This document shows positions 1 to 64,000 of a stretch of DNA of 64,000 nucleotides, piece by piece (position 1 is the stretch's first letter; every line of letters begins with the position of its first letter). The stretch comes from Jiella avicenniae (GTDB taxonomy: Bacteria > Pseudomonadota > Alphaproteobacteria > Rhizobiales > Rhizobiaceae). The notes below the pieces were generated by a model, which was not told the DNA's origin, ran no database searches, and worked only from the letters and a program-made list of their open reading frames with translations. The DNA is taken from contig NZ_JAJUWU010000007.1 in the NCBI RefSeq assembly GCF_021390325.1, forward strand, positions 124,001 through 188,000. The letters run 5' to 3'. The translations under genes and the position numbers were made by a program.

Positions 1-359
1 CGCTGACCGCCGGGATGCTCGGCCTTCCACATCCACTGCTTGCCGACGACGTGTATCTCCATCGACCTGGCGGGCGGCACGGCGAGGGCGAAGTCCTGCG
101 AGGCGGCCCAGGCGAAGATCGCGACGAACAGGCCGACCGTGGCGAGCGTCCAGACCGTTTCGAGTTCGCGGGAGAACCAGTTCGGCAGCCGGCTTCGGCC
201 GGCCTTGGAGCCGCGGCGGAAACGCACGGCGAAGAGACCGAGGAGGCTCGCCACCAGCAGCGTGATCAGCCCGGAGATGACCAGAAGGCCGACGAGCTTG
301 CCGTCGGTCGAGACGGCCGCCGAGGTGGCGGCGGGCAGGACGAGTTCGACTTCACCCAT
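1..359 (-). CDS. coxB: Cytochrome c oxidase subunit II, N-terminal part (cut by window edge)
   Basis: This is the first ~119 residues of subunit II of a heme-copper oxidase, which receives electrons from cytochrome c. Two hydrophobic segments are visible (about residues 21-45 and 68-87), followed by the start of the periplasmic cupredoxin domain with VGKQWMWKAEHPGG, typical of this subunit after the second membrane segment. The CuA ligands lie beyond the edge. The ATG overlaps the end of the SCO gene by 8 bases, so it is the last visible gene of the act operon. It most likely accepts electrons from Alternative Complex III, which is a known arrangement for this complex. No cleavable leader is evident from the visible part. 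Confidence 0.9.
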   Translation of the reverse strand, partial: MGEVELVLPAATSAAVSTDGKLVGLLVISGLITLLVASLLGLFAVRFRRGSKAGRSRLPNWFSRELETVWTLATVGLFVAIFAWAASQDFALAVPPARSMEIHVVGKQWMWKAEHPGGQ

Positions 360-1191
360 GGCGGCCTCCGGGAACCGGCCGCTGTGGCCGGCCCGCCTCC
401 CTGCGGCGCTCGCGCAAAAGCATGAAGCCGACGAAGCCGGCCGCGGCGGCGGCCGTGCCCGAGCATCCGATCATCAGGATTTTGTCGATCAGCGGCTTGT
501 AGCGGCCGGTCTCGGCATCCCAGCCGTAGCAGGAGAGGATCGCCCGCTCGACGAAGCTGCCGGCGGTGCCGTCGGAGGCCTCGATCAGCGCCGAGCGCAG
601 CGTGTCCGGTTCGAGGGAGACGAGATCGAGGGTGCGCAGGATGCGGCCCTTCGTATCGACGAGAAGCGCGCCGGCCGGATGGGCGAACTGGTCGTGCTCT
701 GCGTCGTAGACGGTCCTGAGGCCGGCCGATTCCACGACACGCGCCGTCGTCGCCGGATCGGCGGTGACGATCGCGCTTCTTCCGAGCGTCGCCGCTTCCG
801 CGTTGCGGGCGAGCCAGGCGTCCCTGTCCGCCGCCGTGTCGCGCGCGTCGAAGCCGACGACGAGGGTGCGGTGGTCGAGCCCGCCGCCGTCGGTCAGAGC
901 CCTTTCCGAGCCTGCGAGGACGTTGGCAGCGACGCCGCAGATCGTCGTGCAGGTGAAGTCGACGAAGGCGACGAGGCCGGGCCGGCCGCCGAGCCGGGCG
1001 CCGAGCGTGCGGATCTCGCCGGTCGCATCGCTCAGCCGCGCATCGAGCGGCAGGGCAGCGCCGGAGACCGGGAAGAAACCGACCGACGAAAGTTCGTCGC
1101 GGGTGAGGCCCGCGACGGCCGGCGCGCAGGCGAAGCCCGACAGGGCAACGGCGGCGATCAGGGCGGACACCTTGCGAAGGCGGCAGGTCAT
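352..1191 (-). CDS. SCO1/SenC-family copper chaperone, membrane anchored
   Basis: 279 residues. A signal peptide (about residues 5-27) is followed by a thioredoxin-like SCO domain. The copper/thiol pair is CTTIC (Cys81, Cys85) and the third ligand is probably His171 in the HDQFAHPAG segment. Unlike standard SCO proteins it carries a second hydrophobic segment near the C-terminus (LMIGCSGTAAAAAGFVGFML) and a basic tail, so the domain would be held to the membrane at its C-terminus. SCO proteins deliver copper to the CuA site of subunit II, which fits the coxB start directly downstream. Its ATG overlaps the stop of the preceding gene as ATGA. Confidence 0.88.
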   Translation of the reverse strand: MTCRLRKVSALIAAVALSGFACAPAVAGLTRDELSSVGFFPVSGAALPLDARLSDATGEIRTLGARLGGRPGLVAFVDFTCTTICGVAANVLAGSERALTDGGGLDHRTLVVGFDARDTAADRDAWLARNAEAATLGRSAIVTADPATTARVVESAGLRTVYDAEHDQFAHPAGALLVDTKGRILRTLDLVSLEPDTLRSALIEASDGTAGSFVERAILSCYGWDAETGRYKPLIDKILMIGCSGTAAAAAGFVGFMLLRERRREAGRPQRPVPGGRHG

Positions 1192-1769
1192 CGTTCGACC
1201 CCCGAATTTTCTTTCGGCGGCGGCTGGTAGTTCGGCGTTCCGTCGAAGGCGCCGGAGGGAACGCGTATCTGCTCGCCGGCCAGGCCGGGTTCGTCGGGCG
1301 GGGGCGCGCCCTCGATCTCCGGGCTCATCACCCCGGTACGCGCACCCGCATCGAAGGCGATGCCGCCGGACGGACGCTGCGCCGTCTGGGCGCGCATGGC
1401 TCTGAGGCCGGCACCGTCGGGCACCGCGCCCTGCGGCAGCAGCGGCGCGTAAGGGTCAGGCCGGGCGGCGACGAGCCGCATCGCCGCGTCGATCGGGATT
1501 TTCGCCACTTGCGTCAGTTGCGCCTCGCCGCTCGCGTTCGAGCGCTGGAGATCGACCGTCGGCACGACCTGCAGGCGGGGTTGCGGGAAATCCCTCACGG
1601 CCTGCGACGTCATGTCGTTCGGCAGATTGCCGAGCATGAACCAGAAGGCGAAGGCGAGGAGGCCCATGACGATGACGGCGATCGCGAAGGCGAGGGCGAC
1701 GGCTCCGACGATCGGACGGGCCGAGACGTCCGGGCTGAGCTGTTCGGGCGTCGGGGCTTCGCCGCTCAT
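1188..1769 (-). CDS. Uncharacterised single-pass membrane protein of the act-cox operon
   Basis: 193 residues, function not recognised. One strong membrane segment lies near the N-terminus (about residues 24-50, from VGAVALAFAIAVIVMGLLAF); the rest is a proline-rich domain probably on the periplasmic side. A segment PRLQVVPTVDLQ followed later by IPIDAAMRLV resembles short conserved stretches that I remember from small membrane proteins in other oxidase clusters, but I cannot confirm this. It sits between actF and the SCO gene, with ATGA overlaps on both sides, so it is strictly co-transcribed and probably needed for assembly or coupling of Alternative Complex III and the oxidase. The last ~60 residues look disordered. 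Confidence 0.75.
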   Translation of the reverse strand: MSGEAPTPEQLSPDVSARPIVGAVALAFAIAVIVMGLLAFAFWFMLGNLPNDMTSQAVRDFPQPRLQVVPTVDLQRSNASGEAQLTQVAKIPIDAAMRLVAARPDPYAPLLPQGAVPDGAGLRAMRAQTAQRPSGGIAFDAGARTGVMSPEIEGAPPPDEPGLAGEQIRVPSGAFDGTPNYQPPPKENSGVER

Positions 1770-2845
1770 CGCAGGGCCTCCCGGTTCTCTCGGCCGGCCG
1801 ACGGCGATCGGGCCGCGAGAGCCCTGACGGTGAGGGCGAGCATCAGGCCGATGGCGCCAACGATGGCGACGAGACAGGCGAGAGTGCTCGCCGCGTCGCG
1901 GAAGGGCGGGGCGAATTCGAAGATCAGAAACAGCGCGAGGAAGGCGAGCGCGCAGTCGGCGGCGATCTTCGTATAGGCGGCATCGCGGCGGAGCGCCGTG
2001 CGGCTGAGGATCGCGAAGGCGGAAGCGGCGAGGAGAGCGGCGAGGATCGCCACCGCCTTCCAGAGGAATTCGCTGCGCAGCACGTAATAGGCGACCTTTT
2101 CGGGCAGGTTTCCGGACCACTGCACCAGGAACTGCATGAACTGCATGTAGACGAGGCCGAGAACCCCGGCGAGGAGCAGCTTGGCGAGATCGTCGCGCGG
2201 TCCGGGCGAGCCCCCGGCGTCGGTGACGACCAGAAGGCCGAGGGCAAGGGCGATCTGGGTGATCGCGAACATCGCGCCGAAGGTGGTCGACGACCAGTGC
2301 GGTTCCAGCGACATGATCCAGTCGATCGAAGCGAAGTGGATGGTGATCGCATAGAAGGCGATCGACAGGCCGCTGACGAGCCGGTTCTGCGGGCCGATGC
2401 CGGCGGCGAGAATGGCGATCACCGACCAGCCGGCGAGAATGATCACTGTCCGGAGGCCGAAGAGCCAGGGGTTGAGGTAGAGGGCGGCGACGTCGGGCTT
2501 GTCGGCGAGGCCGGAGCCGGACGCCCAGGGCCAGACGAGCGGCTGCACGAGAATGACGACGAGGCCGAGCAGCGCCACGAACGGCACCGTCGACGCCAGG
2601 CCTTCGAACGCCGGCCGGGCGGCCTCGCCCCACCTGCCGCGGGTGAGCCGGTGGGCGTGGACGAGGATGCTCGCGCCCATGCCGGCGGAAATCGCGACGA
2701 CCCAGCCGGCGACGAAGCCGCGCGCGAGCGCGGCGGGTAACACGAGGGCCAGCGCCACGAGGAGGAGCGCGATCAGCCCGAACAACCGCATGGACACGGG
2801 GGTATCGGCGCCGAAATTGCGCCGGATCCAGACGGCCGGGCTCAT
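1766..2845 (-). CDS. actF: Alternative Complex III membrane subunit ActF (NrfD-like, quinol-side)
   Basis: 359 residues with about ten hydrophobic segments, matching the second multi-pass subunit of Alternative Complex III. ActF is homologous to the NrfD/PsrC-like ActC and, with it, forms the membrane half that handles quinol. Visible features include IGPQNRLVSGLSIAFYAITI and SIDWIMSLEPHWSSTTFG, the latter characteristic of ActF (a membrane helix end with SLEP-W). The gene starts inside the stop codon of actE (ATGA) and its own stop overlaps the next gene, so it belongs to a single transcript. It is slightly shorter than the ~400 residues usual for ActF. Confidence 0.88.
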   Translation of the reverse strand: MSPAVWIRRNFGADTPVSMRLFGLIALLLVALALVLPAALARGFVAGWVVAISAGMGASILVHAHRLTRGRWGEAARPAFEGLASTVPFVALLGLVVILVQPLVWPWASGSGLADKPDVAALYLNPWLFGLRTVIILAGWSVIAILAAGIGPQNRLVSGLSIAFYAITIHFASIDWIMSLEPHWSSTTFGAMFAITQIALALGLLVVTDAGGSPGPRDDLAKLLLAGVLGLVYMQFMQFLVQWSGNLPEKVAYYVLRSEFLWKAVAILAALLAASAFAILSRTALRRDAAYTKIAADCALAFLALFLIFEFAPPFRDAASTLACLVAIVGAIGLMLALTVRALAARSPSAGRENREALR

Positions 2846-3642
2846 CGCACGCCCCCTCGACTGCCGGATGGTGCAGGGCCGGCATCGGCTTCGGGACCAG
2901 AGCCGTCCGCAGAAGCAGCCGCTCCTGCGCCGCGACCCGCCGGCGTTACCGCCGCCAGATCGTCTGGCGCGCCGGTCTGGGAGATCTGCAGGGCGCGGAT
3001 ATAGGCGGCGATGGCCCAGCGGTCGCGCGGTTCGACCCGCGCCGCATAGGGATACATCACGCCCCAGCCGTGGGTGATGACGTCGACGAAATGTTGCGGG
3101 TCGGCGGCGAGAAGCCGCGGCTCCATGTAGGAGGGCGGCTGCGGAAAACCGCGCTGGACGACGATGCCGTCGCCATGGCCGGCGAGCCCGTGGCAGGGCG
3201 TGCAGTAGATTGCATACTGCTCCTGTCCGCGGGCGAGCAGGGCTTCGTCGGCGCGCGGGCGTTCGGCGAGGGCAGCGATGCGGGCCGGCTCGCCCCGCGA
3301 CACCGTGCCGGCGGGGATTTCACGCACTGCGGCATCGTCCGGAAAGGCCGTGGCGGTGGAATAGGTCTTCAGCTTCGGCTGGGTCTCCATGCTCTGCTGC
3401 TCGCAGGCGGCGAGGGTCGCGAGGGCAAGGCCGGCGGCAAGAATGGGCAGGGCTCGCGGAGCCGCCGCTGGTTCTGCCGGACACGGTGCACCCCCCTCTG
3501 CCTGCCGGCATCTCCCCCTCAAGGGGGGAGATCGATAGGTCGGAGACGTCGCCGCCGCCTGATCTCCCCCCTTGAGGGGGAGATGCCCGGCAGGGCAGAG
3601 GGGGGTGTGGCGCACGCAGGCGGTGAATTTGGGGATTCTCAT
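2842..3642 (-). CDS. actE: Alternative Complex III monoheme cytochrome c subunit ActE, with a repeat-derived insert in its leader
   Basis: 266 residues from the ATG that overlaps the actD stop (ATGA). It is a lipoprotein-type cytochrome c: a hydrophobic stretch ALPILAAGLALATLAAC ends in a lipobox Cys at about residue 79, and one heme motif CTPCH follows (YAIYCTPCHGLAGHG), with a downstream methionine (GVMYPYA) as a possible axial ligand. ActE passes electrons towards the oxidase. The odd feature is that about 40 residues between the start and the signal peptide are translated from a palindromic repeat (see 3485-3610), which keeps the frame open. The leader is therefore abnormally long; translation may instead start at an internal TTG in the repeat, or the extension may be tolerated. 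The C-terminus is Gly/Ala/Ser-rich. Confidence 0.88.
   Translation of the reverse strand: MRIPKFTACVRHTPLCPAGHLPLKGGDQAAATSPTYRSPPLRGRCRQAEGGAPCPAEPAAAPRALPILAAGLALATLAACEQQSMETQPKLKTYSTATAFPDDAAVREIPAGTVSRGEPARIAALAERPRADEALLARGQEQYAIYCTPCHGLAGHGDGIVVQRGFPQPPSYMEPRLLAADPQHFVDVITHGWGVMYPYAARVEPRDRWAIAAYIRALQISQTGAPDDLAAVTPAGRGAGAAASADGSGPEADAGPAPSGSRGGVR
3485..3610. repeat. Rhizobial-type palindromic intergenic mosaic element inside actE
   Basis: Two ~45-base arms in inverted orientation (about 3485-3532 and 3561-3610) surround a short centre. Each arm contains the smaller palindrome ATCTCCCCCTCAAGGGGGGA plus a CTGCC-GGCA block and a run of six C. The arms differ by only a few bases and single-base indels. 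Elements with CTCCCCCTCAAGGGGG cores are frequent between genes in rhizobial genomes (RIME-like). Here it lies within the reading frame of actE and contributes no stop codon in that frame. Confidence 0.85.
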
Positions 3643-4190
3643 GCCACCCGCTCCCGCACCGACAGGGCGCCATGGTGGCGGAGGAGATCGCTCAAGGCGC
3701 GATCGACGACGGGGTCCGACGTGTGGGTGGGATCGAGCTCGACCTCCAGCATGAAGCGCTCGTCGGTGGCGCGCTCGATGCCCTCCCAGTCGAAGACCGG
3801 ATTGTAGAGCCTGCCGAGGCGGCCGGTGACGACGAGGGTGACGAAGCCGCCGATCGCCGCCGACAGGACGGTGATCTCGAAGGTCGTCAGCATGAAGGTC
3901 GGCCAGGCATTGTAGGGCCGGCCGCCGGAGTTGAACGGATAGGCCGCGACCGAGGACCAGTACTGCAGGAAGAACATCGCGGCCGCCCCGACGGCTGCCG
4001 CGGCGACCATGACGGTGCGCACCGGCGAAGGCCGCGCGCCCTGCGCGGCGGCGATCTCCTCGATGCCGGGGATGGAATAGGGCGTGTATGTCTCGAAGCG
4101 CCGGCCGTTCTGCGCCTTCGTCATCGCCTTGACGGCGTCGGTCAGCGCGTCGGCGGTGGAGAACTCGGCGAGCAGCATCCGCGGTCTCAT
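3639..4190 (-). CDS. actD: Alternative Complex III subunit ActD (DUF3341)
   Basis: 183 residues. The N-terminal ~55 residues form a soluble domain (LLAEFSTADALTDAVKAMTK and the typical TYTPYSIPGIEEI), followed by two membrane segments (about residues 58-76 and 102-125) with a loop carrying YPFNSGGRPYNAWPTFM, then a cytoplasmic tail that includes RFMLEVE. This matches the DUF3341 family, ActD, a two-helix structural subunit of Alternative Complex III. It starts inside the stop of actC and overlaps actE the same way, which keeps subunit synthesis coupled. Confidence 0.9.
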   Translation of the reverse strand: MRPRMLLAEFSTADALTDAVKAMTKAQNGRRFETYTPYSIPGIEEIAAAQGARPSPVRTVMVAAAAVGAAAMFFLQYWSSVAAYPFNSGGRPYNAWPTFMLTTFEITVLSAAIGGFVTLVVTGRLGRLYNPVFDWEGIERATDERFMLEVELDPTHTSDPVVDRALSDLLRHHGALSVRERVA

Positions 4191-5575
4191 CGCGCCGCGC
4201 CCTCCTTGTGGGCGAGTTCGCGGATTTCGTGGATCGAGGCGGTCGGGATCACCTTGGCGAAAAGGAAGAACAGGAAGCAGAACAGGCCGAAGCTGCCGAG
4301 AAACAGCGACCAGTCCCAGAAGGTCGGGACGTAGGTCGAATCGGTGGACGGCAGGAAGCCGTGGCTCAGCGTGTTCATGTTGATCAGGATGCGCTCGAGC
4401 CACATGCCGAGATTGATCAGCACGCCGGCGATGAAGATGATCACCAGATTGCGCCGGCAGAGGCGGAACCAGAAGAGCTGCGGCACCGCGCCGTTGCAGG
4501 CGAGCATCAGCCAGTAGAGCCACCAGTACTGGCCGGTGAACTGGGCGACGACATGGGCGCGGTCCACTTCGTTGCCGGTGTACCAGGCGTTGAACCATTC
4601 GAACGAATAGGAAAAGGTCATCACCAGCCCGCCGAACAGCATGATCTTGGCCATCGCGTCGAGGTGGTTGCGGGTGATGATCGCCTCGAGGCCGAGGCCC
4701 CAGCGGATCGGGATGGTCAGGGTGACGACCATGGCGAAGCCGGAGAACATCGCGCCGACGACGAAATAGGGCGGGAAGATCGTCTCCTGCCAGCCGGGCA
4801 TGAGGGTCGCGGCGTAGTCCAGCCCGACGACGGAATGGATCGAGATGACCAGCGGCACGCCGAGCGCGGCCATGGCGTAGTAATAGGCGTCGAAGGCCCG
4901 CCACTGGCGCGAGGAACCGGTCCAGCCGAGGGCGAAGAGGCCGTAGGCGACCTTGACGAAGCGCGTCTTCGCCCGGTCGCGCAGCGTGGCGAGATCGGGG
5001 ATCAGCCCCGTGTACCAGAACAGCAGCGAAAACAGGATGTAGCAGGCGATCGCGAACATGTCCCAGACGAGCGGCGAACGCCACTGCGGCCACAGATCCA
5101 TGGTGTTCGGATAGGGCGTCATGAAGTGGACGAGCCAGGGCCGGCCGACGTGAAGCAGCGGGAACAGCCCGGCGATCGAGGCCGCGAAGAGCGTCATCGC
5201 CTCGGCGTAGCGGTTGATCGAGGCACGCCACTTCTGCCGGGTGAGGAGCAGCATCGAGGAGATCAGCGTGCCGGCATTGCCGATGCCGATCCACCAGACG
5301 TAGTTGGCGACGGCGTAGCCCCAGACGACGTCGGAATTGATGCCCCAGACGCCGACACCTTCGGCAAGCAGCACCCAGATCGACACGAACAGCAGGACGA
5401 CACCGAGAAACGACACGCCGACGAGCGCCATCCACAACCGCGTCGGCCTGGCGAAGACCGCGCCGGCCACCTCGTCGGTGATCGAGCGGTAGCCCATCTC
5501 GGCCGGCATCAGGCCGTCGCGGGTGCGGCCATGCTCGGCGATCAGCTCGCGGCCGGAGAGGGATGCGTCGCTCAT
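4187..5575 (-). CDS. actC: Alternative Complex III membrane subunit ActC (NrfD/PsrC family)
   Basis: 462 residues with about ten membrane segments. ActC is the NrfD-type subunit that binds quinol and sits under the iron-sulfur subunit ActB. Family features seen include [20 protein letters not shown], the histidine-containing [14 protein letters not shown], and [10 protein letters not shown]. The ATG lies in the actB stop (ATGA). A position directly after actB is the standard order actA-B-C-D-E-F. No truncation or missing segment is evident. Confidence 0.93.
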
Positions 5576-8500
5576 CCGCCCTCCCGATCTTCGCCGATCC
5601 GGTTGGTCACCTTGGCGAGGTAGGTGGTGCGCGGCCGCGTGCCGAGTTCTTCCAACAGCGCGTAGTGATGCGGCTCGCGCCTCAGCGCGTTGACGCTCGA
5701 ACCCGCCTCCGAGAGATTGCCGAAGCTGATCGCCTGTGTCGGGCAGGCCTGCTGGCAGGCGGTGACGACCTCGCCCTCGGCGATCGTTCCGTCCTTGCGG
5801 ATCGCCTCGCGCCGCGCGCCGGAGATGCGCTGGACGCAGTAGGTGCATTTCTCCATCACGCCACGCGCCCGCACCGTGACGTCGGGATTGTGGACGGCAT
5901 GGACCATCGGGTCCCCGAGATCGGCGAATTCCTGGCCGTTGGCGTAGGCGAAGAAGTTGAAGCGGCGGACCTTGTACGGGCAGTTCGCCTGGCAGTCGCG
6001 CGTGCCGATGCAGCGATTGTAGACCTGGACGTTGAGCCCTTCCGAATCGTGGATCGCGGCGCCGACCGGGCACATCGGCTCGCAGGGCGCCTTCTCGCAA
6101 TGCATGCAGGGAACGGGCTGCGAGGCGGTGGAGACGGCTTCGTCCTCGCCGGTGTAATAGGTGTCGATCCGCAGCCAGTGCATGTCGCGACCGCGGCGGA
6201 TTTCCGCCGGTCCGACGACCGGCACGTTGTTTTCCGCCTGACAGGCGACGACGCAGGCCGAGCAGTTGATGCAGGCGGTCTGGTCGATGACCATCGCCCA
6301 TTCGTAAGGACCGCGGGGAAAGTCCGGAAAGAGCGTCGGCGGAACGTCGGTTTCCGTCGCCAGATCCCGCGCCTGTCCCGCGAGAGCCGAGAGCGGCATT
6401 TCCTTGACGATCTCGCGGCCGTGCATCTGATGGGTGTGCTGGGTGAGGGCGAGTTCGACCGAGGCGCCGGTGACGCTGACCTCGACGGCCCGCATCCACA
6501 GGGCGTCCGTGGTGCGCAGCGGGCCGACATCCGCGCCGATGCCGCGTGCGACCGAGCCGAAGCGCCGACCATAGCCGAGCGTGAGGCCGATCGTGCCGCG
6601 GGCGACGCCGGGAACGGCGATGACGGGGATCAGCACGGGGCGAGATGCGTCGCCATTCGAGCCCGCCACGGTGATCGAGACGAGCGCACCGTCGGCGATG
6701 CCGAGTGCCGCGACGTCGGCCGGGTTGATCGCCGCGGCGTTGCCCCAGACCTCCTTGGTGATCGGGCGGGGCAGCTCCTGCAGCCAGGCGTTGTTGGAGA
6801 ACCGCCCGTCCCAGACGGCGGGATCGGGCAGGAAGACGGCCTCGAACGAACCGGTATCCGGTTCGTCCGGCGAGGTCGGCGCGGCCGATCGAGCCGTCAG
6901 CGCGGGGGCTCGGCCGGTCTCCGTCCCGGTGCCCTCGATCGTCCCGCGCGCGAGCACGGTTCGCCAGAAGGTTTCGAAGTCGCCGGCGCCGCCGCGTCCT
7001 GGACCGCCGGTCGGCCCGCCCGTTCCGGCAGCGGTCTCGCCGCCGGCCCCACCGGTTTCGAAGCGCTCGCGCCAGTTGGCCAGCACGATGTCGTGGGCGG
7101 AGCGGTTCACCTGGCCGCCGAGCGCGGCGAGGAGGGAGAGCGGCGAGTGCCCTTCGTACAGTGGCGAAACGAGGGGCTGGACGATCGAAGCAAGGCCGGT
7201 CGCGGTGCGGGCGTCGCTCCACTCTTCCAGTGGATGGAGCTGCGGCACGTGCCAGAGGCATTTCTCGCTGGTCTCGTCCTCGTAGAGCGAAAGATGGGCG
7301 GTGAATGGCACCTTTTGCAGCGCATCTTCGAAGGCAATGTCCGCGGGCGCCGAATAGACCGGATTGACGCCGAGGACGAAGAGGTCGGTGACCGATCCGT
7401 CCGCCATTGCCGCGGTCAGTTCGTCCAGCGCTTCGAGCTTCGATTCCGACCGCCGCGGCGGCAGGATCGACACCGTCCTGCCGAGCGACCCGAGATGGGC
7501 GTTGATCCGGTGGGCAAGGGCGTGGACCTCCGGGGGCTGGGCCTCGCCGACGGTCAGGAGGGCGCGTCCGCCGGCCTCTCGCAAGGCCATGGCGGCGGTG
7601 TCGGAGAAGCGCGTCTCGCGTGCGGTCAGGTCGCCCGAGCTTTCGCTCCCCGGAACGCCGAGCCGCGTTGCGATGGCCGAGGCGAGGGCGGCGATGCGGC
7701 TGCGCCGGCAGGCGAGGCGCTCGTCGGCCGTGCCGCCGGTCGCCGTCAGGACGGGCTCGGCGACGAGGAGCGGCGCCATCGTCGTCGAGCCGGCCCTGAC
7801 CCTCCGCCTGTCGACGACGCCGCGCGACAGCCGCACCTGCTCGGGGCCGGGGCCCAGAATGTCGTGATCGAGACAGACGAAGGCGCCTGCCTCTGCCGGC
7901 ATGAGATGCACCCGGCCGGGCTTGCCGAAGGCAGCCTTGACGCCCTGGCGCTGGTTCTCCCGGGAGATGGGTTCGAAGACCGCAAGGCGCATCTTCGGAT
8001 AGTCGCGCTGCAGGCCCTGCAGCAGCCGCTCCATCGTCGGCGAACCGCTTTCCCCGACGAGCAGCGCGAGGCCTTCGCCGCTGGTCTGGCTCCATTCGGC
8101 GCGGCGGGCGACGATCGCCTGAAGAAATGCGTCGTAAGTTGAGAATTCTCCGGCACGGCGCACGAGCGAGGCGCGGCCGGGATCGTAGAGCGACAACACC
8201 ATCGCCTGATGGAAGGCGTCCGTCGAGCCGAGGGAATTCGGATGGTCCGGATTGCCCTCGATCTTGGTCGGGCGGCCCTCGTGGCTCTCGGCGAGAAGAC
8301 CCGTGGCGATGCCGTTCAGGTCGAAGGCGGTGGCGAAATACTGCGGCTCGCCGGCAACGAGGCCTTCCGGCATCTCGACATAGGGGACGATCTCTTCATG
8401 CGGCGCACTGCAGGCGGCCAGCGGCATGGCGGCCGAAAGGCCGAGGAACTTCAGGACGCTCCGGCGATCGAAGCCTTCCCGCGCGACCTGCAGGAGTTCG

Positions 8501-8595
8501 CCGTCCTCCATCGGCATCGGGCCGGCCGTCTCGCCGATCACGGCCTCGCGCGGACGATATCGCGGCGCGGCGTGGGAAGCGTCGCCGGCGCTCAT
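5572..8595 (-). CDS. actB: Alternative Complex III iron-sulfur / molybdopterin-like subunit ActB
   Basis: 1007 residues from the ATG that overlaps the actA stop; an in-frame GTG three codons earlier is possible but less likely. A twin-arginine leader (RR at 44-45 in FDRRSVLKFLGLS) ends in a lipobox-like LAAC (Cys62). The N-terminal two thirds resemble a molybdopterin oxidoreductase; in ActB this part is known to lack the cofactor. The C-terminal part (roughly residues 740-960) is a ferredoxin domain with four cysteine groups: CINCSACVVAC, CMHCEKAPCEPMCP, CIGTRDCQANCP and CTYC...CQQACP. It carries electrons from quinol towards the hemes. A Gly-rich insertion near residues 505-525 looks low-complexity. 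Confidence 0.93.
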   Translation of the reverse strand: MSAGDASHAAPRYRPREAVIGETAGPMPMEDGELLQVAREGFDRRSVLKFLGLSAAMPLAACSAPHEEIVPYVEMPEGLVAGEPQYFATAFDLNGIATGLLAESHEGRPTKIEGNPDHPNSLGSTDAFHQAMVLSLYDPGRASLVRRAGEFSTYDAFLQAIVARRAEWSQTSGEGLALLVGESGSPTMERLLQGLQRDYPKMRLAVFEPISRENQRQGVKAAFGKPGRVHLMPAEAGAFVCLDHDILGPGPEQVRLSRGVVDRRRVRAGSTTMAPLLVAEPVLTATGGTADERLACRRSRIAALASAIATRLGVPGSESSGDLTARETRFSDTAAMALREAGGRALLTVGEAQPPEVHALAHRINAHLGSLGRTVSILPPRRSESKLEALDELTAAMADGSVTDLFVLGVNPVYSAPADIAFEDALQKVPFTAHLSLYEDETSEKCLWHVPQLHPLEEWSDARTATGLASIVQPLVSPLYEGHSPLSLLAALGGQVNRSAHDIVLANWRERFETGGAGGETAAGTGGPTGGPGRGGAGDFETFWRTVLARGTIEGTGTETGRAPALTARSAAPTSPDEPDTGSFEAVFLPDPAVWDGRFSNNAWLQELPRPITKEVWGNAAAINPADVAALGIADGALVSITVAGSNGDASRPVLIPVIAVPGVARGTIGLTLGYGRRFGSVARGIGADVGPLRTTDALWMRAVEVSVTGASVELALTQHTHQMHGREIVKEMPLSALAGQARDLATETDVPPTLFPDFPRGPYEWAMVIDQTACINCSACVVACQAENNVPVVGPAEIRRGRDMHWLRIDTYYTGEDEAVSTASQPVPCMHCEKAPCEPMCPVGAAIHDSEGLNVQVYNRCIGTRDCQANCPYKVRRFNFFAYANGQEFADLGDPMVHAVHNPDVTVRARGVMEKCTYCVQRISGARREAIRKDGTIAEGEVVTACQQACPTQAISFGNLSEAGSSVNALRREPHHYALLEELGTRPRTTYLAKVTNRIGEDREGG

Positions 8596-9248
8596 CGGTG
8601 GCACACGGAGCAGTCGGTCAGATGATCGGGGCGGATGCCGTAATGCTCAAGCAGGATCGCGCCTTTCTCCTTCTGATCGGCCGGCTTCTTCCACGCGGTG
8701 TCGTAGATCTCGCTCTCCGGCCTGAGGTTTTTGGCCGGTTCGCGATGGCAGTCGAGGCACCAGCTCATCGACAGCGGCTCGGCCTTGGCGATCAGCGGCA
8801 TGTCGGCGACGTCGCCGTGGCAGGAGGAACAGCCGACGCCGTTGGTCACGTGTACGGAATGATCGAAATAGACGTAATCGGCGAGGTCGTGGACGCGGCG
8901 CCAGTGGATCGGCGTGTTCGTCGCGAGGCTGACGCGGACCGGCGCGAGCATTTCGGCATTCGTCCACAGTTGGGAATGGCAGGTCATGCAGGTCTCGGTC
9001 GGCGGCAGACCGGCGAAGGCCGCCTTTTCGACCTGGGTATGGCAATGACGACAGTCGAGACCGAGTTCGCCCGCATGATGGCGATGGGAGAAGGGGATCG
9101 GCTGCTGAACGTACGAGCCGACATCGGTGTAGTAGCTCGATCGGACATAGGCGTAGGCCGACAGGGCGGCGAACGCGAAAGTCGTGGCGATCCCGAACAG
9201 GGCGACCGGCAAAAACAGGTTTGCGCGCTGCCGGAAAATCTGCGCCAA
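8592..9248 (-). CDS. actA: Alternative Complex III pentaheme cytochrome c subunit ActA
   Basis: 218 residues. One N-terminal membrane anchor (about residues 11-34) is followed by five CXXCH heme motifs at 66-70 (CRHCH), 87-91 (CMTCH), 140-144 (CSSCH), 164-168 (CLDCH) and 213-217 (CSVCH), the number expected for ActA. The start is TTG: an in-frame stop lies seven codons upstream and no ATG or GTG precedes the anchor; AAGGGGG a few bases upstream serves as the ribosome site. It is the first gene of the operon, facing the pdh operon across a ~500-base gap. The last heme motif is only one residue from the C-terminus. Confidence 0.92.
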   Translation of the reverse strand: MAQIFRQRANLFLPVALFGIATTFAFAALSAYAYVRSSYYTDVGSYVQQPIPFSHRHHAGELGLDCRHCHTQVEKAAFAGLPPTETCMTCHSQLWTNAEMLAPVRVSLATNTPIHWRRVHDLADYVYFDHSVHVTNGVGCSSCHGDVADMPLIAKAEPLSMSWCLDCHREPAKNLRPESEIYDTAWKKPADQKEKGAILLEHYGIRPDHLTDCSVCHR

Positions 9249-9757
9249 GCCCCGCCCCCTTGTCCCTCACGAGTTCGGCCGTCGATGTCGAAAGACTAGG
9301 CCTCGGCGTCAGGCAGGCAACCGTAAGCGGCCCTGTCTTTTAGACCGTTTCCAGTCGCGGGAACACAATTTCGGCTCATTCGCGACGATCGGCCGAGACA
9401 ATCGCCTGGCCCGCCCGAAACCCGCTTCTCGTCCGCCCGCAGAAAACTTCCTATTTCCCCGGCCGCAAGCGATGCTTCCGACCGGCCCTCGGGACCGAAA
9501 AATCTTTGCCGGGCCTGATGATCTGCCGGGCGCGCAATGGCACCGACGGCCATTGGATCGGGAGGGCTAGCAGCGGAAAGCCACGCTGACGCGCACCCAT
9601 TGTTCAACCGTTATTCGATTAAAACGGGGTCGTCAGAGCATTTGAACTTTAATGCAGTTAAACGAATTGGGGGCGCTTGAAGCGTCATGCTCCTCCAATA
9701 TACTCACGTCGCAACGAAAGACGTGGAACGTCGAAACCGCGGGTCAAGGGAGACGTC
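9249..9757. other. Divergent control region between actA and pdhA
   Basis: About 500 bases without a convincing gene; short frames here lack ribosome sites and family signals. The half near pdhA is AT-rich (about 9600-9700) and holds the pdhA promoter candidate. I see no confident promoter for the act operon on the minus strand and no clear FNR/FixK-type box. Confidence 0.6.
9677..9704 (+). promoter_or_regulatory. Sigma-70-type promoter of the pdh operon
   Basis: TTGAAG (9677-9682) and TATACT (9699-9704) are separated by 16 bases. A start of transcription near 9711 would give a leader of about 47 bases before the pdhA ATG at 9758, which is preceded by AAGGGAGA. Confidence 0.6.
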
Positions 9758-10864
9758 ATGGCGGCCAAGTCAAACAAGTCCGGGTCGGATTCCGCTTCGG
9801 CGAAATCGGCGACGACGCGCGAGGGCTCCGCTCGCGAGATCGTCAAGACTCTCGACCATTTCGACGCCCCGAAGCCGGCGACGTTCGGCAAGGACGACGA
9901 GGTCCGCGCCTACCGCGACATGCTCCTCATCCGCCGCTTCGAGGAAAAGGCCGGCCAGCTCTACGGCATGGGCTTCATCGGTGGCTTCTGCCATCTCTAC
10001 ATCGGCCAGGAGGCGGTCGTCGTCGGCATGCAGATGGCGATGAAGGAAGGCGACGAGGTCGTCACCGGCTACCGCGATCACGGCCACATGCTGGCCACCG
10101 GCATGGAGGCGCGCGGCGTGATGGCCGAGCTCACCGGCCGCCGCTCGGGCTATTCCAAGGGCAAGGGCGGCTCGATGCACATGTTCTCCAAGGAGAAGAA
10201 ATTCTTCGGCGGACACGGCATCGTCGGCGCGCAGGTGCCGATCGGAACGGGTCTCGCCTTCTCCAACGTCTACAACAAGACCGACGCGATCGCGATCACC
10301 TATTTCGGCGACGGCGCCGCCAATCAGGGGCAGGTCTATGAGAGCTTCAACATGGCGTCGCTATGGAAGCTGCCGGTCGTCTACGTCATCGAGAACAACC
10401 GCTACGCCATGGGCACCTCGGTCAGCCGCGCCTCCGCGGAGACGAACTTCGCCCATCGCGGCCTGTCCTTCAAGATCCCCGGCTTCCAGGTCGATGGCAT
10501 GGACGTGCGCGCGGTGAAGGCGGCCGGTGACCTTGCCGCCGAGCATTGCCGCTCGGGCGAGGGACCGATCATCCTCGAAATGATGACCTATCGCTATCGC
10601 GGCCATTCGATGTCGGATCCGGCGAAGTACCGCACCCGCGACGAAGTGCAGAAGATGCGCTCCGAATCCGACCCGATCGAACAGGTGAAGAAGCGGCTGA
10701 CCGAGGATCACGGCATGTCCGAGGACGAGGTCAAGGCGATCGACAAGGAGGTTCGCGACATCGTCGCCGACGCCGCGGACTTCGCCCAGAACGATCCCGA
10801 ACCGGATGCCTCGGAGCTGTGGACGGACATCTATGCCGAGGACATTCCGCAGGCTGCGGAGTAG
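9758..10864 (+). CDS. pdhA: Pyruvate dehydrogenase E1 component, alpha subunit
   Basis: 368 residues. E1-alpha binds thiamine diphosphate and decarboxylates pyruvate together with PdhB. The diphosphate-binding motif is seen as GDGAANQG followed by the ENN of VVYVIENNRYAMGTS. The phosphorylation-loop region YRYRGHSMSDPAKYR and the start of the core DMLLIRRFEEKAGQLYGMG are typical. The start chosen is the ATG with AAGGGAGA upstream; an earlier in-frame ATG would add a poorly coding leader that overlaps the promoter. The first ~30 residues are Ser/Lys/Ala-rich. It heads the pdh operon. Confidence 0.96.
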   Translation: MAAKSNKSGSDSASAKSATTREGSAREIVKTLDHFDAPKPATFGKDDEVRAYRDMLLIRRFEEKAGQLYGMGFIGGFCHLYIGQEAVVVGMQMAMKEGDEVVTGYRDHGHMLATGMEARGVMAELTGRRSGYSKGKGGSMHMFSKEKKFFGGHGIVGAQVPIGTGLAFSNVYNKTDAIAITYFGDGAANQGQVYESFNMASLWKLPVVYVIENNRYAMGTSVSRASAETNFAHRGLSFKIPGFQVDGMDVRAVKAAGDLAAEHCRSGEGPIILEMMTYRYRGHSMSDPAKYRTRDEVQKMRSESDPIEQVKKRLTEDHGMSEDEVKAIDKEVRDIVADAADFAQNDPEPDASELWTDIYAEDIPQAAE

Positions 10865-10927
10865 TCGCGTCGATCGGGCCCGGCCTTGCCGCCGGGGCCC
10901 GGCTGCGAGCTTCTAGCGACGGTTTGG

Positions 10928-10942
10928 TGCATGGGACATGCA
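10928..10942. repeat. Short perfect inverted repeat between pdhA and pdhB
   Basis: TGCATGGGACATGCA: 6-base arms with a 3-base centre in the 179-base gap between pdhA and pdhB. It could be an operator or a small hairpin in the mRNA; no T-run follows, so it is not a terminator. Confidence 0.4.
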
Positions 10943-11043
10943 TCGCCATTTTGAGGTTTGAACGGGCCGGCAAAGGGGAGTGCTGCGATGCGTCCCCGAC
11001 AAGACCCGCCTGAGAGGCCTGAGTTTCAGGAGGAAACACCTTC

Positions 11044-12516
11044 ATGCCGACCGAAATCCTGATGCCGGCTCTGTCCCCCACCATGGAGGAGGGGACGCTC
11101 GCCAAATGGGTCAAGAAGGTCGGCGACGCCGTCGCTCCGGGCGACGTCATCGCCGAGATCGAGACCGACAAGGCCACCATGGAAGTCGAGGCCGTCGACG
11201 AGGGCACGATCGGCAAGATCCTCGTCGACGAGGGCTCCGAGGGGGTGAAGGTCAATGCGCCGATCGCCATCCTGCTCGCCGAGGGCGAGGACGAGAGCGC
11301 GATGGAAAACGGCGCGGAGTCGAAATCGCGCGGTGCGCCGGCTTCGGCCGCCGAGGATACGTCGGCGACGCGGGAAACGGACGAGAAGCAGTCTTCGAAA
11401 GCCGAGGCGTCCTCCGGCGGCAACGCCGTCGACGACATGTCGGCTCGCCGCGTCCCCGCCGAGGGCAAGACCCATCCCGATCCGGACGATCCCGAGGGCG
11501 ATCTCGCCCAGGAGATTCCGGAAGGCACGGAGATGGTTTCGGTCACCGTGCGCGAGGCGTTGCGTGACGCGATGGCCGAAGAGATGCGCCGCGACGAGCG
11601 GGTCTTCGTCATGGGCGAGGAGGTCGCCGAATATCAGGGCGCCTACAAGATCACCCAGGGGTTGCTCGACGAGTTCGGCGCCCGGCGCGTCGTCGATACG
11701 CCGATCACCGAGCACGGCTTTGCCGGCCTCGGCGTCGGCGCGGCCTTCGGCGGGCTGAAACCGATCGTCGAGTTCATGACCTTCAATTTCGCCATGCAGG
11801 CGATCGACCAGATCATCAATTCGGCCGCCAAGACCCTCTACATGGCCGGCGGCCAGATGGGCTGCCCGATCGTCTTCCGCGGGCCGAACGGGGCGGCCGC
11901 CCGCGTCGCCGCCCAGCACAGCCAGGACTATGCCGCCTGGTACAGCCACGTTCCCGGGCTGAAGGTGGTCCAGCCTTACACGGCGGCGGATTACAAGGGG
12001 CTGCTCAAGTCGGCGATCCGCGATCCGAACCCGGTGATCTTCCTCGAAAACGAGATTCTCTACGGACATTCCTTCGAGATCCCGAAGCTCGACGACTGGA
12101 CGGTGCCGATCGGCAAGGCGCGCATCCATCGCAAGGGCAAGGACGTCACCATCGTCTCCTTCGGCATCGGCATGACCTATGCGGTCAAGGCGGCCGAGGA
12201 ACTGGCGAAGGACGGCATCGACGCCGAGGTTATCGATCTTCGCACCATCCGGCCGATGGATCTTCCCACCGTGATCCGCTCGGTAAAGAAGACCAATCGC
12301 TGCGTCACCGTCGAGGAAGGTTTCCCGCAGAGTTCCGTCGGCGCGCATATCGCCTCCGAGATCATGGCCCAGGCGTTCGATTATCTCGACGCGCCGGTTC
12401 TGAAGGTCGCCGGCAAGGACGTGCCGATGCCCTATGCCGCCAATCTCGAAAAGCTGGCGCTGCCCTCGGTCAAGGACGTGATCGATGCGGTGAAGGCCGT
12501 GACCTACCGGGACTGA
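11044..12516 (+). CDS. pdhB: Pyruvate dehydrogenase E1 component, beta subunit with N-terminal lipoyl domain
   Basis: 490 residues. Residues 1-80 are a lipoyl domain with the modification site in [14 protein letters not shown] (the Lys of DKA), a fusion known from alphaproteobacteria. An acidic, Ala/Ser-rich linker (about 85-150) joins it to the E1-beta transketolase domain, seen as [40 protein letters not shown] and [19 protein letters not shown] very strong ribosome site (AGGAGG) precedes the ATG. The 179-base gap after pdhA is the longest inside the operon and could hold a second promoter. Confidence 0.96.
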
Positions 12517-12537
12517 CGGGAAGGGAGCCGCGCCGAG

Positions 12538-13041
12538 ATGACGACCTTCGGCTCGCCGGAAGAAAGAGGGCAAGGCACGCTCCTCCTGACGAGGGACGTG
12601 TCGAAGCCGCGCGAGCACGTCTGGCGCTGCCTGACCGATCCCAACTGCTTCAAGGTCTGGTGGCGCGAGAACCTCGAATTCGACGCCCGGCTCGGCGGAC
12701 GCTTCGTCGAGCCGTGGATCGATCCGTCCGGCAAGCACCGTACCACCCGCGCCGAGGTGACGGCGTTCCAGCCGCCGGAAGGTCTCGTGATGGTCTGGGC
12801 CGACGAGGACTGGGAGTTCGACACCGTGGTCTCCGTCACCCTGACGCCGATCGACGGCGGGACGCGGGTGACGATCGAGCATCAGGGCTGGGAGAAGGCG
12901 GCGGAACCCGATCGGGCGACCTATCTTCTCGACCATCATGGCGGCTGGGGGCGCCATCTCGACAATCTCGCCGCCTTCGCCGAGGATCTGGCTCATGACG
13001 ACGGCGCGATGCCCGGTGTCGCCGGCGATGGCCGGCATTGA
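12538..13041 (+). CDS. SRPBCC (AHSA1-like) domain protein
   Basis: 167 residues. The fold is indicated by the START/Bet v1 pattern: TLLLTRDVSKPREHVWRCLT at the start, FKVWWRENLEF, then LGGRFVEPWIDPSGKHR and an amphipathic C-terminal helix (DHHGGWGRHLDNLAAFAE). Members bind hydrophobic ligands or act as co-chaperones; the substrate is unknown. It lies 21 bases after pdhB with its own ribosome site (GGGAAGGGAG), inside the pdh operon between pdhB and pdhC, where such a gene is not expected. Its GC content and codon use look like those of its neighbours. Confidence 0.8.
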   Translation: MTTFGSPEERGQGTLLLTRDVSKPREHVWRCLTDPNCFKVWWRENLEFDARLGGRFVEPWIDPSGKHRTTRAEVTAFQPPEGLVMVWADEDWEFDTVVSVTLTPIDGGTRVTIEHQGWEKAAEPDRATYLLDHHGGWGRHLDNLAAFAEDLAHDDGAMPGVAGDGRH

Positions 13042-13056
13042 GGAAGGGGAGCTGCG

Positions 13057-13665
13057 ATGTCGACCGCTGAAGCGTTCTCCGGGCCCCGCCACCGGGCCGC
13101 GACCTATGCCGACCTCGAGGCCGTCGACCCGCTGCTCGTTGCCGAGATCATCGACGGCGAGCTCGTGACCCATCCGCGGCCGGTGCCGAAGCACGCTATC
13201 GCTGCTGCCGAGCTGGCTATGGAAGTCGGAGATGCCTTTGGACGTGGCCGTTCCGGCCCCGGAGGATGGATCATCGTCTCTGAACCCGAATTGCATCTCG
13301 GTCGAAATGTTGTCGTCCCGGATATTGCCGGCTGGCGCAAAGAGCGGTTGCCGTCTCTGCCAAGCACGGCCTTTTTCGAGGTCGCCCCTGACTGGGTCTG
13401 CGAGGTGCTGTCGCCCTCCACCGAGCGCTACGACAGGAACGCCAAGCGCCGCATCTATGCCGACGCCGGCGTCGGTCGTATGTGGTTCCTCGACCCTCGC
13501 GCCGAGTTGCTCGAAACCGTCCAGCTTTCAGATGGCCGGTGGGTCGTTGGTCCGACCTTCGACAACGAGACCGAGGTCTGCGCCGCTCCCTTCGACGCAA
13601 TCGCCTTCCCGCTGACCATTCTCTGGCCGCTTAACCCGGCCCCCGACACCCAAAACGCGCAGTAA
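13057..13665 (+). CDS. Uma2-family (DUF820) restriction-endonuclease-fold protein
   Basis: 202 residues. The N-terminus ATYADLEAVDPLLVAEIIDG and the core VVPDIAGWRKERLPSLPST followed by VAPDWVCEVLSPSTERYDR match the Uma2/DUF820 family, which has a PD-(D/E)XK nuclease fold: the candidate active residues are Asp of VPDIAGW, Glu of WVCEVLSPST and Lys of NAKRRIYADAG. The cellular role of these proteins is unproven; they are abundant in cyanobacteria and often move between genomes. The start is preceded by GAGGAAGGGGAG. It sits between the SRPBCC gene and pdhC, with slightly less biased codon use in its middle part than pdhB or pdhC. Confidence 0.85.
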   Translation: MSTAEAFSGPRHRAATYADLEAVDPLLVAEIIDGELVTHPRPVPKHAIAAAELAMEVGDAFGRGRSGPGGWIIVSEPELHLGRNVVVPDIAGWRKERLPSLPSTAFFEVAPDWVCEVLSPSTERYDRNAKRRIYADAGVGRMWFLDPRAELLETVQLSDGRWVVGPTFDNETEVCAAPFDAIAFPLTILWPLNPAPDTQNAQ

Positions 13666-13686
13666 GACGCTTTCGGAGACGCTCAC

Positions 13687-15141
13687 ATGCCGATCAACGT
13701 GACCATGCCCGCTTTGTCTCCGACGATGGAGGAGGGCAACCTCGCCAAGTGGCTGATCAAGGAGGGCGATGCGGTCTCCGCCGGCGACATCATCGCCGAG
13801 ATCGAGACCGACAAGGCGACGATGGAGGTCGAGGCCGTCGACGAGGGCAAGCTCGCCAAGATCGTCGTTCCGGCAGGCACGGAGGGCGTCAAGGTCAACG
13901 AGGTGATCGCCATCCTCGCCGCCGAGGGCGAGGACGTTTCCGAGGCGGCGAGTTCCGGCGGCAACGGCGGCGGCAAGGCGTCGGCGGGCGACGACAATGG
14001 CGGCGCGATGGCGCCCGACCCGAAGGCCGATGCGCCGAAGACGGGCTCGAAGGAAGAGGCCAGGGAGCCGGACATGCGCGGCGACAGCCGGGCCTCCGCG
14101 GACGGAGCCGGGAGCGGCTCCAAAGGCACGTCGGCCTCGAAGGCAGGCGCCGCGCCGAGCGACGGCAAGGGCGGCCGCATCTTCGCCTCCCCGTTGGCGC
14201 GGCGGCTCGCCAAGGAGGCTGGCATCGAGCTCGGTGCCGTCGACGGTTCCGGCCCGCATGGCAGGGTTGTGAAGGCCGATATCGAAGCGGCGAAGAAGGA
14301 CGGCGGCGCCAGGAAGGCTGCCGCCGACAAGCCGGCGGACGCGAAAAAGCCCGAGGCAGCGCCGGCGGCTGCGGCGCCGATGGCCAGGGCGGCGAGCGAC
14401 GAGTCGATCCTCAAGCTCTTCCCGGAGGGCTCCTACGAGAAGATCCCGCACGACGGGATGCGCAAGACCATCGCCAAGCGTCTGGTCGAGGCCAAGCAGA
14501 CCGTCCCGCATTTCTATCTGACGCTCGACTGCGAGATTGACGCGCTGCTGGCCCTCAGGAAGCAACTCAACGACGCCGCGCCGATGATCAAGACCGATGC
14601 CGGCGACAAGCCGGCCTACAAGCTCTCGGTCAACGACATGATCATCAAGGCCCACGCGCTGGCGCTGAAGGCCGTGCCGATGGCCAACGCCTCCTGGACC
14701 GAGGGCGGGATGCTCGTCCACAAACACGCCGACGTCGGCGTCGCGGTGTCGATCGAGGGCGGGCTGATCACCCCGATCATCCGCCGGGCGGAAGAAAAGA
14801 CCCTGTCGACCATCTCCAACGAGATGAAGGACCTCGCCAAGCGCGCCCGTGCGCGCAAGCTGAAGCCCGACGAGTACCAGGGCGGCACCAGCGCCGTGTC
14901 CAATCTCGGCATGTTCGGCATCAAGGACTTTTCCGCCGTCATCAACCCGCCCCATGCGACGATCCTCGCCGTCGGCTCGGGCGATCAGCGCGCGGTGGTG
15001 AAGGCCGGTGCCGTCACCGTCGCGACGATCATGACGGTGACGCTGTCGACCGACCACCGGGCGGTGGACGGCGTGCTCGGCGCGGAGCTGATCGCGGCGT
15101 TCAAGAATTTCATCGAAAACCCGATGTCGATGCTGGTGTGA
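13687..15141 (+). CDS. pdhC: Dihydrolipoamide acetyltransferase (E2) of pyruvate dehydrogenase
   Basis: 484 residues: lipoyl domain (1-80, modified Lys in [14 protein letters not shown], nearly identical to that of PdhB), Ala/Gly/Asp-rich linker (about 85-155), peripheral subunit-binding domain ([20 protein letters not shown], about 160-200), second linker and the catalytic acyltransferase domain ending in the active-site block [14 protein letters not shown]. It transfers the acetyl group to CoA and forms the core of the complex. It stands 21 bases after the Uma2 gene. The two linkers are of the mobile type normal for E2. Confidence 0.96.
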
Positions 15142-15151
15142 GAACGCGCCG

Positions 15152-15796
15152 ATGAAGACCATCCTCGCCTATGGCGACTCGCTGACCTGGGGCTACAATC
15201 CCGAAACGGGCCTGCGCCACGACTTCTTCGACCGCTGGCCGAACGTCGTGGCGAAAGCGCTCGGACACGGCGTCCGGGTGATCTCCGAGGCGCTGAACGG
15301 CCGCACCACGGCCTTCGACGACCACACGGTGATGGCCGATCGCAACGGCGCGCGGGTTTTGCCGACATTGCTCGCCAGCCATCAGCCGCTCGACCTCGTG
15401 GTCGTCATGCTCGGCACCAACGACCTCAAGCGTCACATCGGCGGGGGCCGGGTATTCGACAGCCGGCAGGGGCTGGAGCGGCTGGTCGAGATCGTCCGGA
15501 CCTTTCCCTATCAGCGCGGCTACGAGCCGCCGAAGCTCTTGCTCGTCGCGCCGCCGATGTTCTGCGAAACGACCGAGCCCGATTTCGCGCTGCTGTTCGG
15601 CCACGCGGTCGAGGAGAGCCAGCATTTCCGCTCTGCGGTGACCAAGGTCGCGGAGGAATACGGGTGCGCGATGTTCGACGCCTCCGAGGTCTGCGAAACG
15701 TCGCCGCTCGACGGCGTGCATCTCGATGCGGAGAACACCCGCCGGCTCGGCGAGGCGCTGGTCGAGCCGATCAGGGCGCTGCTTGAAGGTCACTAA
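15152..15796 (+). CDS. SGNH/GDSL-family hydrolase (arylesterase-like)
   Basis: 214 residues. Block I holds the nucleophile serine (ILAYGDSLTWGYNP), block III is MLGTNDLKRH, and the Asp/His pair is DGVHLDAEN near the C-terminus. There is no signal peptide, so it is probably cytoplasmic. From memory, rhizobial pdh operons often carry such an esterase between the E2 and lpdA genes, so this passenger is conserved, unlike its upstream and downstream companions. The natural substrate is unknown. It starts 10 bases after pdhC. Confidence 0.9.
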   Translation: MKTILAYGDSLTWGYNPETGLRHDFFDRWPNVVAKALGHGVRVISEALNGRTTAFDDHTVMADRNGARVLPTLLASHQPLDLVVVMLGTNDLKRHIGGGRVFDSRQGLERLVEIVRTFPYQRGYEPPKLLLVAPPMFCETTEPDFALLFGHAVEESQHFRSAVTKVAEEYGCAMFDASEVCETSPLDGVHLDAENTRRLGEALVEPIRALLEGH

Positions 15797-15799
15797 TCA

Positions 15800-16168
15800 A
15801 TGGTCGTCTACTACATGGACAGCGACCTGCCGGCAGGCGCGATCCCGCGTCAAAGGCAGTACCGAATAATCCGTGACCGATTGAGTGAATCGGAAATTTC
15901 AGAAGTACATGCTTATCTCAACGAATTGATCGGCGATAGCGATATCGAGACAAGTAGTTGGATTCCTCGTAAGTCTGATTGGAGCGATACACCTTTGTTC
16001 CCAATATATAAAAAGGCAGCGAGAATGAACGAGGAACTTGCTGCCCAATTTTTCGGTATATTGGTGTTTAAAACATTCATGGAGCGGGATGACGAGTGGA
16101 TAACTGGTCGATTCGAACTGGATGGCGCCCCACTTCCTGGGCGTACTTACTTCAAAAAGAGATACTGA
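15800..16168 (+). CDS. AT-rich orphan protein inside the pdh operon
   Basis: 122 residues, no family recognised. The predicted protein is soluble and mixed alpha/beta in appearance, with charged segments such as RIIRDRLSESEISEVHAYLN and a C-terminal ERDDEWITGRFELDG. Base composition is plainly different from its surroundings: many A/T-ending codons, ATA and TTA codons, and runs such as ATATATAAAAA, close to half GC by eye against the GC-rich neighbours. The ATG is 3 bases after the SGNH hydrolase stop and its own stop is 3 bases before lpdA, so it is read as part of the operon. It looks like a recently acquired gene. Confidence 0.7.
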   Translation: MVVYYMDSDLPAGAIPRQRQYRIIRDRLSESEISEVHAYLNELIGDSDIETSSWIPRKSDWSDTPLFPIYKKAARMNEELAAQFFGILVFKTFMERDDEWITGRFELDGAPLPGRTYFKKRY

Positions 16169-16171
16169 CCC

Positions 16172-17626
16172 ATGGCTGACACCTACGACATTCTGGTCAT
16201 CGGCGGTGGCCCGGGCGGCTACGTCGCCGCGATCCGCGCCGCGCAGCTCGGCTTCAAGACCGCCGTCGTCGAGCGCGAGCATCTCGGCGGCATCTGTCTC
16301 AACTGGGGCTGCATCCCGACCAAGGCGCTGCTGCGCTCGGCCGAGATCTTCCACTATGCCGAGAACGCCCAGAACTACGGGCTGAAGATCGCAAAGCCGA
16401 GCTTCGAGATGGAAGCGGTGGTCAAGCGCTCGCGGCAGGTCTCCGGCCAGCTCGCCGGCGGCGTCGGGTACCTCATGAAGAAGAACAAGATCGACGTCAT
16501 CTGGGGCGAGGCGAAGATCACCAAGGCCGGCAAGGGCGGACCGGTCGAGGTCTCCGTTGGCAAGTCGAAGAAGCCCGTCGTCGAGCCACAGAACCCGGTG
16601 CCGAAGGGAACGCTGGGCGAGGGGAGCTACAAGGCCAAGCACGTCATCGTCGCCACCGGCGCCCGCCCGCGGGTTCTGCCCGGGATCGAACCCGACGGCG
16701 ACCGGATCTGGACCTATTTCGAGGCGATGAAGCCGAAGGCGATGCCTAAGAGCCTGATCGTGATGGGTTCAGGGGCCATCGGCATCGAGTTCGCCTCCTT
16801 CTACCGGACCATGGGCGCCGACGTCACCGTCGTCGAACTGCTGCCGCAGATCATGCCGGTCGAGGACGCCGAGATCGCCAAGCTCGCCCGCAAGCAGTTC
16901 GAGAAGCAGGGCCTGAAAATCCTGACCGACGCCAAGGTCGCCAAGGTGGAGAAGGGCGGCGACGGCGTCTCCGTCACGGTCGAGACCAAGGACGGCAAGT
17001 CGCAGACGCTGAAGGCCGAGCGGCTGATCTCCGCCGTCGGCGTCAAGGGCAACATCGAGGGCCTCGGCCTGGAAGATCTGGGCGTCGCCACCGAGCGCGG
17101 CTGCATCAGGATCGACGGCTACGGCAAGACGAACGTCGAAGGCATCTACGCCATCGGTGACGTCGCCGGGCCGCCGATGCTCGCCCACAAGGCCGAGCAC
17201 GAAGGCACGATCTGCGTCGAGAAGATCAAGGGCATGGACGTCCATCCGATGAAGAAGACCGAGATCCCCGGCTGCACCTACTGCCAGCCGCAGGTCGCCT
17301 CGGTCGGCCTGACCGAAGCCAAGGCCAAGGAAGCCGGCCACGAGGTGAAGGTCGGCCGCTTCACCTTCAACGGCAACGGCAAGGCGATCGCGTTGGGGGA
17401 GCCGGACGGCTTGGTCAAGACGGTCTTCGATGCCAAGACCGGCGAGCTTCTCGGCGCGCATCTGGTCGGCGCCGAAGTGACCGAGCTGATCCAGGGCTTC
17501 GTCATCGCCATGGGCCTCGAGACCACCGAGGAAGAGCTGATGCACACCTGCTTCCCGCATCCGACGATCTCGGAGACGATGCACGAAAGCGTCCTCGACG
17601 CCTACGGGCGGGTCATTCACCTTTGA
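16172..17626 (+). CDS. lpdA: Dihydrolipoamide dehydrogenase (E3)
   Basis: 484 residues. E3 reoxidises the lipoyl arms of PdhB/PdhC with NAD+. The FAD-binding motif GGGPGGYVAAIRAAQLG is at the N-terminus, the redox-active disulfide is in GGICLNWGCIPTKALL, a second nucleotide-binding fold holds VMGSGAIGIEFASFY, and the C-terminal dimer interface has the catalytic His-Glu in CFPHPTISETMHES. A loop rich in Lys/Pro (about residues 130-150) is longer than in the E. coli protein, as in other rhizobial pdh-linked E3 enzymes. It closes the core pdh operon. Confidence 0.97.
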   Translation: MADTYDILVIGGGPGGYVAAIRAAQLGFKTAVVEREHLGGICLNWGCIPTKALLRSAEIFHYAENAQNYGLKIAKPSFEMEAVVKRSRQVSGQLAGGVGYLMKKNKIDVIWGEAKITKAGKGGPVEVSVGKSKKPVVEPQNPVPKGTLGEGSYKAKHVIVATGARPRVLPGIEPDGDRIWTYFEAMKPKAMPKSLIVMGSGAIGIEFASFYRTMGADVTVVELLPQIMPVEDAEIAKLARKQFEKQGLKILTDAKVAKVEKGGDGVSVTVETKDGKSQTLKAERLISAVGVKGNIEGLGLEDLGVATERGCIRIDGYGKTNVEGIYAIGDVAGPPMLAHKAEHEGTICVEKIKGMDVHPMKKTEIPGCTYCQPQVASVGLTEAKAKEAGHEVKVGRFTFNGNGKAIALGEPDGLVKTVFDAKTGELLGAHLVGAEVTELIQGFVIAMGLETTEEELMHTCFPHPTISETMHESVLDAYGRVIHL

Positions 17627-17828
17627 TGGATTCTCGCAACGCCGGTCGCGCCCGTCCGTCGCCTCGAAGAGAGCGCGGCTGCGGCGGATCGAGTCCGTTC
17701 GACGGATCGAATCGTCGGCAATCGGCGCCAAATAGTTTCAAGGAAGGTCCGCGAACCTCTTGCCCGGCTCACCAAGACCCTAACTACTGCGGCAACCTGC
17801 CACTCACCCTTCGTTAGGAGTCGTCCAA

Positions 17829-18077
17829 ATGGGTTTTCTCGCAGCAATCATCGTCGGTGGCCTTGCCGGCTGGCTCGCCGAACAGGTCATGAAAAGTGAC
17901 ATGGGCATCATCATGAACATCATCCTCGGCGTTGTCGGGGCCCTGTTGCTCAGCTTCATCTTGTCTCTGTTCGACATCGGCGTGCCTGCCGGCGCGGAGT
18001 TTTCCTGGGCCTATCTGATCACCGGCTTCGTCGGCGCCTGCCTCTTGATCTTCATCTTCCGCGCCATCCGGCGCTGA
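17829..18077 (+). CDS. GlsB/YeaQ/YmgE-family stress membrane protein
   Basis: 82 residues with three hydrophobic segments and the family signature AAIIVGGLAGWLAEQVMK near the N-terminus and the Gly-rich IMNIILGVVGALL in the middle. These small inner-membrane proteins are usually induced by general stress; their biochemical role is unknown. A ribosome site (TAGGAG) precedes the ATG. It is set apart from lpdA by ~200 bases and is followed by a hairpin, so it is probably a separate transcript. Confidence 0.88.
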   Translation: MGFLAAIIVGGLAGWLAEQVMKSDMGIIMNIILGVVGALLLSFILSLFDIGVPAGAEFSWAYLITGFVGACLLIFIFRAIRR

Positions 18078-18091
18078 CCGGCAATCGACGA

Positions 18092-18125
18092 CCCCTGCGT
18101 GGCGCTCAGACCCGCCATGCAGGGC
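18092..18125 (+). terminator. Hairpin after the stress membrane protein gene
   Basis: CCCTGCGTGGCG (18093-18104) pairs with CGCCATGCAGGG (18113-18124) over 12 positions with one or two G-T pairs and an 8-base loop. No long T-run follows, so it may be a partial terminator or an mRNA-stabilising structure. Confidence 0.5.
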
Positions 18126-18181
18126 TTTGGCGGGCGTCGAAGCCAATTGCATCGCAAAAACCGGAGGCTTAAGTAGGCTCC

Positions 18182-19156
18182 ATGGTAACGCTTCTCGACA
18201 CCCGCCTTCCCGCAGCCGACAAGCCGCGGCTGCGCCATCCGGAAAAAGCCCATCGGCCGGACACCGCGGCGAGCCCGCCCAAGCCGGACTGGATCCGCGT
18301 CAAGGCGCCGGTCTCCAAGGGCTATTTCGAGACCCGCGAGATCGCCCGCGAGAACAGGCTCGTCACCGTCTGCGAAGAGGCGGGCTGTCCCAATATCGGC
18401 GGCTGCTGGGAGAAGAAGCACGCCACCTTCATGATCATGGGCGGCATCTGCACGCGCGCCTGCTCCTTCTGCAACGTCGCCACCGGCATGCCCCATGCGC
18501 TGGACGAGAGCGAGCCGGAAAGCGTCGGCCGCGCCGTCGCCAAGATGGGACTCAACCACGTCGTCATTACCTCGGTCGACCGGGACGATCTGCCCGACGG
18601 CGGGGCGGAACACTTCGTCCGCACCATCCGCGCGATCCGCGCCGCCGCTCCCGGGACGACGGTCGAGATCCTGACGCCGGATTTCCTCAGGAAGCCCGGT
18701 GCGCTGGAGCGCGTGGTCGAGGCCAAGCCCGACGTCTTCAACCACAATCTCGAGACCGTGCCATCGAAATATCTGACGGTACGCCCGGGCGCCCGCTACT
18801 TCCATTCGATCCGCCTGCTGCAGCGGGTGAAGGAACTCGACCCGACGATCTTCACCAAGTCCGGCATCATGGTCGGGCTCGGCGAGGAGCGGAACGAAGT
18901 CCTGCAGCTGATGGACGACCTGCGCACCGCCGACGTCGACTTCCTGACCATCGGCCAGTATCTGCAGCCGACGAAGAAGCACCACGCGGTGATCCGCTAC
19001 GTCACGCCAGAGGAGTTCGGCTCCTTCGAGAAGGTGGCGCTGACCAAGGGCTTCCTGGTCGTCTCCGCAAGCCCGCTCACCCGCTCCTCCCATCATGCCG
19101 GCGAGGATTTCGAACGTCTGAAGGCCGCGCGGCTCGCCCGCCAGTCGGCCGCCTGA
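18182..19156 (+). CDS. lipA: Lipoyl synthase
   Basis: 324 residues. This radical SAM enzyme inserts two sulfur atoms into octanoyl groups. The auxiliary cluster motif is seen as [13 protein letters not shown] (C-x4-C-x5-C) and the radical SAM motif as CTRACSFC. Pathway logic is strong: PdhB and PdhC encoded just upstream need its product. The ATG is preceded by CCGGAGG about 13 bases upstream. The C-terminus is a RSS-type serine in [14 protein letters not shown], the auxiliary cluster's serine ligand. Confidence 0.97.
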
Positions 19157-19166
19157 CGCGCCCGTC

Positions 19167-19613
19167 ATGCCGAAATTTCAAACGACACGCCACGTTCGCC
19201 ACTCCGCCGACGAGATGTTCGCGCTCGTCGCCGACGTCGAGAAATATCCCGAGTTTCTGCCGCTCTGCCAGGCGCTCACGGTTCGCTCGGAGCGCGAGAA
19301 GGAGGGCAAGCGCCTTCTCGTCGCCGACATGACCGTGGCCTACAAGATGGTCCGCGAGACCTTCACCTCGCAGGTCCTGCTGAAGCCCGAAGAGCGGCGG
19401 ATCGAGGTGTCCTACGTCAACGGGCCGTTCAAGTTCCTCGACAATCGCTGGGATTTCGTGCCGACCGGTGAGGACAGCTGCGACGTCGAGTTCTTCATCG
19501 AATACGAGTTCAAGAGCCGCACCCTCGGCATGCTGATGGGTTCGATGTTCGACTTCGCCTTCCGGCGGTTTGCCGTGGCGTTCGAAGAGCGGGCGGACAA
19601 GATCTACGGGTGA
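19167..19613 (+). CDS. COQ10/RatA-family START-domain protein
   Basis: 148 residues. The opening TTRHVRHSADEMFALVADVE and FLPLCQALTVRSE, together with VNGPFKFLDNRWDF and the closing FRRFAVAFEERADKIYG, match the coenzyme Q-binding COQ10 / RatA family. Members are thought to chaperone ubiquinone or, in E. coli, were described as a ribosome-associating toxin; the ubiquinone role is more plausible here. It lies 10 bases after lipA, the usual neighbour in alphaproteobacteria. Confidence 0.92.
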   Translation: MPKFQTTRHVRHSADEMFALVADVEKYPEFLPLCQALTVRSEREKEGKRLLVADMTVAYKMVRETFTSQVLLKPEERRIEVSYVNGPFKFLDNRWDFVPTGEDSCDVEFFIEYEFKSRTLGMLMGSMFDFAFRRFAVAFEERADKIYG

Positions 19614-19695
19614 AGGCGGCGGGAACCGGATGGCTTGATCCATCGGTTTCGTCGCGAGAAAGCCGGTAATCCGTGTCAAGCCGCGATGATCGCCT

Positions 19696-20973
19696 TCAGG
19701 TCGCCGTTGCGGCCGCGCCGGGACCGTCGCCGTCGCTTTCGGCCTGCTCGACGGCCCAGGCGCTCGCCGCTTCGACGGCGACCGGCGAGGAGGTCGGGAT
19801 GACGGCGATGTAGCTGTCGGTCTGGCTCGCCGGAACTCCGGGCCGCTGCGTCATGCGATAGAGGGCGTAGAGCGCGATCGCGCCGAAGGTCACGGCGAGG
19901 ACCAGCCAGAAGGTGAACGGTCCCGCCCATTCCATGGCCCAGCCCGTGACGAGAGGACCGAGGATCGCGCCGAGACCGAAGGTGAAGACGAGGCCGCCCG
20001 ACGCGGCCGGCATCTGCTCCGACGAGAGGAAGTCGTTCGTGTAGGCCAGAAAGAGGGCGTAGAGCGGCGTGGTCATCCCGCCGGCAACGAAGGCCGAAGC
20101 CATCAGCGGCCAAAGACCGGCGCCGGCGATCCATCCGAGAAGACAGGATGCAGATCCGACGAGGGAGACGGCGAAGATCAGCATACGCCGGTCCACGCGG
20201 TCCGAGATCCAGCCGATCGGGTATTGCAGCACGAGCGCGCCGGCGAACAGCATCGCGATGAACAGGGCGATCTGGGACGTGCCCATGCCGATGAGCGTGC
20301 CGAAGACGGGGCCCATGCCGGACTGTGTCGCGTAGGCGCTTCCCAGAAGGAAGATCCCCACGGTGCCGAGGGGCGATTCGGCGAAGAGAGCCTTCAGGGC
20401 CATCGGCCGCGTGACGTCGGTCCTGGGGGCCGGCGCCACAGTGAGGAGGATCGGTGCGAAGGAGATCGAGACGAGGATCGACGCACCGATGAACAGCACC
20501 GACGTCCCGGCGTCGCCGAGCGTCAGCAGCCCTTGCGCCCCGATGATGCCGAGCGTCTGGGCGATCATGTAGGCGGAGAGCACCTTGCCGCGGGTCTCGT
20601 TGGTCGCTGCGTCGTTCAGCCAGCTCTCGGCCGTCACGTAGACGCCCGACATGCAAAAGCCGATCAGCATCCGCAGCAGGGTCCATGCCCAGGGTTCCGC
20701 CAGCAGGGGAAAGGTGATCAGCCCGGCCGACATGAAACTGCCGAGCGCCGCGAAGACGCGCACATGCCCGACATTGCGGATCAGAGACGGGGTGAGACGG
20801 GCGCCGGAGAGAAAGCCGACGAAATAGCCGGACGTGACGATGGCGAGAGCCGCCGCCGAAAACCCCTCGATCCCGCCGCGCAGGCCGATGAGGGTGAAAT
20901 GCATGCCGTTTCCCAGCATGATCAGCACGATGCCGACCAGGAGAGCCCAGATGCTGGATAAGACCTTGATCAT
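19696..20973 (-). CDS. MFS transporter (YcaD-like)
   Basis: 425 residues with twelve predicted membrane segments. The loop between segments 2 and 3 has GYFVGFLSGARLTPSLIRNVGHVR, and segment 5 is followed by ESWLNDAATNETRGKVLSAY, both reminiscent of the YcaD branch of the major facilitator superfamily; the substrate is unknown. The C-terminal ~45 residues are cytoplasmic and Ala/Thr-rich. It converges on the COQ10-like gene with an ~80-base gap. It appears to be monocistronic. Confidence 0.88.
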   Translation of the reverse strand: MIKVLSSIWALLVGIVLIMLGNGMHFTLIGLRGGIEGFSAAALAIVTSGYFVGFLSGARLTPSLIRNVGHVRVFAALGSFMSAGLITFPLLAEPWAWTLLRMLIGFCMSGVYVTAESWLNDAATNETRGKVLSAYMIAQTLGIIGAQGLLTLGDAGTSVLFIGASILVSISFAPILLTVAPAPRTDVTRPMALKALFAESPLGTVGIFLLGSAYATQSGMGPVFGTLIGMGTSQIALFIAMLFAGALVLQYPIGWISDRVDRRMLIFAVSLVGSASCLLGWIAGAGLWPLMASAFVAGGMTTPLYALFLAYTNDFLSSEQMPAASGGLVFTFGLGAILGPLVTGWAMEWAGPFTFWLVLAVTFGAIALYALYRMTQRPGVPASQTDSYIAVIPTSSPVAVEAASAWAVEQAESDGDGPGAAATAT

Positions 20974-21183
20974 CGGGCGCCCTCGATCGCTGACCGGTTG
21001 CGTGGACGCCCAGCGTTCGGTCAGCGTTACACTTTTCGTCGTCTCATGCGATGTTTCAATTGCGACCCGGCGATGACGCGCCGACGAATTCGGCGACGGG
21101 TCGAGGGCGCGTGCGGACGGATGATTTCCGTCACGAGACGCCTGTTGCCTTCGGCCGGCCCAGCCCGAGGGGCCGCAGCGCCG

Positions 21184-21726
21184 TCATCGCTCCATCGCTG
21201 CAATCAGCATCTGCAGCGCCACCACCACCGATGCCGCGCGGATGCCGGCGCGCCCGAGGTCCCCGAACCGCTCTTCCCGGTGCGTCGTTCCGGCCGGCCC
21301 GGCGCAGGCGAAATGCACCAGCCCGACCGGCTTCGTTTCGCTCCCACCGCCGGGCCCGGCGATGCCGGTGATCGAGACCGCGACGGTAACGCCCGCTCGC
21401 GTCCGCGCGCCTTCGGCCATTTGCCGGGCGACGGTTTCGGACACCGCGCCATGGGCGGCGAGGGCTGCGGGATCGACGCCGACGAGGTCGATCTTCGCCT
21501 GGTTGGAATAGGTGACGAAGCCGCGGTCGAGGACGGCGGAGGAGCCGGCGACGTCGGTGATCGCGCCGGCGACGAGGCCGCCGGTGCAGGATTCGGCGGT
21601 GGCGAGCGTCCGGCCGGCGGCGGCGTAGCGCTCGACGACAGCGCGCGCGAGGGCGGCGATTTCGCTGCCGCGATCCCTGAAGGGGCCGGCCGAGGCGCCG
21701 TCGGCATCGGTCTTGCCGTCGCTCAC
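21184..21726 (-). CDS. CinA C-terminal-domain amidase (nicotinamide-nucleotide amidase type)
   Basis: 180 residues, PncC-type: [20 protein letters not shown] and [13 protein letters not shown], then [19 protein letters not shown]. These proteins deamidate nicotinamide mononucleotide in NAD recycling. Only the C-terminal domain is present; the N-terminal molybdopterin-binding-like part of full-length CinA is absent, as is normal for this short form. The start is a GTG that overlaps the ispDF stop (GTGA), so it is translationally coupled to ispDF. A Ser/Asp/Gly-rich lead of ~25 residues precedes the domain. Confidence 0.9.
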
Positions 21727-22919
21727 TTGACCTCTCCATAGACCACCGAGGCCGTGGCGATCGCCGCGATGCCCTCGCGGCGGCCGACGAAGCCGATCGT
21801 CTCGTTGGTCGTCGCCTTCACCGAGACCCGGTCGAGCGTCAGGCCCGTCATCGTCGCGATCGCCTGGCGCATCGCCTCGCGGTGCGGCGCGATCTTCGGC
21901 GCCTCGCAGATCAGGGAGATGTCGGCATTCATGATCCGGCCCCCCTTGGCGGCGACGATTTCCACTGCCTTCTCGACGAAGACGTGGGAGGCGGCACCTC
22001 GCCACTGCGGATCGCTCGGGGGAAAGTGATCGCCGATGTCGCCGGCGCCGCAGGTCGCCAGCAGCGCGTCGGTCAGGGCGTGGAGGCCGACATCGGCGTC
22101 GGAGTGGCCGTCGAGCGCCTGGTCGTGGGCGATCCTGACGCCGCACAGGGTAACGTGGTCGCCCGGAACGAGGCGGTGCACGTCGTAGCCATTGCCGGTC
22201 CGGACGTCGATCACGGGCAGTTTCTCCTTCAGTCTCTCGTCGGCGGCGGCGATGTCCTCGCGCGTCGTCAGCTTGACGTTGCCCGCCGCGCCCTCGACCA
22301 GCACCACCCTCGTTCCCGCCCATTCGGCGATCGAGGCGTCGTCGGTGAAGTCGGAGCGGCCCGAGCCTGCGGCCGCGTCATGGGCGCCGACGATCGCCTC
22401 GAAGTGAAACCCCTGCGGCGTCTGCGCGCCGTAAAGGCCGCTGCGCGGGACGGTCTCGGCGACCGAAAGGTCGCTCGTCGCCCGCTTGATCGTGTCGGCG
22501 ATGGCAACCGCCGGGACCGCGCCGCCATGGGCGATGGCCGCCGCGATCACCCGGTCGATGGTCGCATGGTCGACGAAGGGGCGGACGGCGTCGTGGATGA
22601 GCACGATGCCGGGCGGGCGCCCCGACGCCCGGAGAAATTCCAGCCCGCGCCGAACCGAGAGCTGTCGCTCGGCTCCTCCGGTGACGAGATGGACGCGGGC
22701 GGCCTCCGGGCCGAGAGCCCGTTCGCAGAGCGCGCGATCGTCGGCGTGGATGACGAGGACGATGGTCTCGATCCGCGGGTGGCTCTGAAAAAGCGCCAGC
22801 GCGTGGGCGAGGACGGCGCGCCCGCCGACGGTCCGATACTGTTTGGGACCCTCCGTGGAGTGGCCGGCCCGCTCGCCGCGACCGGCCGCCACCAGGATCG
22901 CCGCGACGCTGTCCGCCAT
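21723..22919 (-). CDS. ispDF: Bifunctional IspD/IspF enzyme of the MEP isoprenoid pathway
   Basis: 398 residues. The N-terminal half (about 1-225) is the cytidylyltransferase IspD ([12 protein letters not shown] with the basic [10 protein letters not shown], then [11 protein letters not shown] and the KLTTREDI motif). The C-terminal half (about 240-398) is the cyclodiphosphate synthase IspF ([57 protein letters not shown]) with its Asp/His metal ligands. The fusion is typical of many alphaproteobacteria. I chose the ATG of [13 protein letters not shown]; an ATG 20 codons earlier would overlap the divergent promoter region. Confidence 0.96.
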
Positions 22920-22976
22920 GCCGCTCGCCCTCGCTTCAAATCCTCGGGTGCTGGAACATGAACCGGCGACAGAAAG

Positions 22977-22994
22977 CAAGCACCTAATTGCTTG
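22977..22994. repeat. Inverted repeat in the ispDF-dusB divergence
   Basis: CAAGCA-N6-TGCTTG, perfect 6-base arms, overlapping the -35 element of the dusB promoter. A possible operator site. Confidence 0.4.
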
Positions 22995-23020
22995 TCATTT
23001 GAGCATGCTCCGATTAAGTA
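22992..23020 (+). promoter_or_regulatory. Sigma-70-type promoter of the dusB-ntrBC operon
   Basis: TTGTCA (22992-22997) and TAAGTA (23015-23020) are separated by 17 bases. Transcription would start near 23027, leaving a leader of about 25 bases before the dusB ATG at 23053 and ruling out the earlier in-frame ATG near 23004. Confidence 0.6.
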
Positions 23021-23034
23021 CAGCACAGGTGCTG
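23021..23034. repeat. Perfect palindrome CAGCAC-AG-GTGCTG at the expected start of dusB-ntrBC transcription
   Basis: Six-base arms with a two-base centre directly after the -10 element, at about -6 to +8. This is a classic repressor position. It contains GCAC and GTGC half-sites like those of NtrC, but with a 2-base rather than the wider spacing known for enteric NtrC sites. Confidence 0.5.
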
Positions 23035-23052
23035 CAAGAATCGACAGTTGCG

Positions 23053-24123
23053 ATGAACGCTCAAGCTTTAGGCGAATTGGGAAGGCGGGGGGATGGTTCG
23101 GCCCCCCTGGTGGTCGGCGGTTGCCGGCTCGCCAACCGCGTCCTGCTGGCGCCGATGTCGGGCGTCTCCGACGTGCCGTTCCGCCGGTTGGCGAGGCGCT
23201 TCGGCGCGGGCCTCGTCGTGTCCGAGATGGTCGCCAGCGGGGAATATCTGAAGGGCGACGGCGAATCGACCCTCAGAGCCCTGCGTGACGGGCATGGCAT
23301 CCATGCGGTGCAGCTCGCGGGGCGCGATCCGGTGGCCATGGGCGAGGCCGCGCGGCGTCTCGCGGACTCGGGCGCGGACATCGTCGACATCAACTTCGGC
23401 TGCCCGGCGAAGAAGGTCGTGGGCGGGCTGTCCGGCTCCGCCTTGATGCGCGAGCCCGAGCTTGCCCTCGCCATCGTCGAGGCCGTCGTCGAAGGGGCGG
23501 GCGCGGTGCCGGTGACGGTGAAGATGCGTCTCGGCTGGGACCGGGCTTCGATGAATGCGCCATGGCTCGCCGCGCGGGCGGAGGCGGCCGGCGCCCGGAT
23601 GGTGACGGTGCACGGCCGCACGCGCATGGACTTCTACGACGGTTCCGCCGACTGGAAGGCGATCGCCGCCGTCCGCCGCGCGATCACGGTGCCGCTCGTC
23701 GCCAATGGCGATCTCGTCTCGACCGATCGCCTCGGCGAGATGCTGGCTTCCAGCGGCGCCGATGCGGTCATGGTCGGCCGCGGCGCCTATGGCCGGCCCT
23801 GGCTCCCCGGCCTGATGGCCGGCGCGACGACGATGGCGGCGCTGTCGCGCATCGATCTCGGCGACTTCGCCGTGGGTCATTACGAGGCGATGCTCGGCCA
23901 TTACGGCCTGCCGACCGGCATCCGCCACGCCCGCAAGCATCTCGGCTGGTATCTCGATCGCTTCCGGGCGACCGGCGCCGCCGTTTCGCCGGCAGAGCGC
24001 CGGGCGATCATGACCGGAACCGACCCGAACGATGTTCGCACGAGGCTGTCTCGCCTCTTCGCCGGCACGACGCTGGCCGAGATCGAGACGGCCGCAACCG
24101 CGCCGATGGCGGAGGCAGCCTGA
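23053..24123 (+). CDS. dusB: tRNA-dihydrouridine synthase (NifR3 type)
   Basis: 356 residues. It reduces uridines in tRNA with FMN. Seen: [20 protein letters not shown] at the FMN barrel start, the catalytic Cys in [29 protein letters not shown], and [11 protein letters not shown] and [12 protein letters not shown] for FMN phosphate. First gene of the ntr operon, the nifR3-ntrB-ntrC order known from rhizobia and Rhodobacter. The start was chosen from the promoter position; no strong ribosome site is visible. Confidence 0.95.
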
Positions 24124-24124
24124 C

Positions 24125-25270
24125 ATGTCCCATTCGTCCGAGACCGGACCCTTCATGCTCGATCAGGCGTTCCAGATCCTCAACGCGCTGCCGCATCCGG
24201 TGATCGTCGTCGACGAAGCGGGCCGGTTCCGCTTCGCCAATTCCGATGCCGAACAGTTCTTCTCCGCCGGCTCGGCCTATCTCGCCCGCAAGACGCTGCA
24301 GGACTTCGTGCCCGGCGACAGCCCGATGTTCTCGCTGGTCGAGCAGGCCCGCGCCGAAGCCGCCCGCATCAGCGAATACCGCGTCGACGTCTCTTCGCCT
24401 CGTCTCGGCGGCGAGCGGCTGGTCGATCTCTACGTCTCGGCGATGCCGGAGGCGCCGGAACTCGTCGTGGTGATGATCCAGCAGCGCTCGATCGCCGAGA
24501 AGATGGACCGCCAGCTGACACACCGATCCGCCGCTCGGACCGTCACCGGTCTCGCGGCAATGCTCGCCCACGAGATCCGCAATCCGCTTTCCGGCATCAA
24601 GGGCGCCGCCCAGCTTCTGGCCGCCTCCGCCAGCGACGAGGACCGGACGCTCACCCGGCTGATCCAGGAAGAGTCGGACCGCATCGTCAAGCTGGTCGAC
24701 CGGATGGAAGTATTCTCGGACCAGCGGCCGATCGAGCGGTCGGCGGTGAACATCCATTCCGTTCTCGAGCACGTGAAGACGCTCGGCAAGAACGGCTTTG
24801 CCCGCGACATCAAGATCCTCGAACTCTACGACCCGTCGCTGCCGCCGGTCTTCGCCAATCGCGACCAGCTGGTGCAGGTGTTCCTCAACCTTCTGAAGAA
24901 CGCCGCCGAGGCGGTGAAGGGCCGCGAGGACGCCGAGATCCGCCTGACGACGGCGTTTCGGCCGGGCGTCCGTCTCTCCGTGCCCGGCACGAGGGACCGC
25001 GTGACCCTGCCGCTGGAATTTGCCGTCGAGGACAATGGCGACGGCGTCCCGGAAGACATCCGCGAGCACATCTTCGACCCCTTCGTGACGACCAAGCCGA
25101 GCGGCTCCGGCCTCGGCCTCGCGCTGGTCGCCAAGATCGTGGGCGACCACGGCGGCGTCATCGAATGCGAATCGCAGCCGGGTCACACCGTTTTCCGCAT
25201 TCTCATGCCGGCCTGGCGCGAGCTTTCCGACCCCGATGCGCTGCGCGACGCGACCGACGAACAAGGCTGA
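24125..25270 (+). CDS. ntrB: Nitrogen regulation sensor kinase NtrB
   Basis: 381 residues. An N-terminal PAS domain (about 10-120, [20 protein letters not shown]) precedes the dimerisation helix with the phospho-accepting His in [20 protein letters not shown] and the ATPase domain with [14 protein letters not shown] (N box), [11 protein letters not shown] and [12 protein letters not shown] (G boxes). It is cytoplasmic, with no membrane segment. It phosphorylates or dephosphorylates NtrC under control of PII (glnB in this window). The ATG follows the dusB stop by one base (TGACATG). Confidence 0.96.
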
Positions 25271-25277
25271 ATCATCC

Positions 25278-26723
<1,446 letters not shown>

Positions 26724-26805
26724 CTGGCTTTTTTCAGGGTTTCGTTGCAGTTTAGACACAATCCGTTGCTTTGTGGCAACGGCAATCGAAACTGTTCTGC
26801 GAAGC

Positions 26806-29058
26806 ATGACGACACACCAGATCCACGGCGACACCCAGATCCCGTTCCTGATGGAACGGCGCCGCTTCCTGTTGTTTCCCGGCCTACTGGCCGTCGCCGG
26901 TGCGTTGATCACCGGCGCGATCTCGTTCGTCGTGCTCATGGGGCTGACGCCGGTCGAGCCGACCGACACGATCGTCACGGTCGCCACCGTCGTCAATGGC
27001 GGCTTCGTTCTGCTTCTCTGCGCGCTGATCGGCCGCGAGGTGCTGCGCATGGTGCGGGCCCGGCGGGAGGGGCGGGCGGCCTCGCGCCTGCACGTGCGGA
27101 TCGTCGTCCTGTTCTCGATCGTCGCCATCCTGCCGGCGCTGCTCGTCGCCATCGTCGCCAGCGTCACGCTCGACCTCGGCCTCGACCGCTGGTTCGGCAT
27201 GCGGACCCAGGCGATCGTCGAATCCTCGATCTCGGTGGCCAGGGCCTATGTGAACGAGAACGCCCGCAACCTGCAGGGCACCACCCTGTCGATGGCCTAT
27301 GACCTCGACCAGCAGCGCCAGCTCTTCGATCTCGACCGCGGCGGCTTCCAGGATCTGATGACCGAGCAGGCGCGTGGCCGCTCGCTGCTCGGCGCGCAGG
27401 TCCTGCGCCTCGACGGCCAGCCGATCCTCAAGGCCGACGTCGATCAGGGCAAGCCGTTGCCGGTTCCCCCCGCCGACGCCCTGCAGAAGGCGGCCGAGGG
27501 CAACCTCGTCTTCATTCCGCCCGGCGTCACCAATCTCGTCGGCGCGATCATCCGCCTGCGGCAGATCTCCAACGCCTATCTCTACACCGTGCGCGCCGTC
27601 GATCCCGAGGTGATCACGGCGCTGCGCGAGATGGAGGAGCGCTCGGCCGAGTATTCGAGCCTGCGGGACAACCGCTTCGGGCTGCAGCTCGCCTTCGCGC
27701 TGCTCTATCTCGGCATCACGCTGATCGTTCTTTTGTCGGCGATCTGGACCGGCATCGGCGTCGCCGACCGTCTGGTCCGGCCGATCCGGCTCCTGATCGG
27801 CGCGGCCGACGAGGTCTCCGAGGGCAATCTCTCGGTCTCGGTGCCGGTGCGCGTCTCCGACGGCGACGTCGGCTCGCTCTCCAACACCTTCAACAACATG
27901 ATCCTGCAGTTGCGGAGCCAGCGCGCCGAACTGGTCAACGCCAAGGACGTCATCGACGAGCGGCGGCGGTTCATCGAGGCGGTGCTCTCCGGCGTTACGG
28001 TCGGCGTCGTCGGCATCGAGCGCGACGGGACGATCTCGATGGTCAATCCGTCGGCCGAGCGGATCCTGGCGGTCTCCGCCGACGAGGTCACTGGCCGCAA
28101 GCTCGCCTCCGCCTTCCCCGACATCGGCGGCATCCGTCAGGCGGCCCTGGCGTCCCGCCGGCCGGAGCATCAGGAAGAGGTCAAGCTGAAGATCCGCGAG
28201 CGCGAGCGCACGCTGGCCATCCGCATCACCTCCTCCGAAGAGAGCGAGGGCGACCACGCCTCGGTGGTGACGATCGACGACATCACCGATCTCGTCGACG
28301 CCCAGCGGACCTCCGCCTGGGCCGACGTCGCCCGGCGCATCGCCCACGAGATCAAGAACCCGCTGACGCCGATCCAGCTCTCGGCCGAGCGCATCCGCCG
28401 GCGCTACGGCAAGCGGATCGAGGACGACCGCGAGGTGTTCGATCGCTGCATCGAGACGATCGTGCGCCAGGTGTCCGACATCGGCCGCATGGTCGACGAG
28501 TTCTCGACCTTCGCGCGCATGCCGAAACCGACGATGGAACGCATGGACCTGCGCGACGCCTTGCGCGAGGCGGTGTTCATGCGCGAAATGGGCGATCACG
28601 GAATCGCCTTCGCCGCCGAGATTCCCGAAACGCCGATGTTCGGCTCCTACGACATCCGGCTTCTGTCCCAGGCCTTCGGCAATCTGGTGAAGAATGCAGT
28701 GGAATCGCTCGAGGCGAGCGAGGGCGTCGAGGGCCGGATCGCCATCCGGGCGAAGATCCTGGACGGCGTCTATCGCATCGACATCGTCGACAACGGCCGC
28801 GGTTTTCCCAAGGACAATCGCGATCGGCTGCTCGAGCCCTACATGACGACCCGCGAGAAGGGCACCGGCCTCGGCCTCGCGATCGTCCGCAAGATCATCG
28901 AAGACCACGGCGGCACGATTACCCTCGAGGACGCACCGGATCAGCCGCAGGGCGCGATGGTGCGGATCGTGCTGCCGGCAGGCGACGACCCGTCGGGTGG
29001 AAGCCAACCGAACAATGCTGATGAAAGGATTGGTGAGCCATGGCATCGGACATCCTGA
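26806..29058 (+). CDS. ntrY: Membrane-bound nitrogen regulation sensor kinase NtrY
   Basis: 750 residues from the ATG chosen; a GTG 11 codons upstream (26773) is an alternative. Three or four membrane segments in the first ~320 residues frame a periplasmic sensor region; then HAMP (RPIRLLIGAADEVSEGNLSV), PAS (about 395-505) and kinase domains with ARRIAHEIKNPLTPIQLSAE (phospho-His), AFGNLVKNAVESLEA (N box) and TREKGTGLGLAIV (G box). NtrY pairs with NtrX and is linked to nitrogen, and in Brucella to redox, signalling. It follows ntrC after an ~80-base gap and overlaps ntrX by 19 bases. Confidence 0.95.
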   Translation: MTTHQIHGDTQIPFLMERRRFLLFPGLLAVAGALITGAISFVVLMGLTPVEPTDTIVTVATVVNGGFVLLLCALIGREVLRMVRARREGRAASRLHVRIVVLFSIVAILPALLVAIVASVTLDLGLDRWFGMRTQAIVESSISVARAYVNENARNLQGTTLSMAYDLDQQRQLFDLDRGGFQDLMTEQARGRSLLGAQVLRLDGQPILKADVDQGKPLPVPPADALQKAAEGNLVFIPPGVTNLVGAIIRLRQISNAYLYTVRAVDPEVITALREMEERSAEYSSLRDNRFGLQLAFALLYLGITLIVLLSAIWTGIGVADRLVRPIRLLIGAADEVSEGNLSVSVPVRVSDGDVGSLSNTFNNMILQLRSQRAELVNAKDVIDERRRFIEAVLSGVTVGVVGIERDGTISMVNPSAERILAVSADEVTGRKLASAFPDIGGIRQAALASRRPEHQEEVKLKIRERERTLAIRITSSEESEGDHASVVTIDDITDLVDAQRTSAWADVARRIAHEIKNPLTPIQLSAERIRRRYGKRIEDDREVFDRCIETIVRQVSDIGRMVDEFSTFARMPKPTMERMDLRDALREAVFMREMGDHGIAFAAEIPETPMFGSYDIRLLSQAFGNLVKNAVESLEASEGVEGRIAIRAKILDGVYRIDIVDNGRGFPKDNRDRLLEPYMTTREKGTGLGLAIVRKIIEDHGGTITLEDAPDQPQGAMVRIVLPAGDDPSGGSQPNNADERIGEPWHRTS

Positions 29059-30404
29059 TCGTCGACGACGAGGCCGACATTCGCGATCTCGTCGCCGGCC
29101 TCCTCGAGGACGAGGGCCACGAGACCCGCACGGCCGGCAATTCGGACGCCGCCATGCAGGCCTTTACCGACCGCGTGCCGCGCCTGGTGTTTCTCGACAT
29201 CTGGCTGCAGGGCAGCCGGCTGGACGGGCTGGATCTCCTCGACGTCATCAAGGCGCAGCACCCGGAGGTGCCCGTCGTGATGATCTCGGGCCACGGCAAC
29301 ATCGAGACCGCCGTGTCGGCGATCAAGCGCGGCGCCTACGACTACATCGAAAAGCCCTTCAAGGCGGACCGGCTGATCCTCATCGCCGAGCGGGCGCTGG
29401 AGACCTCGAAGCTGAAGCGCGAGGTGCTGGAACTCAAACGCCGCTCCACCGACTTCGCCGAGCTGATCGGCAAGTCGCAGCCGATGAACCAGCTGCGCAA
29501 CGTCATCGAGCGGGTGTCGCCGACCAACAGCCGGGTGATGATCCTCGGACCTTCGGGCTCCGGCAAGGAGATGGTGGCGCGGGCGATCCATGCGGCCTCG
29601 CCGCGCGCCTCCGGCCCGTTCATCGCCCTGAATGCCGCGGCGATCACGCCGGAGCGCATGGAGATCGAACTCTTCGGCAACGAGACCCCGCCGGGAACCG
29701 AGCGCAAGATCGGCGCGCTGGAGGAGGCCCATCGCGGCGTCCTCTATCTCGACGAGGTCGCCGACATGCCGAGGGAGACGCAGAACAAGATCCTGCGCGT
29801 CCTCACCGAACAGACCTTCGAACGCATCGGCGGCTCGAAACGGGTGAAGGTGGACGTCAGGATCATCTCCTCGACGTCGCAGAACCTCGATTCGCTGATT
29901 GCCGAAGGGCTGTTTCGCGAAGACCTGTTCCACCGGCTCGCCGTGGTGCCGATCCAGGTGCCGCCGCTCGCCGAACGACGCCAGGACGTGCCGCTGCTGA
30001 TCGAGGCGTTCATGAAGCAGATCGCCGAGCAGACCGGCATCAAGCCGCGGCGGATCAGCGACGAGGCGATGGCCGTCCTGCAGGCGAGCGAATGGCCCGG
30101 CAACGTCCGGCAGCTGCGCAACAACGTCGAGCGGCTGATGATCCTCTCCCGCGACGGCGAGAGCGACGAGCCGATCACCGCCGACATGCTGCCCAACGAG
30201 GTCGGCGACATGCTGCCGCGCACGCCCAGCCAGGCCAACGGCCAGATCCTCGCCCTGCCGCTGCGCGACGCCCGCGAGGTGTTCGAGAAGGAATATCTGG
30301 TCGCCCAGATCAACCGCTTCGGCGGCAACATCTCGCGCACCGCCGAATTCGTCGGCATGGAGCGCTCGGCGCTGCACCGCAAGCTGAAATCCCTCGGCAT
30401 TTGA
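29040..30404 (+). CDS. ntrX: Response regulator NtrX
   Basis: 454 residues. Receiver (DILIVDDEADIRDLVAGLLE; Asp in LVFLDIWLQGSRLDGLD; Lys in YIEKPFKAD), AAA+ domain (Walker A GPSGSGKEMVARAIHA; Walker B GVLYLDEVADMP) and a C-terminal Fis-like helix-turn-helix (GGNISRTAEFVGMERSALHR). The sigma-54 contact loop is degenerate: where NtrC has GAFTGA, this protein has FGNETPPGTERKIGALEEAH. So it probably does not activate sigma-54 RNA polymerase by the usual mechanism. Other alphaproteobacterial NtrX proteins share this to my knowledge. Translationally coupled to ntrY by overlap. Confidence 0.95.
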   Translation: MASDILIVDDEADIRDLVAGLLEDEGHETRTAGNSDAAMQAFTDRVPRLVFLDIWLQGSRLDGLDLLDVIKAQHPEVPVVMISGHGNIETAVSAIKRGAYDYIEKPFKADRLILIAERALETSKLKREVLELKRRSTDFAELIGKSQPMNQLRNVIERVSPTNSRVMILGPSGSGKEMVARAIHAASPRASGPFIALNAAAITPERMEIELFGNETPPGTERKIGALEEAHRGVLYLDEVADMPRETQNKILRVLTEQTFERIGGSKRVKVDVRIISSTSQNLDSLIAEGLFREDLFHRLAVVPIQVPPLAERRQDVPLLIEAFMKQIAEQTGIKPRRISDEAMAVLQASEWPGNVRQLRNNVERLMILSRDGESDEPITADMLPNEVGDMLPRTPSQANGQILALPLRDAREVFEKEYLVAQINRFGGNISRTAEFVGMERSALHRKLKSLGI

Positions 30405-30459
30405 TGCGCCGATACGCTATGGCTGCGCCGCGGAATCCGATGGCGATGGAGCGGCCGAC

Positions 30460-31836
30460 ATGAAGGTGGTGATCTGCGGCGCGGGGCAGGTGGGCTACGG
30501 CATCGCCGAGCGGCTCGCCTCCGAGCGCAACGACGTGTCGGTGATCGACACCTCGCGCACCCTCGTCCAGGCGATTCGCGACAATCTCGACGCGAGAGGC
30601 TTCGTCGGCCACGGCGCCCAGCCGGACGTCCTCGCCGAGGCGGGCGCCGAACAGGCCGACATGATCATCGCCGTGACACTGCACGACGAGGTCAACATGG
30701 TCGCCTGCCAGGTGGCCCACTCGCTTTTCAACGTGCCGACCAAGATCGCCCGCATTCGCTCCCAGAGCTATCTGCGGCCGCATTGGCAGGATCTGTTCTC
30801 GACCGAGAACCTGCCGATCGACGTGATCATCTCGCCGGAGATCGAGGTCGGCGAGATGGTCCTGCGGCGCATCGCGCTGCCTGGCGCAATGGATGCGGTG
30901 CGCTTTGCCGACGACAACATCGCCATGGTGGCGATCGAGTGTGCGGAAGACTGTCCGGTCGTCAACACGCCGCTCGACCAACTGACCGACCTCTTCCCCG
31001 ACCTCAACGCCACGGTCGTCGGCATCTGGCGCGGCGACCGGCTTTTCATCCCCGGCTCCAACGATCACATGGTTCCCGGCGACGTCGCCTATGTCGTCGC
31101 CGAGAAGACCCATGTGCGCCGCGCGCTCGGGCTGTTCGGCCACGAGGAGCCCGAGGCGGGCCGCATCGTCATCGTCGGCGGCGGCAATATCGGACACTAC
31201 GTCGCGCGGCAGATCGAGAAGCGCAATTTCGGCGCGCGGATCCGCGTCGTCGAGGACAATCACGACCGGGCCGTGACGATCGCCGACGGCTTGAAGCGCA
31301 CCATCGTGCTGCATGGCAGCGGCCTCGACCAGGCCATCCTGAAAGAGGCCGACATCGGCACCAGCGACCTGCTCGTCGCGCTCACCAACGACGATAAGGT
31401 CAACATCCTGTCGAGCGTCATGGCCAAGCGCCTCGGCTGCAAGGGCAATCTGGCCCTCCTCAACAATGCCGACTACCAGGGCTTCACCCGGATGCTCGGG
31501 ATCGACGCCTTCATCAACCCCCGCTCGGTGACGATCTCCCGCGTGCTGCAGCACGTGCGGCGCGGTCGCATCCGGGCGGTCCATTCGATCCAGAACGGCA
31601 TCGCCGAGGTGATCGAGGCCGAAGCGCTGGAGACGTCCCCGCTGGTCGGCGAGGCGCTGCGCGATCTCGATCTGCCGGAGAATCTGCGCATCGGCGCGAT
31701 CCTCAGGAACGGCACCTACGTCAAGCCGACGGGCCAGACGAAGATCCGCGCCAAGGACAGGGTGGTCATCTTCGCCGCCGCCGCCGCCGTCCGCCACGTC
31801 GAGCAGATGTTCCGGGTCAGTCTGGAATTCTTTTGA
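30460..31836 (+). CDS. trkA: Trk potassium uptake regulator TrkA
   Basis: 458 residues, two tandem RCK units: each has an NAD-binding Rossmann motif (VVICGAGQVGYGIAERLAS at the start, IVIVGGGNIGHYVARQIE near residue 235) and a TrkA-C domain. TrkA is the peripheral cytoplasmic gating subunit of the Trk K+ channel; no trkG/H gene is in the window. Its position between ntrX and hfq is conserved in rhizobia. It starts 55 bases after ntrX and is probably in the same transcript. Confidence 0.95.
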   Translation: MKVVICGAGQVGYGIAERLASERNDVSVIDTSRTLVQAIRDNLDARGFVGHGAQPDVLAEAGAEQADMIIAVTLHDEVNMVACQVAHSLFNVPTKIARIRSQSYLRPHWQDLFSTENLPIDVIISPEIEVGEMVLRRIALPGAMDAVRFADDNIAMVAIECAEDCPVVNTPLDQLTDLFPDLNATVVGIWRGDRLFIPGSNDHMVPGDVAYVVAEKTHVRRALGLFGHEEPEAGRIVIVGGGNIGHYVARQIEKRNFGARIRVVEDNHDRAVTIADGLKRTIVLHGSGLDQAILKEADIGTSDLLVALTNDDKVNILSSVMAKRLGCKGNLALLNNADYQGFTRMLGIDAFINPRSVTISRVLQHVRRGRIRAVHSIQNGIAEVIEAEALETSPLVGEALRDLDLPENLRIGAILRNGTYVKPTGQTKIRAKDRVVIFAAAAAVRHVEQMFRVSLEFF

Positions 31837-32020
31837 CGCGTGACTTTCCGACGCGACATGCCAATCTCGTGAGCAGGCGCGAAAATCGCGTCACGATTCG
31901 TATCGACCGGGGCTTCGAAGTCGTTCGCTCCTGCGGTATCAATGGAATAACGCCCGCGACCGACCGGCCGCGTTCGTCATCAACCAGGCTGCAGCACAAA
32001 TCAAAAAAGGACATTTCTGC

Positions 32021-32269
32021 ATGCCAGAGCGGACCCAGCACCTTCAGGACCTGTTTCTCAACACGGTTCGCAAGCAAAAGATTTCACTGACGATTTTTCT
32101 GGTCAACGGCGTCAAGCTGACCGGCGTCGTGACGTCGTTCGACAATTTCTGCGTCCTGTTGCGCAGGGATGGCCATTCGCAGCTCGTCTACAAGCATGCG
32201 ATCTCCACCATCATGCCGTCGCAGCCCGTGCAAATGTACGAGGGCGTGGACGAGAGCGGGAAGGGCTGA
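32021..32269 (+). CDS. hfq: RNA chaperone Hfq
   Basis: 82 residues. The Sm fold is plain: [20 protein letters not shown] with the Gln/Phe RNA-binding face, [20 protein letters not shown], and the Sm2 motif [13 protein letters not shown]. It pairs small RNAs with mRNAs and, in rhizobia, affects nifA and nitrogen control. AAAAAAGGACATTTCTGC gives a good ribosome site. A 184-base gap after trkA probably carries its own promoter. hflX follows without any spacer. Confidence 0.98.
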
Positions 32270-33655
32270 TTGGCGGAATTTCGGGAAAAGGGGCCGCGCG
32301 GACCGGTCGAGCACGAGAAGGTGCCGACGCGCGCGGCCGTGTTCGTTCCGGTCTTCAGGCAGCGGACGGAGAGCGGCGGCACGCCGGGGCTCGAGGCCGT
32401 GCGCCGCAGCGACGAGGCGCGCCTCGCCGAGGCCGTGGGGCTCGCCGCGGCGATCGACCTCGACATCGTCGCGAGCGCCGTCGTCACCGGCCAGAAGCCG
32501 CAGCCGGCGGCGCTCCTCGGCAGCGGCAAGGTCGAGGAGCTGAAGGGGCTGGTCGCGGCCGAACAGGTCGGCCTCGTCATCATCGACCATCCGCTGACGC
32601 CGGTGCAGCAGCGCAATCTGGAAAAGGAACTCGACACCAAGGTGCTCGATCGCACCGGGCTGATCCTCGAGATCTTCGGCCGGCGCGCGCGCACCAAGGA
32701 GGGCCGGCTGCAGGTCGAGCTCGCCCATCTCAACTATCAGCGCGGCCGGCTGGTGCGCTCCTGGACCCATCTCGAACGCCAGCGCGGCGGCGCCGGCTTC
32801 ATGGGCGGCCCGGGCGAGACCCAGATCGAGGCCGATCGCCGGCAGCTGCAGGAAAAGATCAAGCGGCTCGAAAAGGAGCTCGATCAGGTCCGCCGCACCC
32901 GCCAGCTTCATCGGGAGAAGCGCCGCAAGCGGCCGCATCCGATCGTCGCGCTGGTCGGCTACACCAATGCCGGCAAGTCGACGCTGTTCAATCTTCTGAC
33001 CGGCGCCGACGTGATGGCCAAGAACCTGCTTTTCGCCACCCTCGATCCGACGCTGCGCAAGACGGTGCTGCCGCACGGAACCGAGATCCTGTTCTCCGAC
33101 ACGGTCGGTTTCGTCTCGGACCTGCCGACCCATCTCGTCGCCGCCTTCCGGGCGACGCTGGAAGAGGTGCTGGAAGCCGACCTGATCCTGCACGTGCGCG
33201 ACGTGTCCGATCCGGACACGCTGGCCCAGGCCGAGGACGTGCGCCGGATCCTGCGCGATCTCGACGTCGACACGGAGGACACCGAGCACGTCGTCGAGGT
33301 CTGGAACAAGATCGACCGGCTCGACGAGGATGCGCTGCACCGCGTTTCCGCAGCCCGTGCCTCGCTGGCGGAGCCGGGTTCGGCGCATCTCGTCTCGGCG
33401 GTGACGGGGGAGGGGACGGAGGCGCTTCTCGCCGACATCGAGCGGCGCATCGCCGGCCATCTCACCGGCGTCACGCTCGACGTCTCGCCGGAGGCGATGA
33501 ACCTCATCCCCTGGCTCTACGACAACGCCACCATCCTCGAACGCGAGGACGGCGAGGATGGCGTCGTGCATCTGAAGGCGGAAATGACCGCGCAGGCGCG
33601 GACCGAGCTTCGCCGGATCGGCGAAGCCACCACCGGTCTCTCGATCGCCGGATAG
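32270..33655 (+). CDS. hflX: Ribosome-splitting GTPase HflX
   Basis: 461 residues. HflX domain first (DIVASAVVTGQKPQPAALLG, GSGKVEELKGLV, VLDRTGLILEIFGRRARTKE), a coiled linker around GGPGETQIEADRRQLQEKI, then the G domain with VGYTNAGKSTLFNLL (G1), DTVGFVSDLP (G3) and WNKIDRLDED (G4). It dissociates stalled ribosomes. The start is a TTG immediately after the hfq stop (TGA-TTG), so it depends on translation of hfq; no ATG is present before the conserved domain. The first ~30 residues are basic and poorly conserved in look. Confidence 0.95.
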   Translation: MAEFREKGPRGPVEHEKVPTRAAVFVPVFRQRTESGGTPGLEAVRRSDEARLAEAVGLAAAIDLDIVASAVVTGQKPQPAALLGSGKVEELKGLVAAEQVGLVIIDHPLTPVQQRNLEKELDTKVLDRTGLILEIFGRRARTKEGRLQVELAHLNYQRGRLVRSWTHLERQRGGAGFMGGPGETQIEADRRQLQEKIKRLEKELDQVRRTRQLHREKRRKRPHPIVALVGYTNAGKSTLFNLLTGADVMAKNLLFATLDPTLRKTVLPHGTEILFSDTVGFVSDLPTHLVAAFRATLEEVLEADLILHVRDVSDPDTLAQAEDVRRILRDLDVDTEDTEHVVEVWNKIDRLDEDALHRVSAARASLAEPGSAHLVSAVTGEGTEALLADIERRIAGHLTGVTLDVSPEAMNLIPWLYDNATILEREDGEDGVVHLKAEMTAQARTELRRIGEATTGLSIAG

Positions 33656-33733
33656 CAGGGACGGCCGGAACGGCGATCCCCGAGCGCGGCTCGCGATGCG
33701 TCGCGGCCGGCACGACCACCATCCACACATACG

Positions 33734-33770
33734 AAAAAAGCGGCGGCCACATGATGTGCCCGCCGCTTCG
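33734..33770 (-). terminator. Intrinsic terminator after the DEAD-box helicase gene
   Basis: On the minus strand AAGCGGCGG and CCGCCGCTT (arms 33760-33768 and 33738-33746) flank a loop that itself pairs (CACATCATGTG), followed by a run of six T (33739-33734). It lies between the convergent hflX and helicase genes; on the plus strand no T-run follows, so it serves mainly the helicase. Confidence 0.85.
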
Positions 33771-33846
33771 AACTCGTGGGGTTCTGGTCAGGCCGCCGGC
33801 GCCTCGGCAGCAGCCCTGTCCGCGAAATCGCCGTCCGTCCCGCCGA

Positions 33847-35388
33847 TCAGGTTCCGGTCTGGATCAGCATGAAGGCGGGGATGTCGTCGCCGAAGCCGAC
33901 CTGTTGCGGGCCGTCGTCGCCACGCTGGCGGTTGTTGTTGCTCTCGGAGCCGCGCTTCGGCCGGCCGCGTCCCGTGCCGGCGGAAGAGCGGCCGTAGCTC
34001 GACGGCGACGGCCGAGCCGCCGTCTCCTTGGCGACGGGCAGATCGGCGATGGCTTCGACCGGAACGGCGAGTTCGCCGGCCTCGGCGCGCTCCATCACGG
34101 CATCGTTCGGCTCTAGGGCCTCGGCGATTTCCAGCGCGGGCTCCGGCTTCGGCCGGCGCGAACGGCGCTCGCGCTCGGGCTTGTCGCCGCCGGTGGTGGT
34201 GCGGCGCGTGCCGCGGCGCTTCGGGCGCTCGTCCTCCTCGGTGGAGGCCGGCAGCTCGGCGACCGTCGGGCCCTGCCATTCGATCGTCGCGTCGAGCATC
34301 TTCTCGATCGAGTCGAGATACTTCTTGTCGGACTTGGTCACCAGCGTGAACGCCTTGCCCGAGCGGCCGGCACGGCCGGTGCGGCCGATGCGGTGGACGT
34401 AGTCCTCGGAATGGATCGGAACGTCGAAGTTGAAGACGTGGCTGACCTTCGGGATGTCGAGGCCTCTCGCCGCGACGTCGGAGGCGACGAGGAGCTGGAT
34501 CTGGTTGTCGCGGAAGCCCTGCAGCATCGCCGTGCGGGCACGCTGGTCCATGTCGCCGTGGAGGGCGCCGGCGGAAAAGCCGTGCTTCTCCAGCGAGCGG
34601 AACAGCGTCGCGACGTCGCGTTTGCGATTGCAGAAGATAATGGCGTTGGAGAGCTCGTCCTCTTCGCGCAGCAGCCGGCGCAGGGTCTCGCGCTTGTCCC
34701 ACTCCTTGCCGCCGCTGGCGACGAGCCGCTGGGTCACCGTCAGGGCGGCGGAAGCCTGCTTGGCGACCTCGACGCGCACGGGATTCTGCAGGAACTGTTC
34801 GGTCAGGCGGGTGATCTCCGGCGGCATGGTGGCCGAGAAGAACAGCGTCTGGCGGGTGAAGGGGAGCTGCTTGCAGATCCGCTCGATGTCCGGGATGAAG
34901 CCCATGTCGAGCATCCGGTCGGCCTCGTCGATGACGAGGATTTCGACGCCCGTCAGAAGCAGCTTGCCGCGCTCGAAATGATCGAGCAGCCGGCCGGGCG
35001 TGGCGATCAGGACGTCGGCACCCCGGTCGATCTTCTTGTCCTGGTCCCCGAAGGACATGCCGCCGATCAAAAGCGCGACGTTGATCTTCTGATCCTTGCC
35101 GTAGCGCGTGAAGGACTCTTCCACCTGGGCCGCGAGTTCGCGCGTCGGCTCGATGATCAGGGTGCGCGGCATGCGCGCGCGGGCCCGGCCCTTTTCGAGC
35201 AGCGTCAGCATGGGCAGGACGAAGGACGCGGTTTTGCCCGTGCCGGTCTGGGCGATCCCGAGCACGTCGCGACGCGCGAGCGCGTGCGGAATGGCCTCTT
35301 CCTGGATCGGCGTCGGTTGGGTGTAACCGGAGGCTTCGACAGCCGCCAGCACCTTGGCGCTGAGACCGAGATCAGAGAATAGTGTCAA
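33847..35388 (-). CDS. DEAD-box ATP-dependent RNA helicase
   Basis: 513 residues from a TTG (MTLFSDLGLSAKVL). Helicase motifs in order: Q motif GYTQPTPIQEEAIP, motif I AQTGTGKTASF, Ia PTRELAAQ, GG/TPGRLLDHF, II VIDEADRMLD, III FFSATMPPE, IV-V AIIFCNRKRD and VASDVAARGLDIP, VI HRIGRTGRAG. A basic, low-complexity C-terminal tail of ~130 residues (RGTRRTTTGG, RRSRRPKPEP, SSYGRSSAGTGRGRPKRG) likely binds RNA. It resembles the RhlE group in ribosome or cold-adaptation roles. No ATG lies before motif I; GAGAG upstream of the TTG supports it, though another TTG 32 codons upstream is possible. Confidence 0.92.
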   Translation of the reverse strand: MTLFSDLGLSAKVLAAVEASGYTQPTPIQEEAIPHALARRDVLGIAQTGTGKTASFVLPMLTLLEKGRARARMPRTLIIEPTRELAAQVEESFTRYGKDQKINVALLIGGMSFGDQDKKIDRGADVLIATPGRLLDHFERGKLLLTGVEILVIDEADRMLDMGFIPDIERICKQLPFTRQTLFFSATMPPEITRLTEQFLQNPVRVEVAKQASAALTVTQRLVASGGKEWDKRETLRRLLREEDELSNAIIFCNRKRDVATLFRSLEKHGFSAGALHGDMDQRARTAMLQGFRDNQIQLLVASDVAARGLDIPKVSHVFNFDVPIHSEDYVHRIGRTGRAGRSGKAFTLVTKSDKKYLDSIEKMLDATIEWQGPTVAELPASTEEDERPKRRGTRRTTTGGDKPERERRSRRPKPEPALEIAEALEPNDAVMERAEAGELAVPVEAIADLPVAKETAARPSPSSYGRSSAGTGRGRPKRGSESNNNRQRGDDGPQQVGFGDDIPAFMLIQTGT

Positions 35389-35534
35389 GCTGGCAAGTCT
35401 CTCAAGGAACGAGATGAGCGGCGCGGCTGCGCGCGGGGCAGCCCGTCTGCAAGGGGCGATAGGACTACTGGTCGTCCGAGTCAACCGTTTCCCGACATAT
35501 GGGCGGGTTCGAAGGGGTTTTGAAGGTCGATTTC

Positions 35535-36245
35535 ATGAATTTTTCGCAAATCGTGATGGTGCCGGGGCTGCTGTCGACCGGCGAGGTCTATCGACCGACA
35601 ATCGATGCCTTGGGTTCGGATGTCTTCGTTGCCGAAACCCGACTTGACGATACGATCGAAGCCATGGCGCGACGGCTGCTCGACGAGGCATCCGGGCGAT
35701 TTCTACTTTGCGGACACTCGATGGGTGGCTACGTCGCCTTGGAAGTGCTGCGGCTCGCCACGGAGCGGGTGGCCGGGCTGGCACTGATCGCGACCTCCGC
35801 ACGGGCCGATATGCCGGAGCAGACGTCGGTCCGCCGCAGGCTCGTCGCAATGGCGCAGGAGCGCGGCATCGAGGCGGCGGCGCAGATGCTCGAGGGCAAG
35901 CTGTTCGGTCCGCGAACCGGCAGCGAGGCGCTTCGCCGGCTCAACCTCGCCATGGCCCGCGAAATCGGCGCCGGGGTCTTCGCGCGCCAGCAGGCGGCGA
36001 TCATCGGACGGCGGGATCAGCGGGCGATGCTCGAGACGCTCGCCGTGCCGACGGTCGTCCTGGCCGGGACGGCGGATGCGATCATCCCGCCGCAGCGGTC
36101 GCAGGAGATGGCTGCGGCGATCCCCGGAGCGGAACTCGTCACGCTAGAAGGCATCGGACACATGGTCCCGCTCGAAGCGCCGCGCGAGACCGCAGCGGCC
36201 GTCGCGAGGCTGCAGGCGCGGATCTCGGCCGATCGACGCGGCTGA
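35535..36245 (+). CDS. Alpha/beta-hydrolase fold protein
   Basis: 236 residues. The nucleophile elbow is LLCGHSMGGYVALEVL (Ser in GHSMG), the acid is probably in VVLAGTADAIIPPQ, and the catalytic His in LEGIGHMVPLEAP. It has no signal peptide. The family includes esterases and haloperoxidase-like enzymes; the substrate cannot be told. The start was chosen for AAGG eight bases upstream; an in-frame ATG 12 codons earlier is the alternative. It is divergent from the helicase gene and convergent with the next gene. Confidence 0.85.
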   Translation: MNFSQIVMVPGLLSTGEVYRPTIDALGSDVFVAETRLDDTIEAMARRLLDEASGRFLLCGHSMGGYVALEVLRLATERVAGLALIATSARADMPEQTSVRRRLVAMAQERGIEAAAQMLEGKLFGPRTGSEALRRLNLAMAREIGAGVFARQQAAIIGRRDQRAMLETLAVPTVVLAGTADAIIPPQRSQEMAAAIPGAELVTLEGIGHMVPLEAPRETAAAVARLQARISADRRG

Positions 36246-36293
36246 GGGCGAGGGCGGCGGCGCTGCGCCCCGAACCGCTCGCGGCCATCGCGT

Positions 36294-36857
36294 TCAGTTC
36301 GAGGCGGGGCCGAAGACGTAGGGCTGGCCGGGCATGAAGTGCAGCTCGTAGGTCTCGCTGATCTCGCCGTCGCTCGGCACGACCTCGAAGAACAGCGACA
36401 GGCTGTTGGGCTCGGCCTCGTTCGGATCGTCGGCGCGATAGCCGACGACCTGGCCGTCCATCTTGGCGATCTCGGGGATCTCGGTGGTCGAGCGGATGGC
36501 GAGACCGTCGTGACCGGAGGCGTCGAGCTGCTGGATGAAGAAGTGCGTCTTGGCGTTCTCGCCGGCGGGCTGGACCATCACCGTGCGCCAGACGCCGTGC
36601 TCGTCGCCTTCGGACCACGGACCGACGACCTGCACGTCCTGGACGAGGGGCGAAAGCTTCTCGACCGCAGCGGAGAATTCGTCCGACGTCGCCGCGGGCT
36701 GCGGGGCGCCGGTCTCGGCGGGCGCTGCGGTCTCTCCACCCGGCTGCTGCGCGGCGGCGGGGGCCTCGGTCGTCGTGGCATCCTGCGCCGGGCTCGCGCC
36801 CGAAAAGGCGAGCGAGGCGGCAAGCGCAGCGGCGAGGGTCGGCAGGATCCTGGTCAT
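36294..36857 (-). CDS. Secreted protein of unknown function
   Basis: 187 residues. A Sec signal peptide (MTRILPTLAAALAASLAFSG, cleavage near ASPA-QD) is followed by an Ala/Pro/Thr/Gln-rich linker of ~40 residues and a compact domain starting at about residue 60 with VQDVQVVGPWSEGDEHGVWR, HFFIQQLDASG and FEVVPSDGEISETYELHF. I do not recognise the family. The ATG has AAGGTG upstream; a GTG three codons earlier is less likely. Periplasmic location is expected. Confidence 0.7.
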   Translation of the reverse strand: MTRILPTLAAALAASLAFSGASPAQDATTTEAPAAAQQPGGETAAPAETGAPQPAATSDEFSAAVEKLSPLVQDVQVVGPWSEGDEHGVWRTVMVQPAGENAKTHFFIQQLDASGHDGLAIRSTTEIPEIAKMDGQVVGYRADDPNEAEPNSLSLFFEVVPSDGEISETYELHFMPGQPYVFGPASN

Positions 36858-36951
36858 CGTGTTCACCTTGGCACGGCTCGGCCGTCGTTTGGGGATGCTG
36901 GAGCGGGATGAAACGAGCTTGGCTCATCCTCCCGCTCCATCTTCCTACTTG

Positions 36952-36998
36952 CGCATGATCTTTTCCGAAAACCGGTTCCCACTTTTCGGGATCATGCT
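36952..36998. repeat. Short rhizobial-type palindromic repeat
   Basis: A ~47-base unit begins GCATGATC and ends GATCATGC, with an internal CCGAAAA...TTTTCGG pair around ACCGGTTCCCAC. Units of this kind occur in many copies between genes of Hyphomicrobiales to my knowledge. It sits between the secreted protein gene and parE. A second hairpin, GAGCGGGATGA pairing with TCATCCTCCCGCTC, lies just beside it at 36901-36938. Confidence 0.7.
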
Positions 36999-37111
36999 CT
37001 AACCTCTTGCGCGCGTCGCTTCGGCCCCGCGCGCTGCATGTCGTCAGGGGCACCGCCGAACCACCTGCGAAGCACCCGTCCCGATCGCACGGGCCAGATA
37101 CGCCAGCGGCG

Positions 37112-39136
37112 TCAGATGTCGAGGTCTCCGGCGAAGGCGGCGCGATCCTGGATGAAGCGGAAGCGCGACTCCGGCTTGTTCCCCATCAAGGCGTCGACCG
37201 CGCCGGAGGTGCCCGCCTCGGGCGTTTCGTCGACGATGACGCGCAGCAGCGTGCGCCGCTTCGGATCCATCGTGGTTTCCTTGAGCTGGGCGGGAAGCAT
37301 CTCGCCGAGGCCCTTGAACCGGCCGACCTCGACCTTGCGGCCCTTGAACTCGCGCGCGACGATCTCCTCGCGGTGCCTGTCGTCCCGGGCATAGAAGGTC
37401 TTGCCGCCGGCCGACAGCTTGTAGAGCGGCGGGACGGCGAGGAAGAGATGGCCGCCGCGGATCAGCTCGGGCATCTCGCGGTAGAAGAAGGTGATCAGCA
37501 ATGAGGCGATGTGGGCCCCGTCGACGTCGGCGTCGGTCATGATGATCACCCGCTCGTAGCGCAGATCGTCCTGCCGGTACTTCGCCCGCGTGCCGCAGCC
37601 GAGCGCCTGGATCAGGTCGGCGAGCTGCTGGTTGGCGGTGACCTTGTCGCGCCCGGCACTGGCGACGTTGAGGATCTTGCCGCGCAGCGGCAGGATCGCC
37701 TGGACCTTGCGGTCGCGCGCCTGCTTGGCCGATCCGCCGGCCGAGTCGCCCTCGACGATGAAGATCTCGGCGCCGGCGGCGCCGGTCTGCGAGCAGTCGG
37801 CCAGCTTGCCGGGCAGCCGCAGCTTGCGGGTCGCCGTCTTGCGGCTGATCTCCTTTTCCTGCCGGCGGCGCAGCCGCTCGTCGGCGCGCTCGACCACCCA
37901 GTCGATCAGCCGCGCGGCATCCTGGGGCGAGGAGGCGAGCCAGATGTCGAAGCTGTCGCGCATCGACTGCTCGACGATGCGCTGCGCCTCGGCGGTGGCC
38001 AGCCTGTCCTTGGTCTGGCCGACGAATTCCGGCTCGCGGATGAACACCGACAGCATGGCGGAAGCCGTCTGCATGATGTCGTCGCCGGTGATGATCGCGG
38101 CGCGCTTGTTGCCGGAGACGTCCGCAAAGGCCTTCAGGCCGCGCAGCAGGACGGACCGGAGCCCGGCCTCGTGGGTGCCGCCCTCCGGCGTCGGGATGGT
38201 GTTGCAGTAGGAGCGCACGAAGCCGTCGTCGGCGGTCCAGGAGACGGCCCATTCGACCGCGCCGTGGCCGGAGATCTTTTCGGTGCGGCCGGCGAAGATC
38301 TGCGACGTGACGCGGTGCTCCGCCCCGAGGGTGACGTCGAGATAATCCTTAAGGCCGCCGGGGAAGTGGAACGTCTCGCGCGTCGGCACGCCTGAATCTG
38401 CGGCGAGGAGCGAGGGGTCGCAGGACCAGCGGATCTCGACGCCGCCGAAGAGATAGGCCTTGGAGCGCGCCATGGCCATGAGCCGCTCGGGCCGGAACCG
38501 GCAATTGGCGCCGAAGATGTCCGGGTCGGGGCGGAAGCGCACCCGCGTGCCCCGCCGGTTCTGGGTGTCGCCGACCTCTTCGAGCTTCGAGGTGGCGATG
38601 CCGCGCGAATAGGTCTGCCGGTAGAGCTTGCGATTGCGCGCGACCTCGACCTCGAGATGTTCCGACAGCGCATTGACCACCGAAACGCCGACGCCGTGCA
38701 GGCCGCCGGAGGTCTCGTAGACCTTGGAATCGAACTTGCCGCCGGCATGCAGCGTCGTCATGATGACTTCGAGCGCCGAGCGTTCCTTGTATTTCGGATG
38801 CGGATCGACCGGAATGCCGCGCCCGTTGTCGGTCACGGCCAGCGTGCCGTCGGCCTCCAGCGACACCTCGATGAAATTGGCGTGGCCCGCCGTCGCCTCG
38901 TCCATCGCATTGTCGATGACTTCGGCGAAGAGATGGTGGACGGCCTTTTCGTCGGTGCCGCCGATATACATGCCCGGCCGGCGCCGAACCGGCTCCAGCC
39001 CCTCCAGCACCTCGATGTCGGCGGCGGTATAGTCGGCGCCGGGGACGAAATCCTGGGCCGGCTTTCTGGCCGGCGAAGGAGCCTTCGGCGCCGCGGGTTT
39101 GCGAGCGGCGTTGCCCGAGAACAGGTCGTCGCTCAT
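37112..39136 (-). CDS. parE: DNA topoisomerase IV subunit B
   Basis: 674 residues. ATPase domain: EVIDNAMDEATAGHANFIEV, DNGRGIPVD, GGLHGVGVSVVNALS; transducer with the Lys of the QTKDRLA loop; TOPRIM domain with FIVEGDSAGGSAKQARDRK, and TDADVDGAHIASLL for metals; C-terminal RFKGLGEM. The length and the short N-terminal lead fit ParE rather than GyrB (no GyrB insert). It decatenates daughter chromosomes. The partner parC is not in the window. A ~275-base gap separates it from glnA. Confidence 0.96.
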   Translation of the reverse strand: MSDDLFSGNAARKPAAPKAPSPARKPAQDFVPGADYTAADIEVLEGLEPVRRRPGMYIGGTDEKAVHHLFAEVIDNAMDEATAGHANFIEVSLEADGTLAVTDNGRGIPVDPHPKYKERSALEVIMTTLHAGGKFDSKVYETSGGLHGVGVSVVNALSEHLEVEVARNRKLYRQTYSRGIATSKLEEVGDTQNRRGTRVRFRPDPDIFGANCRFRPERLMAMARSKAYLFGGVEIRWSCDPSLLAADSGVPTRETFHFPGGLKDYLDVTLGAEHRVTSQIFAGRTEKISGHGAVEWAVSWTADDGFVRSYCNTIPTPEGGTHEAGLRSVLLRGLKAFADVSGNKRAAIITGDDIMQTASAMLSVFIREPEFVGQTKDRLATAEAQRIVEQSMRDSFDIWLASSPQDAARLIDWVVERADERLRRRQEKEISRKTATRKLRLPGKLADCSQTGAAGAEIFIVEGDSAGGSAKQARDRKVQAILPLRGKILNVASAGRDKVTANQQLADLIQALGCGTRAKYRQDDLRYERVIIMTDADVDGAHIASLLITFFYREMPELIRGGHLFLAVPPLYKLSAGGKTFYARDDRHREEIVAREFKGRKVEVGRFKGLGEMLPAQLKETTMDPKRRTLLRVIVDETPEAGTSGAVDALMGNKPESRFRFIQDRAAFAGDLDI

Positions 39137-39342
39137 CGGCTGAAAAATCCTCGTGTCGTCGTAGGGGACTCGTGCGGCGCCGCGATCATAGCTCCGTGCC
39201 TACACTTTCACGAAATGTTCTTCAAGGCGAACGCCTGCCCGATGTGCCGTTCGGCCGGGAAATTCGGCATTTTTCCACGACAAAGTCGCTCGAAGGCCAC
39301 GCCTCCTCGACGCGGTGCCCGCCCGTTCGCCTTTCTCGAACG

Positions 39343-39371
39343 AAGAAGGGCGCCCGTTGCCGGACGCCCCT
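39343..39371 (-). terminator. Probable terminator of glnBA
   Basis: On the minus strand GGGCGTCCG-GCAA-CGGGCGCCC forms a 9-pair stem with a GCAA tetraloop (39369-39348), followed by TTCTTCGTT. It lies ~40 bases after the glnA stop. Confidence 0.7.
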
Positions 39372-39411
39372 CGACGTTGCGGTTCTGCCCCGAAGCCGGG
39401 GCCGGGCCGGC

Positions 39412-40821
39412 TCAGACGGAATAGTACATGTCGAACTCGATCGGATGCGGCGTCATCTCGTAGCGCAGCACCTCGGCCATCTTCAGGTCGATGAAGGCGT
39501 CGATCTGGTCGTCGTCGAAGACGCCGCCGGCCTTCAGGAAGTCGCGGTCGGAATCGAGGCTTTCCATCGCTTCGCGGAGCGAGCGGCAGACGGTCGGGAT
39601 TTCCTTCAGCTCCTCCGGCGGCAGGTCGTAGAGATCCTTGTCCATGGGCTGGCCCGGATGGATCTTGTTCTTGATGCCGTCGAGGCCGGCCATCAGCATG
39701 GCGGCGAAGGCGAGGTAGGGATTGGCCGTCGGATCGGGGAAGCGGACCTCGAGGCGCTTGGCCTTCGGCGACTGGCCGAAGGGGATGCGACAGGAGGCCG
39801 AGCGGTTGCGCGACGAATAGGCGAGCAGCACCGGCGCCTCGAAGCCCGGAACCAGCCGCTTGTAGGAATTCGTCGACGGGTTGGTGAAGGCGTTCAGCGC
39901 CTTGGCGTGCTTGATGATGCCGCCGATGTAGAACAGGCAGCTTTCCGACAGGCCGGCATATTCGTTGCCGGCGAAGGACGGCTTGTCGCCCTTCCAGATC
40001 GACTGGTGGACATGCATGCCCGAGCCGTTGTCGCCATAGACCGGCTTCGGCATGAAGGTCGCCGTCTTGCCATAGGCGTTCGCCACCTGATGGATGACGT
40101 ATTTGTAGATCTGCATCTTGTCGGCGTTGCGGGTCAGCGTGTCGAACTTGATGCCGAGTTCGTGCTGGGCCGCCGCGACCTCGTGGTGATGCTTCTCGAC
40201 GGCAACGCCCATCTCGGCCATCACCGTCAGCATCTCGGAGCGCATGTCCTGGCAGGAATCGATCGGCGGAACCGGGAAGTAGCCGCCCTTGATGCGCGGA
40301 CGGTGGCCGAGATTGCCGGTCTCGTATTCGGTGTCGTCGTTCGACGGCAGCTCGGTGGAATCGAGCTTGAAGCCGGTGTTGTACGGGTCGGCCTTGTAGC
40401 GCACGTCGTCGAAGACGAAGAACTCGGCCTCGGGGCCGAAATAGCAGGTGTCGCCGATGCCGGACTGGGAGAGATAGGCCTCGGCCTTGCGGGCGGTCGA
40501 ACGCGGGTCGCGGTTGTAGGCCTCGCCGGAGATCGGATCGAGGATGTCGCAGGTGACGGCCATGGTGGCCTGGGCGAAGAACGGGTCCATGTAGGCCGTC
40601 TCCGGATCGGGCATCAGCACCATGTCGGATTCGTTGATGGCCTTCCAGCCCTGGATCGACGAGCCGTCGAACATCGAGCCTTCGGAGAACATGTCTTCGT
40701 CGACGATGGAGGCGTCCATCGTCACATGCTGCATCTTGCCCTTCGGATCGGTGAAGCGCAGGTCGACGAACTTCACGTCGTTGTCCTTGATCTGCTTCAG
40801 AATCTCGTTGGCGCTCGTCAT
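39412..40821 (-). CDS. glnA: Type I glutamine synthetase
   Basis: 469 residues, the normal GSI-beta length. Seen: [25 protein letters not shown] and [13 protein letters not shown] for metals and glutamate, [32 protein letters not shown] for ATP. The adenylylation tyrosine is in [11 protein letters not shown], so GlnE-type control applies. It forms glutamine from glutamate and ammonia. It follows glnB by 149 bases on the same strand and is probably co-transcribed from the sigma-54 promoter upstream of glnB; the gap may also hold its own promoter. Confidence 0.98.
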
Positions 40822-40970
40822 GGCCTTCCTTCCCTGTTGAAGAGTCTCTCTGGTCCCGGTCCGGACACCCGCTCGTTATCGCATGGCGGGCTCGCGATCC
40901 ATCCCGGTCGTCGTCGGTTCGGGCGGCCCGCGAAGGTGGCCGCCCCGATCTTCGGCTGACGCCCGGCGCG

Positions 40971-41321
<351 letters not shown>

Positions 41322-41370
41322 TCAATGACTTCTTCGTTGCAGCGGGCGTCGGGCCCGTCGCAGCCGGCAA

Positions 41371-41386
41371 TGCAGGTGTCGTGCCA
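41371..41386 (-). promoter_or_regulatory. Sigma-54 (RpoN) promoter of glnBA
   Basis: On the minus strand TGGCACGACACCTGCA matches the -24/-12 consensus TGGCACG-N4-TTGC at all but one position, with the invariant GG and GC correctly spaced. Transcription would begin near 41360, about 50 bases before glnB. Confidence 0.85.
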
Positions 41387-41434
41387 ACAGACCGGCACCG
41401 AAGGCATAAACGAAATAGCGAGCCTGCGGCAGGG

Positions 41435-41460
41435 GGCAATGGAGCCGACGGCCCATTGCC
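41435..41460. repeat. Inverted repeat upstream of the glnB sigma-54 promoter
   Basis: GGCAATGG and CCATTGCC, perfect 8-base arms, 10 bases apart. It lies roughly 75-100 bases upstream of the predicted start, an enhancer-type distance, but it lacks the GCAC/GTGC halves of known NtrC sites. Confidence 0.4.
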
Positions 41461-41583
41461 GTCGTCTCAGGACGATTTTTCGCCGCCGCTTCCCGCCCTA
41501 TCATCGTGCGCGACACGCAGACGAGTTCTCGGACGAGAATTGCTCAATCGTTGCCCATAATGAGGAAAGAAAAGGCAGGCGAT

Positions 41584-43110
41584 ATGGCGCAGAATCGCGC
41601 ATCGGATGCAGCGTTACTCACTCCCCGCGAGATGGGCGAGGCGGACCGGCGGACGATCTCTGCCGGCACGCCGGGGATCGTGCTGATGGAGCGGGCCGCG
41701 ACCGCAATCGCCGCGGCCGCGATCGAGCGCTTTCCGGCGGCGCTGCGGATCGCGCTGCTCGCCGGGCCCGGCAACAATGGCGGCGACGCCTATGCCGCCG
41801 CCGCGATCCTCTTGCGAGCGGGGCGGGACGTGCGTCTGTTCCACCTCGGCCCGCCGGGGAAGCTGTCGGGCGATGCGGCGATCGCGGCTGCGGCCTATCA
41901 CGGGCCGGCCGGCGCACTTTCGGAGTTTCGAGCGGAAGCCTTCGACCTCGTCGTCGACGGGCTGTTCGGCGCCGGGCTGTCGCGGCCGCTGGAAGGGGAG
42001 GTGGCGGAGGTCGTCACGCGGCTGAAGGCGGCGGCGACGCCGGTGCTCGCCGTCGACCTTCCCTCCGGCATCTCCGGCGAGACCGGCGCCGTTCTCGGCG
42101 CGGCCGTCGCGGCGGAGGCGACCGTCACCTTCTTCCGCAAGAAGCCGGGGCACCTCGTCGAGCCGGGCCGCTCCCATTGCGGGGCCGTCATCGTCGCCGA
42201 CATCGGCATTTCCGACGCTGTCCTCTCCGAGATCGGACCCCGCACCTTCGAGACCGGGCCGGCGCTGTGGCACGAGCGGCTCGTCCTGCCGAGCGAGGCC
42301 GGGCACAAATACGACCGCGGCCATGCCGTGGTCTTTTCCGGCGGAGCGAGCCAGACCGGTGCGGCGCGGCTTTCGGCGACGGCGGCCCTGCGGGCCGGGG
42401 CCGGGCTGGTCACGGTGTTTTCCCCGGCGAGCGCGCTCCTCGTCAACGCGGCTCATCTGACCGCGGTGATGCTGAAGCGCTGCGAGGACGCGGCAGAGCT
42501 CGAGGAGCGGCTCGGCGACGGGCGGTTGAACGCCTTCGTGCTCGGCCCCGGCTTCGGGCAAGCCGAGAACGCCCGGGCCTATGCGCAAGCGGTGCTCGCC
42601 GCCGGGCGGCGGCTGGTGCTCGACGCCGACGGGATCACCGCGTTTCAGGACGATCCCGCCACGCTGTTCGACGCGGCGGGCGAGGCGGGGAAGGCGCGCG
42701 CGGACGGCGAGCCGGCGCTCGTCCTCACCCCCCATGCCGGCGAGTTCAAGCGGCTGTTTCCCGATCTCGCTGCGGCCGACGACCTGTCGAAGCCGGTCCG
42801 CGCGCGGCAGGCGGCGGCGCGATCGAACGCCGTCGTCGTCCTGAAGGGGCGCGACACGGTGATCGCCGCGCCGGACGGGCGGGCTGCGATCAACGCCAGC
42901 GGCACGCCCTGGCTGGCGACGGCCGGCACCGGGGACGTTCTCACCGGCATCGTCGCGGCGCAACTGGCGCAGGGAACCCCGAGCTTCGAGGCCGCCGCGG
43001 CGGGCGTCTGGATGCATGGGAAGGCCGCGGAAGCCTTCGGGCCGGGGCTGATCGCCGAGGATCTGCCGACGATGCTGCCGCGGGTCTTCGCGCTCCTGGC
43101 CGGCGGCTGA
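41584..43110 (+). CDS. nnr: Bifunctional NAD(P)H-hydrate epimerase / ADP-dependent dehydratase
   Basis: 508 residues. The N-terminal half is the epimerase (YjeF_N: GTPGIVLMERAATAIAAAAI, LAGPGNNGGDAYAAA, AVDLPSGISGETG); the C-terminal half the ribokinase-like dehydratase (SEAGHKYDRGHAVVFSGGA, FVLGPGFGQ, LTPHAGEFKRLFPD, ATAGTGDVLTGIVAAQ). It repairs damaged NAD(P)HX. The chosen ATG has AGGCAGG upstream; one eight codons earlier is possible. It is divergent from glnB, a placement I recall in other alphaproteobacteria. Confidence 0.94.
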   Translation: MAQNRASDAALLTPREMGEADRRTISAGTPGIVLMERAATAIAAAAIERFPAALRIALLAGPGNNGGDAYAAAAILLRAGRDVRLFHLGPPGKLSGDAAIAAAAYHGPAGALSEFRAEAFDLVVDGLFGAGLSRPLEGEVAEVVTRLKAAATPVLAVDLPSGISGETGAVLGAAVAAEATVTFFRKKPGHLVEPGRSHCGAVIVADIGISDAVLSEIGPRTFETGPALWHERLVLPSEAGHKYDRGHAVVFSGGASQTGAARLSATAALRAGAGLVTVFSPASALLVNAAHLTAVMLKRCEDAAELEERLGDGRLNAFVLGPGFGQAENARAYAQAVLAAGRRLVLDADGITAFQDDPATLFDAAGEAGKARADGEPALVLTPHAGEFKRLFPDLAAADDLSKPVRARQAAARSNAVVVLKGRDTVIAAPDGRAAINASGTPWLATAGTGDVLTGIVAAQLAQGTPSFEAAAAGVWMHGKAAEAFGPGLIAEDLPTMLPRVFALLAGG

Positions 43111-43160
43111 TCTTCTGGCCGTGGCCGATTGAAGCGCCGAATATCGGCCGCCGGACAACG

Positions 43161-43197
43161 ACGAACCCCGCCGGCATGGACTACCGGCGGGGTTCGT
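43161..43197. terminator. Hairpin between convergent nnr and molybdenum hydroxylase genes
   Basis: ACGAACCCCGCCGG and CCGGCGGGGTTCGT form a perfect 14-pair stem with a 9-base loop. Only short T clusters follow on either strand, but the stem strength and convergent position favour a two-way terminator. Confidence 0.75.
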
Positions 43198-43231
43198 CGT
43201 TCTGCGGTGATCCGCGGTGCTTGGGGAAAGC

Positions 43232-45514
43232 TCAGCGGGCTGCCGCGCCCTCCAGGAGGTCGACGATGTTGATCGGGAATCTGCGGAAGCGGACGCCCGT
43301 CGCGTGCCAGATGGCGTTTGCGATGGCGCCGACGGTTCCGGTGATGCCGATCTCGCCGACGCCCTTGATGCCGAGCGGATTGACGTGGGGGTCATGCTCG
43401 TCGACCAGGATGACGTCCATTGCCGGAACGTCCGCATTCACCGGCACGCGGTACTCGGCGAGATTGGCGTTCATGATCCGGCCGGAGCGCTTGTCGTGCA
43501 CCGCCTCCTCGTGCAGCGCGAAGCCGATGCCCCAGATCATCCCGCCATAGAGCTGGCTGGTGGCGAGGCGCGGATTGACGATGCGTCCGGCGGCGAACGC
43601 TCCTACGAGCCGGGTGACCCGGATTTGGCCGAGATCCGGGTCGATCGTCACCTCGGCGAACACCGCGCCGTGGGAGAACATCGCCCGCTCCTCGGCACTC
43701 GCCGGATCGCGGCCGCCCTGGCCCGCACCCTCGATTTCGGCAAGGCCCGCGCGGGCGAGGATCTCGCCGTAGCTTTGTGACCGGTCCGGATCGTCGGCGC
43801 GGTAGAGCCTGCCATCCCGAGCCTCGACGCCGACATTGCCGGCGCCGAAGAGCGGCGAGTTCTCGTCATTGGTCGCAAGGTCGGCGAGCTTGGCGATCAC
43901 GTCGGTCCCCGCCGCGTGCAGCGCGTTGCCGGCCGTCGCGGTGTGGCCGGAGCCGCCGGCGATGCCGCCGTCCGGCAGCCCGGAATGGCCGGAGCGGAAC
44001 TCGACGCTGCCGATGTCGAGCCCGAGCCCGTCCGCCGCGATCTGGTGCAGCGCGGTCCATGCGCCCTGGCCCATGTCGGCGCCCGCAGTCTCCACCAGGG
44101 CGGTGCCGTCGGCGCGCAGCGTCGCCGTCGCGTTGGCCTGGAACATCGAAGCGGGAAACAGCGCGGTGCCCATGCCCCAGCCAACCAGCCGGCCGGCCTC
44201 GTCGCGCATCTGTCGCGGCTCAAGCGGCCGCTTCGACCAGCCGAAGCGTTCCGCACCCTCGGCGTAGCACTCCCGCAACGCCTTGGCCGAGAAGGGTTTG
44301 CCGGAGGCCGGATCCGTCTCGGCATAGTTTCTCAGGCGGAACTCCAGTGGGTCGAGGCCGGCGACGAGCGCCGCCTCGTCGATCGCCGATTCCAGCGCCG
44401 CCGAACCCGAGGCCTCGCCCGGCGCGCGCATCGGCCCGGGCGTGCCGATGTCGAGCCGCACCGCCTTGTGGCGGGAGGACAACGCCGGTGTGGCATAGAG
44501 ATCGTGCGAGGCATTGGATGCCGGCTCGATGAAGTCCTCGAAAGTCGATGTCACCGCGGTGGTCAGGTGATCGAGCGCAGTCAGATGGCCATCTGCGTCG
44601 ACGCCGAGCCGGAACTCCTGCCGCGTTGCCCCGCGGTGGCCGACCGGCCCGTACATCTGGTCGCGCCGCAGCGCCAGCTTCACCGGCCTGCCGAGCATCT
44701 TCGCCGCAAGGATGGTCAGGATCTGCGGGCCGACGATGATCGCCTTGGAGCCGAAGCCGCCGCCGAGGAACGGGCTGCGGATCGTGACATTCTCAGCCGG
44801 AATGCCGAACCACGCACCGAAGGACCCGGTCGACATCACGATCGCCTGGTTGGGCGTGTCGAGCGTCAGCCTGTCGCCGTCCCATGTGGCAACGATCGCA
44901 TGCGGCTCCATGGCATTGTGATACTGCCCCGGCGTCTCGTAGCGCGCGTCGACGCGGTGCGACGCCTGGGCCAACCCCGCCTCGACGTCGCCTTTCTCGG
45001 CGGTCGGAGGCGAGCCCACACCGACGGCCTGGGGATCGAATGGCTCGACCGTATCGAAATCGATACGCGCCGGCGAGGCATCGTAGGTCGGTGACAGCAG
45101 CCGGGCGGCTTCGGTGGCAGACTCGAGCGTTTCGGCGACGACCAGTGCGATCGGCTGGCCGGCATAACGCACCGTGTCGTCCTGCAGGACCTCGGTGCGG
45201 AAGGCGAAGGGGTAGGGTTTGGTGTCGGGGTCGATGGCCAATGGCGGCCGGTTCGCCGGCGTCAGCACCTCCACGACACCCGGATGTGCCCGGGCGGCAT
45301 CGACATTCAGGGACGTCACGCGGCCGCGGGAGATCGTCGCCGCCGCATAGACGGCATGGAGCATTCCCTCGGGATGGTTGTCGGCGGCGAAAGTGGCGCC
45401 ACCCGTGACCTTCAGGACGCCGTCGCGGCGGGTCATTGGCTGGCCGCTGTTCGAACCGAAGCGGGTGCGGCTCGCAGGCATTGCGCCAGATGGTGTCTCG
45501 ATCGTATCAGACAT
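43232..45514 (-). CDS. Molybdopterin-binding large subunit of a xanthine dehydrogenase-family enzyme
   Basis: 760 residues. Seen: FGSNSGQPMTRRDGVLKVTG at the start of the ab-hammerhead domain, FLGGGFGSKA, RAPGEASGSAALESAIDEAA, GQGAWTALHQIAADGL, and the catalytic Glu in GIKGVGEIGITGTVGA. These enzymes hydroxylate aldehydes or N-heterocycles. With the FAD subunit's extra cysteines the closest match by memory is the PaoABC (YagTSR) aldehyde oxidoreductase group. It overlaps the FAD-subunit gene by 8 bases and is the last gene of a three-gene operon. Confidence 0.9.
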   Translation of the reverse strand: MSDTIETPSGAMPASRTRFGSNSGQPMTRRDGVLKVTGGATFAADNHPEGMLHAVYAAATISRGRVTSLNVDAARAHPGVVEVLTPANRPPLAIDPDTKPYPFAFRTEVLQDDTVRYAGQPIALVVAETLESATEAARLLSPTYDASPARIDFDTVEPFDPQAVGVGSPPTAEKGDVEAGLAQASHRVDARYETPGQYHNAMEPHAIVATWDGDRLTLDTPNQAIVMSTGSFGAWFGIPAENVTIRSPFLGGGFGSKAIIVGPQILTILAAKMLGRPVKLALRRDQMYGPVGHRGATRQEFRLGVDADGHLTALDHLTTAVTSTFEDFIEPASNASHDLYATPALSSRHKAVRLDIGTPGPMRAPGEASGSAALESAIDEAALVAGLDPLEFRLRNYAETDPASGKPFSAKALRECYAEGAERFGWSKRPLEPRQMRDEAGRLVGWGMGTALFPASMFQANATATLRADGTALVETAGADMGQGAWTALHQIAADGLGLDIGSVEFRSGHSGLPDGGIAGGSGHTATAGNALHAAGTDVIAKLADLATNDENSPLFGAGNVGVEARDGRLYRADDPDRSQSYGEILARAGLAEIEGAGQGGRDPASAEERAMFSHGAVFAEVTIDPDLGQIRVTRLVGAFAAGRIVNPRLATSQLYGGMIWGIGFALHEEAVHDKRSGRIMNANLAEYRVPVNADVPAMDVILVDEHDPHVNPLGIKGVGEIGITGTVGAIANAIWHATGVRFRRFPINIVDLLEGAAAR

Positions 45515-46565
45515 GGGCTTTGGCTCCCGTTTCGGAGGCGAAGGGCGAGGCGGGCAGGGCCGGCATGCGCTCCGGCGTGCCGGCCGCGGCCATCGCCAGC
45601 ACGCGGGCGACGACCCGCTTGCCGAGTTCGATCTTGTAGGCATTGTCGCCGGACGGCCGTGCCTCGGCGAAAGCGGCTTCGGCGGCCTTCTCGAACGCCT
45701 CTCTGCCGGGCGCGGCGCCGGTGAGGACGGCTTCCGCGGCTTGCGAGCGCCAGGGTTTGGTGGCGACGCCGCCCAGCGCGATCCGGGCTTCGAGGATCGT
45801 GCCGTTCTCGATCCGCAGTGCCGCCGCCGCCGAGGCGAGCGCGAAGGCGTAGGACGTGCGTTCGCGGACCTTGAGGTAGCGCTGGTGGCCGGCGAAGGCC
45901 GCGGCTTCGGCGGGGAGGCTGACGGCGACGATCATCTCGCCGGCCTCCAGTACCGTCTCCTTTTCCGGCGTGTCGCCGGGCAGGCGGTGGAAGTCCGTCA
46001 GCGGCACCTTTCGGCGGCCGTCCGCCCCCTCGATTTCGACGATGGCGCCGAGCGCCGCCAGCGGGACGCAGAAGTCGGACGGGTGGACGGCGATGCAGTG
46101 ATCGCTCCAGCCGAGGACGGCGTGCGAGCGGTTCTCGCCGCCGATCGCGTCGCAGCCCGATCCCGGCTCGCGCCTGTTGCAGGCGCTCGCGGTGTCGGCG
46201 AAGTAGCTGCAGCGGGTGCGCTGCATCAGGTTGCCGCCGACCGTCGCGGCGTTGCGCAACTGCGCCGAGGCGCCGGACAGCAGCGCCTCGGCGACCGCCG
46301 GGAAGCGCTTGGCGAAATCCGGATCATGGGCGAGGGCCGAGTTCTTCACCAAGGCGCCGATCCGGGTCGAGCCGTCCGGCGAGGTCTCGATCCGGCCAAG
46401 ATCGGGCAGATGGGTGAGGTCGATCAGCCGGCTCGGCCGGGAGACGCCGCCCTTCATCAGATCGAGGAGGTTGGTGCCGGCGCCGAGATAGGCCGAGCCG
46501 GGCTCGCCGGCGGCCGCGACCGCTTCGGCGATCGAGGCCGGACGAACGTATTCGAAGAGGTTCAT
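45507..46565 (-). CDS. FAD-binding subunit of the same molybdenum hydroxylase (PaoB-like)
   Basis: 352 residues. FAD domain of the CO-dehydrogenase medium-chain type: AYLGAGTNLLDLMKGGVSRP, then ATVGGNLMQRTRCSYFADT. A four-cysteine insert follows (MQRTRC, ACNRREPGSGC, SDHCIAVHPSDF), which in E. coli PaoB binds an additional [4Fe-4S] cluster, unlike classic xanthine dehydrogenase. The ATG overlaps the stop of the upstream [2Fe-2S] subunit gene (ATGA). Confidence 0.9.
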   Translation of the reverse strand: MNLFEYVRPASIAEAVAAAGEPGSAYLGAGTNLLDLMKGGVSRPSRLIDLTHLPDLGRIETSPDGSTRIGALVKNSALAHDPDFAKRFPAVAEALLSGASAQLRNAATVGGNLMQRTRCSYFADTASACNRREPGSGCDAIGGENRSHAVLGWSDHCIAVHPSDFCVPLAALGAIVEIEGADGRRKVPLTDFHRLPGDTPEKETVLEAGEMIVAVSLPAEAAAFAGHQRYLKVRERTSYAFALASAAAALRIENGTILEARIALGGVATKPWRSQAAEAVLTGAAPGREAFEKAAEAAFAEARPSGDNAYKIELGKRVVARVLAMAAAGTPERMPALPASPFASETGAKAHV

Positions 46566-47059
46566 GCCGCGTCCCTTTCCTTGCCCGCGGAGATTTTCGC
46601 CCGGGCGTCGAGGACCGCCTCGGTGATGCCGTTGTAGGCGCCGCAGCGGCAGATGTTGCCGCTCATCGCCTCGCGGACGCGCTCGGCATCGTCGCCGGAC
46701 TGGCCCTCGGAAATCAGGCCGACGGCGCTCATGATCTGGCCCGGCGTGCAGAAGCCGCACTGGAAGCCGTCATGGTCGATGAAGGCCTGCTGCACGGGAT
46801 GCAGCGTCTCGCCGTCCGCCAGGCCCTCTATGGTGGTGATGGCGGCGCCGTCGTAGCTGATGGCGAGGGCCAGGCAGGAATTGATTCGCCGGCCGTCGAC
46901 GAGGATCGTGCAGGCGCCGCACTGGCCCCTGTCGCAGCCCTTCTTGGCGCCGGTGAGATCGAGCCGTTCCCGCAGGAGGTCGAGAAGCGTCACGCGGGGA
47001 TCGTCGAGAACGATTTCGCGTCGCTTCCCGTTGATCGTGAGTGTCAGAGAAAGGTTCAT
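46562..47059 (-). CDS. [2Fe-2S] subunit of the molybdenum hydroxylase
   Basis: 165 residues. Plant-type ferredoxin half: GCDRGQCGACTILVDG and the fourth Cys in INSCLALAIS; second cluster half: FQCGFCTPGQIMSAVG and SGNICRCGAYNGI. The start is the ATG preceded by GAAAGGTAA. E. coli PaoA has a twin-arginine export signal; none is seen here, even in the in-frame upstream sequence, so this enzyme is probably cytoplasmic. First gene of the operon, divergent from the TetR gene. Confidence 0.92.
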   Translation of the reverse strand: MNLSLTLTINGKRREIVLDDPRVTLLDLLRERLDLTGAKKGCDRGQCGACTILVDGRRINSCLALAISYDGAAITTIEGLADGETLHPVQQAFIDHDGFQCGFCTPGQIMSAVGLISEGQSGDDAERVREAMSGNICRCGAYNGITEAVLDARAKISAGKERDAA

Positions 47060-47232
47060 GGGGTTACCTTTCGAGGGATCGGATTTCATGGACAAGCGAA
47101 GGCGCCGGCTTTGCAGCAGCCCGAGGCACCGCACGATGCGGCAGGCAAGAGATGGATCTTGCGGTTCTCGCCTTTGTCGGGAACACGCGTTGCAGCGGGT
47201 CGGGGCCACGGGCCGGGACACCTGCCGAGTGT

Positions 47233-47261
47233 AATTATACGGAGGGATCCTCCGCTTTCAA
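47233..47261 (-). promoter_or_regulatory. Promoter of the molybdenum hydroxylase operon with a palindromic operator in its spacer
   Basis: On the minus strand TTGAAA (47261-47256) and TATAAT (47239-47234) stand 16 bases apart, nearly consensus. The spacer is almost filled by the palindrome CGGAGG-GAT-CCTCCG (47240-47254). A protein bound there would block RNA polymerase. A second TATAATT on the plus strand (47274-47280) lies just before the regulator's ATG. Confidence 0.7.
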
Positions 47262-47286
47262 GCCTGGAAGGATTATAATTCGCGAG

Positions 47287-47895
47287 ATGGAGAGACGATC
47301 GACGAAAACAATCCGGCGGCCGCGACAGGACTCCATACGAAACCGTGAGAAGTTGCTCGGCGCGGCAGCCGCGGTGTTTCGCGAGACGGGCGGCGAGGGC
47401 ACATTGGAGGCGGTAGCGCGTCGCGCCGACGTGGGCATCGGCACGCTCTACCGCCATTTCCCCACCCGGGAAGCCTTGTTCCAGGCGGTCTATCGCCGTG
47501 AAATCGATCAGCTTGCCGCGTTGGCGCTGAAGCTGGAAAGCTCGGACGATGCGGTCGCAGGGCTGCGCGACTTTCTGCATGCGCTCGTCGGCATGGTGGC
47601 GACGAAGAAGGGCATGGGCAAGGCGCTGGCGGTTGCCATCGACGGCAGTTCGGAGATCGCCTGCTATTCCTACGCGACGCTGTCGGTGGCGATGGAGCGG
47701 CTGCACGCTGCGGCCGCAGCCGGCGGCCGGCTGCGCGCCGACGTGTCGGCCGAGGACATGCTGCAGACGGTGATCGGCATGTGCCTCGCCCGCCGGGAGG
47801 ACCACTGGGAGCCGACGGTGCTGCGGATGGTCGACGTGTTCATGGATGGGCTGCGACGCGAGCCGCCGATGCAGGACGAACTGCCGCCGGCCTGA
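47287..47895 (+). CDS. TetR/AcrR-family transcriptional regulator
   Basis: 202 residues. N-terminal helix-turn-helix: REKLLGAAAAVFRETGGEGT, VARRADVGIGTLYRHFPTRE, then a ligand domain of the SbtR type (LRDFLHALVGMVATKKGMG; IDGSSEIACYSY). It is divergent from the molybdenum hydroxylase operon and most likely represses it, releasing DNA when an aldehyde or heterocycle substrate binds. TATAAT ends 7 bases before the ATG, so its mRNA may have almost no leader. The first 15 residues are strongly basic. Confidence 0.92.
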   Translation: MERRSTKTIRRPRQDSIRNREKLLGAAAAVFRETGGEGTLEAVARRADVGIGTLYRHFPTREALFQAVYRREIDQLAALALKLESSDDAVAGLRDFLHALVGMVATKKGMGKALAVAIDGSSEIACYSYATLSVAMERLHAAAAAGGRLRADVSAEDMLQTVIGMCLARREDHWEPTVLRMVDVFMDGLRREPPMQDELPPA

Positions 47896-47928
47896 ACCGC
47901 CGGCTCGCGCTGAAGGAGGGCGACGGTC

Positions 47929-48867
47929 TCAGCTCCCGGACTTCGTCCCGCTGCCCGGCTCGCGGCCGAAATTCGGCTGCGCCGTGTCCTGGCCCGCCTC
48001 GATGATGTTGCGGCGGATCGCCCGGGTGCGGGTGAAGAGATCGAACAGCGTGTCGCCGTCGCCCCAGCGGATCGCCCGCTGCAGGCTCGCCAGATCCTCG
48101 GAAAACCGGGCGAGCATCTCCAGCACCGCGTCGCGGTTGGTCAGGAAGACGTCCCGCCACATCGTCGGATCCGATGCGGCGATGCGGGTGAAGTCGCGGA
48201 AGCCCGAGGCCGAGAACTTGACCACTTCCGACTGGGTCACCTCTTCGAGATCCGCTGCCGTGCCGACGATGTTGTAGGCGATGAGATGCGGCACGTGGGA
48301 AACGATGGCGAGCACCAGGTCGTGATGCTCGGCCGTCATCGTCTCGACGTTTGCGCCGCAGCCCCGCCAGAACGCCTCGACCCTGGCGATCGCCGCCGGA
48401 TCCGTTCCTTCCGGCGGCGTCAGGATGCACCAGCGATTGCGGAAGAGTTCGACGAAGCCAGCTTCGGGGCCGGAGTGCTCGGTGCCGGCGAGCGGATGGG
48501 CGGGCACGAACTGGACGCCGTCGGGCAGATGCTGTGCCATCTGCGCGATCACCGCTCCCTTGACCGAGCCCACGTCGGAGACGATCGCGCCTCCTTTCAG
48601 ATGCGGCGCGATCTCGCGGGTGACCGCCCCGCAAACGCCGACGGGAACGCAGAGGATCACGAGATCGGCGTCCTCGACCGCCTCGCTCGCCTCCAGGTGG
48701 TAGCTGTCGCCGAGGCCGAGCTCCTCGGCCTTGGCCAGCGTCTCCTTGCGCCGCGTGGCGATCGCGATGTGGCCGGCAAGGCCGCTCGCCCGGACGTTGA
48801 GAGCGATCGACGAGCCGATCAGGCCGATGCCGATCAGCGCGATCCGCCGAAACAGGGGTTCGCTCAT
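47929..48867 (-). CDS. tyrC: Prephenate/arogenate dehydrogenase
   Basis: 312 residues. NAD-binding motif IALIGIGLIGSSIALNVRAS; then DLVILCVPVG, IVSDVGSVKGAVI, and the substrate site PAHPLAGTEHSGPEAG with the catalytic His in VSHVPHLIAYNIVG. It converts prephenate (or arogenate) to the tyrosine precursor. Its ATG overlaps the hisC-type gene's stop as TGATG. The C-terminal ~15 residues look disordered. Order chorismate mutase, aminotransferase, dehydrogenase makes a short aromatic amino acid operon. Confidence 0.93.
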   Translation of the reverse strand: MSEPLFRRIALIGIGLIGSSIALNVRASGLAGHIAIATRRKETLAKAEELGLGDSYHLEASEAVEDADLVILCVPVGVCGAVTREIAPHLKGGAIVSDVGSVKGAVIAQMAQHLPDGVQFVPAHPLAGTEHSGPEAGFVELFRNRWCILTPPEGTDPAAIARVEAFWRGCGANVETMTAEHHDLVLAIVSHVPHLIAYNIVGTAADLEEVTQSEVVKFSASGFRDFTRIAASDPTMWRDVFLTNRDAVLEMLARFSEDLASLQRAIRWGDGDTLFDLFTRTRAIRRNIIEAGQDTAQPNFGREPGSGTKSGS

Positions 48868-49967
48868 CAGGACGGGCTCTTCAGGAATTCGGCGAGCGCG
48901 GCGACGACCCCGCGATTGGCTTCCTCGCTGCCGATCGACATGCGCAGCGCGTTCGGGAAGCCGTAACCCGCCACCCGGCGCAGGATGAACCCTCGCGCCG
49001 TCAGAAACGCGTCGGCCTCGCCAGCGCCCTTGCCGGCCTCGTCGGGGAAGTGGACGAGCACGAAATTGCCGACGCTCGGCGTCACCTGAAGACCCAGCGC
49101 CTCGATCTCGCGGGTCGTCCAGTCGAGCCATTCGGCATTGAAGCTCGCGGCCTCCTCGATGAAGGCGCGATCGCGGATCGCGGCAGCGCCGGCGGCGATC
49201 GCCGCGGCGTTGAGGTTGAACGGTCCGCGCACCCGGTCGAGGGTCTTGACGATCGCCTCCGGCCCGTAGAGCCAGCCGATTCGCAGGGCCGCGAGGCCGT
49301 AGATCTTCGAGAAGGTGCGGGTCATCACGACGTTCTCGCAGGCCGAGACGAGCTCGATGCCGGCGCCGTAGTCGTTGCGCCGGACGTATTCCGCATAGGC
49401 CGCGTCGAGGACGAGGACGACGTGGCCCGGAAGACCGGCCTGCAGCCGCCGCACTTCGTCGAAGGGAAGATACGTGCCGGTCGGGTTGTTCGGGTTGGCG
49501 AGGAAGACCAGCTTGGTCCTGTCGGTCACGCGTTCGAGGATCGCGTCGACGTCAGCCGTTCGATCCTTTTCCGGCGCCACGACCGGCGTCGCGCCGGCGG
49601 CCTTGATCTGGATCTCGTAGACGAGGAAGCCATGCTCGGTGTGGATCGCCTCGTCGCCGGGCGCGAGATAGCATTGACAGAGCAGGCCGAGGAGTTCGTC
49701 GGAGCCGTTGCCGCAGAGAATGTTCGCGACATTGAGGCCGTGCACCTCGGCGATCGCCGCCTTCAGCTCGCTCGCCTGGCCGTCCGGATAGGCGGCGAGA
49801 TCGGCCATCGCGCGGCGTGCGGCCTCGATGGCCGCAGGGGGCGGGCCGAGCGGCGTCTCGTTCGACGACAGCTTGTGAAGCTTGATCCCGTCGGGCGCAC
49901 GGCTCTTGCCGGGGACGTAGATCTCGATGTCGAGCACGCCGTTCTTGGGAACAGGTTTCATCGCCAT
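48867..49967 (-). CDS. hisC: Histidinol-phosphate / aromatic aminotransferase (HisC family)
   Basis: 366 residues, fold-type I aminotransferase. Seen: [52 protein letters not shown], and the PLP lysine in [17 protein letters not shown]. Because it lies between chorismate mutase and prephenate dehydrogenase, the real substrate may be an aromatic keto acid (tyrosine/phenylalanine synthesis) rather than, or besides, imidazole acetol phosphate. The ATG chosen has GAAGG upstream. Confidence 0.92.
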
Positions 49968-50002
49968 TGGCCTGGCCTTCGAAAGAGATGTCGTGGCAGC
50001 CG

Positions 50003-50797
50003 TCAGGAACACTGCGGCGCCAAAGGAGCCGCATAACCGCCAATCTGGCGGATGTCGAGGGCGGCTGCGAGGCGCTCGGCAAGGGCCTCCCTCGGCAGAT
50101 GCGAGGCGACGAGCGCGCTGGTGACGTCCTCGCTCGACAGGCTGGCGACGACGTCGACCTCTCCGCCGGGATCGTCCATCGGACCGCGCCGTTTCACCGC
50201 GTAGCACGCGACCTCGGGCGGAACGGGATCGGCGAGCGGCGGCGCGATCACGAGGGCCGGGCTCGCCGCGGGCCGGCCGGCAACGTCGAAGAACGGCAGC
50301 CGCGCGACGATCTGGGCGCTTTCGAGTCGCTCCCACCAGGGATCGCGGCTGGCCGCAAGGTCGACGACGCCGAGCCTGTCGTCGCCACCGCTCTCGATCG
50401 CCTCGACCACTTCGACCGGCGAGGCGAGCAGGGTCAGGGGAACGGTGAAGCCGAAATAGAAGCGGGCGGTGTCGATGGCGTCGATCGCGTCGCCGCAGGC
50501 GAATACTTCGAACGGCGCCTGGAGCGCCGTGAAGGTCGAGATGATCTCGCGCCACAGATGCTCGACGGCGGTCAGGGGCAGATGGCCGGAATGGCGCTCG
50601 GCGAGCCGGTGCATCATCTCCGCCTCGCGGCCCGGCCGGAAGGCGGCGCCGTTTCTGGCGGTGCCCTTCACCTTGATCAGTTCGTCGATCACGGCGGCGC
50701 GCTGCATCAGCAGCCGGTGCACCGACTCGTCGATCGCGTCGATCTTGGCCCTGAGTTCCAAAAGCCGCGAGGGATCGGCCTTGCGAGGCTCGTTCAT
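50003..50797 (-). CDS. Chorismate mutase (AroQ type) with extended C-terminal domain
   Basis: 264 residues. The AroQ helix bundle spans about residues 8-90: [20 protein letters not shown], then [12 protein letters not shown] and [16 protein letters not shown] with the active-site Arg/Lys. It turns chorismate into prephenate. The remaining ~170 residues resemble the substrate-like fold of prephenate dehydratase-associated regions but lack the usual dehydratase TRF motif as far as I can see, so no second activity is claimed. It leads the small aromatic operon, 35 bases before the aminotransferase. Confidence 0.88.
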
Positions 50798-50959
50798 CGC
50801 CCTCTCCAATGGTTGCGCGACGCTTCTAGACCGCCGCCGCGAAGTTGGCAAAGCGTCCGGCGAACGGTTCGGCGGCTTCGGCAAAGGGCGCTTGGCCAGC
50901 CGGCCGATGGGCGGCGAGGACATTGCTGCCGCCGGCCGGCCTGTCGAAGAGAAGCGGCT

Positions 50960-51352
50960 TCAGTTGAGAATGCGGTCGTCCGACGGCAGGTCGAGCGAAA
51001 AGGCGGGGATCTCCACGTCGAAGAGTTCGCCGCCGTCGGAGCGCATCGAATAATAGCCGCGCATGATGCCCGAGGACGTCGAGAGCGGGCAGCCGGAGGT
51101 GTAGGTGAAGCTGTCACCGGGCAGGATCACCGGCTGCTCGCCGACGACGCCCGGCCCGGACACTTCCTCGACATGACCGTTCGCGTCGGTGATGTGCCAG
51201 TATCGCTGCTCGAGCGTCACGGCGACGTCGCCGTCGTTTTCGATCTCGACCCGGTAGGCCCAGACCCATCGACCTTCGGACGGCTCGGACTGCTCGTCCA
51301 GAAAGACCGGCATCACGGTCACGACGATCTGCCGGGTCGTCGCTTGATACAT
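50960..51352 (-). CDS. apaG: ApaG protein (Co2+/Mg2+ efflux-associated)
   Basis: 130 residues, the normal ApaG length. Seen: [60 protein letters not shown] and MRGYYSM: the FnIII-like ApaG domain. It is linked to resistance to cobalt or magnesium; the biochemical role is unknown. The ATG has a plausible upstream region but no strong ribosome site. It is divergent from the phosphatidyltransferase gene. Confidence 0.95.
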
Positions 51353-51568
51353 TGCACTCGTCGCCTTTTCGAAACATCGGATCGCGGATCGCCACGATAG
51401 CAAAAACCCGTGACGAATTCACCGTTCGGCGGCCGGGTTCCCCGACGTTCTCGGTTTCCCGCTCCCGGCCGGAAAATCGTCGTGCCGATGTTGCGCAAAT
51501 CGACGGGACGACGAAGTGTGGCCGGGATCGGCGCCCGGCGCCGCATGATTTGCGAAGAAGGACGGCCA

Positions 51569-52174
51569 TTGCTCGACGCGGTTCTGAGACGTCGGATCGA
51601 CCCGCCGGTGGAGCGGCTGGCGGCGCGGCTGGTGGCCGCCGGCGTGGGGGCAAACACCGTCACCGTGGCGGGCCTCGCGATCGGCTTCGCAGCGGCAGTG
51701 GCCATCGCCTTCGGCGCGCCGCTTCTCGGGCTTGTGCTCATCCTTTTGTCGCGGCTGTGCGACGGGCTCGACGGGGCGATCGCCAAGCAGACCAAGCCGA
51801 CCGATCTCGGCGGCTATCTCGACATCGTCTTCGACTTCGTCTTCTACGGCGTGATCCCGCTCGGCTTCGCACTGCTCGACCCGGCGCAGAACGCGCTGCC
51901 GGCCGCCTTGCTGCTTTTGACCTTCTACGCCAACGGCGCGAGCTTTCTCGCCTACGCCATTCTCGCCGAGAAACGGAAGATCACCACCGAGGTCCGGGGG
52001 AGGAAGTCGTTCTTCTTCTCGACTGGCCTCGCCGAGGCCAGCGAGACGATCATCGCCTTCTGCCTGTTCTGCCTGTTTCCGGGATGGTTCCCGGTGATCG
52101 CGCTGGTCTTCGCGGCGATGACGGCCTGGACGTTTTTGGCGCGGGTGCGGTTGGCGGTGAGGACGTTCGGGTGA
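51569..52174 (+). CDS. CDP-alcohol phosphatidyltransferase family membrane protein
   Basis: 201 residues from a TTG with AAGGA six bases upstream; an ATG eight codons earlier (51545) lacks such a site. The family motif is CDGLDGAIAKQTKPTDLGGY followed by LDIVFDFVFYG: D-G-x2-[D/A]-G-A-x-A-[K]-x8-G-x3-D-x3-D, with Lys where Arg is usual. Four to six membrane segments follow. These enzymes join CDP-diacylglycerol and an alcohol to make phospholipids; the alcohol is unknown. Confidence 0.9.
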   Translation: MLDAVLRRRIDPPVERLAARLVAAGVGANTVTVAGLAIGFAAAVAIAFGAPLLGLVLILLSRLCDGLDGAIAKQTKPTDLGGYLDIVFDFVFYGVIPLGFALLDPAQNALPAALLLLTFYANGASFLAYAILAEKRKITTEVRGRKSFFFSTGLAEASETIIAFCLFCLFPGWFPVIALVFAAMTAWTFLARVRLAVRTFG

Positions 52175-52241
52175 CGGACGAGCAGGCTCGGTGGGAACAC
52201 CACGTCACGCTTTCACAGCCGTTCTGCGTCCCCCGGCCCGC

Positions 52242-52294
52242 ACCCTCGCCCTTCGAGGCTCACCCGCTCGGCGAGCGGGCGAGCACCTCGGGAC
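52242..52294 (+). repeat. Rhizobial-type mosaic repeat, copy A
   Basis: Contains CCCTCGCCCTTCGAGGC followed by the hairpin CCCGCTC-GGC-GAGCGGG and GAGCACCTC. Copy B at 52419-52467 carries the first block in reverse complement. Confidence 0.7.
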
Positions 52295-52418
52295 GCGCAG
52301 ATTTCGCCGCCACGATCGCCGAAGATTGCCGAGAGACTGCAACACGAAAAGCTTGGCGGCCGATCGAAAGACGCGGCAACGGGCCGGTGCGCAAGGAGTA
52401 AGGCGCAGCGGTTCTCAA

Positions 52419-52467
52419 GCCCCTCATCACGAGGCGCCGCCGCAGGCGGCCTCGAAGGGCGAGGGGC
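52419..52467 (-). repeat. Rhizobial-type mosaic repeat, copy B (inverted to copy A)
   Basis: Bounded by GCCCCTC and GAGGGGC, with an inner GCCGCC-GCA-GGCGGC hairpin; GCCTCGAAGGGCGAGGG is the exact reverse complement of the 17-base block in copy A. Confidence 0.7.
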
Positions 52468-52489
52468 GCCAGGCGCCGACCTGGCCGCC

Positions 52490-53689
52490 TCAGACCGCCG
52501 CCAGCGCCCCCTCGATGTCGTCCCAAAGGTCCTCGACGTCTTCGAGCCCGAGCGACAGGCGGATCAGGCCGTCGTCGATGCCGAGTTCGGCCTGCGCTTC
52601 GGCGGAGAGGTTCTTGTGGGTGGTCGTCGCCGGATGGGTGACGAGGCTCTTGGCGTCGCCGAGATTGTTGGAGATGAGAATGATCTCCAGCGCATTGAGG
52701 AAGCGGAAGGCCGCCTCCTTGCCGCCGGAGACGCCGAAGGCGACGAGGGTCGAGCCCGCCGCCATCTGGCGTCTGGCGATCGCGTAGTCGGGATGGTCCT
52801 CGCGGTGCGGATAGAGGACGCGGGCGATCTCGGGACGCTCGGCGAGGCGGTCGGCGATCGTCGCTGCCGCGGCGGTCTGGGTGGCGACGCGCAGGGGGAG
52901 GGTCTCGAGGCCCTTCAGCAGCGTCCAGGCGTTGAAGGGCGACAGCGCCGGGCCGGTGTGGCGGTAGAACTGGTGGAGATTCTCGTCGATCCAGTCCTTC
53001 GAGGACAGGACGATGCCGCCGAGGCAGCGGCCCTGGCCGTCGATGTGCTTGGTCGCCGAATAGACGACGACGTCGGCGCCGAGTTCGAGCGGCTTCTGGT
53101 GGATCGGCGTCGCGAAGACGTTGTCGACCACGAGGGTGGCGCCCGCCGCATGGGCGATCTCGGCGACGGCGGCGATGTCGATCACCTCCAGCGTCGGATT
53201 GGTCGGCGTCTCCATGAAGAAGACCCTGGTGTTGGGCCGCACCGCCTTCTGCCACTGGTCGAGGTCGCGGCCGTCGATCAGCGTGCAGTCGACGCCGCAG
53301 CGCGCCATGACCGTCTCGACCACGTAGCGGCAGGAGCCGAACAGCGCCCTGGCCGCGACGATGTGGTCGCCCGCCTTCACCTGGCACTGGATGGCGCTGG
53401 CGACGGCGGCCATGCCCGAGGCGGTGCCGCGGGCGTCCTCGGCGCCTTCCAGCGCCATCATCCGCTCCTCGAACATGCGGGTCGTCGGATTGGCGTAGCG
53501 CGAATAGATGAAGCCCGGCTCGTCGCCGTTGAAGCGGGCTTCGGCGGCTTCGGCGGTCGGATAGACGAAGCCCTGCGTCAGGAACAGCGCCTCGGACGTC
53601 TCGCCGAATCCCGAGCGCGTCGTGCCGCCATGGACCATCAGCGTGGCGGGCTTCAGAGGCTTCTTCTTGTCGTCGCTGGACTTCAGCAT
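52490..53689 (-). CDS. metZ: O-succinylhomoserine (or O-acetylhomoserine) sulfhydrylase
   Basis: 399 residues, Cys/Met metabolism PLP family: YSRYANPTTRMFEERMMALE, the Tyr/Arg phosphate site, FFMETPTNPTLEVIDIAAVA, VVDNVFATP and the PLP lysine in YSATKHIDGQGRCLGG. The MetZ-like lead (LKPATLMVHGGTTRSGFGET) favours direct sulfhydrylation to homocysteine. The ATG follows GGAGAAG. Upstream a SAM-II riboswitch and a terminator put it under S-adenosylmethionine control. Upstream Met codons would lie in the terminator. Confidence 0.94.
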   Translation of the reverse strand: MLKSSDDKKKPLKPATLMVHGGTTRSGFGETSEALFLTQGFVYPTAEAAEARFNGDEPGFIYSRYANPTTRMFEERMMALEGAEDARGTASGMAAVASAIQCQVKAGDHIVAARALFGSCRYVVETVMARCGVDCTLIDGRDLDQWQKAVRPNTRVFFMETPTNPTLEVIDIAAVAEIAHAAGATLVVDNVFATPIHQKPLELGADVVVYSATKHIDGQGRCLGGIVLSSKDWIDENLHQFYRHTGPALSPFNAWTLLKGLETLPLRVATQTAAAATIADRLAERPEIARVLYPHREDHPDYAIARRQMAAGSTLVAFGVSGGKEAAFRFLNALEIILISNNLGDAKSLVTHPATTTHKNLSAEAQAELGIDDGLIRLSLGLEDVEDLWDDIEGALAAV

Positions 53690-53704
53690 CGTCTTCTCCG
53701 AACA

Positions 53705-53743
53705 GCAAAAAACCGGCCTTTGCGGATCTCGCAACGCCGGTTC
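53705..53743 (-). terminator. Intrinsic terminator between the SAM-II aptamer and metZ
   Basis: On the minus strand AACCGGC (53742-53736) pairs with GCCGGTT (53717-53711) around an 18-base loop that can pair further (TTGCGAGATCCGCAA), followed by six T. It lies after the riboswitch and before the metZ ribosome site, so it fits an attenuator. Confidence 0.85.
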
Positions 53744-53770
53744 GAAAAACGTCCTCGTCTTCGGATCGGC

Positions 53771-53822
53771 CCTTTAGCGAGTTGTTTTACGTGGCTGCAA
53801 GCCGGCCGGCCAAATCACCACG
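53771..53822 (-). promoter_or_regulatory. SAM-II riboswitch
   Basis: On the minus strand the aptamer reads CGTGGTGATTTGGCCGG, CCGGCTTGCAGCCACG and TAAAACAACTCGCTAAAGG. P1 is CGTGG pairing with CCACG; the loop bases TGATTTGG, CTTGCAG and the tail CTCGCTAAAGG give the classical H-type pseudoknot. This matches the SAM-II (metA) consensus of alphaproteobacteria, which turns off methionine genes when SAM is bound. Confidence 0.95.
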
Positions 53823-53922
53823 ATGGCTTTGCAAATAGCTCCGATGACGATAGGCGTCAATCCGTGAAAACTCGCGATGCCCGCCAAGCCGGGCGGGCGA
53901 ACGACGAGAGGACGGCTCGACG

Positions 53923-55014
53923 GTGGGCGCGACGTTGCAAGGCATTCTACCGGATCGGGAGATCGCGGCGCTGTTTCAGGCAGGCGCCCTGTCGTCCACG
54001 CGCGAGCGCGACGGCGACCAGATCCAGCCGGCCTCGCTCGACCTGCGGCTCGGTCCGGTAGCCTACCGCGTCCGCGCCAGTTTCCTGCCCGGTGGCGGGC
54101 ATTCGGTCGAAGACAAGCTGGAGCGCTTCGCGCTGCACGAGTTCAGCCTCGAAGGCGGCGCCGTGCTGGAGACCGGCTGCGTCTACGTCGTGCCGCTGAT
54201 GGAGCGGCTGGCGCTGCCGGACCACGTCAGGGCGACGGCCAATCCGAAATCCTCGACCGGCCGGCTCGACATCTTCACCCGCGTCCTCGCCGATCACACC
54301 CAGGAGTTCGACAAGGTGCCGGCCGGCTACCGCGGCCCGCTCTATCTCGAAATCTCGCCACGCACCTTTCCGATCCTGGTGCGCGAGGGCTCGCGCCTGT
54401 CGCAGATCCGCTTTCGCTGCGGCGAGCCGACCCTTTCCGCCTCCGAATTGACCGAACTGCACGAGCTGGCCCGGCTGACCACGGCCGAGGCGGCCAACAT
54501 CTCCGATGCCGGCATCGCGCTGTCGATCGACCTTTCGGGCGATGCGGGCACGCTCGTCGGCTACCGGGGCAAGCGCCACACCGGCCTCGTCGACGTCGAC
54601 CGGCGGGCCGCCTATCCGCTGGCGGACTATTGGGAGCCGATCGCCCGGCGCGGCACCGGCGAACTGGTGCTCGACCCGGACGAGTTCTACATCCTCGTCT
54701 CCAAGGAAGCCGTGCACGTGCCGCCGGACCACGCCGCCGAAATGACGCCCTTCGATCCGCTGGTCGGCGAGTTTCGGGTGCATTACGCCGGCTTCTTCGA
54801 TCCCGGCTTCGGCCATTCGCAGGCCGGCGGCGCGGGCAGCCGGGCCGTCCTCGAAGTGCGCAGCCACGACGTGCCCTTCATCCTCGAAGACGGACAGATC
54901 GTCGGCCGCCTGGTCTACGAGCGGATGGCGGCGCGGCCGGATCGGCTCTACGGAGCGGATCTTGCTTCGAATTATCAGGCGCAGGGGCTGAAGCTTTCGA
55001 AGCATTTCGTCTGA
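53923..55014 (+). CDS. dcd: 2'-deoxycytidine 5'-triphosphate deaminase (long form)
   Basis: 363 residues, the double-length dCTP deaminase of alphaproteobacteria. N-terminal half: IQPASLDLRLGPVAYRVRAS and ANPKSSTGRLDIFTRVLAD (Ser/Arg substrate site); the C-terminal half repeats the dUTPase-like fold (HYAGFFDPGFGHSQAGG, EVRSHDVPFILEDGQIVGRL). It supplies dUTP for thymidylate synthesis. The start is GTG with GAGAGGA ~10 bases upstream. Confidence 0.92.
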   Translation: MGATLQGILPDREIAALFQAGALSSTRERDGDQIQPASLDLRLGPVAYRVRASFLPGGGHSVEDKLERFALHEFSLEGGAVLETGCVYVVPLMERLALPDHVRATANPKSSTGRLDIFTRVLADHTQEFDKVPAGYRGPLYLEISPRTFPILVREGSRLSQIRFRCGEPTLSASELTELHELARLTTAEAANISDAGIALSIDLSGDAGTLVGYRGKRHTGLVDVDRRAAYPLADYWEPIARRGTGELVLDPDEFYILVSKEAVHVPPDHAAEMTPFDPLVGEFRVHYAGFFDPGFGHSQAGGAGSRAVLEVRSHDVPFILEDGQIVGRLVYERMAARPDRLYGADLASNYQAQGLKLSKHFV

Positions 55015-55182
55015 GAACCGGCCAGTCCGACATCGGCATCAGGCGGTTCCTTTGGGGAAGAGGCGAGCAATGGTTGCGGGATTGTCGCGCCGGCCGGCAA
55101 TATCGGCGGTTTGGCGGGACGCGGCTTGACTGTCGTTGCAGCCGGTGTATCGGGGCAGCAACGTCGAAAGAGGAACGAGACA

Positions 55183-56505
55183 GTGACGGCAGCAGAAGTG
55201 TGTGTGGTCGGCGTCGGCTATGTCGGGCTGATCCAGGCAGTCGGGCTAGCGAGCTTCGGCCAGAAGGTCGTCTGCGTCGATCTGGACGTCCGCAAGATCG
55301 AGATGCTGAAGAAGGGAGTTCCGCCGATCTTCGAGGAGGGGCTCGAGGAAACCCTTTCAACCGCAATCGACGACGGTATGATCTCGTTCACGGCCGACAT
55401 TGCCGACGCGCGCCGGGCCGATCTCTTCTTCGTCGCCGTCGGCACGCCGACCAGCGAGCGGACCGGCAATGCGCGGCTCGATTATCTCGAAGCGGCGGTC
55501 TCCGACATCGCCGAGATCGCCAAGGACGGCGCGGTCGTCGTCGTCAAGTCGACGGTGCCGATCGGCACCTGCGCCGGCCTGCAGCTGCGGCTGGACCGCG
55601 ACCATCCGGAGAAGCGGCTGCACATCGTCTCCAATCCGGAATTCCTGCGCGAAGGCACGGCGCTGAAGGATTTCTTCAATCCCGAGCGGATCGTCATCGG
55701 CGGAGCGGACGAGGCCGCCCGGGAAAGGGTGAAGGCGAGCTACGCGGCCTTCGCCGATCGCGGCATACCGATGATCCTCACCGATACCTCGACCAGCGAG
55801 ACGATCAAATACGCCGCAAACGCCTTCCTGGCGACCAAGGTCACCTTCATCAACGAGATCTCCGATCTGGTCGAGACCGTCGGCGGCGACATCGAGCAGG
55901 TTGCCCGCGGCATCGGCCTCGACAGCCGCATCGGTCCGCAGTTCCTGCGCGCCGGTCCCGGCTATGGCGGCTCGTGCTTTCCCAAGGATACCCTGGCGCT
56001 GGCGACCATCGGGCGGCGCCACGGCGTCCAGCAGCAGATCGTCGAGACGGTCATCCGCATCAACGATTCGCGGCGGTTCCGCATTTTGAAGCGGATCGAG
56101 GCGGCGATGGGCGACAAGCTGTCCGGCAAGCGCCTCGCGGTGCTCGGCCTCGCCTTCAAGGCCGACACCGACGACGTCCGCGACAGCCCGGCCGTCGACA
56201 TCGTCCACGCGCTGCTGGAGGAGGGGGCGGAGGTCAGGAGCTACGACCCGGTGGCGAGGTTCGCCGTCGACCATCGCGGCTACAGCCAGTGCGATTCGAT
56301 CGCCGCGGCCTGCGAAGGCGCGAGCGCCGTCCTCGTCGCGACCGAATGGGCCGACTTCAAGAGCTTCGACTTCAGCACGATCGAATCCGTGGTGGAGCGC
56401 CGCTACATCTTCGACATGCGCCGCGTCGTCGACGTCGAAGCTCCCTGGGCGCCCCGCTGGGACATCGAGCGGATCGGCTCGCCGATGCAGCGGGCCACCG
56501 CCTGA
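55183..56505 (+). CDS. UDP-glucose/UDP-sugar 6-dehydrogenase
   Basis: 440 residues. NAD motif CVVGVGYVGLIQAVGLASFG; DLDVRKIEMLKKG; FVAVGTPTSE; SNPEFLREGTALKDFFNPER; catalytic Cys in AGPGYGGSCFPKDTLALA; C-terminal LAVLGLAFKADTDDVRDSPA. It oxidises UDP-glucose to UDP-glucuronate (or a related nucleotide sugar) for surface polysaccharide. The start is a GTG with AGAGGA upstream; an earlier in-frame ATG is poorly supported. No polysaccharide genes are adjacent. Confidence 0.93.
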   Translation: MTAAEVCVVGVGYVGLIQAVGLASFGQKVVCVDLDVRKIEMLKKGVPPIFEEGLEETLSTAIDDGMISFTADIADARRADLFFVAVGTPTSERTGNARLDYLEAAVSDIAEIAKDGAVVVVKSTVPIGTCAGLQLRLDRDHPEKRLHIVSNPEFLREGTALKDFFNPERIVIGGADEAARERVKASYAAFADRGIPMILTDTSTSETIKYAANAFLATKVTFINEISDLVETVGGDIEQVARGIGLDSRIGPQFLRAGPGYGGSCFPKDTLALATIGRRHGVQQQIVETVIRINDSRRFRILKRIEAAMGDKLSGKRLAVLGLAFKADTDDVRDSPAVDIVHALLEEGAEVRSYDPVARFAVDHRGYSQCDSIAAACEGASAVLVATEWADFKSFDFSTIESVVERRYIFDMRRVVDVEAPWAPRWDIERIGSPMQRATA

Positions 56506-56613
56506 GCCGCACGACTTCGGCGACGTCTGCGCCGACCTTCCCGGCCTGTCCGACCGCCGGCGGCGCTGAAACATCTTGCGTCGGCCGCTGCCTTTGGATA
56601 GGCAGTCACTCGT

Positions 56614-56690
56614 CGGAGCGTAGCGCAGCCTGGTAGCGCACCTGGATGGGGTCCAGGGGGTCGGAGGTTCGAATCCTCTCGCTCCGACCA
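56614..56690 (+). tRNA. tRNA-Pro(GGG)
   Basis: A 77-base cloverleaf: acceptor CGGAGCG/CGCTCCG, D arm with GCGC pairs around AGCCTGGTA, anticodon stem CCTGG/CCAGG with loop ATGGGGT (anticodon GGG), T arm GGAGG-TTCGAAT-CCTCT, and encoded CCA (56688-56690). The antisense strand gives a well-known false protein. Confidence 0.95.
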
Positions 56691-57126
56691 AATTCGAAAA
56701 TCTCCGAACCGGGGCAATCGGCCGCGATGCCGATGGCGGTGATCGCTGCTGGTGACACGGGTTTCCGGACGGCTCCCTACGGTTTCGGCATTTGCAAGGT
56801 CTTCGCCGGGAAGGTCGCGCCGTCGTTCTGCGGACGATGGTGAATGCGCCTTGCGGTGATCGCGACGTCGGCGCTCCCCGAAGGTGCTCCCCGAACCCGT
56901 GCGATCCGGATGTGACCGGCGCTTGGGCGGGACGGGCGCTCTTCCTTCGCGTCCCCCCGTCGGGCGGGCGCCTCCGCAGCTTCCGACGGCGTGAGCGCGA
57001 GGGGCAAGCGGCAAAGGGTTTTCCCGCGTGACCTTGCGCCAAGTCAAAGACTCGCCGGGATTTTTGGTCGATCCTCCCGCCGATTTATCGCCATCTTGCC
57101 GTGTCGCGGCCACCGGAGTTCGTCCG
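56691..57126. other. Gene-free stretch between tRNA-Pro and the receiver gene
   Basis: About 435 bases. Short frames exist but none has a ribosome site, a family signal or convincing codon use. No copy of the tRNA 3' end is seen by eye, so nothing points to an integrated element. Confidence 0.55.
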
Positions 57127-57501
57127 ATGACAGCTGAGAAGACCTTGGTCCTGGTCGTGGACGACGACGAGGCGGTGCGGGAATCGCTGAAGTTCTCGCT
57201 CGAGCTCGAGGGCCTGGGCGTCGGTCTGTGCAAGGCCGGCGAGGAACTCGTCGAGCATCCCCATCTTCCCGTTGCCAAATGCCTGGTCCTCGACTTCAAG
57301 ATGCCGGAAATGGACGGCATCGCCGTCATCGAGGCGGTCCGGGCGCTCGGCTTCGCGATGCCGGCGATCATCATCACCGGCCATTCGACAGCCGTCTTGC
57401 GTCAACGCGCCGCCGACGTCGGAGCCCATGCGGTGCTGCAGAAGCCGCTGATCGGCACGATTCTCTTCGACTGCATCCGGCAGGCGATCCACGTGCATTG
57501 A
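57127..57501 (+). CDS. Single-domain response regulator (FixJ-type receiver)
   Basis: 124 residues, a receiver domain only. All key residues are present: acidic pocket LVLVVDDDEAVRESLKFSLE, phosphorylated Asp in LVLDFKMPEMDGI, Thr in IIITGHST and Lys in AVLQKPLIG. FixJ receivers are the closest by look, but no DNA-binding domain follows. It may act as a phosphate sink or shuttle for a two-component system not in this window, or interact with FixK. Start: ATG at the beginning of the domain, upstream reading would add a weak leader. The FixK-like gene lies 239 bases downstream. Confidence 0.88.
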   Translation: MTAEKTLVLVVDDDEAVRESLKFSLELEGLGVGLCKAGEELVEHPHLPVAKCLVLDFKMPEMDGIAVIEAVRALGFAMPAIIITGHSTAVLRQRAADVGAHAVLQKPLIGTILFDCIRQAIHVH

Positions 57502-57645
57502 GACCGATCGTCGAGACGCCGACGGGCTTTTCGTCCGTGCCGACCGGAAAGCTGCCGGATCGGAGTTCGGCGGCAGTGGCGAAACGTCGTCGCAAACGGT
57601 CGGCCGTGCCCGTCCGATGCGTGTCTCGGCCGGCGCGACGGCGAA

Positions 57646-57665
57646 CCTACGTAGAATCCCTTAGG
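57646..57665 (+). promoter_or_regulatory. FixJ-like promoter motif upstream of the FixK-like gene
   Basis: CCTACGTAGAATCCCTTAGG stands ~75 bases before the ATG. TACGTA is palindromic and the whole block has CCTA and TAGG ends. From memory FixJ-dependent fixK promoters carry TACGTAG and CCCTTA elements; exact spacing could not be checked. Confidence 0.5.
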
Positions 57666-57740
57666 AGCAAACCGAATTTCGCGCCGCGCCCGGCCGGCTA
57701 AGGTCCTCTCGACCGATCGAAGACCCGAGGGGAGCTTTCC

Positions 57741-58493
57741 ATGTCGAGCACCGCCGCCGCCCGCACCGCCATCCCGACCGTTGACGCCGAGTACCGGCCG
57801 ACCTCGTCGAAGGGGCGTTCTTCGGCGACGTTCGCCGCATTCGGATCGTCGCCGGGGGGCGAGACGCAGCCTGCGGGCGAGAGTCAGGGGCGTGCAGCGG
57901 GCACGGCGCTCGCCGGCCAGGTCCTCAGTTTCGCCGAGGGGCGCGAGATCTACGCCGAGGGCGACACCGTCCGCTCCTTCTACAAGGTCATGCACGGCGT
58001 CGTCAGGACCTGCCGGTTCACCAGCGACGGCCGCCGGCAGATCGACGGCTTCCATGCCGAGGGCGAGATTTTCGGTCTCGAGACCGGCGGCGAACACCGG
58101 CTGTCGGCCGAGGCCGTGACCGATTGCTGCGTCGTCGCCTATCGCTGGTCGGGGCTCGATGCCTTCGACGGCGGCGAAGGCGCCACGGCGTTGACGGTGT
58201 TCGGCTTCGCCATGACGTGCCTCAAGCGCAGCCAGGCGCATGCCCTGCTTCTCGGTCGGCGCAGCGCCGCCCAGAAGCTCGCTTCCTTCCTGCTCGATTG
58301 GGCGGGCCGCGGCACCGGCGAATGCGTCGATCTCGCCATGACCCGCCAGGACATCGCCGACTATCTCGGCCTGACCATCGAGACGGTGTCCCGGACGATG
58401 TCGCAGTTCGAGCGCGACAAGCTGATCGCCCTGCCGTCGAGCCGCCATGTCGTCCTGCGCAATCGTGCGGCGCTGCAGGATCTCGTCGACTGA
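57741..58493 (+). CDS. fixK: Crp/Fnr-family regulator, FixK-like
   Basis: 250 residues. A ~60-residue Ala/Ser/Gly-rich lead precedes a cyclic-nucleotide-binding fold (LSFAEGREIYAEGDTVRSFY to about residue 165) and a helix-turn-helix with DIADYLGLTIETVSRTMSQF, whose ETVSR recognition helix is that of FNR/FixK. The N-terminal cysteine cluster of FNR is absent (first Cys is in RTCRF), so it does not sense oxygen directly and fits FixK, which is driven by FixLJ. A candidate FixK box lies upstream of cydA, 4.5 kb downstream of this gene. Confidence 0.85.
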   Translation: MSSTAAARTAIPTVDAEYRPTSSKGRSSATFAAFGSSPGGETQPAGESQGRAAGTALAGQVLSFAEGREIYAEGDTVRSFYKVMHGVVRTCRFTSDGRRQIDGFHAEGEIFGLETGGEHRLSAEAVTDCCVVAYRWSGLDAFDGGEGATALTVFGFAMTCLKRSQAHALLLGRRSAAQKLASFLLDWAGRGTGECVDLAMTRQDIADYLGLTIETVSRTMSQFERDKLIALPSSRHVVLRNRAALQDLVD

Positions 58494-58938
58494 CGCCGGA
58501 ACCGAGGGACCATTCCGACCCGGAGGGAGACCGACGCCCAGGGCGCATCAAGCCCGTCGATTCCGTCGCTTCTTCCAGATCCTGGAGACCAAGGCTCCTG
58601 TCGACCCCCGTCGGGGATGATCGACCGGGGCTTTCCGCGCCGAAACCTTCTCCGGCATTCCGAGCCCTACGTCGCGCTGCGCCGCCTTGCGAAAGCCGGC
58701 GCGAGATGGGCGGAACGACGTCTTGCGCCGTCGCGGCAGCGCAAGCCGACGTCCCGATCGCGTCGTCCATGAGCGGCCGGCGGATTGCGCCGGCGTTCCG
58801 GATGTCGAAGCAACGTCGGCTTCGAACGGGCAAAGGCTCGTCCGCGTCGGTCTCCGTCGTTCGCCAATTCTCCCTGAATGATGGCATGTCCCCGAGCGCT
58901 CGGAACGTGAGCGATCGCGCCGCGTCCGCCGGAAGACG
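58494..58938. other. Gene-free stretch between the FixK-like gene and cydC
   Basis: About 445 bases between convergent genes. Frames of up to 150 codons occur on both strands but overlap each other, lack ribosome sites and show no family. A weak GCCGGCGGATTGCGCCGGCG hairpin lies near 58777-58796; no T-run follows. Confidence 0.55.
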
Positions 58939-60585
58939 TCAGAGTGGCACGACCGCGTCGCCGGACAGCGGCGGGCGGTGGGCGGCGTAGACGAGGATGC
59001 GATCCTTCGCATGCAGCCGCAGGCGGGCGAGGATGCGGATCGCCTGCGCCGCGTCGAGATGTTCGGTCGGCTCGTCCAGGAGGATCACCGACGCCTCGGT
59101 CAGGAAAGCGCGGGCGAGATTGAGCCGCTGCGCCTCGCCGAGCGACAGCGCATCCTGGGTGATCCAGGCGTCGAGGCCGCCGCCTTCGGCGATGCGCCGG
59201 TCCATCTCGACGGCGGCGAGAGCGGCACGCAGCTCCGCATCGGATGCGCCGTCGGCGAAGAGATTGGCGCGCACGGTGTCGGCGAGGATCGCCGCATCGT
59301 GCAGGCAGAGATGGACGCGCCGCCGCCGCGCCGCCGCATCGAGACCCGCGCCGTCGATCGTCACCGTCCCCTCGGCGGGGTCGAGCCAGCCGGCGATCGT
59401 CTTCAACAGCGTCGTCTTGCCGGAGCCGCTGACGCCGGTGACGGCGGTCGGGCGACCCCGCCGGAAGGTGAGGTCGAGCACCCGGCCGATCGGCCGGCCG
59501 TCAGGCGCGGCCACTCGCAGGCCCCGCAGACCGATCTCGGCGACGGCGGCTGGTGCGGGCGAGTTTCCCGAGGGTCGGGCAATCCCGTCGGTCCAGACCG
59601 CGAGATTGGCCCGTGCCGCTTTTGCCTTCACCCGGCCGACGACGATGCGCGAGAGCGCGCCGGCGGCCTCGCCGAGGGCCAGCCAGCCGAAGCCGACGAA
59701 GGCCGCCGGCAGCAGCGCCCCGCCACGGGCGCCGGCATGAAAGGCGGCAATCATCAAGGCGGTGACGGCGATCGGCCCGAAGAAACCGGCCGCAAGGTCG
59801 AGCGTCGCGACCGCTTCCGCCTGACGGCGACGAGCCGCCTCCGCCGCACGAAACCCGGCAAGGGCCGAGCCGAGGCATTCTTCCCGGCGCCGTTCGGCAG
59901 CGAGCGGGACCAGCGCCGCCAGTGCGGTGCCGAGTTCGGACGAACCGGCCCGCCGCGCCGTTCGCAGCGCAGCCTCGCTTGCCGCGATCCGGCCCATGGC
60001 GCGCCGCCCGAGCAACAGCAAGGTGCCGACGAAGACGAGGATCGGCGCGCCGGCCAGCGGTGCCGCAAACAGCGTCGCGGCGAAGAGGAGGGCGAATCCG
60101 AAGGCCAGCGTCGCGGCGGGAAACTGTACCCGAAGCCGCTCGTCGTCGCGGTCCTCGACATCCTCCAGCCAGTCGGCGAGCCGTTCCTCGCGGGAAAGCT
60201 GCCAGCCGGCGGCCCGCGTCGCCGGCGCCTCTGTCATGGCCTCGAAGATCGTCAGACGCAGCGAGACCTGATCGGCCAGCGCCGCCGCGTGGCCGGAAAG
60301 CCGCTCGCCGTATTTGCCGAGGGTCCGGGTGAGGGCGAAGAGCCGAACGAGCGCACCCGGCGTGTGGAAGTCGAAGGCGATCGCCGCCGAGCCCGCTCCG
60401 GCGAGCGCGACGGCCCCGAGGAACCAGACCGAGACGCTGGCCAGCAAGATGCCGGCGAGAAGCGACAGACCGGCCAGGAAGAAGGCGAGGCGCCAGCGCC
60501 CGGCGGAAGCCGCGCGGTCGGTGCCCGAGGGCTCGGGTGCGGCGCGTCCGGGCGCGCCTGCGGCGGGTTCGGCGATGGCGCTCAT
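58939..60585 (-). CDS. cydC: ABC transporter CydC subunit (bd oxidase assembly)
   Basis: 548 residues, membrane domain (about 30-320) plus ATPase. Walker A GVSGSGKTTLLKTIAGW, signature LSLGEAQRLNLARA, Walker B VILLDEPTEHLDAA, and H-loop AAHRPP. CydDC exports cysteine/glutathione and binds heme, and is needed for cytochrome bd. The ATG overlaps the cydD stop (ATGA). Confidence 0.93.
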   Translation of the reverse strand: MSAIAEPAAGAPGRAAPEPSGTDRAASAGRWRLAFFLAGLSLLAGILLASVSVWFLGAVALAGAGSAAIAFDFHTPGALVRLFALTRTLGKYGERLSGHAAALADQVSLRLTIFEAMTEAPATRAAGWQLSREERLADWLEDVEDRDDERLRVQFPAATLAFGFALLFAATLFAAPLAGAPILVFVGTLLLLGRRAMGRIAASEAALRTARRAGSSELGTALAALVPLAAERRREECLGSALAGFRAAEAARRRQAEAVATLDLAAGFFGPIAVTALMIAAFHAGARGGALLPAAFVGFGWLALGEAAGALSRIVVGRVKAKAARANLAVWTDGIARPSGNSPAPAAVAEIGLRGLRVAAPDGRPIGRVLDLTFRRGRPTAVTGVSGSGKTTLLKTIAGWLDPAEGTVTIDGAGLDAAARRRRVHLCLHDAAILADTVRANLFADGASDAELRAALAAVEMDRRIAEGGGLDAWITQDALSLGEAQRLNLARAFLTEASVILLDEPTEHLDAAQAIRILARLRLHAKDRILVYAAHRPPLSGDAVVPL

Positions 60586-62183
60586 GCTGCGACGGCCTCC
60601 GGCCGGAGTTGCGGGGCGGCGAGGTCGATGCGCGCGTCGGCCAGCGCCGCCAGCGCCGCGTCGTGAGTGGCGACGACGACGAGCCGGGATGCCGCCGCGA
60701 GCCTCAGCGCCCTGCGGACCCGCTCGGCGTTGTCGGCATCGAGCTTGGCGGTCGGCTCGTCGCAGAAGGCCGGGCCCGTGGCGAGCAGCATGCGCGCGAC
60801 CGCGATCCGCAGCCTCTGGCCGCCGGACAGGTTCTCGCCGCCGGAGTGGATCGGGGCGTCGAGTCCGCCGGGCAGAAGCGCGTCGTCGAGAAGGCCGAGG
60901 GTCCCGGCCACGGCGGTGAGACCGTCGCGGTCGATCGCATCGGTTCCCCTGACGAGCGCGTCGGAGAGGGTGCCGGCCGCGACGTCGGTCTCGGTCGAGA
61001 CCCAGCTCACGCGTTCGCCGGCGATCGGTGGTCCAACTGGCTGCGCTCCGGCACCTGTGTCGACGCCGGCGAGCCGCCGGAGCAGCGTGGTCTTGCCGGT
61101 GCCGGAGGCACCGGTGATCGCGACGAGGCCGGTCGTCGGCCAGGTCAAGCCGGTGGTCGCGGCGAGCCTCGCGTCGACCGCATCGGGAAGCGCTCGGCCT
61201 TCCGCGACCGGGGCGAAGATCCAGTCGAGCGCTTCGGCGGCCGCCGCACCCTCGGCCTTGGCATGATAGAGCTCGGCATAGCGGCGGAACGGCGCGAAAT
61301 ATTCCGGCGCGACGAGGAGGATGAACAGGCTCTGCCACAGCGCCAGATGGTCGAAGCCGGGCACGTTCAGAAGCCCGAGATGACCGAGGCCGAGGAACAC
61401 CGCAAGGACGGCGATCGACAGCGAGGAGAAGAAGTCGAGGATGCCGGAATTGAGGAAGGCGACGGCGAGGACGCTCATCGTGCCGCGGGCGTAAGCGCCG
61501 ATCCGCGCCTCCAGCCTTTGCGTCTCGCGCTCCAGCCCGTGATTGGCGAGGATCGTCGGCAGAGCCCGCACCCGGTCCGAAAACTGCGCCGCCAGTCGGC
61601 CGAGGGCGGCTTCGCGCGTGTCTGCGCGCTTCTGGATCAGGCCGCCGACGAGGGCGAAGAACACGATCATCAGCGGCATCGCGAGAATCAGCGCGGCGGC
61701 GGCCTCCCACGAGACCGGCGCGATCGCGGCGACCGCGAGGAGAGGACCGAGCGCCATCGTCCTCCGCGCGCCGGCATGGGAGACGACGAGCCGGGCGAGG
61801 GCGCCGGGATGGCGCTGGATGCCGGCGACGAGCGCGCCGCGCGGCCGGCCCGCAAGGTCGCGCACCGGCATCTCGCAGAGCCGCGCTTCGGCCTGTGAGA
61901 GGACCGCCGCGGCGACTCCCGCCTCCGCCCGCGCCGCACGGCGGGCGGCGACCCAGCCCGCAGCGCCGCCGACGAGAAGCGCACCGAAGGCACCGGCGAG
62001 CGGCGCCGGCTCCAGCGTTCCGGCTTCGATCATCCGGCCTGCGGTCAGTGCGAGGCCGGCGGCGAAGCCGAGCCGGCCGGTTGTCCGCAGGGCGTCGAGG
62101 AGGAAAATGGCGCGGCCGTCCCGGCGGGCGGAGGCGCGCGCGAAGGAGAGGGCCGGGCCGGGGCGATCACGGGAGGACGTCAT
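60582..62183 (-). CDS. cydD: ABC transporter CydD subunit (bd oxidase assembly)
   Basis: 533 residues. Six membrane segments in the first ~310 residues, then an ATPase domain: Walker A GASGTGKTTLLRRLAGV, signature NLSGGQRLRIAVAR, Walker B AFCDEPTAKLDADN, and VATHDAALA. The ATG chosen (62183) avoids an upstream in-frame ATG at 62219 that would overlap the FixK-type box. It is divergent from cydA, so both oxidase genes and assembly genes can respond to the same site. Confidence 0.92.
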   Translation of the reverse strand: MTSSRDRPGPALSFARASARRDGRAIFLLDALRTTGRLGFAAGLALTAGRMIEAGTLEPAPLAGAFGALLVGGAAGWVAARRAARAEAGVAAAVLSQAEARLCEMPVRDLAGRPRGALVAGIQRHPGALARLVVSHAGARRTMALGPLLAVAAIAPVSWEAAAALILAMPLMIVFFALVGGLIQKRADTREAALGRLAAQFSDRVRALPTILANHGLERETQRLEARIGAYARGTMSVLAVAFLNSGILDFFSSLSIAVLAVFLGLGHLGLLNVPGFDHLALWQSLFILLVAPEYFAPFRRYAELYHAKAEGAAAAEALDWIFAPVAEGRALPDAVDARLAATTGLTWPTTGLVAITGASGTGKTTLLRRLAGVDTGAGAQPVGPPIAGERVSWVSTETDVAAGTLSDALVRGTDAIDRDGLTAVAGTLGLLDDALLPGGLDAPIHSGGENLSGGQRLRIAVARMLLATGPAFCDEPTAKLDADNAERVRRALRLAAASRLVVVATHDAALAALADARIDLAAPQLRPEAVAA

Positions 62184-62218
62184 GGGCCGGCGACTACCGC
62201 TCGCACCGTCCTGCCGCA

Positions 62219-62232
62219 TTGCGGCAGATCAA
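62219..62232. promoter_or_regulatory. FixK/FNR-type box in the cydD-cydA divergence
   Basis: TTGCGGCAGATCAA matches TTG[A/C]-N6-[T/G]CAA, the rhizobial FixK2 consensus from memory, and the right half matches the FNR half ATCAA. Its centre lies ~40 bases before a likely cydA start of transcription; CATAGA (62252-62257) could be the -10. That is class II activator spacing. Confidence 0.7.
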
Positions 62233-62292
62233 GGCGCCAGGTCGGGGCAGGCATAGACGGGAGGCGACCAACGCGCAAAGGAGCCCGTTATC

Positions 62293-63888
62293 ATGGTCGA
62301 CCCCCTTCTCGTGGAGTTGTCGCGCCTGCAGTTCGCGCTGACGGCGATGTATCACTTCCTGTTCGTACCCCTGACGCTCGGCCTTTCCGTCCTCGTCGCG
62401 ATGATGGAGACCGTCTACGTCATGACGCGCCGCAAGATCTGGCGCGACATGACCAAATTCTGGGGACTGCTGTTCGGTATCAATTTCGCCCTCGGCGTCG
62501 CCACCGGGCTGACGATGGAATTCCAGTTTGGGATGAACTGGGCATTCTATTCCCACTATGTCGGCGACATCTTCGGCGCGCCGCTGGCGATCGAGGGCCT
62601 GATGGCCTTCTTCCTCGAGGCGACGCTGGTCGGGCTGTTCTTCTTCGGCTGGACGAGGTTGAAGCCGGTGACGCACATGGCGGTCACCTGGTTCATGGCG
62701 CTCGGCACCAACTTCTCCGCCCTGTGGATCCTGATCGCCAATGGCTGGATGCAGAATCCGGTCGGCGCCTCGTTCAATCCCGACACGATGCGGATGGAGG
62801 TCACCGACTTCTTCGCCGTCCTGTTCAATCCGGTGGCGCAGGCGAAGTTCGTCCATACGGTCGCGGCCGGCTACACGATGGGCGCCGTCTTCGTGCTGGC
62901 GATCTCGGCCTGGTACATCCTGAAGAACCGGCACGTCGAGCTGGCGAAGCGCTCCTTCGCCATCGCCAGCGCCTTCGGCCTGGCGGCGTCGCTGTCGGTC
63001 GTCGTTCTCGGCGACGAGAGCGGCTATGCCTTGACCGAGCATCAGAAGATGAAGCTCGCCGCCATCGAGGCGATGTGGCAGACCGAGGAGGCGCCCGCCT
63101 CCTTCACCCTGTTCGGTGTGCCGGACATGGCGACGCGTAGCACCGAACACGCGATCCACATCCCCTGGGCGATGGGCCTGATCGGCACCCGCTCCCTCGA
63201 TACGAAAATGCCCGGCATCGAGGACCTCGTCGACCGCGCGAAGACGCGTATCCGCGACGGGCTCGTGGCCTATGACGCGCTGGAAGCGATCAAGTCCGAC
63301 CGGAGCGACCAGGCGGCGCGCGCCACCTTCGAAAGGACCAAGGCCGATCTCGGCTATGCGCTTCTTCTGAAGCAGTATGTCGAAGATCCGCGGACGGCGA
63401 ACGACGACGAGATCGACCGGGCCGCCTGGTCGACGGTGCCCGGCGTCCTGCCGCTGTTCTCGAGCTTCCGGATCATGGTGCTTCTCGGCTTTGCCATGAT
63501 CGCCCTGTTCGCCGTCTCGCTGTTCTACACGATGCGCGAGGCGCGGGCGCCGCGCTGGCTCTTCCGTCTGGCCTTCCTGGCGTTGCCGGCCCCCTGGATC
63601 GCGGTGGAACTCGGCTGGCTCGTCGCCGAGTTCGGCCGGCAGCCCTGGATCATCGAGGGCGTCCTGCCGACCTTCCTCGCCACCTCCGAGCTCGGGGTGG
63701 TCGACCTTCTCGTCACCATCGCCGGCTTCACCCTTCTCTATGGCGGTCTCGCCGTCATCGAGGTGATGCTGATGGTGCGCGCCGTGAAGAAGGGCCCGGA
63801 TCAGGTGATCGACGATCCGAGCGCACTTTTGCCCGGTACCGGAACGAGCGTCGAGGGCTATCGCCCCTTCGCCACGCCCGCCGAGTGA
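62293..63888 (+). CDS. cydA: Cytochrome bd ubiquinol oxidase subunit I
   Basis: 531 residues. The heme ligand His is in LTAMYHFLFVPLTLGL; the conserved loop HQKMKLAAIEAMWQTEE and GWLVAEFGRQPWIIEGVLPT (family GRQPW block) are present. The Q-loop region (residues ~255-330) looks long, as in the E. coli-type enzyme. It reduces oxygen with quinol at low oxygen. About nine membrane segments. The ATG has no perfect ribosome site but is the first Met of the conserved N-terminus; cydB follows. Confidence 0.95.
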   Translation: MVDPLLVELSRLQFALTAMYHFLFVPLTLGLSVLVAMMETVYVMTRRKIWRDMTKFWGLLFGINFALGVATGLTMEFQFGMNWAFYSHYVGDIFGAPLAIEGLMAFFLEATLVGLFFFGWTRLKPVTHMAVTWFMALGTNFSALWILIANGWMQNPVGASFNPDTMRMEVTDFFAVLFNPVAQAKFVHTVAAGYTMGAVFVLAISAWYILKNRHVELAKRSFAIASAFGLAASLSVVVLGDESGYALTEHQKMKLAAIEAMWQTEEAPASFTLFGVPDMATRSTEHAIHIPWAMGLIGTRSLDTKMPGIEDLVDRAKTRIRDGLVAYDALEAIKSDRSDQAARATFERTKADLGYALLLKQYVEDPRTANDDEIDRAAWSTVPGVLPLFSSFRIMVLLGFAMIALFAVSLFYTMREARAPRWLFRLAFLALPAPWIAVELGWLVAEFGRQPWIIEGVLPTFLATSELGVVDLLVTIAGFTLLYGGLAVIEVMLMVRAVKKGPDQVIDDPSALLPGTGTSVEGYRPFATPAE

Positions 63889-63916
63889 CCCCGTTTCAAG
63901 AAGAAGGACAATCGAG

Positions 63917-64000
63917 ATGTTCGACTTTCTCTTCGACTACGCCGTGCTGCGGCTCATCTGGTGGGTGCTGCTCGGCGTGCTCCTGATCGGCTTCGCCGTC
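63917..64000 (+). CDS. cydB: Cytochrome bd ubiquinol oxidase subunit II, start only
   Basis: The first 28 codons (MFDFLFDYAVLRLIWWVLLG) are visible; the window ends within the first membrane segment. AAGAAGGACAATCGAG before the ATG is a strong ribosome site. It starts 28 bases after cydA and is surely in the same operon. Confidence 0.88.
   Translation, partial: MFDFLFDYAVLRLIWWVLLGVLLIGFAV

Follow-up and report, generated by a model that had tools for sequence, protein, structure and literature searches.

A palindromic repeat has been inserted in frame into the leader of actE, the gene for subunit E of alternative complex III (ACIII), in the Jiella genome analyzed here (G000); the frame is open and free of indels in two species, the start codon coupled to actD is conserved, and further copies of the repeat lie inside other genes. 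Comparison of the sequences makes it probable that a RIME-like palindrome (element A) entered the signal peptide of ActE, at its n-region, in an ancestor of G000 and a second Jiella genome (G003), and that it is translated and then discarded with the signal peptide. The actE case is part of a wider process in which the same repeat and several palindrome types occur in frame in conserved Jiella enzymes. Jiella, with G000 and G003, belongs to the Aurantimonadaceae (Hyphomicrobiales); among the other genomes of the genus, G001 is J. pelagia, G005 is Jiella sp. LLJ827 and G006 is J. pacifica. The window is the whole 64-kb stretch of G000 DNA that was analyzed, and the features of the locus are listed in Table 1.

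Table 1. Positions, in the 64-kb window, of the actD-actE features and of element A.
Feature	Position	Strand	Basis
actE (alternative complex III subunit E, monoheme cytochrome c lipoprotein)	2842..3642	-	ORF, PF13442/PF00034, solved-structure matches
actD	3639..4190	-	PF11821, E 5.8e-42
actE start ATG, CGGGAG upstream	3640..3642	-	4-nt overlap with actD stop (ATGA)
Signal-peptide h-region and lipobox LAAC (Cys = residue 80)	3403..3453	-	lipobox by eye; predicted helix 64-83
RIME-like double palindrome (element A), ~40 codons of actE leader	3489..3607		inverted arms; G003 copy at the corresponding position, 95% identical
Arm 1, core CTCCCCCTCAAGGGGGGAG at 3512-3530	3489..3533		inverted-repeat and core pattern
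Arm 2, core CTCCCCCCTTGAGGGGGAG at 3564-3582	3561..3607		inverted-repeat and core pattern
In-frame TTG (codon 41) inside the repeat, disfavored alternative start	3520..3522	-	position computed from codon number

The first-pass annotation had taken the protein for the ActE subunit of a respiratory complex, and this identification holds: in addition to the PF13442/PF00034 matches, sequence and fold alike give subunit E chains of ACIII (8k9e, 6f0k, 6lod, and 6btm) as the four best solved matches, and the adjacent actD matches PF11821. The likeness to subunit E resides in the C-terminal part of the 266-aa frame, which runs from the ATG at 3642 to the stop at 2842 and is open throughout, as had been claimed for its passage through the element. 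The start codon likewise overlaps actD as described, the ATG lying within ATGA at the junction GGGAGCGGGTGGCATGAG. AlphaFold predicts residues 1-60 to be disordered (10-residue means of 45-55 pLDDT), followed by a helix at 64-83, a heme domain (residues 111-220) mostly above 90 pLDDT, and a low-confidence C-terminal tail; this predicted model is compatible with a leader that would be discarded, and is no proof of it.

Element A is 119 nt long and lies between the actE start and the lipobox cysteine. The two inverted arms of ~45 bases noted at first reading measure ~45 nt each and include two 100% complementary pairs, an inner one of 27 nt (3507-3533/3561-3587) and an outer one of 14 nt (3489-3502/3594-3607); the ~40 residues said to be added ahead of the lipobox correspond to codons ~12-52, with the cysteine at residue 80. 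The window holds two instances of the core pattern CTCCCCC-N4-10-GGGGGAG, against none in 100 shuffles, which excludes chance as the origin of element A. Inverted repeats with arms of at least 18 nt number two in the window, element A and one other, and five order-1 Markov controls contain none. The other, at 43157-43201, has 20-nt arms and a 5-nt loop and lies outside called genes. An Rfam search returned 15 matches up to E = 1, none of them at the gathering score; the microRNA names among these matches signify a long hairpin and nothing more.

The leader was compared across 80 ActE loci; the criterion was a start codon lying 12-28 residues ahead of the lipobox Cys, and 76 loci have one (the exceptions are L111, which has masked bases, L119, L151, and L154); J. 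pacifica, J. pelagia, and LLJ827 are three of the 76 and qualify only via a downstream candidate start. The actE start of G000 is 79 residues before the Cys, and leaders are short in most orthologs, so that the alignment of related actE genes proposed in the first-pass annotation does find the extra residues missing there. That annotation had named, as evidence against an insertion, relatives with the same residues and no nucleotide repeat elsewhere in the genome; what we found is the opposite, since most orthologs are without the extra residues, the repeat is multi-copy, and 8 of 51 clusters of copies lie in other genes. The overlap between actD and actE is exactly 4 nt in 66 of the 76 orthologs, and the junction CGGGAGCGGGTSGCATGA is common to G000, G003, J. 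pelagia, J. pacifica, and Aurantimonas sp. VKM B-3413 (G035), the last of which has a leader of 25 residues from this same junction. The 4-nt overlaps and the short Aurantimonas leader together indicate that the ATGA start is old and that the element was added to the n-region; on these comparisons ATGA is most likely the ancestral actE start. LLJ827, whose leader contains no inverted repeat, has an actD-overlapping ATG (17-nt overlap) 42 residues before the Cys, and because this element-free leader is also longish, leader length appears loose in Jiella anyway. The first-pass annotation had offered either a tolerated long n-region or a start at a TTG within the repeat. The TTG is indeed present, and is disfavored because it lies inside the hairpin and no ribosome-binding sequence was seen before it by eye; the long n-region is favored by the ATGA and CGGGAG shared with the short-leader Aurantimonas gene. 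REP-encoded N-terminal segments may be annotation errors (PMC3733652), and because of this warning about N-terminal cases the actE start was tested from several sides.

The repeat is multi-copy: G000 contains 83 exact core matches and no match to a reversed-pattern control, and blastn with element A gave 142 listed matches in that genome (40 of 133 candidates scored). Within a sample of 61 genomes of the family, G000 included, the core pattern is found in 34, with 1 to 299 matches each; the highest count, 299, belongs to G082. On plasmids, element A matches 1181 places in 185 records, chiefly from Rhizobium (71) and Sinorhizobium (69). Sixty of these records were sampled and 52 were annotated, and for 51 of these no listed gene covers the best place, a count that takes one best place per record from related records with an incomplete gene table. 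One possible in-gene rhizobial copy (1/52) is an arm of the RIME-like type under an annotated cadA on the Neorhizobium galegae plasmid CP090555.1 (1991727-1991772). The statement of the first-pass annotation that such elements normally sit between genes therefore stands for rhizobial plasmids and holds only in part for Jiella, with 8 of 51 clusters inside genes.

These 51 clusters are a subset of the copies in G000, derived from the 40 blastn candidates that were scored, out of 133, and the first 100 of 166 core places, and were classified with a codon-usage gene caller scripted for this analysis, in-gene meaning that the sequence on either side of the cluster scored positive for coding. Contig C44 contributed two further clusters, which were dropped as duplicates of C49; L170 has no strict core, and L169 holds two clusters. 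Elements on C44 and C49 lie at equal offsets (difference 58,490), and because these offsets recur C44 may duplicate part of C49, through assembly redundancy or real duplication. In addition to the actE copy, 42 clusters were intergenic by the caller and eight were inside conserved genes, which is what the suggested search for other in-gene copies yielded: IleRS, GlyRS-beta, 2-oxoacid dehydrogenase E2 (L180), an ABC ATPase-permease (L182), a DppC/DppD-like junction (L186), BchB, ATP-dependent DNA ligase (L190), and CobN. The element at L186:1974-4169 joins a DppC-like permease to a DppD-like ATPase in one frame, although the two may be adjacent genes; the difference from the G003 ortholog, 51 nt, is divisible by three. 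In G003, 2 of 21 clusters are inside genes by the caller, from 22 of 28 loci used (the remaining six hold only the second arm of an element already included), with no core in one of the 22. L275 (G003:C42 near 8057) is an in-frame element in a putative helicase, which we take, from its motifs, to be of the UvrD type.

Alignment with solved homologs places extra segments in CobN (754|834 against 744|747), in BchB (149|254 against 149|152), twice in IleRS (519|552 against 414|418 and 329|391 against 301|308), and in GlyRS-beta (617|699 against 513|559), while the DNA ligase alignment begins after the insert and is silent on it. Structure prediction for BchB was unusable (mean pLDDT 35, 10 sequences). 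Comparison of four genes across ten Jiella genomes revealed that species differ in insert presence. The BchB insert is present in G000, G004, G005, G007, and G009 and absent from G001, G002, G006, and G008, and G003 has a 25-residue segment that is perhaps its remnant. The GlyS insert has two arms in G000, G004, and G007, and one arm or core in G003, G008, and G009; it is absent from G002, G005, and G006, and the G001 sequence breaks off there. In IleRS (G000 L162:1423-4587 and orthologs L226, L227, L229, and L232), two loops carry palindromic inserts that differ by species and belong to three types; these loops could possibly serve as a map of permissive sites in one essential enzyme.

Five in-frame palindrome types were found in Jiella, either within coding sequence or in the leader of actE: that of element A (CTCCCCC), that of J. 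pelagia and J. pacifica, GTCATCCCGG in CobN of G005, and CCTCCCCCTTGTGGGGAGG and CCTTCGAGG in IleRS. Alignments within one type beat all 200 shuffles, and all 49 pairs between types were matched by at least 2 of 200. The CTCCCCC type has a weak likeness to the CCTCCCCC type, which may hint at a distant link, not a firm one. The actE leaders of J. pelagia and J. pacifica, 414 nt each and both open, carry their own palindrome with arms of 33-34 nt, and align best with each other with small compensating gaps. A third palindrome is present in the actE leader of a Croceibacterium MAG (L154; Sphingomonadales), in which the start is 50 residues before the Cys and there is no other start. We lean somewhat towards the view that at least five palindrome types keep inserting at the same permissive enzyme sites, and that the ActE leader, which would be cut off, is a recurrent landing site, used by three palindromes in two orders (Hyphomicrobiales and Sphingomonadales).

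ActE was found in five of ten genomes of the genus, with three different leader states among them, and the other five gave no ActE match. An unrooted tree of four proteins joins G003 with G008 (support 100) and this pair with G001+G006 (99), and not with G000, G001 missing 1021 of 3463 columns because its genes are broken. Since G000 and G003 are not sisters in this tree, their shared insertion needs a further event: perhaps element A was ancestral and was later replaced in the lineage of G001 and G006, or perhaps the locus was exchanged. In G001 (J. pelagia CP114029.1), CobN, IleRS, and GlyS are split or frame-broken, and these three broken genes, together with a completeness of 84%, suggest indel errors in the assembly.

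The insertion probably came about and is tolerated as follows. A mobile RIME-like palindrome would have entered the n-region in frame in the ancestor of G000 and G003; translation would begin at the old actD-coupled ATG and the ribosome would read through the hairpin, giving a precursor with a 79-residue leader of which ~40 residues are repeat-encoded; and lipoprotein processing at the lipobox, to which the motif points, would discard the whole leader. The insertion would be tolerated because the leader is cut off and the mature cytochrome is unchanged, and would be neutral. That it instead inactivates ActE, leaving a decaying copy, is very improbable: the insertion does precede the secretion signal and extends the leader to several times the length usual in orthologs, but the mature domain, heme motif, and lipobox Cys are retained and alignable with 44 orthologs, and the element is also open in G003. 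A pseudogene was accordingly rejected. It is quite unlikely, if less so than decay, that the repeat is untranslated between actD and actE, with a start further downstream (CTG codon 65, ATT codon 67, or TTG codon 41; in G003 TTG codon 62) and a frame that is open by chance. The leader scores as non-coding by codon usage, with the gene caller placing the start downstream of the lipobox; 60% of frames are open through the 23 two-arm clusters outside called genes (actE's counted); G003, J. pelagia, and J. pacifica have possible downstream starts (TTG, GTG, and ATG, respectively) 18-22 residues before the Cys, that of G003 lying between element and Cys; and the published caution about N-terminal segments applies. 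However, no ATG, GTG, or TTG follows element A before the Cys in G000, the coupled ATGA and its upstream CGGGAG are conserved, and the leader is without indels while intergenic sites drift. Across 15 orthologous sites compared between G000 and G003 (actE, eight intergenic, and six in-gene), ActE has 0 gaps in 252 nt at 86% identity, whereas the eight intergenic sites (225-517 nt with flanks) have 5-22 gaps each and a net length that is a multiple of three in four of eight. The six in-gene sites have 2-12 gaps each and a net length that is a multiple of three in all six, with single gaps that are often not multiples of three in these alignments.

The same comparison bears on whether selection maintains the hairpin for an effect on translation or mRNA stability, by which it would set the output of ActE (and of genes downstream) relative to ActD, with coding incidental; this we hold to be unlikely. 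As RNA the region folds into a very stable hairpin early in actE (z = -11.6, with 0 of 200 shuffles as stable), and element A has changed less between G000 and G003 (8/123 nt) than the rest of the leader (29/114) or the mature part (126/528). The differences within the element fall 3, 3, and 2 by codon position, such that its surplus conservation is not a protein effect alone, and in G003 both arms have changed together, from CTCAAG/CTTGAG to CACAAG/CTTGTG. Against a selected hairpin at this locus, matching of the arms is seen genome-wide and is therefore not specific to actE: of 27 two-arm clusters, 15 have one and the same core variant in both arms, where shuffling gives a mean of 7.4 and reaches 15 in 1 of 5000 shuffles. 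The three leader states among the five genomes with ActE also speak against it. Homogenization of arms or selection on the hairpin would explain both the surplus conservation and the paired arms. Taken together, a translated and discarded insertion in the n-region is the reading that we consider probable.

Palindromes of comparable behavior are reportedly those of Rickettsia, the Rickettsia palindromic elements (RPE) of Ogata in 2000 and 2002. Element A resembles RPE in being a multi-copy palindrome of similar size (105-146 bp for RPE), in occurring both between genes and, in frame, within conserved ones, and in forming a long stem-loop (PMC2229807 and PMC3733652). Element A is multi-copy, the conserved genes that contain it in frame are unrelated to one another, other copies are intergenic, and insert-free homologs exist; the likeness to in-gene Rickettsia elements that the first-pass annotation had drawn thus gained support from the insert-free orthologs, the multi-copy repeat, and the 8 of 51 in-gene clusters. 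It is unlike RPE in its host, a member of the Hyphomicrobiales and not Rickettsia, in having one copy in a leader ahead of a lipobox, and in its apparently different sequence, so that the likeness is one of kind and not of sequence family. The Rhizobium-specific intergenic mosaic element (RIME) was reportedly described by Osteras in 1995 as intergenic. The behavior of element A on rhizobial plasmids is that of RIME. Its homology with the repeats of the 185 plasmid records, mainly from Rhizobium and Sinorhizobium, and not the published RIME1 sequence, is the basis for calling it RIME-like; unlike RIME, it departs from the intergenic position here in actE and in 8 of 51 clusters. The name RIME occurs in PMC2573895.

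Intragenic REPs have been found in frame in tRNA synthetases, DNA ligase, and repair genes, also in free-living species, and different REPs occupy about the same recB site in two Xanthomonas (PMC3733652); the in-frame palindromes of Jiella tRNA synthetases and DNA ligase are alike in this. Unlike REPs mobilized by RAYT, element A has no GTAG/CGTC at its ends, which read CACCCCCC...GGGGGGTG. The Y1 transposase family (PF01797) has no match in G000 (97.65% complete) and is matched in 5 of 14 control genomes; in view of the missing match, RAYT mobilization was rejected. By eye, no convincing target-site duplication was seen at actE, GlyS, or IleRS, where the insert-free loops are too diverged. 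The coding palindromes of Wolbachia and Methanocaldococcus (referred to in PMC2229807) and those within coding sequence of Nematomorpha mitochondria (PMC6649704) are, by description, alike in coding position and belong to other hosts. In-frame palindromes are already known from Rickettsia (PMC2229807) and from other bacteria, free-living ones too (PMC3733652). The open-licence literature that was searched contained no prior report of in-frame RIME-like elements in Hyphomicrobiales and, as far as our searches go, the RIME-like family and its host, the polymorphic enzyme sites, and the recurrent use of the ActE leader are new.

On these results, elements of a class known from rhizobia as intergenic are able to enter a number of conserved proteins, with a cleaved leader as a simple reason for tolerance in the case of ActE. 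For annotators there is also a warning, since repeat-like segments in linkers or at the N terminus may in some cases be real. Because a given site can be filled, shortened, or empty among the ten Jiella genomes, the neutrality of the insertions, their rate of turnover, and the loops that accept them are directly testable.
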